Assembly (NCBI GenBank): GCA_007126035.1 | Contig: SLCC01000065.1 | Span: 1-35,530 of the forward strand | Direction: 5' to 3' | DNA length: 35,530 nucleotides | Origin: Gemmatimonadota bacterium | Lineage (GTDB): Bacteria; Gemmatimonadota; Gemmatimonadetes; Longimicrobiales; RSA9 | Shown here: positions 1 through 35,530 of the stretch, piece by piece | Numbering within the stretch: position 1 is the first letter of the stretch | Layout of the letters: the number at the start of each line of letters is the position of its first letter | Program-made: the position numbers and the translations under genes | Notes under the pieces: generated by a model | What the model saw: the letters and a program-made list of their open reading frames with translations, nothing else | Told to the model about the DNA's origin: nothing | The model's database searches: none

Positions 1-96
1 CCTGCGGGCCGCCAGGCCCCCGCCCCCCTGCGAGGCCGCCAGGCCGAGCCCGCCTGCGCCGCCAGGCGCCCCCCTGCGAGGCCGCCAGGCCGAGCC
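1..96. repeat. GC-rich short repeat cluster after pssA
   Basis: Four copies of a unit beginning CCTGCG and ending GCCGCCAGGC start at 1, 27, 53 and 73. Bases 22-50 and 68-96 are identical over 29 bases, 46 bases apart. Unit spacing (26, 26, 20) is not a multiple of three, so this is not a repeated peptide. It lies just downstream of the pssA stop codon and runs off the left edge, so the full size is unknown. No function is visible beyond the hairpin formed by its last copy. Confidence 0.6.
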
Positions 97-103
97 CTGG
101 CGG
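82..103 (-). terminator. Hairpin downstream of pssA, terminator-like
   Basis: CCGCCAGG (82-89) and CCTGGCGG (96-103) form a perfect 8-bp GC stem with a 6-base loop, 18 bases past the pssA stop on the minus strand. No T-run follows, so a classical intrinsic terminator is not shown. It could be an RNA 3'-end-stabilising structure. The same CCGCCAGG arm also occurs at 36-43, so alternative pairing is possible. Confidence 0.4.
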
Positions 104-121
104 AGCCGCCCACCAGAGGCC

Positions 122-997
122 TCAGCCCTCCTCCTGGTCCTCGGGTTCGCTCTCGACCCGTCGAGGCCACCAAAGCCGCCGCGGCGGAGCCAGTTCATTG
201 TAATCTATCTCCCGTATCTCGGCATCCGCTTCGTCGCTGTCCTCGGTGTCCAGGAGCAGGTCTCTATCCGGGAGCCGCTCGAAGAAGCCTAGCGCCGCCG
301 CCTTCAGCATCCCGTAGATCACGTAGGCCAGCAGGGCGGGGAAGAAGAACAGGGATGGTATGGTCAAGACGGCGACCAGGGTGCCGATGAAGGCGGCCAG
401 CGTGAGCAGCCCCCTGAGGGTTCGGAACCCGAACTTGGGAACCACCGGGTAGAGGACGTGGCTCATCATGAGCATGCCCACCGCCAGCATCAGGCCGATC
501 ATGATGCTGGGCCAGTGCAGCGCCGCCAGGTGCTGTTGGAACAGCTCCGTCTGGCTGAACGGATAGAACGTGGCCAGGGTCATCCCTGCCGCCGGGGAAG
601 GTAACCCGTGGAATGCCACCTTGGCGTGGCCCGCCTGTTCGACGTTGAAGCGGGCCAGTCGGATCACGGCGGCCGCAACGTAGAAGAACGCGGCCACCCA
701 GCCCCATGCCGCCTCGGCGAGGAAGAGGTGGTAGATCACCAGGGCAGGCGCCACGCCGAAGCTGATGGCATCCACCAGTGAGTCCAGCTCCGCGCCGAAG
801 CGGCTGCCGGTGCGGGTCACCCGTGCCACGCGACCATCCAGCGTATCGGCTACTCCCGCCAACACGATGAGCCAGGCGGCCGCCATGAAGTCGCCGCGGC
901 TCGCCGCCACCATCGCCCAGATGCCGAAGAAGAGGTTCGCGAGCGTGAGCGCGCTGGGGATGATGATGACGCCACCCCGCAGTCGGGCCCTGTTCAT
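122..997 (-). CDS. pssA: CDP-diacylglycerol-serine O-phosphatidyltransferase
   Basis: This integral-membrane enzyme transfers the phosphatidyl group from CDP-diacylglycerol to L-serine, giving phosphatidylserine, the precursor of phosphatidylethanolamine. The product is 291 residues. It carries the complete CDP-alcohol phosphotransferase motif: D54-G55, A58-R59, then G68, D72 and D76 with the family spacing. Several hydrophobic segments follow (about residues 85-110, 150-180 and 190-235) and the tail is acidic. The ATG at 997 is chosen because GAGGG sits just before it. An in-frame ATG at 1018 overlaps the upstream stop as TGATG and would add seven residues. It is last in a minus-strand operon behind the small membrane protein and purC. 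A sister CDP-alcohol transferase such as PgsA is less likely given the fit around the serine-type motif. Confidence 0.93.
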   Translation of the reverse strand: MNRARLRGGVIIIPSALTLANLFFGIWAMVAASRGDFMAAAWLIVLAGVADTLDGRVARVTRTGSRFGAELDSLVDAISFGVAPALVIYHLFLAEAAWGWVAAFFYVAAAVIRLARFNVEQAGHAKVAFHGLPSPAAGMTLATFYPFSQTELFQQHLAALHWPSIMIGLMLAVGMLMMSHVLYPVVPKFGFRTLRGLLTLAAFIGTLVAVLTIPSLFFFPALLAYVIYGMLKAAALGFFERLPDRDLLLDTEDSDEADAEIREIDYNELAPPRRLWWPRRVESEPEDQEEG

Positions 998-1017
998 ATT
1001 CCCTCGCCGCTGCCGCA

Positions 1018-1272
1018 TCACCGGTGCGCCGATCCTTCCGCACCGGCAGCAGATGGTCGGGACGTGGTGATCGCCCCGCCGGCGTCTTGTCGGTCCCTGT
1101 CCCCGTGTTCCTGGCCCGCCACGACGACGGCGAGTCCGATGACCACCAGCGCGTACGCCAGCAGCCAGAGCCCCCAGCGTCCCGTCCGGATGGCAACCAC
1201 CAGGAGGATGAGCGCCATGCCCGTCAGCGTGGCGGCGGCGATTGGCCAGCTCTGGATCGCTTCCGGCATCAT
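1018..1272 (-). CDS. Small two-helix membrane protein, unknown function
   Basis: An 84-residue protein that I do not recognise. Two hydrophobic segments (about residues 11-28 and 34-53) are separated by a short basic turn (RTGRWG), predicting a helical hairpin with a hydrophilic C-terminal tail of about 30 residues. Its ATG overlaps the purC stop as ATGA, and GGAG lies 8 bases upstream. It ends 20 bases before pssA, or overlaps it by one base if pssA starts at 1018. The tight coupling on both sides argues that it is translated. Position next to a membrane-lipid enzyme suggests a membrane role, but that is only inference. There are no cysteines, metal motifs or enzyme signatures. Confidence 0.7.
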   Translation of the reverse strand: MMPEAIQSWPIAAATLTGMALILLVVAIRTGRWGLWLLAYALVVIGLAVVVAGQEHGDRDRQDAGGAITTSRPSAAGAEGSAHR

Positions 1273-2183
1273 TCCTCCAGCTCCCCACCGGTGAGCCGGC
1301 TGTAGACTTCCAGGTAACGTCCGGTGGTGGCCGTGATCACCGCCTCCGGGACCCGTGGCGGTGGCGGTCTCCTGTCCCACTGACCAGCCCGGACCATCTG
1401 CTCCAGGAAGTCGCGTACGGGCTGTTTGTCCAGCGACGGCTGCGCGCGCCCCGGCTCGTACGTCTCGCGCGGCCAGAAGCGAGACGAGTCCGGGGTCATC
1501 ACCTCGTCAATGAGCAGGATGCGGTCGCCCTCGAGCCCGAACTCGAGCTTCGTGTCGGCCAGTATGATTCCTCGCTCCAACGCCAGCTCGTGGCCCCGCC
1601 GGTACAGCTCCAGGCTGAGCGCCCGCAGGCGGTCCGCCATCCCGGCGCCGAGCTGCTCTACCACACGGGAGAAGGTGATGCTCTGGTCGTGCCCTGTGGT
1701 GGCCTTGGTAGCGGGTGAGAAGAGGGGCTGATCCAGGCGGTCGCTCTGCCGGAGGCCAGGCGGTAGCGGCTCACCGGCCAGGGTGCCGTGCTGACGGTAC
1801 TCCTCCCATGCCGAGCCGGCCATATAGCCCCGAACCACGCACTCGATGGGCAGGGGCTCGGTACGGCGGACCAGGAGCGACCGCCCCGCCCACTGATCCC
1901 GGCTGTCTGCCAGCTCCGGGACGAGATCGACGATCCGGTCGGGGTCCGATGCCACCAGGTGGTGGTCGACGCGGTGACCGATCCGATCCAGCCACCAGGC
2001 TGTCAACGCTGTGAGGACGGCACCCTTCCGCGGTATGGGCTGGTCCATGACCACGTCGAAGGCGCTCAATCGGTCGGAGGCCACCATGAGCAGGTGATCG
2101 TCGCCCGCGCCGTACAGCTCGCGCACCTTGCCACGGCTGTGGAGCGGAAGCGGGAGACGGGACTGCTGGACCAGGCCGCTCAT
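1269..2183 (-). CDS. purC: SAICAR synthetase (purine biosynthesis)
   Basis: Cytosolic ATP-dependent ligase joining aspartate to CAIR to make SAICAR, which PurB then cleaves. The product is 304 residues, the size of the longer PurC class. Visible motifs are GKVRELY near residue 18, SDRLSAFD near 37, the signature VVRGYMAGSAWEEY near 115-128, and DTKLEFG in the C-terminal third. Its start overlaps the purB stop by 4 bases (ATGA), and its stop overlaps the start of the small membrane protein in the same way. Two consecutive pathway enzymes are therefore translationally coupled. The family and start are secure. Confidence 0.96.
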   Translation of the reverse strand: MSGLVQQSRLPLPLHSRGKVRELYGAGDDHLLMVASDRLSAFDVVMDQPIPRKGAVLTALTAWWLDRIGHRVDHHLVASDPDRIVDLVPELADSRDQWAGRSLLVRRTEPLPIECVVRGYMAGSAWEEYRQHGTLAGEPLPPGLRQSDRLDQPLFSPATKATTGHDQSITFSRVVEQLGAGMADRLRALSLELYRRGHELALERGIILADTKLEFGLEGDRILLIDEVMTPDSSRFWPRETYEPGRAQPSLDKQPVRDFLEQMVRAGQWDRRPPPPRVPEAVITATTGRYLEVYSRLTGGELEE

Positions 2184-3655
2184 GCCCGCAGCTCCGGCAC
2201 GTCCGTGGCTGAGGACGCCGTCGCGTCCGCCAGTACCGGCTCCAGCTCGGCCAGGAACTGGTCCACCTGCTCCGCCGACCGGCCGACGTGGCGGCCAGGG
2301 TCCAGGATCCCGGCCAGCTCGTCCCGGGACAGGCGGAAGGCCGGGTCGCTGGCGATCCGTTCGGGCAGGTCATTGGCCCCGCCTTCTTCCTTCAGTCGGT
2401 CCGCCGCGGCCATGGCATGGCGCCGGATTCGCTCGTGCAGGTCCTGGCGGTCGCCGCCTCGACGGACCGCCTGCATGAGGACCGCCTCGGTGGCCAGGAA
2501 GGGCAGCTCCTGCGTCAGGCGCTGGCGGATCATCACGGGCCGGACCACGAGACCGGCGACCACGTTGTGAACGATCACCAGGATGGCGTCGGTGGTGAGG
2601 TAGGATTCGGCCAGCGCCAGCCGCCGGTTCGCCGAGTCATCAAGCGTCCGCTCGAACCACTGCGTCGCCGCCGTGAATCCCGCGTCCAGTGAGAGGGTGA
2701 TCACGTGGCGGGCCAGGCCGCTGATCCGTTCGGCGCGCATGGGGTTGCGCTTGTACGGCATGGCGGAGGACCCGACCTGGTCACTCTCGAAGGGCTCCTC
2801 GATCTCCCGGAGGTGGGCCAGGAGTCGCAGGTCGTGGGAGAGCTTGGACGCGGAGGCGGCGATGCCCGCCAGCGTGGAAAGGGCGGCGTAATCCACCTTG
2901 CGGGGGTACGTCTGCCCGGTGACGTCATAAGTGCGATCGAACCCCATGGCTGAGGCTATCCGCCGCTGCAGCTCGTCCACCTTCGCCCCATCGCCGTCGA
3001 AGAGCTCCAGGAACGACGCCTGTGTGCCCGTGGCGCCGCGTATGCCCCGGGCCCGGAGAGACTCGAGCCGGTGGTCAATCTCCTCCAGGTCCAGCACCAG
3101 GTCCTGGAGCCAGAGGGCGGCTCGCCGACCCACGGTGGTGGGCTGGGCCGGCTGGAAATGGGTGAAGCCCAGTGCGGGCAGGTCCCGATAGCGACGGGCG
3201 AAGCCGGCCAGCACTGCGATGCATGACAGCAGACGGCGCCGCACCAGACGCAGCGCCTCCCGCTGCTGGATCAGCTCCGTGTTGTCGGTGACGAAAGCGC
3301 TCGTTGCGCCCAGGTGGATGAAGGGTCGGGCGGCTGGCGCCAGCTCACTGAAATGGTGGACGTGGGCCATCACGTCGTGACGGAGACGGCGCTCGTGCTC
3401 CGCCGCCCGCTCAAGGTCGATATCATCCAGGTGCTCCCGCATCTGGGCGATCGCCTCCGCGGGGATCTCCAGCCCCAGGTCCTTCTCCGCCTCCGCCAGG
3501 GCCAGCCAGAGCCGGCGCCACATGCCGAACTTGAAAGCGGTCGAGAACAGCCGCGTCATCTCCCGGGACGCGTACCGCTCGATGAGTGGGTTCCGATACT
3601 CGATGTTCGCCTCCCCTGACTCGAGCCGGGTCAGGAGGTCCGTGGCAAGGTCCAT
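2180..3655 (-). CDS. purB: Adenylosuccinate lyase
   Basis: Cytosolic lyase of the fumarase/aspartase superfamily. It releases fumarate from SAICAR and from adenylosuccinate, so it acts twice in purine synthesis. From the ATG at 3655 it has 491 residues. The superfamily signature SSAMPYKRNP lies at about 296-305 and carries the mobile-loop serine. THFQPAQPTT (about 165-174) carries a conserved histidine, and GATSAFVTDN lies near 117-125. An upstream in-frame start at 3709 would add 18 residues lying inside htrA and is not needed. It begins 16 bases after the htrA stop and overlaps purC. The length is above that of the 430-residue short class, in line with the longer PurB class. Confidence 0.95.
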   Translation of the reverse strand: MDLATDLLTRLESGEANIEYRNPLIERYASREMTRLFSTAFKFGMWRRLWLALAEAEKDLGLEIPAEAIAQMREHLDDIDLERAAEHERRLRHDVMAHVHHFSELAPAARPFIHLGATSAFVTDNTELIQQREALRLVRRRLLSCIAVLAGFARRYRDLPALGFTHFQPAQPTTVGRRAALWLQDLVLDLEEIDHRLESLRARGIRGATGTQASFLELFDGDGAKVDELQRRIASAMGFDRTYDVTGQTYPRKVDYAALSTLAGIAASASKLSHDLRLLAHLREIEEPFESDQVGSSAMPYKRNPMRAERISGLARHVITLSLDAGFTAATQWFERTLDDSANRRLALAESYLTTDAILVIVHNVVAGLVVRPVMIRQRLTQELPFLATEAVLMQAVRRGGDRQDLHERIRRHAMAAADRLKEEGGANDLPERIASDPAFRLSRDELAGILDPGRHVGRSAEQVDQFLAELEPVLADATASSATDVPELRA

Positions 3656-3671
3656 GATGGCAGGTTCCCGG

Positions 3672-5147
3672 TCACAGGTAGAAAGCGGCGTAGAACTCCC
3701 GCCCGTCACGCTCGATCAACATCCGGACAGCGGAGCGCGCCCCGGGGCGCCGCAGTCGCTCCAGGATGTCGGCAGCCTCCTCTGCGGAACCGACGGAATA
3801 GCGGTTGATGGCCGTGATCAGGTCACCCTCGCGGATGCCCAACGTGCGCCGGACCTGGTCCGATACGACTACGACCAGAGCGCCCTGCTCACTGACCAGG
3901 CCTCGCTCGGAACGGATCGACGGCGTCAACGTCACGAGCTCGAAGGCCTCGAGTACGCTGATCCGCTGGGCTGCCAGCGACGGCAGGTTGACCGGGACCA
4001 ACGAGACCGTCCGGCCTCGGTCGAGCTCCACCGTGACCTCTTCGCCGACCCGGACCTCCAGCATGACCGCCTCCCAGTCCAGCGGGCTGCGAACCGGATA
4101 TCCGTTGACCGACCGGACAACAGCGCCGACTCGAATGCCGGCACGCTCGGCAGGGGAGCCGGGTGCCACCGCTGCCACCCGGACCTCCCGGGTCCGGGCC
4201 AGCGTGCCTCGCTCCGCCGGCTCGAGCTCGAGACCCGCCCACGGCCGCCGGACCGAGCCCTCGTTTACCAGGTCCATCACCACCGATCGAGCGCGATTGA
4301 TCGGAATGGCGAAGCCCAACCCCTCGCTCCCGCCGCCTCGCGTGAAGATGGACGAGCTCACCCCGATGACGTCACCGTCAGCGTTGACCAGAGGCCCGCC
4401 CGAGTTGCCCGGATTGATGGAGGCGTCGGTCTGGATCATGCCCAGGTAGTACCCCCGTTGATCGGTGCCGCTGGGTACTATGTTCCGGCCGATCCCGCTG
4501 ATCACACCGGCCGTGACAGTCGGCTCGGTGTTCGACAGGAGCTGGCCGAACGGGTTGCCGATGGCCACCACCCACTCACCGATGAGCAGGTCATCGGACC
4601 TGCCCAGAGGCGCCACCGGCAGCTGCGCACCGTCGGTGGCCAGTCGGACGAGGGCCAGGTCGTTCACCTCGTCAGTACCCACCACCTCGCCCGGGAAGCC
4701 CCGCCCGTCAGCTAGCGTCACCACCACGTCCGTGGCCCCGCGGACCACGTGCTCGTTGGTGAGGACCAGACCGTCGCCATGGATTATGAAGCCGGAGCCG
4801 AGACCGGCCACCTGGCGCTCCATGCCCGGGGGAAGGAACAGCTGCTCCCAGGGGCTCCTGGCTCGAACGGTCTCCCGCCGGATCACGTTGACGCTCACCA
4901 CCGCCGGCGCCACCCGCTCCGCCGCCCGGACGATGGCCGTGCGCCGGGAGAGGTCGATGGCCTCCTGCGGCTCCAGACGCCGGGCCGGGCCATCGATCTC
5001 AGAACGCGGATCCTGACCCTGGTCCAGGGCAAGGGTGAACTCGCTGCCCGTGGCGGCGGCGTCCTCCTGCGTAGCATCCGCGCAGCCGCCGAAGGCCAGC
5101 GCCGCCAGCGCCAGGACCGAGAGCAGGTGGCCGGGCAGGGCGCTCAT
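3672..5147 (-). CDS. HtrA/DegP-type serine protease with two PDZ domains, putative lipoprotein
   Basis: Envelope quality-control protease of the trypsin-like HtrA family (491 residues). A hydrophobic N-terminal signal (residues 5-20) ends at Cys22 in an AFGGC context, a slightly atypical lipobox, so membrane anchoring is likely but not certain. The catalytic triad is His133 (NEHVV), Asp163 (NDLAL) and Ser249 (GNSGG). Two PDZ-like domains follow at about residues 290-375 and 410-490; the second is the less typical. The gene sits 4 bases after tal and 16 bases before purB, so it shares a transcript with metabolic genes, an odd setting for an envelope protease. DegS-like or DegP-like roles cannot be separated from sequence alone. 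Confidence 0.93.
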   Translation of the reverse strand: MSALPGHLLSVLALAALAFGGCADATQEDAAATGSEFTLALDQGQDPRSEIDGPARRLEPQEAIDLSRRTAIVRAAERVAPAVVSVNVIRRETVRARSPWEQLFLPPGMERQVAGLGSGFIIHGDGLVLTNEHVVRGATDVVVTLADGRGFPGEVVGTDEVNDLALVRLATDGAQLPVAPLGRSDDLLIGEWVVAIGNPFGQLLSNTEPTVTAGVISGIGRNIVPSGTDQRGYYLGMIQTDASINPGNSGGPLVNADGDVIGVSSSIFTRGGGSEGLGFAIPINRARSVVMDLVNEGSVRRPWAGLELEPAERGTLARTREVRVAAVAPGSPAERAGIRVGAVVRSVNGYPVRSPLDWEAVMLEVRVGEEVTVELDRGRTVSLVPVNLPSLAAQRISVLEAFELVTLTPSIRSERGLVSEQGALVVVVSDQVRRTLGIREGDLITAINRYSVGSAEEAADILERLRRPGARSAVRMLIERDGREFYAAFYL

Positions 5148-5151
5148 GGCT

Positions 5152-5820
5152 TCAGATCACCCGCCGGCCTTCCGGCAGCTTCTCCCAGTCAGCCAGGAAC
5201 GCGGCTAGCCCGTGGTCCGTGAGCGGGTGCTTCAGGAGCTGCCACAGAACCTTGGCCGGCAGGGTCCCCGCGTCCGCACCCGCCAGCGCTGATTCCACCA
5301 CGTGCTGTGGGTGGCGGATCGACGCCGCCAGGATCTGCGTCTCGAAACCGTAGCTGTCGTATATCAGTCTGATCTGGCGGATCAGGTCCATGCCGTCCGT
5401 GGAAACGTCGTCCAGGCGACCGATGAATGGTGAGATGTAGGTGGCGTCCGCCTTGGCAGCCAGCAGTGCCTGCGTGGGTGAGAAGCACAGCGTGACGTTC
5501 ACCTTGATCCCCTCGGCCCGGAACCGACGGCAGGCCACGAGCCCGTCCTCCGTGAGCGGCGCCTTCACCACTATGTTGTCGGCGATCTTCGCCAGCTTCT
5601 TCCCCTCTCGGACCATGCTGTCCGCGTCCGTCGCCACCACTTCCGCGCTCACCGGGCCGGGGACCGTGGCGCAAATCTCCTCCAGGATCGCCCGCGGATC
5701 GCCGTCTACACCCGCCGAGCGCGACAGGAGAGTCGGATTCGTCGTCACGCCATCGATCAGCCCCGCCTCTTCCGCCCTGCGGATCTCCGTCAGCTCCGCC
5801 GTATCCAGAAAGATCTTCAC
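5152..5820 (-). CDS. tal: Transaldolase (short TalC/FSA-type family)
   Basis: Cytosolic class I aldolase-fold enzyme that moves a dihydroxyacetone unit between sugar phosphates in the non-oxidative pentose phosphate pathway. The product is 222 residues, the compact single-domain type. It starts KIFLDTA, carries TTNPTL near 26-31, the Schiff-base lysine Lys86 in IVVKAP, and the typical NVTLCFS and SPFIGRLDD segments. The GTG at 5820 is preferred over a longer ATG form because AGGTGGAG lies 5 bases upstream and the family begins here. That ribosome site lies in a small hairpin. The family also includes fructose-6-phosphate aldolases, so the exact reaction is not proven. Confidence 0.92.
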
Positions 5821-5992
5821 CGGTCTCCACCTGTTGGAGTGAATTGTCGAGCAACCCAAGCTACCCGGCAGAGCACCGTTTGCTCAAGGGGGGGAGTAAA
5901 CGTGGGGGTGGAGTCACAGCGACAGGCGACAAGCTGCTGGTTGTCGGAAGAGTTGGTCCGCTGCTGATCGCGCCCACCGCCGCCCACCCGGA
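5821..5992 (-). promoter_or_regulatory. Structured leader between truA and tal
   Basis: This 172-base gap contains no gene I can support. Reading in the direction of transcription it has three perfect inverted repeats: arms at 5941-5946 and 5927-5932 (6 bp, 8-base loop), 5881-5885 and 5871-5875 (5 bp, 5-base loop), and 5835-5839 and 5825-5829 (5 bp, 5-base loop). The last covers the tal ribosome site. A C-rich stretch lies between the first two. No good promoter was found. It could hold the truA terminator, the tal promoter, or a translational control element. Confidence 0.4.
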
Positions 5993-6796
5993 TCAGGGGA
6001 GGTGCTGATTCCGGGGACCACACTCCTCCAGCTCGCCAGAATGGTAGTACACACGCGCCAGGAAGAGCCCCGACGCGGGCGCGGGTGGGCTCGTCTCCAG
6101 TTCACCCGGCCGCGGGCCCGTCAGCAGCTCGGCCACGTCCCTCGCAGGACGACGACCCCGACCCGCGTCGGCCATCGTACCCACCAGGTACCGGACCATG
6201 TGGTGGAGGAACCGATCCGCCACGATCCGGAACTCCAACCCCCGGCCCGGCCAGTCGAACCAGCGCGCCGTGTGGACCTCGCACCGGTATCCCCGCTCGG
6301 GCTGGCCCGACTTGGCGTAGCCACGGAACGAGTGCTCGCCCGTAAGCGCCGCCGCGGTCGCGTCCAGGATCGACCGGGCCAGTGGCTCCCGTATCGGCCA
6401 GCACCAGCGGTGATGGAAAGGCGACAACGCCCCCTCCCCGAGACCGATCCGGTAGATATAGCCCCGGGCGATAGCGCTCTTGCGGGCATGGAAGGTCGAG
6501 GGGACCGGCTCAGCGCTCGCCACCCACACGTCGCCAGGCAGGATGGCGTTGAGCGACTTCCGGAGCGCCCCGGCAGTCCAGTTCTCCGGCATGTCCACGC
6601 TCACGACCTGGCCCGTGGCATGGACGCCCGTGTCGGTGCGGCCAGCCGCTATCGTCGACACCCGCCGGTCGGCCAGTCGTGACAGCGCCGTCTCCAACTC
6701 GCCCTGCACCGTCCTGACCCCGGGCTGCAGCTGCCAGCCGTGATAAGCCGCCCCGTCATAGGCGAGGGTGAGCTTGATCCTGCCGGTCCGATTCAA
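5993..6796 (-). CDS. truA: tRNA pseudouridine(38-40) synthase
   Basis: Isomerises uridine to pseudouridine at positions 38-40 in the tRNA anticodon arm, and acts in the cytosol. From the TTG at 6796 the product is 267 residues. The catalytic Asp55 lies in AGRTDTGVHA, the N-terminus has LAYDGAAYHGWQ, and the C-terminal half has the family segment HHMVRYLVGTM. The TTG start is chosen because it gives the usual TruA N-terminus and GGTGA lies 7 bases upstream. An ATG at 6889 would add an atypical Arg/Trp-rich tail. It follows a 51-codon candidate gene and lexA with almost no spacing. Confidence 0.93.
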   Translation of the reverse strand: MNRTGRIKLTLAYDGAAYHGWQLQPGVRTVQGELETALSRLADRRVSTIAAGRTDTGVHATGQVVSVDMPENWTAGALRKSLNAILPGDVWVASAEPVPSTFHARKSAIARGYIYRIGLGEGALSPFHHRWCWPIREPLARSILDATAAALTGEHSFRGYAKSGQPERGYRCEVHTARWFDWPGRGLEFRIVADRFLHHMVRYLVGTMADAGRGRRPARDVAELLTGPRPGELETSPPAPASGLFLARVYYHSGELEECGPRNQHLP

Positions 6797-6803
6797 TGCA
6801 CGG

Positions 6804-6959
6804 TCACCACTGGCGGGGTCGCCTGGTCGCCGCCGCCACCACCGCCCGCACTGTCCAGGGACCCCGCAATACTGGATCGGACTGCTCACGCAGCAGCACC
6901 ACGGTGGTAGCGCGCCCCGTCCGGCGGCCCACGACGAACGGCCGCTCCCGCGCCTTCAC
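6804..6959 (-). CDS. Candidate small protein between lexA and truA
   Basis: A 51-codon open frame starts with GTG overlapping the lexA stop as GTGA and stops 7 bases before the truA TTG start. The predicted protein is strongly basic, with many Arg and Val residues, and has a mildly hydrophobic stretch near residues 36-44. I recognise no family. The support is positional: it fills exactly the gap between two genes, with coupling at both ends. In GC-rich DNA a frame this short can stay open by chance, so this is tentative. The alternative is that truA is simply translated after a 159-base spacer. Confidence 0.35.
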   Translation of the reverse strand: MKARERPFVVGRRTGRATTVVLLREQSDPVLRGPWTVRAVVAAATRRPRQW

Positions 6960-7582
6960 GCGTACCTCCGCATCACGCCCATCACTATACCCTGCACCTG
7001 CACCCGGTCGGCAGGGAAGAACATGGGAGACAGCGCCGCGTTGGCAGGCTGCAACCGGATCCGGCCGTCCTTCTCCCGGTAGAACTTCTTGACCGTGGCC
7101 GACTCCATGTCCACCAGCGCCACCACCATGTCCCCGTCGTCCGCGGTCTGACGATGCCGCACCACCAGGTAATCTCCGTCCCGGATCTGCTCATCGATCA
7201 TGGAGTCACCGTTCACCCGCAGCACGTAGTGCTCCCCCCGACCGAGCATCTCCTCCGGCACGGCGACCGCCTCCTGATCCTGCACGGCCTCGATAGGCAC
7301 GCCCGCCGCCACCTGGCCCAGCAGCGGGAGCGAGACGGCACCCGTCCTGACCTGCGCCGGCACCACCTCGATGGAGCGGCTCACATTGTGACCCTTTCGG
7401 ATATAGCCTTTTGCGCGCAAATTCTCCAGGTGCTCGTGCACAGTCGCGAGCGAGCTGTAGCCGAAGCGCGCTGCGATCTCCTCGAAGCTGGGAGCGTAAC
7501 CGTGCCCGGCGGCAAACTCTTCGACGAAATCCAGGATCTCCCGCTGCTTTCTGGTCAGGGGCTTCTGCTGGTGCGAGGTCAT
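6956..7582 (-). CDS. lexA: LexA repressor
   Basis: Transcriptional repressor of the DNA-damage (SOS) response, inactivated by RecA-stimulated self-cleavage. The product is 208 residues. The N-terminal winged helix-turn-helix spans about residues 8-70 (Thr-Arg-Lys-Gln-Arg-Glu start, recognition region near SLATVHEHLENL). The cleavage bond is Ala93-Gly94. The Ser127 (NGDSM) and Lys165 (ATVKKF) dyad forms the S24 peptidase site. The ATG at 7582 starts directly before the DNA-binding domain; the frame stays open far upstream across trpF, but that part is antisense. It is divergent from the trpF-like gene across 97 bases that hold candidate operators. It heads the minus-strand group, suggesting truA may be co-transcribed. 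Confidence 0.96.
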   Translation of the reverse strand: MTSHQQKPLTRKQREILDFVEEFAAGHGYAPSFEEIAARFGYSSLATVHEHLENLRAKGYIRKGHNVSRSIEVVPAQVRTGAVSLPLLGQVAAGVPIEAVQDQEAVAVPEEMLGRGEHYVLRVNGDSMIDEQIRDGDYLVVRHRQTADDGDMVVALVDMESATVKKFYREKDGRIRLQPANAALSPMFFPADRVQVQGIVMGVMRRYA

Positions 7583-7679
7583 GTCGGCGTCTCCGAAGAA
7601 AGTCCGAAGCCAATATGTACCGAACATGGGCCGAAGGGCAAGGGCCGCGTGGCAGCCCCGAAGGCACCGCTGAGGAGAA
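7583..7679. promoter_or_regulatory. lexA / trpF-like divergent promoter region with direct repeats
   Basis: Two direct-repeat pairs are present on the plus strand: GAAG (7595-7598) and GAAG (7606-7609), then GAAC (7622-7625) and GAAG (7633-7636), each pair separated by exactly 7 bases. Each half-site is preceded by CC. A fifth CCGAAG starts at 7658. For lexA, TTGCCC (complement of 7636-7641) and CATATT (complement of 7612-7617) are spaced 18 bases, a weak -35/-10 pair that the second repeat would overlap. The half-site spacing resembles the GTTC-N7-GTTC LexA box known in alphaproteobacteria. Confidence 0.42.
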
Positions 7680-8348
7680 GTGAGGTACCCGGTGATACCT
7701 GCATTGCCAGATGTGAAGGTCTGTGGGCTCTGTGATCCGTCTGACGCCGCGGAGGCGGTGGCGGCGGGTGCGACGCACGTCGGTGTGATCCGAGTGCCGT
7801 TCAGCCGGCGGATGCGTTCTCTGCCCGTGGCCAGGTCCGTATGCATGGCTGCGGTGGGGGCGTTGCGGGTGGGGGTGTACGTGGATGAGTCGACCGTGAC
7901 CATCCTGCGAGAGGCGTCACAGCTGGGGCTGGACGTGATACAGCTCCACGGCTCCGAGACTCCTGAGCGGGTGGAGGCTCTGGTTGCGCGTGGTCTGGAG
8001 GTGTGGAAGACGGTGAAGCCGGTGCGGGCGGAAGATCTTCTGGCATCGACGCGTCTGTACGCGGCCGCGGACCTGCTGTTGGTGGAGGGGCGTAGCGACC
8101 TGGACGTCTGGGTTGCGGGTCCCCGTTCCCGGTGGGGCGAGGTGGCTGCGGCAGTGGATCGGTTGCCGCCCGGCACGCTCCTGGGAGTGACGGGCGGCCT
8201 GACGCCGGAGAACGTGGGCCAGGTGGTCCGTCGGTTCCGGCCAACATTGGTGGATGTGAGCACTGGGGTGGAGTCGGAGCGGGGTCGCAAGGATCCGCTG
8301 CTGGTCACCGAGTTCATCAGTCAGGCCCGGGCCACAGGTGGTTCATAG
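7680..8348 (+). CDS. trpF: Phosphoribosylanthranilate isomerase-like protein, divergent
   Basis: TrpF catalyses the Amadori rearrangement of phosphoribosylanthranilate in tryptophan synthesis. This 222-residue protein has the family frame: the catalytic Cys15 in KVCG, LDVIQLHG near 84-91, TGGLTPENV near 171-179, and VDVSTGVE near 191-198. Two usually strict features differ. The general-acid Asp of the LLLD strand is absent; Val135-Glu136 stand there. The phosphate-binding GG(T/S)GK loop is replaced by WVAGPR. No other trp gene is nearby. GTG at 7680 is used; GTG at 7692 has a better-placed GAGG and is a real alternative. It may be an active variant with Glu as acid, or a repurposed barrel. 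Confidence 0.78.
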   Translation: MRYPVIPALPDVKVCGLCDPSDAAEAVAAGATHVGVIRVPFSRRMRSLPVARSVCMAAVGALRVGVYVDESTVTILREASQLGLDVIQLHGSETPERVEALVARGLEVWKTVKPVRAEDLLASTRLYAAADLLLVEGRSDLDVWVAGPRSRWGEVAAAVDRLPPGTLLGVTGGLTPENVGQVVRRFRPTLVDVSTGVESERGRKDPLLVTEFISQARATGGS

Positions 8349-8407
8349 TGGCGCGTTGGGGGGCGTATGGTAAATTGGACCGAAGCGTTTGAGAGTCGTC
8401 TCTGGTG

Positions 8408-10123
8408 ATGGAGGCGAACGGATTGAGCGATCCGACGGCCGGCGCAGGTGAAGGGCCGGCAAGGGACGCACCTGGCAGTGCGGAAGTGGCATCTCTTCTG
8501 GGGATGCTCCCCAAGGCTCTGCGCGCCTTCCAGATGTACGAGTCCAACAACCCCGTGTTTCGGCATTTTCAGGATGCCTTGCGGGATTCCCTTGTCAGTC
8601 TCTGGTCCAGGGCGGATGAGCTGGAGCTGGCGGTTCACGAAGACGGGTTCGAGTATCGAGGCAGGAGGTTTCCCGTCGGCTCGGGTCGAGACTCCCTGGC
8701 TTACTCCTTCCACAAGGACGGGATCCGCTACCTGAAGTTCCTGCCAGGTTTCGAGGACGAGGTGGGGCCGTTCCTGGCAGCGATCCAGCGGGCGCGTCGT
8801 CGTGACGATGACGAGAACGACATGGTCGCTGTGCTGTGGGAGGCTGATCTCAGCGCATTCGAGTATCGCTGGGTGGACCTGCTGACCGGGGCCGTGGCGA
8901 TGCCTGAGGCACCAGGCGGAGGCGCGGCCGGCGCCCTCGCGGCGATTCCGTCGGAGGTGGGGGCGGAGGAAGCGGTGGGCGAGCCGGCGGACCGCGCGGC
9001 GATCGGGCTGACGCGGGATGACTTCGACGATACGCTCTACTTCCTCGGTCGAGCCGAGCTTGCGACCCTGGCTGCGGAGGTCGAAGCCGAACGGGGACGC
9101 GACCTTCGGCGGGGCGTGTTGAACGCGCTGCTCGATCGGCTGGAAGACGCCTCGAGCCCGGTGCGGCAGGAAGAGATCATGGACATCCTGGATCAGCTCC
9201 TGCCCATGTTCCTGAGCCGTGGCGAGTTGACCTACGCGGTCCAGATCCTGGATGAGCTGGACCGGCTGTCGAAGGGAGCGGCCGACTCCAATCTGGCGCT
9301 GGTGGAACGGGTAGAGAAGCTGTTCTCCCGCCTCGAGGACCAACAGGTGCTGGAGCAGTTCGTCCGGGCGTTGGAGGATGGGGCGGTCTCGCCGGACTCC
9401 CATGAGGTAGGCCTTTTCTTCAGCCGACTCCGAGACCCGGCCCTGCCCGTGCTGATCCGGTTCGCGGAGGCGACGGCTGATCCGGCGGTGGCGAGCCGCC
9501 TGGCATCGGCCATCGACGGTGTGGCCGCCAGGTATCCCGCCACAGTGGCCTCCCTTCTGGCCTCGGAGGACACGGTGCTGGTGAAGGGAGCAGCTCGTGC
9601 GGCGGGTCGGACGAAGATGACACGGGCGGTGGACGGGCTCAAGAACGCCCTCTCCCACCGGGATCCAACGTTGAGGTTGGTGGCCGTGAAGGCCTTGGCG
9701 CTGCTTCGGTCGCCCTCGTCGTTGCAGGCGCTGATCGGGCCGCTCCGCGATGAGGACCGGGAGGTGCGTATCGCAGCCGCTCGCGCTCTGGGCGCTTTGG
9801 GGTACGTCTCGGCGCGGGATGCGCTGTGGGAGGCACTGGGGGGTCGTCGCTTGAGGGACGCGGACCTGACGGAGAAGTTGGCGTTCTTCGAAGCGTACGG
9901 CGCGGTGGGCGGGTCTGTGGCAGCGGAACGTCTGGGTCGTATGCTCAACGGCAAGGGTTTCCTGGGGCGCAGGACCAGGTCGGATCTCCGGGCGTGCGCG
10001 GCCCTCGGTCTCGGCCAGCTCGGCACGGTGGAGGCCAGGGCCGCGCTGGAGAAGGGTCGCTTCGACGACGACCCGGTGGTCCGGAATGCGGTGCTGCGTG
10101 CGTTGCAGGAGGACGGGCAATGA
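8408..10123 (+). CDS. HEAT-repeat protein with a module shared with the next gene
   Basis: A 571-residue, probably cytosolic protein with no transmembrane segment. Residues about 31-130 form an N-terminal alpha/beta module resembling that of the following HD-GYP protein. An acidic/alanine-rich linker lies near 165-200. From about 210 to the end it is helical, and clear HEAT repeats occupy about 395-560 (for example segments around RDPTLRLVAVKAL and DREVRIAAARALGALG). HEAT solenoids are protein-binding scaffolds; no catalytic motif is visible. The ATG at 8408 is used. GTG at 8405 is equivalent, while TTG at 8423 has a better ribosome site (GGAGG, 8-base spacing). Its stop overlaps the HD-GYP start as ATGA, so the two are probably made together and may bind each other. 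Confidence 0.85.
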   Translation: MEANGLSDPTAGAGEGPARDAPGSAEVASLLGMLPKALRAFQMYESNNPVFRHFQDALRDSLVSLWSRADELELAVHEDGFEYRGRRFPVGSGRDSLAYSFHKDGIRYLKFLPGFEDEVGPFLAAIQRARRRDDDENDMVAVLWEADLSAFEYRWVDLLTGAVAMPEAPGGGAAGALAAIPSEVGAEEAVGEPADRAAIGLTRDDFDDTLYFLGRAELATLAAEVEAERGRDLRRGVLNALLDRLEDASSPVRQEEIMDILDQLLPMFLSRGELTYAVQILDELDRLSKGAADSNLALVERVEKLFSRLEDQQVLEQFVRALEDGAVSPDSHEVGLFFSRLRDPALPVLIRFAEATADPAVASRLASAIDGVAARYPATVASLLASEDTVLVKGAARAAGRTKMTRAVDGLKNALSHRDPTLRLVAVKALALLRSPSSLQALIGPLRDEDREVRIAAARALGALGYVSARDALWEALGGRRLRDADLTEKLAFFEAYGAVGGSVAAERLGRMLNGKGFLGRRTRSDLRACAALGLGQLGTVEARAALEKGRFDDDPVVRNAVLRALQEDGQ

Positions 10124-11568
10124 GCCAGGAGACCCTGACGTTCGGCACCACGGCGGCCCAGCAGCAGCGGCACGCGCAGGCGGTCCTGGTAGGCCTGTAC
10201 TCGGCGCTCCAGGCGCTGCGGCTATTCCCCCTCGAGAATCAGACGGTACAGAAGGCGTTGGTTGACCTGCACGCAGCCACCGCGCGTGTCGTCGAGCGGG
10301 AAGGTGAGCTGGAGGTGGCGCTGGTGGGGGACTTCCTCTTCGTGAACGAGGTCAGGGTCCGGCTGGATCTGTCCACCTACGCCGCCTTCTCGCTGGTCTC
10401 TTCGTCCATGCAGCGGCATCGCGTCGGGACTATCCGGGTCGCCCGTGGCGTTGAGCGGGAGGAGTGGCCGCCTTTCCTGGCCCTGCTCCTCCAGCAGGCC
10501 GAGGCCGAAGAGGAGACGTTCGAGCGGTTCGCTGCCCGGCTCGAGACGACACCGGTTCGACACCTGGTGGTGGGTCCCCCCAGGGAGCGGCCGCAGCTGG
10601 ACCACGAGGCCCAACTCTCGAAGGAAGCGGCGAAACAGGCCTACTTCCAGACGGTGGAGGTCGCCAGGAGCGTACTGGGAGATGTGAGGCTGAAGAAGTC
10701 GGTGAACGCGCGGCGTGTGAAGCGGTCGGTCCAGAACATTGTGGATCAGGTCCTCAACAACGAGACCTGGATCATGGGGATGACCGCGCTCCGCGACTAC
10801 GACGACTACACGTTCACCCACTGCGTGAACGTGTGCATCTTCAGCGTGGTCCTGGGCCAGAAACTGGGCCTGCCGAAGCTGGATCTGTACGAGCTGGGCG
10901 TCGGCGGGTTGCTCCACGACATCGGCAAGATGAGGGTGGATGAGAGCATCACCAAGAAGCCGGGGTCGCTGACCGAGGCGGAGCTGAGGGCTATCCAGGA
11001 GCATCCCACGGAGGGCCTTCTGGCACTGTTCAACATGCATGGCTTCGGGGAGGTGCCGTACCGGGCCATGCTCACGGCGTACGAGCACCACATGAAGACG
11101 GACCTGACGGGATATCCGCGCAGCAAGAGGCCCCGCGCGCCCGGCCTCTTCTCCCGCATCGTCGCCGTCGCTGACGCGTTCGATGCCGCCACGTCGGTCC
11201 GGTGTTACCAGGCGCTGCCCAAGCGCCCGGAAGACGCCCTGGAGGAGATGCGTGACAATGAGAAGCGGGGTCTTGACCCGCTGCTGGTCAAGGCGCTCAT
11301 CAACGTCACCGGCATCTACCCGGTGGGGACTCTGGTCTTCCTCGACACCTTCGAGCTGGCCGTGGTGACGGCCGCCAATCCGGACCGGGAGAAGTTGCAC
11401 CAGCCGGTGGTCAAGGTCATCTACGACGCCCGGGGCGTACCCCTGGCCGAGCCGGTCACGGTCAACCTGGCCGTGGATGGCGCCGCTGAAGGCCGCCCGC
11501 GCCGCCGCGTCATCAAGACGACGCGCCCGGATAGCCACGGCATCGACGTGGGCGCCTATTTCCTGTAA
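10120..11568 (+). CDS. HD-GYP domain protein, putative cyclic-di-nucleotide phosphodiesterase
   Basis: The 482-residue product has an N-terminal module (about 23-128) resembling that of the upstream HEAT protein, a helical connector (165-215) and an HD-GYP domain (about 220-400). HD-GYP proteins typically hydrolyse cyclic di-GMP using a di- or tri-iron site. Visible metal-site residues are His266-Asp267 (HDIGK), the histidine of EHP near 289, His323-His324 and the Asp of VADAFDA; the name motif Gly331-Tyr332-Pro333 is intact. The usual HHERxDGxGYP stretch reads HHMKTDLTGYP, a modest departure. A C-terminal beta-rich tail (about 410-460) is typical of a subgroup. ATG at 10120 overlaps the previous stop. 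There is no receiver domain, so input may come through the N-terminal module or the HEAT partner. Confidence 0.9.
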   Translation: MSQETLTFGTTAAQQQRHAQAVLVGLYSALQALRLFPLENQTVQKALVDLHAATARVVEREGELEVALVGDFLFVNEVRVRLDLSTYAAFSLVSSSMQRHRVGTIRVARGVEREEWPPFLALLLQQAEAEEETFERFAARLETTPVRHLVVGPPRERPQLDHEAQLSKEAAKQAYFQTVEVARSVLGDVRLKKSVNARRVKRSVQNIVDQVLNNETWIMGMTALRDYDDYTFTHCVNVCIFSVVLGQKLGLPKLDLYELGVGGLLHDIGKMRVDESITKKPGSLTEAELRAIQEHPTEGLLALFNMHGFGEVPYRAMLTAYEHHMKTDLTGYPRSKRPRAPGLFSRIVAVADAFDAATSVRCYQALPKRPEDALEEMRDNEKRGLDPLLVKALINVTGIYPVGTLVFLDTFELAVVTAANPDREKLHQPVVKVIYDARGVPLAEPVTVNLAVDGAAEGRPRRRVIKTTRPDSHGIDVGAYFL

Positions 11569-11608
11569 CGAGCCTGGGAGTCGACGCTGGTCAGCCGACG
11601 CCGGTCGC

Positions 11609-13282
11609 TCAGTCCTTCAGCCGCTCCGGCAGGGCCGGGTCCGGGTGGACGAACAGGGTCGAGACCTGATCGGGTAGCACGATGCCGGGAGCGGCTTTGC
11701 GCGGCTTGCGGACGTGCTTGCGCCGGGTCCAGTCCACGGGGACCGTGCCCGACGTCCTGGCCCGGCTGTTGAGAGCAGCGAGGACGGCTGCCTCCACCAG
11801 GTCGGCTTGCGGAGGGCTCCGTTCACGGTCGTCCCAGCGCAGCACGACGTGCGCCCCGGCGGCGTCACGGGCATGGAGCCATATGTCGTCCGGCGAGGAG
11901 TGGTGGAAGGTAAGCTCGTCGTTGGCGCGACCCGCCCGCCCGACCCGGATCTCCAGACCGCCTGAGCTCCGGAACCGGCGATACGGCAGCCGCTCCGTCT
12001 CGGGCATCGACTGCCGCGCCTGCGGCCTGATGCCTTCCAACCAGCGCGAAACCTCGGCGGGATCGGCCCGGCCCTCATCTGCTGCCTGGAGGAACGTCTC
12101 GAGCCGGTTCTGGTCGGCTAGGAGTGAGCGGATGCGGGAGGGCAGGCGGGCCGCGGCCCGCTCCCGCTTGCGGGCCCGGTCGTAGAGGGCCCGGGCGTTG
12201 TCCATGGGGGTGAGGGTCGGGTCCAGGTCCAGCGCCAGCGTGCCACCCTGGAAATCGTCGAGTGTGACCTGCCGCTCACCTTTCCGGAACCGGTGGAGCT
12301 GTGCCATCAACAGGTCCGCCTGCCTTCGAAGCGCCACGGCCTCGGCCGGTGCAGACGCCGCTTCGGCTCGCATACGGGCCGCCTGGGCGCGCACCCGCGC
12401 CAGCTGATCCTGGAGGGCTGCCCGGACCTCGGGCGCCAGGACCGATGCGCCAGGCTGGTCGGCCGCCTGTTCCAGCGCGGTCAGCAAGGACAGGACGGTC
12501 CTGCCGGAAACTCCGGGCAGAGGCAGCGGGTACGGCGTGGGACGATCCAGCTCCAGCAGCTGCGGGTGCGCGGGAGGAAGGGAGGCGATCTCGCGGTACC
12601 TCTTCCACGCGGGCTCTATCGGCCCCGGCTCCGTGGCGGCAGGGCCCAGGATGGCGGCCACGTTCAGCGGACTGGTCCAGGCCACCGACCTGACCAGCGC
12701 ACGACCCCGCTCGCCAGGGTCGATGTCGCGAAGGAGGTCCTGCCAGCGATCAAGGCTGATGGGGCTCTCCGCCCCTTCCCTGCCGGCGCCAGCCCGGCCA
12801 GGTGGCTCGTAGGGAACGCCCGCTCGGAGCGCGCGCATCCCCTGCCTCCGGGGCCGCATGGCCGAGATGATGGTGCCGTCCGGCGCCAGGGCCAGAACGT
12901 TCCACTGGTTGGTCATGAGCTCGACCACGAGACGAGCCGCCCGGTCCGGCCCACCGGCGTCGATGTCGATCGCCAGCCACCGCTCGTCGGGAGGGGCGGA
13001 GATTCGACGGATCCGGGGGCGACGCTGGGTCGGTATCCGCCGGCCGCCCCACCCCTCCACCGCTTCCTGTGAGCCCTGCGGGGGAGACATCGCCACCACA
13101 CGGATCCAGCCGCGCGTCGGGTGGAGCTCCCAGGCCAGCCGCTCGTCGCCCAGCTCGAGCGTGAAGCGCCGAGCGTCCGGATCCAGTCTCACGCCCCTCA
13201 ACCGTCGGGCGCGGAGTCGATCGTTCAGCTCCCTTGCGAGGTACTGGACCAGGATAGCATCATAGCGAATTACGTTTGACAC
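11609..13282 (-). CDS. rqcH: RqcH, NFACT-family ribosome quality control factor
   Basis: Bacterial Rqc2/NEMF homologue. It binds stalled 50S-peptidyl-tRNA complexes and directs alanine tailing of the nascent chain for degradation. The product is 557 residues, close to the usual size. The NFACT-N domain covers about 1-190, a helical/coiled-coil middle (about 285-400) includes an Ala/Arg-rich stretch, and the C-terminal NFACT-R (DUF814) domain lies about 440-540 with DDIWLHARDAAGAHVVLR. The near-invariant Asp-Arg pair of NFACT-N appears as Glu100-Arg101 (preceded by Asp99). The start is GTG at 13282 with GAGG almost adjacent. It converges on the HD-GYP gene and diverges from panB. Confidence 0.92.
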   Translation of the reverse strand: MSNVIRYDAILVQYLARELNDRLRARRLRGVRLDPDARRFTLELGDERLAWELHPTRGWIRVVAMSPPQGSQEAVEGWGGRRIPTQRRPRIRRISAPPDERWLAIDIDAGGPDRAARLVVELMTNQWNVLALAPDGTIISAMRPRRQGMRALRAGVPYEPPGRAGAGREGAESPISLDRWQDLLRDIDPGERGRALVRSVAWTSPLNVAAILGPAATEPGPIEPAWKRYREIASLPPAHPQLLELDRPTPYPLPLPGVSGRTVLSLLTALEQAADQPGASVLAPEVRAALQDQLARVRAQAARMRAEAASAPAEAVALRRQADLLMAQLHRFRKGERQVTLDDFQGGTLALDLDPTLTPMDNARALYDRARKRERAAARLPSRIRSLLADQNRLETFLQAADEGRADPAEVSRWLEGIRPQARQSMPETERLPYRRFRSSGGLEIRVGRAGRANDELTFHHSSPDDIWLHARDAAGAHVVLRWDDRERSPPQADLVEAAVLAALNSRARTSGTVPVDWTRRKHVRKPRKAAPGIVLPDQVSTLFVHPDPALPERLKD

Positions 13283-13344
13283 CTCGGAATAGTGGGTCTA
13301 GCTTCGGGCGCACGTCAAACCCTGCAACCGAGCGGTCATCGCCT

Positions 13345-14166
13345 ATGAGCACGGGCTCTGGCAGCGGGCGTACCACCATCAGGCGCCTGCTGGAGATGAA
13401 GGAGCGCGGCGAGAAGATAGTTGCGCTCACGGCATACGACTACCTGTTCGCCCGGCTGGTGGACGAGTCGGGGGTGGACGTGGTGTTGGTGGGTGACTCG
13501 TTGGGCCAGGTGGTGCTGGGTCACGAGAGCACGCTCCCGGTGACGATCCAGGACATGATCCACCACGGGCGGGCTGCCCGGCGGGGAGTGAAGAACGCGC
13601 TGCTGGTGGTGGACATGCCGTTCCTCAGCTTCCATGTCGCCCCGGCCGAGACCGTGCGCAACGGCGGTCGACTCATGGCCGAGACCGGGGCGGGGGCGGT
13701 GAAGCTGGAGGGCGGCAGCGCCTCGACCTGCGAGCATGTGGAGCGTCTGGTGGCCGCGGGGATCCCGGTGATGGGTCATGTGGGACTGACCCCGCAGTCG
13801 GTGCACGCTCTGGGCGGTTATCGGGTGCAGGGTCGTGGGGCGGCGGAGGGGGACCGGATCAGGCGGGAGGCGAAGGCCCTCGAGGAGGCCGGCTGCTTCA
13901 GCATCGTCCTCGAACTGCTGCCGGCGGCTCTGGCAGCGGACATCACGGCGGCCGCTCGGGTACCCACCATCGGGATCGGAGCCGGACCGGCGTGCGACGG
14001 CCAGATCCTGGTGCTGCACGACATGCTGGGCCTGAACGAAGGGTTCCGGCCCCGCTTCCTGCGGCGGTTCGCCGAGCTGGGCCGCGAGACTCGCCGGGGT
14101 GTGGAGTCCTATGTGAGCGCGGTCCGGTCAGGCGAGTATCCTGATCCGGAGCACTCTCACGAGTGA
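13345..14166 (+). CDS. panB: 3-methyl-2-oxobutanoate hydroxymethyltransferase
   Basis: First committed step of pantothenate synthesis: adds a hydroxymethyl group from methylene-tetrahydrofolate to ketoisovalerate, giving ketopantoate. It is a cytosolic, Mg-dependent TIM barrel. The 273-residue product shows the family N-terminus (LTAYDYLFARLVDESG), the metal-binding VLVGDSLGQVVLG loop, KLEGG near residue 122, GHVGLTPQ near 141, and GIGAGPACDGQILV near 210. ATG at 13345 is chosen over a 23-residue longer form because the family begins here. The stop overlaps the panC start as GTGA. Confidence 0.96.
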   Translation: MSTGSGSGRTTIRRLLEMKERGEKIVALTAYDYLFARLVDESGVDVVLVGDSLGQVVLGHESTLPVTIQDMIHHGRAARRGVKNALLVVDMPFLSFHVAPAETVRNGGRLMAETGAGAVKLEGGSASTCEHVERLVAAGIPVMGHVGLTPQSVHALGGYRVQGRGAAEGDRIRREAKALEEAGCFSIVLELLPAALAADITAAARVPTIGIGAGPACDGQILVLHDMLGLNEGFRPRFLRRFAELGRETRRGVESYVSAVRSGEYPDPEHSHE

Positions 14167-15029
14167 GGACGATCACCACCATAGCAGAGCTCCGCCGCGA
14201 GGTGGCGGCAGTGAGGGAACGCCACGGTTCGACTGGCCCGGGAGCCGGCGACCCTGTGGTGGGCCTGGTCCCCACCATGGGCTACCTCCACGAGGGTCAC
14301 CTGGCCCTGGTTGATCGGATCAGGGAGCTGGTTCCGTTCGTGGTCATGTCACTGTTCGTAAATCCCACGCAGTTCGGGGAGGGCGAGGACTTCGAGGCCT
14401 ATCCGCGGGACCTGAGCCGGGACATGGAGCTTGCGGAACAGCGCGGGGTACACGTCCTCTTCACGCCGTCGGTGGCGGAGGTATACCCGGCGGGCAGGCC
14501 GCTGGTGAGGGTGGTGCCGGGCCCGCTGGCGGACGTGCTGTGCGGCGCGTTCAGGCCGGGACATTTCGAGGGCGTGCTCACGGTGGTGGCCAAGCTGTTC
14601 GGCATGACGCAGCCGGACGTGGCGGTGTTCGGGCAGAAGGACTACCAACAGGTGGCGTTGATCCGGCGCATGGCGCGGGATCTGGACATGCCAGTCAGGA
14701 TAGAGGTGGTGCCGACCGTGCGAGATTACGACGGTCTGGCTCTCTCGTCCCGGAACGCCTATCTGACGGAGGTGGAGCGGGTCCGGGCCAGGACGCTGTC
14801 GGCCGGGCTGTTCGCGGCCCGGGCCGCGTTCGCAGAGGGCGAGGCCGCCGCGGATCGGCTGAAGGGATGTGCGGTGATCACGATGGCAGAGGCGGCGGTG
14901 AACCCGGAGTACCTGGAATTGCTGGATCCGGATACCCTGGCGCCGCTGGCGGAGGCGAGGGCGGGGGCGGTGCTGGCAGTGGCGGCCACGGTCGGTGCGA
15001 CCCGGCTCATCGACAACGTCATACTGTGA
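14163..15029 (+). CDS. panC: Pantothenate synthetase
   Basis: ATP-dependent condensation of pantoate with beta-alanine through a pantoyl-adenylate, in the cytosol. The 288-residue product has the nucleotidyl-transferase HIGH-like motif (TMGYLHEGHLAL, near 38-49), SLFVNPTQFG near 63-72, the GQKDYQQ segment near 158-164, and the KMSKS-like SSRNAYLT near 196-203. GTG at 14163 overlaps the panB stop by 4 bases. It is followed 22 bases later by panD, which supplies its beta-alanine, so the three-gene set covers the route apart from ketopantoate reduction (no panE or ilvC here). Confidence 0.96.
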   Translation: MRTITTIAELRREVAAVRERHGSTGPGAGDPVVGLVPTMGYLHEGHLALVDRIRELVPFVVMSLFVNPTQFGEGEDFEAYPRDLSRDMELAEQRGVHVLFTPSVAEVYPAGRPLVRVVPGPLADVLCGAFRPGHFEGVLTVVAKLFGMTQPDVAVFGQKDYQQVALIRRMARDLDMPVRIEVVPTVRDYDGLALSSRNAYLTEVERVRARTLSAGLFAARAAFAEGEAAADRLKGCAVITMAEAAVNPEYLELLDPDTLAPLAEARAGAVLAVAATVGATRLIDNVIL

Positions 15030-15051
15030 CAGAAGGATTAGGAGCGGCGCC

Positions 15052-15447
15052 ATGCGGCGGACCATGTGCAAGAGCAAGATCCATCGAGCCACGGTGACGG
15101 ATGCGGACCTGTCTTACGAGGGTTCCATCACACTGGACCCTGTCCTCATGGAGGCTGCGGAGCTGCTGGAGTATGAGCATGTCCACGTGGTCAACATCAA
15201 CAACGGTGCCCGTTTCGAGACCTATGTGATCACCGGTACGCCCGGCAGGGGAGAGGTTGTTCTGAACGGGGCCGCGGCTCGACTGGTCCAGCCCGGGGAC
15301 AAGGTGATCATCATGAGTTATGCCGCGTATGACCAGGTTGAGCTCGAGACCTTCCAGCCTCGCCTGGTCTTTGTCGACGACGGGAACCGGATAGTCGAGC
15401 AGACGGTGCGGGAGCGGACCCAGCAGCTCAAGGTCGAGCCGAGCTGA
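15052..15447 (+). CDS. panD: Aspartate 1-decarboxylase, self-processing proenzyme
   Basis: Makes beta-alanine from aspartate for pantothenate. It is translated as a proenzyme and cleaves itself between Gly24 and Ser25 (YEGS), producing the pyruvoyl cofactor on the larger chain. Lys9 and the arginine in GARFETY match known active-site positions. At 131 residues it is of normal length. ATG at 15052 has AGGAG 8 bases upstream; ATG at 15064 would leave Lys9 too close to the N-terminus. It is third in the pan operon; the YqeK-like gene begins 10 bases after its stop. Confidence 0.96.
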   Translation: MRRTMCKSKIHRATVTDADLSYEGSITLDPVLMEAAELLEYEHVHVVNINNGARFETYVITGTPGRGEVVLNGAAARLVQPGDKVIIMSYAAYDQVELETFQPRLVFVDDGNRIVEQTVRERTQQLKVEPS

Positions 15448-15457
15448 GCCGGCGGCC

Positions 15458-16030
15458 TTGATCCATCCCCTGCTCCGGGCCGCCGCCGACGAGACGCTGC
15501 CTGTCTGGGCCTGCGTCGACCAGGATCGTCGCGCCCATCTGGCCCGTGTGGCGGATCTCATGGAGAGCTGGGCAGTGGCGTTCTCCCTTCCCCCGGTCTC
15601 GGTGATCCGCTGGCGCGCCACCGGCATGCTTCACGACGCGCTCAGGGATGCCCGGCCCGAGGAGATCCGCGGGCTGGTGGACCCACCGCTCCGCGACCTG
15701 CCGGGCCCGCTGCTCCACGGTCCCGCCGCGGCCGCCCGTCTCCGGGGCGAGGGCGTTGATGACGAGGCGGTGTTGCTGGCCATCGCCTGGCACACGGTTG
15801 GTCACCCCGACCTGGATCGCCTGGGCCGGGCTCTGTACCTTGCCGATTACCTGGAGCCCGGTCGCAGGTACGAGGCTGCTGTCAGCGCGGAGCGACGAGG
15901 CCGAGTCATGGCGGGCCTGGACGGCGTGCTGCGGGAGGTCGCCGCGGAGCGGATCAGTAGTGCATTGCACCAGGGCCACCCCCTGCTACCACCTACAGTC
16001 GAGTTCTGGAACGGCATGACCCATGACTGA
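15458..16030 (+). CDS. yqeK: YqeK-family HD hydrolase (Ap4A hydrolase type)
   Basis: The 190-residue HD-domain protein has the ligand pattern of YqeK: His27, His59-Asp60 (MLHD), His87 (LLHGP), His112 (WHTVG, matching the family HTTG) and Asp130 in YLADYLEP, a family hallmark. Known YqeK proteins symmetrically hydrolyse diadenosine tetraphosphate to ADP in an iron-dependent way. The start is TTG at 15458. It usually neighbours nadD and rsfS; here it follows panD instead, which places it behind coenzyme A precursor genes. Its last 8 bases overlap the next gene. Confidence 0.88.
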   Translation: MIHPLLRAAADETLPVWACVDQDRRAHLARVADLMESWAVAFSLPPVSVIRWRATGMLHDALRDARPEEIRGLVDPPLRDLPGPLLHGPAAAARLRGEGVDDEAVLLAIAWHTVGHPDLDRLGRALYLADYLEPGRRYEAAVSAERRGRVMAGLDGVLREVAAERISSALHQGHPLLPPTVEFWNGMTHD

Positions 16031-16535
16031 TCCTGACGACCTCGCCCACCGGCCGCGACGTCGCAGCACCGTGCTGCTGTTCCTGGCCCTGGCCCTGGCC
16101 TCGGGAATCGCGGTGATCGCCGTTATCAGCAGCCAGGGCGGTGCTCCCGGACCTGGACCGGATGACCAGGACGTAGAGGAGCCCTCGCCCCCGCCCGTCC
16201 GGGTGGAGGTCCTGAACGGGTCCGGCGTGGCGGGGGTGGCACGGGCCGTCACCCACCGCCTCCGCGCTGAAGGTTTCGACGTGGTCTTCTTCGGAAACGC
16301 GGCCCGCTTCGACCACCCTCGGTCACTGGTGCTGGACCGGGTCGGAGACACGTTGTCGGCCCACTCAGTGGCAACGACGCTCGGGATCGACTCCGTGGCC
16401 ATCGAGCCGGACCCTGGCCTGGTACTCGAGGTCACCGTGGTACTGGGCGCCGACTGGTCACCGACACCGGCTGAGCCGGTGTCCCCCAGGAGCCGGTTCC
16501 GCCGCGCTCCGGCTGCCAGCGACCGGGAGCCCTGA
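16023..16535 (+). CDS. Membrane-anchored LytR C-terminal-like domain protein
   Basis: The 170-residue product has a basic N-terminus (PRRRS), one transmembrane segment (about 16-36), a Pro/Gly/acidic linker (38-58) and a domain beginning VRVEVLNGSGVAGVA (about 59-140). That opening is the signature of the LytR_C family, found downstream of LytR-CpsA-Psr wall ligases or as stand-alone membrane proteins next to yqeK in several phyla. Topology would put the domain outside the cytoplasm. The function is unknown; envelope assembly is a guess from the family name. It overlaps yqeK by 8 bases and ends the operon. Confidence 0.82.
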   Translation: MTDPDDLAHRPRRRSTVLLFLALALASGIAVIAVISSQGGAPGPGPDDQDVEEPSPPPVRVEVLNGSGVAGVARAVTHRLRAEGFDVVFFGNAARFDHPRSLVLDRVGDTLSAHSVATTLGIDSVAIEPDPGLVLEVTVVLGADWSPTPAEPVSPRSRFRRAPAASDREP

Positions 16536-16546
16536 GCGACGGCTCC
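16526..16546. other. Inverted repeat at the convergent end of LytR_C and rlmN
   Basis: GGAGCC (16526-16531) and GGCTCC (16541-16546) form a 6-bp GC stem with a 9-base loop that spans the LytR_C stop codon. The 10-base palindrome GCTCCGGAGC (16542-16551) follows immediately. Only 36 bases separate this gene from the rlmN stop on the other strand, so the hairpin could act in both directions. There is no T-run, so terminator function is unproven. Confidence 0.3.
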
Positions 16547-16571
16547 GGAGCGCTCACACCAGACCCCTCCC

Positions 16572-17672
16572 TCAGACCCGCCGGTTCACGAGCTGGACGA
16601 ACGGCTTCGGCGGCTTGAGCTCGTGCTCGGCGGCGAGCTGACCGCAGGCGGCGGCGATATCCTGCCCGCGCGGGCTCCGTACCGTGGCGTTGGCGCCCCG
16701 GGACTCGAGCCTGTCCGCGAATTGCCGGAGACGACCGGGAGGTGACGCGGACCAACCGGTACCAGGTACCGGGTTGAACGGGATCAGGTTCACGTGGGCA
16801 TGGAACTCCCGGGCGATTGCCGCCAGCCCGTCCGCCAGCTCCAGGTCGTCGTTCACGTCGTCTATCATCACGTACTCGAAGGTGATCCGGCGCCCGCCGG
16901 CAGCCTCGAACCGTCGGAGGCTCTCCAGCAGCGCAGGGATCGGGTACTTCTTCTCCACCGGCACGAGCCGTTGCCGCAGCTCGTGGTCGGGCGCGTGCAG
17001 GCTGACGGCCAGCTTGAACTGCTCCGGCCGCTCCGCGAGCGCATCAATGCCCGGGACGATGCCCACCGTGGAGACCGTGATGCGCCGCGCGCCCACTCCA
17101 TACGCGGCGTTCAGTACGGTCAGCGAGTTTATGACCGGACCCAGGTTCATGAGAGGCTCGCCCAGACCCATATACACGATATTGGTGATGGGGCCGTACC
17201 CTTCTGCCTCCGCCCAGCGCCTGGCGCCTCGATACTGGGCCACGATCTCGCCGGCCGTCAGGTTGCGACGGTAGCCCGACCAGCCCGTGGCGCAGAAGGT
17301 GCACGCCATGGCGCAGCCAGCCTGACTGGAGATGCAGAGAGTCAGACGGTCCGTGCCAGGGATCAGCACACTCTCGATCAGCTCCCCATCTGCCATGCGC
17401 CACAGGTGCTTGGCGGTGCGGTCCGTGGAGACCTGCACCCGTGCCAGCTTGGGTGAGGTGAAGGAAAAGGCGTCCAGCAGCGCACGCCGCTCGGCAATCG
17501 GGAGCTCGGTGATCTCGTCCACCGACAAGGCCACCTTGTCGTAGATGCGCGCCAGCGTCTGCCCCACCCGATAGGGCGCAACGCCCCGCCTCCTGAAATG
17601 CGCGAGCAGCTCGCCGCGTGCCCTGTCAGGGGGCAGTCCAATGAGATCCGGCCGGTGTGTTGTGGTGATCAT
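16572..17672 (-). CDS. rlmN: Dual-specificity 23S rRNA A2503 / tRNA A37 C2-methyltransferase
   Basis: Radical-SAM enzyme that methylates C2 of adenosine 2503 in 23S rRNA and A37 in some tRNAs. The 366-residue product has the CxxxCxxC iron-sulfur motif at Cys120, Cys124 and Cys127. The two redox/methyl-carrier cysteines are also present: Cys113 (CISSQAGC), matching E. coli Cys118, and Cys343 (AAACGQ), matching Cys355. GEPLMN and VSLHAPD are family segments. It starts at ATG 17672 without a clear ribosome site. It is divergent from the EIIA gene across 48 bases and convergent with the LytR_C gene, so it forms its own transcription unit. Confidence 0.96.
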   Translation of the reverse strand: MITTTHRPDLIGLPPDRARGELLAHFRRRGVAPYRVGQTLARIYDKVALSVDEITELPIAERRALLDAFSFTSPKLARVQVSTDRTAKHLWRMADGELIESVLIPGTDRLTLCISSQAGCAMACTFCATGWSGYRRNLTAGEIVAQYRGARRWAEAEGYGPITNIVYMGLGEPLMNLGPVINSLTVLNAAYGVGARRITVSTVGIVPGIDALAERPEQFKLAVSLHAPDHELRQRLVPVEKKYPIPALLESLRRFEAAGGRRITFEYVMIDDVNDDLELADGLAAIAREFHAHVNLIPFNPVPGTGWSASPPGRLRQFADRLESRGANATVRSPRGQDIAAACGQLAAEHELKPPKPFVQLVNRRV

Positions 17673-17720
17673 GTGAGGCGATTAAGTTAAGCGGATTGTG
17701 TCCACAGTAGAAGATCTGGT
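17673..17720. promoter_or_regulatory. Divergent promoter region of rlmN and EIIA
   Basis: These 48 bases separate two divergent starts and contain an unusually AT-rich patch for this window (ATTAAGTTAAG near 17681-17691). Both transcription units need a promoter here, but no -35/-10 pair on either strand is better than weak. Confidence 0.28.
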
Positions 17721-18191
17721 GTGCAAGCGGTGGTCCTGCTTTCGGAATTGCTCAGTTCGAGCCTGGTGAAGGTGCCGCTCGAGGCCACGACGAAGGATGG
17801 AGTGTTGGCCGAGCTGGTGCATGTACTGACTCTCGATGGTTGCATCCGCGATGAGGATGAGGTGCTGCGGGTGATCCGGGAGCGAGAGGCGGTCCTGTCG
17901 ACCGGTATCGGGAACGGGGTTGCGATCCCCCACGGTAAGTCCATGGCGGCGCCGCAGCTCTCGATTGCGGCGGGCGTGGCTCGGGTGCCGATAGAATACG
18001 ACGCGCTGGACGGTGAGCCGGTGCATCTGATATTCCTGCTGGTGGGGCCGGAGGCGGCGGCGGGAGCCCATATCAAGGCCCTGAGCCGGATCTCGCGGCT
18101 GGTTCGCCAGCCCGAGTTGCGCCAGCGGCTGATCGATGCGCCGGACAGCCAGTCATTCGTGCAGTCGGTGCGCGAGGCCGAGATCGGGTGA
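17721..18191 (+). CDS. Stand-alone PTS EIIA (fructose/nitrogen type)
   Basis: A 156-residue EIIA type-2 domain. His71 in GVAIPHGK is the phosphorylated residue of the family, which also includes PtsN of the nitrogen-related PTS. No EIIB/EIIC, EI or HPr gene is present, so sugar transport is not indicated; a regulatory phosphate-acceptor role like PtsN is more likely. GTG at 17721 is used, with GTG at 17730 as an alternative; neither has a strong ribosome site. Its stop overlaps the VanZ-like gene as GTGA, and that gene is followed by aspS. Confidence 0.88.
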   Translation: MQAVVLLSELLSSSLVKVPLEATTKDGVLAELVHVLTLDGCIRDEDEVLRVIREREAVLSTGIGNGVAIPHGKSMAAPQLSIAAGVARVPIEYDALDGEPVHLIFLLVGPEAAAGAHIKALSRISRLVRQPELRQRLIDAPDSQSFVQSVREAEIG

Positions 18192-18538
18192 TTCGCACCA
18201 TAGTGGCCTTCCTGCCGCTGGTCCTGTGGGCGGCGGCGGTTTTTGCCGTGGGCGGTCTCGAAGAAGTGCCTGTGCCCCGGCTCCCGCGCTACGCTGACAA
18301 GGTCGGCCATTTCATCATGTACGGCGTCGGCGGCGCTCTGGCGGCGTGGGCTGGCCGCATACACGGTCGGGGCGGGGGCTTGGCCGGGCTGTGTTTTGTG
18401 ATCATCCTGGGCGCCCTGGACGAGTACCGTCAGACCATGATTCCCACGCGACACGGCGATGTTTGGGATTGGGTGGCGGACGCGGCGGGCGCCATCGTTT
18501 TCTATTTAGTGACCGCGAGACTGTTGCGGAGGAGATAG
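18188..18538 (+). CDS. VanZ-like membrane protein
   Basis: A 116-residue polytopic membrane protein with about four hydrophobic segments (3-22, 40-58, 64-80 and 95-112). It has the VanZ-family pattern DKVGHFIMYG, then DEYRQ and a basic residue plus Asp in RHGDVWDWVADAAG. VanZ itself gives low-level teicoplanin resistance by an unknown route; most relatives have no assigned function and do not imply resistance. It starts with GTG overlapping the EIIA stop and ends 7 bases before aspS. Confidence 0.82.
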   Translation: MIRTIVAFLPLVLWAAAVFAVGGLEEVPVPRLPRYADKVGHFIMYGVGGALAAWAGRIHGRGGGLAGLCFVIILGALDEYRQTMIPTRHGDVWDWVADAAGAIVFYLVTARLLRRR

Positions 18539-18545
18539 GTCGTTC

Positions 18546-20456
18546 ATGGGCCAGGAGCTGCCGACGTCGTACCGGACCACAATGGCGGGTGCTCTGCGGG
18601 GGGTAGATGTGGGTTCGACGGTGCGGTTGGCGGGCTGGGTGCATCGTCGGCGTGACCTGGGCGGGATGGTCTTTCTCGATCTGAGGGATCGCTCAGGGTT
18701 GGTCCAATTGTCGATGGGCCCGGACTGGACGGAGGCGGAGTCGCTGGAGCGGGCGGCGTCGGTGGGCGCGGAGACGGTGGTTTCGGTGGAGGGCGAGGTG
18801 GTGCGCCGGCCTGCGGGCATGGAGAACCGGGATCTGGCGACTGGTGAGGTGGAGGTCCATGCTCGTCGCCTGCAGATCCTGGCGGCTGCTCAGACCCCGC
18901 CGATTCCGGTGTACCAGCTTCCTGGCGAGGAGCCGGCGGCGGAGGAGCTGCGTTTGCGCTACCGTTACCTGGATCTGCGGCGCGAGCCGCTCCAGCGCGC
19001 GCTGGCGTTGCGGCACCGGTCGCTCCAGGTGGTTCGGCGGCATCTGGCGGGGGAGGGGTTCTGGGAGGTGGACACGCCCATGCTGACGCGCCGGACGCCG
19101 GAAGGTGCCCGTGACTACCTGGTCCCGAGCCGTGTGCAGCCGGGTGAGTTCTACGCGCTGCCCCAGAGTCCCCAGCTCTACAAGCAGCTTCTGATGGTGA
19201 GCGGGTTCGACCGTTACTTCCAGATAGCGAAGTGTTTGCGGGACGAGGACCTGCGGGCGGACCGGCAGCCCGAGTTCACCCAGATCGACGCGGAGCTGAG
19301 CTTCGTGGACGAGGAGGACGTGCTGGGCGTGGCGGAGCGGATGGTGGTAACACTCTGGCGGGAGGTCCTCGGGGTGGAACTCGAGACGCCGTTCCCGCGG
19401 CTTACCTACGCGGCGGCACTGGAGCGATACGGGACGGACAAGCCGGACCTGCGGTTCGGCATGGAGTTCGTCGACGTGACGGACGTATTGCGGGAAACGG
19501 ATTTCCGTCTGTTCGCCGCTACACGTGAGAGCGGGGACCGGATCAAGGGCGTGGTGGCGAAGGGTGGTGGCGAGCGTCTGTCGCGGAAGGAGCTGGACGG
19601 TCTGAACGACGTGGCCCGAGGCGCGGGAGCGCCGGGCTGCGTGTGGGTCAAGCGCACGGAGGACGGTTGGTCGGGCCAGTTCGCCAGGTTCCTGGAGGGC
19701 GGGGCAGGCGAGCGTTTCGCCGAGGCGGCCGGGCTGGCGCCTGGCGACCTGTTCGTTGCGGTGATCGGCCGGTACTGGATGAGACCGCGGGTGGCAGAGA
19801 GTCACGAGGGCGCGTCGGACGCGGAGCGGTTGACGGCTTCGGAGGGTGCGCTGGACGCGCTGCGCCGGCACCTGGGAGACCTGCTGGGGTTGAGAAGCGG
19901 TGGCCATGCCTGGGCATGGGTCGTGGAGTTCCCGTTGTTCGAGTGGGACGTGGAGTCGAACCGGCTGGTGGCGGCCCATCACCCGTTCACCATGCCTCAC
20001 CCGGATGATCTGGCCCCGCTGCTGGAGTCGACGGCGTCTGGCGCGGTGGACGCTGAGCGGGGCCGGCGCCTCTTCGACGCGGGCATCCGATCCAGAGCGT
20101 ACGATGCGGTGTACAACGGAAACGAGTTGGCGAGCGGGTCCATCCGGATCCATGATGCCGAGCTCCAGCGGGCGGTGTTCCGGGCGCTGGGCCTGGGTGA
20201 GGCGGAGGCGGAGTCGAAGTTCGGCTTCCTCCTCGAAGCGTTCCGCCATGGGGTGCCGCCCCATGGTGGCTTCGCGTTCGGATTCGACCGGCTCGTCATG
20301 TTGATGAGCGGGATGTCGAGCCTGCGTGACGTGATCGCGTTCCCGAAGACCACGGCGGCCAGAGCGCTGTTCGAGGGGGCGCCAGCGCCGCTGGACGAAG
20401 GGGACCTGGCGGAGCTGGGGATATCGCTGGCGCGGGAGCGACGGAAGAGCGAATAA
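18546..20456 (+). CDS. aspS: Aspartyl-tRNA synthetase
   Basis: Class IIb synthetase charging tRNA-Asp in the cytosol. The 636-residue product has the bacterial architecture: OB-fold anticodon-binding domain (1-110), catalytic core, GAD insertion (about 290-420), and class II motif 2 ([18 protein letters not shown]) and motif 3 ([13 protein letters not shown]). In the anticodon domain the segment is RRRDLGGM. From memory, leucine at this place marks discriminating enzymes and histidine the non-discriminating type, so this one is probably specific for tRNA-Asp. ATG at 18546 has AGG 6 bases upstream. It lies between the VanZ-like gene and phoH with very short gaps. Confidence 0.96.
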
Positions 20457-20464
20457 GGAAGGGA

Positions 20465-21529
20465 ATGCCTGAGGAGTCGACGATCATCCAGCACCGGCTG
20501 CCGTCTGAGGGAGCGGACTACCTGCTTCTGGCTGGGGTGAACGATGCGAACCTGCAGGAGCTGGCGCGCCTGTCCGGCTGCCGGGTCATCCTGCGCGGTG
20601 ACTACCTGATCCTGTCCGGTGAGCTGGTGGACGTGGAGCGGGCCATCCCGGCCGCCCAGCAGCTGATCGACATGGCGCGGCTCCATACCCCGTTCGGGGT
20701 CGAGGACGTGCGTCGGATCGGGGAGACCATGGGCCCGCGAGGGACGGCCGGTGCCAGACGAGCCGATGCTGCTCGGGTGGACGGAGGCACAGCAGTAGCC
20801 GGGGGCGAGGCGCGGCCCGAGACGGGTGTGCGCCGCGAGGACCTGCGCATCCTGTTGCCTGGTCTGCGCAAGGTGATCCAGCCCCGGTCCGAGGGGCAGG
20901 CCAGGTACCTGGAAGCCATTGCCCGCCACGACATCGTGATCTCCATCGGTCCCGCGGGTACGGGCAAGACGTACCTGGCGGTGGCCATGGCGGTGGACGC
21001 GCTGCTCAAGAACCGTGTCAAGCGCATCATCCTGGCACGGCCTGCGGTGGAGGCGGGTGAGTCGCTCGGGTTCCTGCCCGGTGACCTGCAGGAGAAGGTG
21101 GACCCGTACCTCCGACCCCTCTACGATGCCCTGGAGGACATGCTGCCTCATGACCGGATCAGGCGCTCGATAGAGATGAGGACGATCGAGATCGCTCCGC
21201 TGGCGTACATGAGAGGGCGAACCCTCTCGGACGCATTCGTCATCCTGGACGAGGCGCAGAACGCCACCACGGCTCAGATGAAGATGTTCCTGACCCGCCT
21301 GGGGCTGAATTCGCGCACTGTGATAACGGGAGACAAGACCCAGATCGACCTGGTTCGCCGCAGCGACTCTGGCCTGCTGGAGATAGAGGCTATCTTGAAG
21401 GGCATAGAAGGCATCAACTTCACGTACCTCGAGGCTGAGGACGTGGTGCGACACCGGCTGGTGAAGGACATCATAGATGCCTACGCCGCGGCGGAGTCGG
21501 ATTCCTCCGCTGAAGGGGGATCGTCGTAA
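20465..21529 (+). CDS. phoH: PhoH-family ATPase
   Basis: The 354-residue product has Walker A GPAGTGKT at 162-169 and Walker [10 protein letters not shown] near 257-265. It belongs to the PhoH/PhoL family of predicted RNA-associated ATPases linked to 16S rRNA maturation and YbeY. The N-terminal part (1-75) resembles a KH-like region. A Gly/Ala/Arg-rich linker (about 88-122) separates it from the ATPase core. The start has GGAAGGGA just upstream. The order phoH - 7TM-HD - ybeY is a widely conserved arrangement, supporting a shared role in rRNA processing. Confidence 0.94.
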
Positions 21530-21550
21530 ACGGGGTCAGGAGGTGAGCCC

Positions 21551-23830
21551 ATGACGGCGCGGAAGTTCCTCGAGTTGCTGAGTGGTAGTCCGCAGCAGCG
21601 CTGGCCGGACGGGGTGGTGCACCACGGTGTCCGTGCCCTGCTGCTGGTGGGCGTGGCCGTGGCCACTACGCTCCTGTTCCCGGTGGCGCCGCTGACCGAC
21701 TTCCCCGTCCTCGAGCGAGGGATGGTGGCAGAAGAGGATGTGATCGCGGAGATCCCGTTCCCCATCTATCGGTCGGAGGCGGAGCTAGCGAGGGCGCGGC
21801 AGGACGCGGCCGCTGCGGAGAAGCCCATCTTCGTCTACGATGGCAGCGCCGTGGACGAGATGCTGTCAGCGGTGGACGGCTTCTTCGCCCGGATCGACAG
21901 CGTTCTCGCCGCGGCTGCTTCCGCGTCGGAGGCCCGGGAGGATGTGCGGGCCTTCATGACCGCCCAGGCCGTCCCACCTTCCGCGCAAGAGGTGAACCTG
22001 ATCCTGGACGACCGGCAGCGGGAGCGGCTTCGCCGGGCGGTCCGGGAGGCGATCCTGACGGAATTGCCCCGGGGGATTGCGCAGCCCGTGGAGCTGGAGG
22101 AGGCGGACTCGCGGCAGGTTCGGCTGATCACGCCGGACTCCGACCGTATCGTGCCCGTGGACTCGGTGCGCACGATCCTGGACTTCTTCAACCGGGCCCA
22201 GGCCCATGTCCCATCGATGGCGCCGTCGGGCTTTGCCCAGCTCCAGCACCTGATCCTGGTGCGGTACGTGACGCCCAGCATCCGACCTGACTGGACGGCC
22301 ACGGAGCGGGAGCGCGAGCGGGCCCGGGCTGCGGTCCCCACGGCGCGCGGCGAGGTGCTCCAGGGGGAGCGTATCGTGACGGCCCGCGAGCGGGTCGGCG
22401 ACGCGGAGATCGAGAAGCTGAGGGCGTACCAGCAGGAGTTGGAGCGGTTGGGCCAGCTCGGCACCGACGGCCGCAGGGCGAGTCGCATAGCCGGGCAGTT
22501 CATGTTCAATCTGATCGTGCTCTCGTTGCTTGGCGCCCTGCTGTTCTTCTATCGACCGGAGGTGTACGGGGACATGCGCCACGTCGTGGTGCTCACGGTC
22601 CTGCTCCTGGCGCTGGTTGCGGCGGCCGCTGTGGTCGCTGGCTACCAGGCGCCGGTGGCGCTGGTGCCGATCGCGTTCCCCGCGCTGGTGGTGGCAGCCC
22701 TCTGGGACGGTCGCCTTGCCATCAACATGTCCCTGGTCTCGGCCATCCTGCTGAGCGGCCAGGTGCCGTTCCTCGGCATAACTTCCCTCCTCACCCTGGT
22801 GACGGCCGGTGCACTGGCATCGCTCAGCGTGAGGGTGGTTCGGCGGCGCGCCCAGACCTGGAGCTTCATCGCCCTGATCACGGCAGGCTATGTGCTGGCG
22901 GCAGTGGTCCTGGGGCTGTTGCGGGGTTGGTCGGTACCGGAGATCCTGCTGGCCAGCGGGTGGGGTGGTGTCAGCGCCGTCGCCAGCGCCTTCGCGGCCA
23001 TGGGCTTCATGCCATTGCTGGAGAGCTTCACCCGGATCACCACTGACCAGACGCTCCTGGAGCTGGCCGACGCGAACCGGCCGTTGCTGCGGCGGCTGGC
23101 TCGGGAAGCGCCCGGGACCTACGCCCATTCCATCAACGTGGCCAACCTGGCGGAGGCTGCGGCGGCGGCCATCGGCGCGAACGCGCTGCTGACCCGTGTC
23201 GGCACCTACTATCACGATGTGGGGAAGATGGTCCGGCCCCATTATTTCATCGAGAACCAGCCCGGCGGACGGAACCCGCACGACCGGTTGAAGCCGGCGA
23301 TGTCGGCGTCCGTGGTGCGGCACCACGTCCTCGAGGGCTACAAGCTGGCGGAGCAGGAGAAGCTGCCTGAGAGCATCAAGGGGTTCATCCTCGAGCACCA
23401 TGGGACTCAGGCCATCAGCTTCTTCTACGCGCAGGCCCGTGAAGCGGACCCGGACGGTGACCTGGACTCACGGGACTTCGAGTACCCGGGGCCGAAGCCT
23501 CAGTCCAAGGAGACAGCGATCCTGATGCTGGCCGACTCGGTGGAGTCGGCCGCCCGGGTGCTCCCTGAACCGACGGCTGACAACATCCGGGAGCTGGTGG
23601 ACCGGATCGTACAGGGCAAGATCGACGCGGGCCAGCTGGATGAGACGCCGTTGACCATGCGCGAGCTCACGGCTATCAAGGCGGAGATAACCAACGGGCT
23701 GGCGGGGATGTACCACCAGCGGATCGATTATCCTACCGCCCGGCTGCGCCCGGACCCGGACCCGGACAGGGCGGCGGACAAGGCGTCGGCGTCGCAGAGT
23801 GAGGCGGAGGCGAAGGCGGCGACGCGTTGA
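21551..23830 (+). CDS. PgpH-like 7TM-HD membrane phosphodiesterase
   Basis: A 759-residue protein. One N-terminal transmembrane segment (about 25-45) is followed by an extracytoplasmic 7TMR-HDED region (about 50-310), about seven transmembrane segments (315-495) and a cytoplasmic HD domain (about 510-740) with His555-Asp556 (YYHDVGK), HH near 595 and a later Asp in MLADSVE. Characterised relatives (Listeria PgpH) hydrolyse cyclic di-AMP. The ribosome site AGGAGGTGA before the ATG is the strongest in the window. It lies between phoH and ybeY as in many bacteria, and overlaps the ybeY start by one base (TGATG). No di-AMP cyclase is visible here. Confidence 0.92.
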   Translation: MTARKFLELLSGSPQQRWPDGVVHHGVRALLLVGVAVATTLLFPVAPLTDFPVLERGMVAEEDVIAEIPFPIYRSEAELARARQDAAAAEKPIFVYDGSAVDEMLSAVDGFFARIDSVLAAAASASEAREDVRAFMTAQAVPPSAQEVNLILDDRQRERLRRAVREAILTELPRGIAQPVELEEADSRQVRLITPDSDRIVPVDSVRTILDFFNRAQAHVPSMAPSGFAQLQHLILVRYVTPSIRPDWTATERERERARAAVPTARGEVLQGERIVTARERVGDAEIEKLRAYQQELERLGQLGTDGRRASRIAGQFMFNLIVLSLLGALLFFYRPEVYGDMRHVVVLTVLLLALVAAAAVVAGYQAPVALVPIAFPALVVAALWDGRLAINMSLVSAILLSGQVPFLGITSLLTLVTAGALASLSVRVVRRRAQTWSFIALITAGYVLAAVVLGLLRGWSVPEILLASGWGGVSAVASAFAAMGFMPLLESFTRITTDQTLLELADANRPLLRRLAREAPGTYAHSINVANLAEAAAAAIGANALLTRVGTYYHDVGKMVRPHYFIENQPGGRNPHDRLKPAMSASVVRHHVLEGYKLAEQEKLPESIKGFILEHHGTQAISFFYAQAREADPDGDLDSRDFEYPGPKPQSKETAILMLADSVESAARVLPEPTADNIRELVDRIVQGKIDAGQLDETPLTMRELTAIKAEITNGLAGMYHQRIDYPTARLRPDPDPDRAADKASASQSEAEAKAATR

Positions 23831-24273
23831 TGTCTGTCCGGGTGGAGGTGAACCAGGAGTGCCAGGTGCCCGGGTTCGGGCCCGGCGAAGCGGAACGACT
23901 GGTGGAGGCCGCGGCCCGGGCGGTACTCGCGGACCAGGGGATCGGCTCTGCCGACCTCTCCATCACCATTCTGGACGATGGCGGCATGGCCAGTCTGAAC
24001 CGGGAGTGGAAGGGCCGCGGGGATGCCACCGATGTTCTGGCCTTCGCCCTCTACGAAGGCGGCGAGCAACCGGTGGGCGACGTGTACCTGGGCGCCGAGC
24101 GGGCCGTGGAGCAGGGCCCCGCGGCGGGCGAGTCGGCGGCCCGTGAGCTGGCCAGGTTGGCCATCCATGCCACCCTCCACGTACTGGGTTGGGATCATCC
24201 GGAGGAGGACCGTGAGAGCAGCGAGATGTGGGCCGTCCAGGAGCGGATCCTGACGAGCCTGGGGGTCTCGTGA
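23830..24273 (+). CDS. ybeY: Endoribonuclease YbeY
   Basis: Single-strand-specific, zinc-dependent RNase for 16S rRNA 3'-end maturation and ribosome quality control. The 147-residue product carries the defining H-x3-H-x5-H metal site at His113, His117 and His123 and the conserved GDATDVLAF segment near 64-72. ATG at 23830 overlaps the preceding stop by one base; a TTG one codon earlier is in frame but not needed. It completes the phoH - 7TM-HD - ybeY set. Confidence 0.95.
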   Translation: MSVRVEVNQECQVPGFGPGEAERLVEAAARAVLADQGIGSADLSITILDDGGMASLNREWKGRGDATDVLAFALYEGGEQPVGDVYLGAERAVEQGPAAGESAARELARLAIHATLHVLGWDHPEEDRESSEMWAVQERILTSLGVS

Positions 24274-24281
24274 CCCGGTCA

Positions 24282-24313
24282 CACCCGGCGATGCCCGGCC
24301 GGCCGACCGGGTG
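24282..24313 (+). other. Inverted repeat before the UbiB-like gene
   Basis: CACCCGG (24282-24288) and CCGGGTG (24307-24313) form a perfect 7-bp stem enclosing the GGCCGGCC palindrome. The right arm ends 3 bases before the ATG at 24317 and covers the alternative GTG at 24311. It also follows the 13-base palindrome at 24270-24282 (GTGACC-C-GGTCAC). It could limit ribosome access to the gene; there is no clear Shine-Dalgarno sequence outside the hairpin. Confidence 0.3.
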
Positions 24314-24316
24314 CTC

Positions 24317-25975
24317 ATGAGGCGCTGGGCCAGGAGTCTCACCATTGCCGTGCGCCTGGCACCGTTCCTGGTGGCCTTCCTCCGGGACCGCCGCCGCTGG
24401 CTCCTCTTCGGGCGGTCCAGGGACCTGAGCTACGAGCACCATCAGCGGCGGGCCCAGAGACTGACCATGGCCATAGCGGGTCTCGGCCCCACCTTCATCA
24501 AGCTGGCCCAGGTCTTTGGCGCCCGTGCAGACATCCTGCCCGAGCCATACCTGGGCGCCATATCGAGTCTACAGGACCGCTGCCCGCCGGATCCGCCGGA
24601 CGAGATCGAAGGGGTGGTGGCAGAAGAGCTGGGGCGGCCGGTCGCCGATGTCTTCAAGGTGTTCCAGCGCGAGCCCATTGCCGCTGCCAGCCTCGGCCAG
24701 GTCCACCGGGCGCGGCTGGCTGGCCGGGACGTGGCGGTGAAGGTGCTTCGTCCGGGTGTGGAGCGATTGGTGGGGCTGGACCTGGACATCAGCTTCCGGA
24801 TCCTCTTCCTGCTGAACGTCCTGTTCCCGAACCACCATGTGAAGGCGCTGACCAACGCAGTCCGCGAGTTCAGTGTTCGGGTCCGGGTCGAGATGGACTT
24901 CCGGGAAGAGGCACGGCACATGGACCTCTTCCAGAAGCACTTCGGCAGCGACCCCCGGCTGGTGGCGCCCGTGGCCGTTGACGGGTTCGTCCATCGGAGG
25001 GTGCTGGTGATGGAATGGGTCGACGGGGATCGGGTGGACTCCCTGGGCCCGCGCTTCGCCTCCGGTGAGCTGGATTTCCGCAGGTTGATGGAGACGTTGA
25101 CGGAGGTCTACCTGCGGATGCTGCTGGTGGAAAGGATCATGCACGCGGACCCGCACCCCGGCAACATCCTGGTCGACCGGCAGGGGCGGGTGGTCTTGCT
25201 GGACTGGGGCATGGTGGTCCAGCTCGGACCCAGCACCCGTGACCAGATCATCCGCGTGGCGATGGCCGCGGCCCGTGAGGACGTGGACGCCATCATCAAT
25301 GGAATGTACCAGCTCGGGATGATCGACCCGGACATATCCCGGTCGGAGGTCCGGGACGCCGCCGTGGAGATCCTGCGCATCCTGGAGCGGGTCAGGGAGC
25401 TGGGTCCGCAACGGGTTCAGGACATGGTCATGGAGATCATGGACACTTTCTACACCTGGCCCCTGATGCTGCCCCGGGAGCTGGTGTACTTCTTCAGGGC
25501 TGCCGCTCTTCTTGAGGGCATCGGCCATCGGTACGATCCTGGCTTCAACGGGCTCGAGGTGTCCCGGGTCGTGGTGACCCGGATGAGGGACGAGCTCGTC
25601 CGCGTCGCCGCCAGGGAGCCGGCGGACGTTGCCCGGAACATCTTCGATGAGGCCCGCGGCGCCATCGCAGGCGTGCGGGACCTGATCCGGCGGGCCGAGC
25701 GGGAAGAGTTCCGGGTCCGTATCCATCCCCGGGACCTCTTCCAGCTCGAGCGGTTCCTCTCCCTTCAGGTCCGACGTATCCAGTTGAGCCTCTTCGCCGC
25801 CACGATGGCTCTCATCACCGCCATCGTGTTCCTGGCCTTCCCCGCCTGGTGGGTGCTGCTCGGCGGCTTCCTGGCAGCATTCGTGCTGTTCATGATCGCG
25901 ATAATCGTCCCGACGCACCTGCTGGAGAACCCGTTGCGGCATGCCCGGGGGGTTGGCCGAAAGGAAGAGACGTGA
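24317..25975 (+). CDS. UbiB/ABC1-family atypical kinase-like ATPase
   Basis: A 552-residue member of the ADCK/UbiB family, associated with quinone biosynthesis and lipid handling at the membrane. Seen in order: the KxGQ-type region as Lys62-Leu-Ala-Gln65 (normally KLGQ), the alanine-rich nucleotide loop AAASLGQV (about 122-129), Lys142 (VAVKV), HADPHPGN (276-283) and LLDWG with Asp296. Two C-terminal transmembrane helices occupy about 497-540, as in UbiB. ATG at 24317 is used; GTG at 24311 is possible. No other quinone gene is in the window, so the partner pathway is open. It follows ybeY after 43 bases that hold a hairpin. Confidence 0.9.
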   Translation: MRRWARSLTIAVRLAPFLVAFLRDRRRWLLFGRSRDLSYEHHQRRAQRLTMAIAGLGPTFIKLAQVFGARADILPEPYLGAISSLQDRCPPDPPDEIEGVVAEELGRPVADVFKVFQREPIAAASLGQVHRARLAGRDVAVKVLRPGVERLVGLDLDISFRILFLLNVLFPNHHVKALTNAVREFSVRVRVEMDFREEARHMDLFQKHFGSDPRLVAPVAVDGFVHRRVLVMEWVDGDRVDSLGPRFASGELDFRRLMETLTEVYLRMLLVERIMHADPHPGNILVDRQGRVVLLDWGMVVQLGPSTRDQIIRVAMAAAREDVDAIINGMYQLGMIDPDISRSEVRDAAVEILRILERVRELGPQRVQDMVMEIMDTFYTWPLMLPRELVYFFRAAALLEGIGHRYDPGFNGLEVSRVVVTRMRDELVRVAAREPADVARNIFDEARGAIAGVRDLIRRAEREEFRVRIHPRDLFQLERFLSLQVRRIQLSLFAATMALITAIVFLAFPAWWVLLGGFLAAFVLFMIAIIVPTHLLENPLRHARGVGRKEET

Positions 25976-26104
25976 AGAGGATGCTCGTTGGGCGAAGGCG
26001 GTCGGGCAGGTACTGGCCTGTTGCTCCAGTGACGGGTGGCGCGGTCACACCAGACAGGGGAGGTGGGTGAGGTTTTGGGCGTCATTGAACCCGAGCGGGG
26101 AAGG

Positions 26105-27238
26105 GTGTCCGGCATAGGCGAGCTGAAGCCTGGCATACAGGAGCTGCTGGAGCGGTTCCGGGACGGACAACGGTCTGCCCTTGCCAGGGTCATATCCGTG
26201 GTGGAGAACCAGCGGCAGGGGTTCCAGGAGATCCTTCACGAGCTCCATGCCGCGGTTAGCCAGGCTACGCTCATCGGGATCACGGGTCCTCCGGGCGCGG
26301 GTAAATCGACCATCACGGCGGATCTGATCGAACGGTTCCGGGCGCGGGGCCAGACGGTGGGCGTCATCGCCGTAGATCCCACGAGCCCGTACACCGGCGG
26401 CGCCCTGCTCGGAGACCGGATCCGGATGAACGAGGTGGCGCAGGACCCGGGCGTATTCGTCCGGTCCATGGCCACGCGAGGCGCACTGGGCGGCCTGGCC
26501 GCTGCCACGCGTGAGGTGATGGACGTGGTGGTGGCGTTCGGCTACGACGTGGTCCTTGTGGAGACGGTTGGCGTCGGCCAGAGCGAGCTGGACATAGCCG
26601 CGGCGGCCGACAGCACCGTCGTGGTGCTGGTGCCCGAGTCGGGTGACTCGATTCAGACAATGAAGGCGGGGCTCATGGAGGCGGCGGACCTGTTCGTGGT
26701 CAACAAGGCGGACCGGCCCGGTGCGTCTCGCCTGGCGCGGGAGGTGGAGATGATGCTGCACCTCCGACTGGGCGACGCGATGAAGAACATCCCGGCTCAC
26801 CACGGGGTCCAGTTGCGGGTCCGGCCGGCAGCGGGCTCCGCTCCGGGCTCGACTTCGGGATCTTCCAGATCGGCTGCCGGGGGGAGTAGTTCCCGGCCGA
26901 GCAGTTCCCGGGCCCGGCCCGGGTCGGGAGAGGCAGCGGAGACCTGGTCCATACCGGTCCTGCTCACCACCGCCGAGACGGGCGAGGGCGTGGACGTGCT
27001 GATTGAGCGGCTGGACCGGCACAGGGAATGGCTGGCGACGAGCGGTGAGCTGGCTCGTCGCCGTCGGGCCCGGCTCGAGGAGCGGGTCCGGGACGCGGTG
27101 AAGCAGCGCCTGCTGGGGCAGGTGTGGCTGGATGGCCCGGGCCGGTCGATCCTGGAGTCGTCGCTGCCGGAGCTGGAGACGGGGGGCACGACTCCCTACG
27201 AGGTGGCGGCCCGGATCGTGGATGCGACGCTGGGGTAG
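26105..27238 (+). CDS. meaB: MeaB/ArgK-type G-protein chaperone of a B12-dependent mutase
   Basis: G3E-family GTPase that guards adenosylcobalamin loading and protects B12 acyl-CoA mutases from inactivation. The 377-residue product has Walker A GPPGAGKS (61-68), DPTSPYTGGALLGDRIRM near 91-108, switch motif ETVGVGQSELD near 153-163 and NKAD near 200-203. A low-complexity Ser/Gly/Arg/Pro stretch (about 235-280) interrupts the region before the PVLLTTAETGEG segment; typical MeaB has only a short loop there. GTG at 26105 follows GGGG and gives a normal-length N-terminus; TTG 26075 and GTG 26036 are in frame. It precedes the mutase large subunit by 39 bases, so that mutase is its probable client. 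Confidence 0.92.
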   Translation: MSGIGELKPGIQELLERFRDGQRSALARVISVVENQRQGFQEILHELHAAVSQATLIGITGPPGAGKSTITADLIERFRARGQTVGVIAVDPTSPYTGGALLGDRIRMNEVAQDPGVFVRSMATRGALGGLAAATREVMDVVVAFGYDVVLVETVGVGQSELDIAAAADSTVVVLVPESGDSIQTMKAGLMEAADLFVVNKADRPGASRLAREVEMMLHLRLGDAMKNIPAHHGVQLRVRPAAGSAPGSTSGSSRSAAGGSSSRPSSSRARPGSGEAAETWSIPVLLTTAETGEGVDVLIERLDRHREWLATSGELARRRRARLEERVRDAVKQRLLGQVWLDGPGRSILESSLPELETGGTTPYEVAARIVDATLG

Positions 27239-27277
27239 CCGACGGTTGGACTGGTACATACCGAAGGTGAGGTCGAG

Positions 27278-29011
<1,734 letters not shown>

Positions 29012-29021
29012 CCTGCGAGCG

Positions 29022-29729
29022 ATGACGCAGCTCAAGGCCGTGCTCCTGGACGCCGGGAACACCCTGATCCACGTCGACCACGAATTCATCCTGGAGCGCC
29101 TGGCCGCCGAGGGAGTGAGCGCCGACGAGGAGGACTACGCCGTTGCCCGGCGCTACGCCCATGCGGCAGTGGCCAGGATACTCGGGTCCGACGACCCCGG
29201 CACCGACGAGACCCGTATCCGCGCGTGGTTCATCGCGCTCGTCGCTCGCCTCGGGCTGCCGCTGCACCGGGTGCCGGCTGTTGGCGACGACATCCGGAAG
29301 CGGCACGAGGAGGGGCTCCTGTGGGTCCGGGCGGAGCCTGGCACCCGGGAGCTGCTGGAGGGGCTGAGAGCCGCAGGGCTGCGGCTGGCCGTGGTGTCCA
29401 ACGCCGACGGTCGGGTGGACCGGTACCTGGAGACGGCGGGGCTGGCCGATTGCTTCGAGTTCGTCCTGGACTCCGGCGTCGTGGGTATCGAGAAGCCCGA
29501 CCCCCGGATCTTCCAGTTGGCCTGCGAGCGGCTGGGTATGTCGCCTGACGAGGTCGTGTACGTGGGCGACAGCTACGAGGTGGACGTGGTTGGCGCCCGG
29601 GCCGCGGGCATCGAAGCCATCCTGCTGGTGGACGAGCCGCGGGACGGCGTCGCTTGTATCAGCGCCATCACCGAGCTGCCCAACGCCCTCGGCCTGACGG
29701 CCGTGTCGGACAGCGACCATGACCGCTGA
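29022..29729 (+). CDS. HAD-superfamily hydrolase
   Basis: A 235-residue HAD phosphatase-like protein with a helical cap. Motif I is DAGNT (Asp10): the nucleophile is present but the usual second Asp is Gly, as in some dehalogenase-like and other subclass I members. Motif II is SNAD near 126-129, motif III the Lys of EKPD near 153, and motif IV VGDSYEVD near 183-190. The substrate cannot be read from sequence. It starts 10 bases after the mutase and its end overlaps the methyltransferase by 11 bases, so it is co-translated within the acyl-CoA operon, possibly as a metabolite-repair or CoA-intermediate phosphatase (inference). Confidence 0.88.
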   Translation: MTQLKAVLLDAGNTLIHVDHEFILERLAAEGVSADEEDYAVARRYAHAAVARILGSDDPGTDETRIRAWFIALVARLGLPLHRVPAVGDDIRKRHEEGLLWVRAEPGTRELLEGLRAAGLRLAVVSNADGRVDRYLETAGLADCFEFVLDSGVVGIEKPDPRIFQLACERLGMSPDEVVYVGDSYEVDVVGARAAGIEAILLVDEPRDGVACISAITELPNALGLTAVSDSDHDR

Positions 29730-30450
29730 CCCGGCCTTCTTCGAGGACAGCTATCACCGTCTGCTCGAGCCGTTCCACCCGGAGGAAGAAGCACGCCACG
29801 AGGTGGCGGCCCTGCGGGAGATACTGGGCCTGGCACAGGCAGACCGGGTTTTGGACGTGGGCTGCGGCTGGGGCCGGCACCTGCGGCTACTCCACGAGGC
29901 CGGGCACCACGTGGTCGGGGTGGACCTGTCATACCCGCTGCTGCGCCGCGCGCGGGACAACGGGGGCGCTGGATCGCTTCTCGTCGTCGCCGACATGCGA
30001 CGGCTGCCGGCCCGGGAGCGGAGCTTCGACGCCGTCATCAACCTTGCTACCAGCCTCGGTCTCTTCCTGGAGGATGCTGACGCGGCGACGGCGCTGACCG
30101 AGATGGGACGGGTCCTTCGCCCGGGCGGCCGGCTGCTGGTAGAGGGCATGAACGGTGACGATGCCATCGCCGGATTCGCCGAGCGCGACGGCTGGACGCT
30201 GGACGACGGGACCGAGGTTCGCGTCCGGCGCCGGCTGGACCGCGGTGGCCGGATCAGCCACGAGGTGCTGCGGTGGGAGGGCCCCGGCGGGGCGGGTGAG
30301 AAGCGGCACTCGCTGCGGCTCCGGGGCCCGGCGGAGCTGGAGGCGCTGGTGGCCGCGGCGGGCCTGACGCTCTACGGACTCCACGGCGGCTGGTCCATGG
30401 AGCCGGTCGGCCCGGAGTCGGAGCGGCTGATCCTGACGGCGGGCCGCTGA
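29719..30450 (+). CDS. Class I SAM-dependent methyltransferase
   Basis: The 243-residue product is a Rossmann-fold methyltransferase of the Methyltransf_11/25 type. Motif I is VLDVGCGWGRHL near 44-55, the acidic residue after strand 2 is in GVDLS near 67, motif II is near VVADMRRLP (88-96), and VLRPGGRLLVEG is near 132-143. The C-terminal part is beta-rich. The substrate is unknown. Its ATG lies inside the end of the HAD gene. It is the last gene before a 62-base gap to ppc, which contains a repeated CCGGCCGCT. Confidence 0.88.
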   Translation: MTADPAFFEDSYHRLLEPFHPEEEARHEVAALREILGLAQADRVLDVGCGWGRHLRLLHEAGHHVVGVDLSYPLLRRARDNGGAGSLLVVADMRRLPARERSFDAVINLATSLGLFLEDADAATALTEMGRVLRPGGRLLVEGMNGDDAIAGFAERDGWTLDDGTEVRVRRRLDRGGRISHEVLRWEGPGGAGEKRHSLRLRGPAELEALVAAAGLTLYGLHGGWSMEPVGPESERLILTAGR

Positions 30451-30512
30451 TCCCGACCGGCCGCTCAGGTTTGCCCCGGCCGCTGGCACGCAATCCGCCG
30501 TAGACGCTCAGC

Positions 30513-33326
30513 ATGAAGCAATGGGACGGTATCGACGTCGCGTCGGAGGGGAGCGGGATCTCGCGGCCCCTGAGCGAGCAGGTCAATCTGCTGGGCGCCA
30601 TGCTGGGCGCGGCCATCGGCGCGCGGTACGGTCTCGACACGGTGGCCCTGGTGGAGGAGCTGCGGCTGCTGTGCAAGCGGGCCGACCAGGAGGCGGCGCC
30701 GGAGCTGCGAGATCGGGCCGCGGATCGTATCGCGGGGCTGGACGACGGGGCGCTGGCGGCGCTGCTCCGGGCGTTCGGGTCGTTCTTCCACCTGATCAAC
30801 CAGGCGGAGAAGCAGGAGATCATCCGGATCAACAGGGAGCGGGACCGGCGGGGCGACGGACTGCCGCGGCCCGAGTCCATCGCGGAGGCGGTGGCGGAGT
30901 TGAAGGCTGCGGGCGCTTCGCTGGCCGACGTGGTGGGTTGGCTGGACCGGCTGGACATAGGGCCGACGCTGACGGCCCACCCCACTGAGGCGCGGCGGCG
31001 GACGGTGCTGGGCAAGCAGCGACGGATCGCGGAGCTCCTGGGGGAGCTGCGGCGGCCCGACCGGACGCCGGACGAGGAGGCCGCGGCGCTCGATGGCATC
31101 TATGCCGAGATCTCCGTGCTCCTGGGCACGGACCAGATCCGGTCCGAGCGGCCCGGGGTGCGGGACGAGGTGGAGCAGGGCGTCCACTTCCTGGTGAGCA
31201 CCATCTGGGAGGCGGTCCCCCACATCCACGAGGACGTGCGCCGTGCCATCGACCGCGAGTACGGGTCGGAGCCCGATCTGCCGCCCTTCCTCCAGTACCG
31301 GTCCTGGATCGGGAGCGACAGGGACGGCAACCCGAATGTGACGCCGGAGGTGACGCGCTGGACTTTCCAGCGTCAACGCAGGGCGGCGCTGGAGCGCTAC
31401 CTGCCGGAGCTCCGTGAGCTGCGCCGCGAGCTGAGCCTCTCGGACCGCCAGATCCCGGTCCCAGACCAGCTGCTGGAGTCCCTGGACGTCGACCGCGCCG
31501 AGTCCCCGCTCCCCGACGATGTCGTGCGACTATCTGTCCACGAACCCTACCGTCTCAAGCTCGGGTACATGATCGGCCGCATGCAACGGCTCCTGGCGGA
31601 GCCCGGGGGCGGCTCTTACGACGGGGCCCGCTTCCTCGACGACCTGGAGCGGATCGCCGCCGCCCTGGAGGCGTCCGGGTTCAGCCACCTCGCGAAACGC
31701 GGCCGCCTGGCCCGGCTCCTGGTCCGGGCCAGGACCTTCGGCTTCCACCTGGCCGCCCTGGACGTGCGCCAGCACAGCGACGTATACGAGGGCGCCGTCG
31801 CCGCCGCCCTCCGCCTGGCCGGCGTGGCGGATGACTACGCCGCGCTGGACGAGGAAGCCAGGGTCGCGGTCCTGACCCGGGAGCTGGCCAGCCCACGACC
31901 GCTCCTGGCGGTTGACCGGCCGCTCCCGGCTGACCTGGGTGTGGTGCTCGAGCCGTTCCGCGTGATGCGGGACGAGGCGGCGCGGGAGCCCCGTGCCGTG
32001 GGCGCCTGCATTGTCAGCATGACCCATACTGTGAGCGACATTCTGGAGCCGATGCTCCTGGCCAAGGAGGTGGGGCTCTGGTCCATGGTGGAGGGGCGAG
32101 TGAGGTGCCCGGTGGACTTCGTCCCGCTCTTCGAGACCATCGAGGACCTGGCCGACGCCGGGGACCGCGTGGCTGAGCTGCTTCGCCAGCCGTTGTACCG
32201 GAAGCAGATCGAGGCCCGAGGCGGGTTCCAGGAGGTCATGCTCGGCTACTCCGACAGCAACAAGGACGGCGGGTACTGGATGGCAAACTGGGCGCTGCAC
32301 CGGGCCCAGGACGCCCTGGGTCGTACTGCTCGGGAGGCGGGCGTCGGCCTGCGCCTGTTCCACGGCCGCGGCGGGACGGTGGGCCGAGGTGGTGGTCGGG
32401 CAGGCCACGCAATCGCCGCTATGCCGCCCAGCGTGCACAATGGCCGGATCCGGTTCACGGAACAGGGTGAGGTCATCTCGTTCCGGTACGGGCTGGAGCC
32501 GCTGGCACGACGGCACCTGGAGCAGATCGTGAGCGCCACCCTCCGGAGCGCGGCTGCCACGGCCGTGCCCTACGACCCGAGCCCCGACGACCACGCGGTC
32601 ATGAGCCGCATCGCCGATATGTCCATGACCGCTTATCGCCGGCTCATCGACGCCCCCGGCTTCTGGGCATGGTACACCACCGCTACGCCGATCGAGCAGA
32701 TCAGTCGATTGCCCATAGCCTCACGGCCCGTTTCCCGAGCTGGCGTTGAAGCGGCATTCGACGGCCTCCGGGCAATTCCCTGGGTCTTTGCCTGGACACA
32801 GGTCCGTTACCTCGTACCCGGATGGTTCGGGGTCGGCGAGTCGCTCCAGGAGACCCTCGACGAAGGACCCGCGCGGCTCGAGCACCTTGGATCCCTGTAC
32901 CGAGCGTGGCCCTTCTTCGCTGCGGTGATCGACAATGCCCAGCTCGAGATGGCCCGGGCACGATTGGACATCGCCGCGGAGTACGCCAGGCTCGCCGACG
33001 GTGGGACTCCCGCCGGCGATGAGACGGGGCTGGTGGGCGACATGGGCACAAGCTGGTTCCATGGTCGGATCGTCGAGGATTTCCGGGCGGCGGAGGAGGC
33101 GATCCTGGCCATCACCGGGCAGGACCGCCTCTTGGGCGACTCGCCGGTGATCCAGAAGTCCATCGCCCTACGCAACCCGTACACGGACGTGCTGAACCTG
33201 GTACAGGTCGAGCTGCTGCGCCGGGCGCGGGGCGAGGAGGCTGCGGGTCGGACAGGCTCGCCGGTCTACGAGGCGCTGCTGTTGAGCGTCAACGGGATCG
33301 CGGCGGCAATGCAGAGCACGGGATGA
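30513..33326 (+). CDS. ppc: Phosphoenolpyruvate carboxylase
   Basis: Cytosolic anaplerotic enzyme making oxaloacetate from PEP and bicarbonate. The 937-residue product has the catalytic histidine in TAHPTEARRRT, the GYSDSNKDGGYWMANW signature and the FHGRGGTVGRGGG glycine loop (Arg619, Arg625). Of the four E. coli aspartate-inhibitor ligands, Arg587 and Arg832 are kept (Arg625, Arg887), but Lys773 aligns with Ser741 (RPVSRAG) and Asn881 with Ser935 (the C-terminus reads QSTG, not RNTG). Reduced aspartate inhibition is therefore plausible. ATG at 30513 has a weak ribosome site. It sits between the two mutase subunit genes, followed by a 140-base gap with no clear feature. Confidence 0.96.
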   Translation: MKQWDGIDVASEGSGISRPLSEQVNLLGAMLGAAIGARYGLDTVALVEELRLLCKRADQEAAPELRDRAADRIAGLDDGALAALLRAFGSFFHLINQAEKQEIIRINRERDRRGDGLPRPESIAEAVAELKAAGASLADVVGWLDRLDIGPTLTAHPTEARRRTVLGKQRRIAELLGELRRPDRTPDEEAAALDGIYAEISVLLGTDQIRSERPGVRDEVEQGVHFLVSTIWEAVPHIHEDVRRAIDREYGSEPDLPPFLQYRSWIGSDRDGNPNVTPEVTRWTFQRQRRAALERYLPELRELRRELSLSDRQIPVPDQLLESLDVDRAESPLPDDVVRLSVHEPYRLKLGYMIGRMQRLLAEPGGGSYDGARFLDDLERIAAALEASGFSHLAKRGRLARLLVRARTFGFHLAALDVRQHSDVYEGAVAAALRLAGVADDYAALDEEARVAVLTRELASPRPLLAVDRPLPADLGVVLEPFRVMRDEAAREPRAVGACIVSMTHTVSDILEPMLLAKEVGLWSMVEGRVRCPVDFVPLFETIEDLADAGDRVAELLRQPLYRKQIEARGGFQEVMLGYSDSNKDGGYWMANWALHRAQDALGRTAREAGVGLRLFHGRGGTVGRGGGRAGHAIAAMPPSVHNGRIRFTEQGEVISFRYGLEPLARRHLEQIVSATLRSAAATAVPYDPSPDDHAVMSRIADMSMTAYRRLIDAPGFWAWYTTATPIEQISRLPIASRPVSRAGVEAAFDGLRAIPWVFAWTQVRYLVPGWFGVGESLQETLDEGPARLEHLGSLYRAWPFFAAVIDNAQLEMARARLDIAAEYARLADGGTPAGDETGLVGDMGTSWFHGRIVEDFRAAEEAILAITGQDRLLGDSPVIQKSIALRNPYTDVLNLVQVELLRRARGEEAAGRTGSPVYEALLLSVNGIAAAMQSTG

Positions 33327-33466
33327 GGCGCGAACCCAGCGGACCGTTACCTCCACAGCCGGGTCGCCGGCGGGGTAGCGAGCTACGGGACGAGTCATGA
33401 GATCGTTGCAGTCGTGTGCGTACGGGCCTTACCTTGCGCGGACGCTACCGACTAATCGAGGACAGG

Positions 33467-33886
33467 ATGGCTGAACGGAAGATACGGGTGCTGGTGGCCA
33501 AGCCTGGTCTGGACGGGCACGACCGGGGTGCGAAGGTGATGGCGAGCGCCATGCGGGACGCCGGGTTCGAGGTCATCTACACGGGCCTGCACCAGACGCC
33601 CGAGATGATCGTGAACGCTGCGATCCAGGAGGACGTGGACGTGGTGGCCCTGTCCATCCTCTCCGGCGCGCACATGACGCTGTTCCCCCGGGTGCTGGAG
33701 CTGCTCCGGGCGGAGGCGGCGGACCAGGTGCTGCTGACGGGTGGGGGCATCATACCCGAAGAGGACATGGCCGCCCTCCAGGAGCTGGGGGTGGGGAGGC
33801 TGTTCGGCCCCGGCACGCCTACCACTGATCCTATCGAGTACATCAGGGGTTGGTCCGCGGAGCGGGAAGCGGCGGAGCGGGCGTAG
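33467..33886 (+). CDS. icmB: B12-binding small subunit of the acyl-CoA mutase
   Basis: The 139-residue Rossmann-like cobalamin-binding domain has DxHxxG at Asp16-Gly-His18-Asp-Arg-Gly21 (His18 being the lower cobalt ligand), the later SILSGAH segment and TGGGII near 98-103. IcmB proteins of split isobutyryl-CoA mutases are about 136 residues, so size and separation from the large subunit fit. It would pair with the protein encoded at 27278-29011, which has no B12 domain. ATG at 33467 has GAGG 6-8 bases upstream; a longer GTG/ATG-started form from 33416 has no homologous extension. Its stop overlaps the carboxyltransferase start (TAGTG). Confidence 0.92.
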
Positions 33887-35499
33887 TGGGCGCTGAACCG
33901 AGGAGCAGGCTCCGTCGCCTGGTCGCCGAGCTGGACGAGCTCGAGGTCCGGCTCCGGCTGGGTGGTGGTGAGGACCGGATCAGGAAGCAGCACGACGCGG
34001 GCAAGCTGACGGCCCGGGAGCGGATCGCGCTGCTGCTCGACCCGCGCACCTCTTTCCATGAGGTAGGGCTGCTGGTTGCTTACGACCAGTACGATGGCCA
34101 GGCACCGGGGGCGGGAGTGGTGACGGGGATGGGGATGGTCGCCGGTCGCCCGGTGGTCGTGATAGCCAATGACGCCACGGTGAAGGCGGGCTCGTGGTGG
34201 CCCGAGACTATCACGAAGATGCTGCGGGCGCAGGAGATCGCCATGCGCTGCCGCATACCGATCATCTATCTGGTGGACTCGGCGGGTGTGAACCTGCCAT
34301 ACCAGGGCGGCGTCTTCCCCGGTCAGTACGGCGCGGCCAGGATCTTCTACTACAACTCGATCATGCGGCGCTATCTGCACGTGCCGCAGATAGCGGCGGT
34401 CATGGGCCCGTGCATCGCCGGCGGCGCCTATCTCCCGGCTCTTTCCGACGTGATCCTCATGGTCGAGGGCACCAGTTTCATGGGCCTGGGCGGACCGAAC
34501 CTGGTGAAGGGTGCCACGGGCGCCACCGTCGAGGCGGAGGAGCTGGGTGGGGCGTGGACGCACAACGCCCTGAGCGGCGTCGCCCATTACCGGGCGCCAG
34601 ATGATCGGGCCTGCGTAGGCAGGATCCGCCAGCTCGTCGGGGAACTGCCGTACCAGGCGCCTGCGGCTGCGCTGCGGGACGCGGAGCCGCCCGGTGATCC
34701 ACCTGTATCGCTCTATGATGTCATACCCGACGATCATCGCCAGCCATACGAGATGGAGGCGGTGTTGCGAGCACTCCTCGATGGAGGCGACTTCGACGAG
34801 CTCCAGGCCGATCGGGCCCGGGAACTGATCTGCGCCACCGCCCGCATCGACGGAGTGGCGGTGGGCGTACTGGCGAACCGGCGGGGCATGATCCAGCCGC
34901 CGGGCGGTGGGCCGCCCCGGTTCGGCGGCATCGTGTATACGGAGAGCGCCGAGAAGGCGGCCTACTTCATCGATACCATGAGTCGGCACAGAACTCCTAT
35001 CCTGTTCGTCCAGGACGTGAGCGGGTTCATGGTGGGTATGGAGGCGGAGCATTCGGGTATCATCCGGGCCGGCGCCCGCTTCGTCGAGGCCATGGCTACG
35101 GCGGTAGTCACCAAGATTGTGCTCACCGTCAACCACGCCTCCGGCGCAGGATACTACGCCATGGCAGGGCAGGGCTTCGATCCGGACTTCATCTTCACCC
35201 TGCCCACCGGCCGGATGGGAGTGATGGAGGGGGACAGCGCAGTGATTGCCCTCTTCGGGCCCCAGCTCGACGCGTTGAAGAGCAAGGAAGAGGAACCGGC
35301 GCCGGAGCTACAGGCCAGGATCGACGCCGTCCGCGCCGACTACGAGCGGCAGCTCGACGCACGCCATGCCGCGGCCCGCGGCTTCGTCGACGCCGTGCTC
35401 AGACCCCAGGACCTGCGCTCCAGGGTGGGTTTCGCGCTCCGGGCCGGGCTCCACAATCCGGGGCCCCACATAGGCCCCTTCGGGTTAGCGTCCTCGTAG
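33886..35499 (+). CDS. Acyl-CoA carboxylase carboxyltransferase subunit, methylcrotonyl-CoA carboxylase-like
   Basis: Biotin-dependent carboxyltransferase beta subunit (537 residues) with two crotonase-like halves. The first oxyanion loop reads GPCIAGGAYLPALSD, matching the C-[TI]-AGGAY-x-PA pattern of methylcrotonyl-CoA carboxylase; propionyl-CoA carboxylase has GPCAGGAVYSPA. The second half has SGAGYYAMAGQGFDPDF, again closer to the GAGNYGMCG form than to the propionyl GGAYDVMS form. The substrate is therefore probably a branched or unsaturated acyl-CoA, but this is not proven. GTG at 33886 has GGAG 8 bases upstream and overlaps the icmB stop by one base. The biotin carboxylase/carrier subunit is not in the window and may lie beyond the right edge. 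Confidence 0.92.
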   Translation: MGAEPRSRLRRLVAELDELEVRLRLGGGEDRIRKQHDAGKLTARERIALLLDPRTSFHEVGLLVAYDQYDGQAPGAGVVTGMGMVAGRPVVVIANDATVKAGSWWPETITKMLRAQEIAMRCRIPIIYLVDSAGVNLPYQGGVFPGQYGAARIFYYNSIMRRYLHVPQIAAVMGPCIAGGAYLPALSDVILMVEGTSFMGLGGPNLVKGATGATVEAEELGGAWTHNALSGVAHYRAPDDRACVGRIRQLVGELPYQAPAAALRDAEPPGDPPVSLYDVIPDDHRQPYEMEAVLRALLDGGDFDELQADRARELICATARIDGVAVGVLANRRGMIQPPGGGPPRFGGIVYTESAEKAAYFIDTMSRHRTPILFVQDVSGFMVGMEAEHSGIIRAGARFVEAMATAVVTKIVLTVNHASGAGYYAMAGQGFDPDFIFTLPTGRMGVMEGDSAVIALFGPQLDALKSKEEEPAPELQARIDAVRADYERQLDARHAAARGFVDAVLRPQDLRSRVGFALRAGLHNPGPHIGPFGLASS

Positions 35500-35530
35500 C
35501 GTGACCGTAATCGCGAACTCGAGCACTAGA

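Follow-up and report, generated by a model that had tools for sequence, protein, structure and literature searches.

An unnamed N-terminal module common to neighbouring HEAT-repeat and HD-GYP proteins of Gemmatimonadota: a candidate cyclic-di-nucleotide unit

An HD-GYP enzyme usually carries its controlling sensor domain in its own chain. The DUF3391-HD-GYP protein Swit_5388 of Rhizorhabdus wittichii shares 37% identity over 250 residues with the HD-GYP protein considered here; the likeness takes in the helices before the HD domain, the Y-T-F/Y-T-Y-type HD-GYP domain and, up to about residue 420, the beginning of the C-terminal beta part. The N-terminus of Swit_5388-type proteins is DUF3391, whereas the protein here has an unnamed module instead, and Swit_5388 has no adjacent HEAT partner in its record. 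As the catalytic half resembles DUF3391-HD-GYP proteins, the module can be seen as replacing DUF3391 on a known chassis. PmGH (4MCW) and V-cGAP3 (5Z7C) have the HD-GYP fold and most catalytic residues in common with the present protein; PmGH differs in its GAF domain and in the trinuclear ligand E185, where Y230 stands here. Bd1817 of Bdellovibrio (3TM8), in the second best group of fold matches, likewise shows the two-metal HD-GYP fold; it is an inactive protein without the tyrosine of GYP (PMC4159591), whereas GYP is intact here. Finally, GGDEF-STAND-module-module-HEAT proteins of Gemmatimonadota (P0003, P0004) carry the same module and HEAT repeats, but with a cyclase rather than a phosphodiesterase, in one polypeptide, and with two modules, each the other's nearest neighbour in the tree.

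The window (the whole stretch of DNA analysed, 35,530 nucleotides) comes from a Gemmatimonadota bacterium with an assembly of 3.88 Mb. It contains a HEAT-repeat gene followed by an HD-GYP gene (Table 1), and a literature search found no paper describing such a pair. To our knowledge, c-di-GMP biology in this phylum is little known. The first protein belongs with HEAT-repeat proteins, having repeats above the Pfam cut-off and a helical solenoid in the model; its start may be the ATG at 8408 or a GTG at 8405. An earlier note, written from the sequence alone, had the two genes overlapping through ATGA, and so they do, the HEAT stop codon occupying 10121-10123 and the HD-GYP ATG 10120-10122; this suggests translational coupling.

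Table 1. Features of the HEAT/HD-GYP locus, in window coordinates
Feature	Position	Strand	Basis
HEAT-repeat gene (571 aa)	8408..10123	+	HEAT_2 74.1 bits, cut-off 27.7 (Pfam)
Shared module, HEAT protein, about residues 22-157	8471..8878	+	profiles, predicted structure
Flexible linker, HEAT protein, residues 162-210	8891..9037	+	model: pLDDT <50 nearly throughout
Helical solenoid, HEAT protein, residues 211-571	9038..10120	+	Pfam, predicted structure
ATGA overlap, HEAT stop / HD-GYP start	10120..10123	+	
HD-GYP gene (482 aa)	10120..11568	+	HD_5/HD; HD_5 63.0 bits, cut-off 27.2 (Pfam)
Shared module, HD-GYP protein, about residues 15-155	10162..10584	+	profiles, predicted structure
Pair of long helices leading from module to catalytic domain, residues 159-223	10594..10788	+	predicted structure
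HD-GYP catalytic domain, residues 224-397	10789..11310	+	sequence alignments, PMC4159591
Catalytic-domain residues D228, Y230, H234, H266-D267, K270, H295, H323-H324, G331-Y332-P333, D352, D355			
HD-GYP C-terminal beta part, residues 400-482	11317..11565	+	predicted structure

The same note proposed that both proteins begin with one module. Aligned directly by BLASTP, the two N-termini show no significant match (E = 6.2), and judged from this pair alone the likeness could be due to chance. Profiles built from 37 sequences per family bear the proposal out: the N-termini alone align with a score of 61.4 (probability 96.6, E 6.5e-10), whereas no column shuffle, out of 200, exceeds 23.3, a reversed profile scores 14.1, and the module against the C-terminal part of the other protein scores 11.3 and 15.6. 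Full-length profiles align with each other at their N-termini and nowhere else (probability 93.8, E 1.8e-7). The first ~135 residues of the two proteins are thus homologous, over a span of about 105-135 residues, longer than the note had stated. Its ungapped first block was correctly aligned, with an offset of 8 from the ATG at 8408 (9 holds from the GTG at 8405), and its match at G.E.E...PFLA was right; its 'GIR/TIR' match is out of register, the profile alignment setting HEAT D104-R107 opposite HD-GYP H100-G103. The loop that follows helix 1 is a signature of the module, reading LYxxNNP in HEAT-family and LYPxEN in HD-GYP-family members. In the genome that the window comes from there are exactly two modules, one in each gene of the pair. 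A Pfam scan gives no match in either N-terminus, Pfam against 41 module sequences yields just scattered single weak matches so that no model covers the module, and NCBIfam has no match on it; the module deserves a domain-family entry of its own. Searches of viral contigs, plasmids and phages turned up no relative of the module: a weak match on a Marinobacter plasmid lies antisense to an annotated gene and was set aside as chance.

Predicted structures agree with the profiles. The AlphaFold2 models have mean pLDDT 87.1 (HEAT) and 86.8 (HD-GYP), with the module blocks mostly >85. Unlike predicted folds of the two N-termini would, by the note, have refuted its idea; HEAT residues 24-155 and HD-GYP residues 8-152 instead have one element order: helix, helix, strands, helix, strand, helix, helix, strand. 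In the HEAT protein these are H24-43, H49-66, E72-77, E80-83, E86-89, H97-103, E106-111, H115-131, H139-146 and E151-155; in the HD-GYP protein, H8-35, H41-61, E64-69, E72-75, a short strand at 78-79, H87-99, E104-107, H113-124, H133-142 and E149-152. Element order and profile alignment together support the same predicted fold in both modules. With the full models as queries, fold searches return mainly matches to HEAT and HD domains and put no name to the fold of the module. The settings of the two copies differ in the models: the HD-GYP module rests on two long helices that run to the catalytic domain, and the HEAT module is tethered to its solenoid through a flexible linker.

The pair is conserved, and conserved as an overlapping pair, in relatives, so that the note's other ground for refutation, a pair not kept in relatives, does not apply. 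The HEAT gene lies directly upstream of the HD-GYP gene in 217 of 219 loci, and in the other two the HD-GYP gene stands at the start of a contig; the 219 include some duplicates between two collections, and 165 pairs are left under 95% identity. Across 37 loci with both genes the intergenic gap lies between -23 and +26 nt, and an overlap of 4 nt is common (as also in L037, if the upstream start is taken). Among 298 genomes sampled in the phylum, 201 have the HD-GYP N-terminus and 220 have the module. The best 80 of 486 HD-GYP relatives in a scan of genomic contigs are nearly all labelled Gemmatimonadota. A record titled Gammaproteobacteria (L131) contains a Gemmatimonadota-type HD-GYP gene, at 52% identity, and is probably a mislabelled or mixed metagenome bin.

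Apparent exceptions are instructive. Nine genomes were searched again and six loci read, all in draft metagenome assemblies, so that single cases could be assembly artefacts. In one the HEAT gene reaches the contig end (L355), and in another a HEAT fragment alone remains (L359). The other four are deletion remnants joining the HEAT N-terminal part to the HD-GYP tail, with breakpoints, numbered by matched relatives, at HEAT residue 235 and HD-GYP residue 393 (L356:3438-4393), 287 and 405 (L357:1253-2305), 115 and 449 (L358:1331-1699), and 148 and 400 (L360:3590-3982). Three of the four are in frame. The breakpoints differ, so the deletions look like separate events; each took out the HEAT repeats together with the catalytic HD domain. 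No intact lone HEAT or HD-GYP member was found among the re-examined loci. The genes being adjacent, and lost together, in all relatives that could be checked, the two proteins very probably work as one unit.

One could instead suppose that the genes are neighbours only because an old tandem arrangement was frozen along with its chromosomal surroundings, the two proteins having separate roles. Most loci do keep trp genes upstream and panB-panC downstream, as vertical inheritance would have it, and this synteny could preserve adjacency without physical contact, which counts against a single unit. Two observations make this explanation very improbable: losses take both genes, and a second pair holds the same order elsewhere in the genomes. 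From the conserved context, the pair may be co-transcribed with the trp genes.

This second, diverged pair came to light, with other module proteins, in a module-profile search of 13 genomes. A HEAT protein of ~680-830 aa is followed by an HD-GYP protein of ~400-585 aa (both measured as longest ORFs), and each contains the module. The HEAT gene of this pair is present in 124 of 298 genomes, an HD-GYP gene adjoins it in all 12 loci read (among them L202-L207, L211 and L215-L217), and catalytic residues are retained in most of the HD-GYP proteins. The search also showed rare giant proteins of ~1,500 residues, in which GGDEF, an AAA_16/STAND ATPase, two tandem modules and HEAT repeats form one chain. 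Two measure 1439 and 1535 aa (L209:2418-6737, L210:2456-7063), a third is cut by a contig end (L223:178-4155) and a fourth is partial; the GGDEF motif is intact (RYGGDEF). Such a chain ties the module to the making of cyclic-di-GMP as well as to its breaking. A maximum-likelihood tree keeps the five module families largely apart, with the order among families not resolved, and unites the two tandem modules of the cyclase proteins. There are also single-module HEAT proteins with no HD-GYP partner seen (L208, L212-L214); modules are therefore not always paired, which counts against the one-unit explanation.

What does the HD-GYP protein do? Residues of PmGH were mapped onto it by sequence alignment. 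PmGH has as metal ligands and catalytic Lys/Asp H189, H221, D222, K225, H250, H276, H277, D305 and D183 (PMC4159591). Here, H234, H266, D267, K270, H295, H323, H324 and D228 are kept in 37 of 37 relatives and D352 in 35; D228 and K270, the equivalents of D183 and K225, are thus both invariant. The GYP motif is nearly so (G331 37/37, Y332 36/37, P333 37/37). All metal ligands are conserved except at the position of PmGH E185, where the acidic ligand of the trinuclear (E/D-T-G) subgroup is absent and Y230 stands in 35 of 37 relatives. The protein thus belongs to the Y/F subgroup, for which two metals are predicted (PMC4159591); it probably binds two metals and is a probable cyclic-di-GMP-cutting enzyme. 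It is neither RpfG-like, a Pfam scan finding no receiver domain, nor a DUF3391 protein, that model giving no match here and 1.6e-25 on a positive control (L077).

Its substrate could be something other than c-di-GMP (3',3'-cGAMP, pGpG or an oligonucleotide), or the protein could be mainly a binding protein. V-cGAP3, its best solved sequence match, is a 3',3'-cGAMP phosphodiesterase, and K317, a c-di-GMP contact of PmGH, is Q364 here. However, the near-invariant metal ligands argue for catalysis, and the GGDEF genes of the genome, with ten GGDEF matches, and the fusion of the module to an intact RYGGDEF motif speak for c-di-GMP; we regard this family of alternatives as improbable. The earlier note had suggested a cyclic-di-nucleotide signalling unit: the link to such nucleotides is upheld by the intact HD-GYP site, the GGDEF genes and the GGDEF-STAND-module-module-HEAT proteins, and c-di-GMP is the presumed substrate.

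The explanation we prefer, with a probability of roughly 0.6, is that the pair forms one cyclic-di-nucleotide unit, in which the module links HEAT scaffold and HD-GYP enzyme into a regulated or localised phosphodiesterase complex. That is, the unnamed alpha/beta module of ~135 residues that begins both proteins would pack, HEAT copy against HD-GYP copy, and join the two; the HEAT scaffold, on its flexible linker, would thereby be mounted on the phosphodiesterase; a target or signal protein would bind to the solenoid; and this partner would place the enzyme or control c-di-GMP breakdown. Module homology with the matching predicted folds, the one module per gene in the host genome, adjacency, joint loss, the second pair, the GGDEF fusion, the ten GGDEF matches and the intact active site all count for it. 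The contact between modules would be direct and would form hetero- rather than homo-oligomers, making the module a dimerisation rather than a ligand-binding domain, and control of the enzyme would come from the HEAT-bound partner. Coevolution lends no support to such contact: in mean-field DCA of 165 non-redundant pairs (Meff 127), inter-module scores do not exceed those of same-phylogeny control blocks, and within-protein contacts are themselves poorly resolved; the mirror-tree correlation of the two proteins, 0.88, is to be expected from shared vertical descent and is not evidence of contact.

A different perspective makes the module a sensory domain for a small ligand, with the HEAT and HD-GYP proteins each homodimeric and answering the same signal, and no complex between them. 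Duplicated input domains ahead of different outputs are common in signalling proteins; the module is also found singly in HEAT-only proteins; and tandem modules in one chain could be two ligand sites no less than a pseudo-dimer. Mutual dependence nevertheless accounts better for the strict adjacency and the joint loss, the module matches no known ligand-binding family, and a sequence search of the PDB gave no relative of it. We consider this unlikely, while giving it more weight than the other alternatives.

The absence of any PilZ match in the host genome, and so of a PilZ effector, counts against a c-di-GMP unit; set beside the ten GGDEF matches, it also makes the HEAT partner a candidate for the missing link between c-di-GMP enzymes and their targets. 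More tentatively, and with the balance somewhat against it, the module may define an undescribed class of cyclic-di-nucleotide complexes, usually with two modules and a HEAT scaffold, and with an enzyme that either degrades (HD-GYP) or synthesises (GGDEF-STAND). Were this so, pairing of modules would serve these bacteria generally as a means of mounting c-di-GMP enzymes on HEAT scaffolds. In any case, an unnamed domain is common to an enzyme and a separate, neighbouring HEAT protein through much of Gemmatimonadota.

As to the surroundings of the pair in the window, trpF (7680-8348, same strand) is directly upstream and panB and panC (13276-15029) are downstream; a LexA-like repressor sequence, recognised by eye at 6956-7600 on the minus strand, is divergent from trpF.
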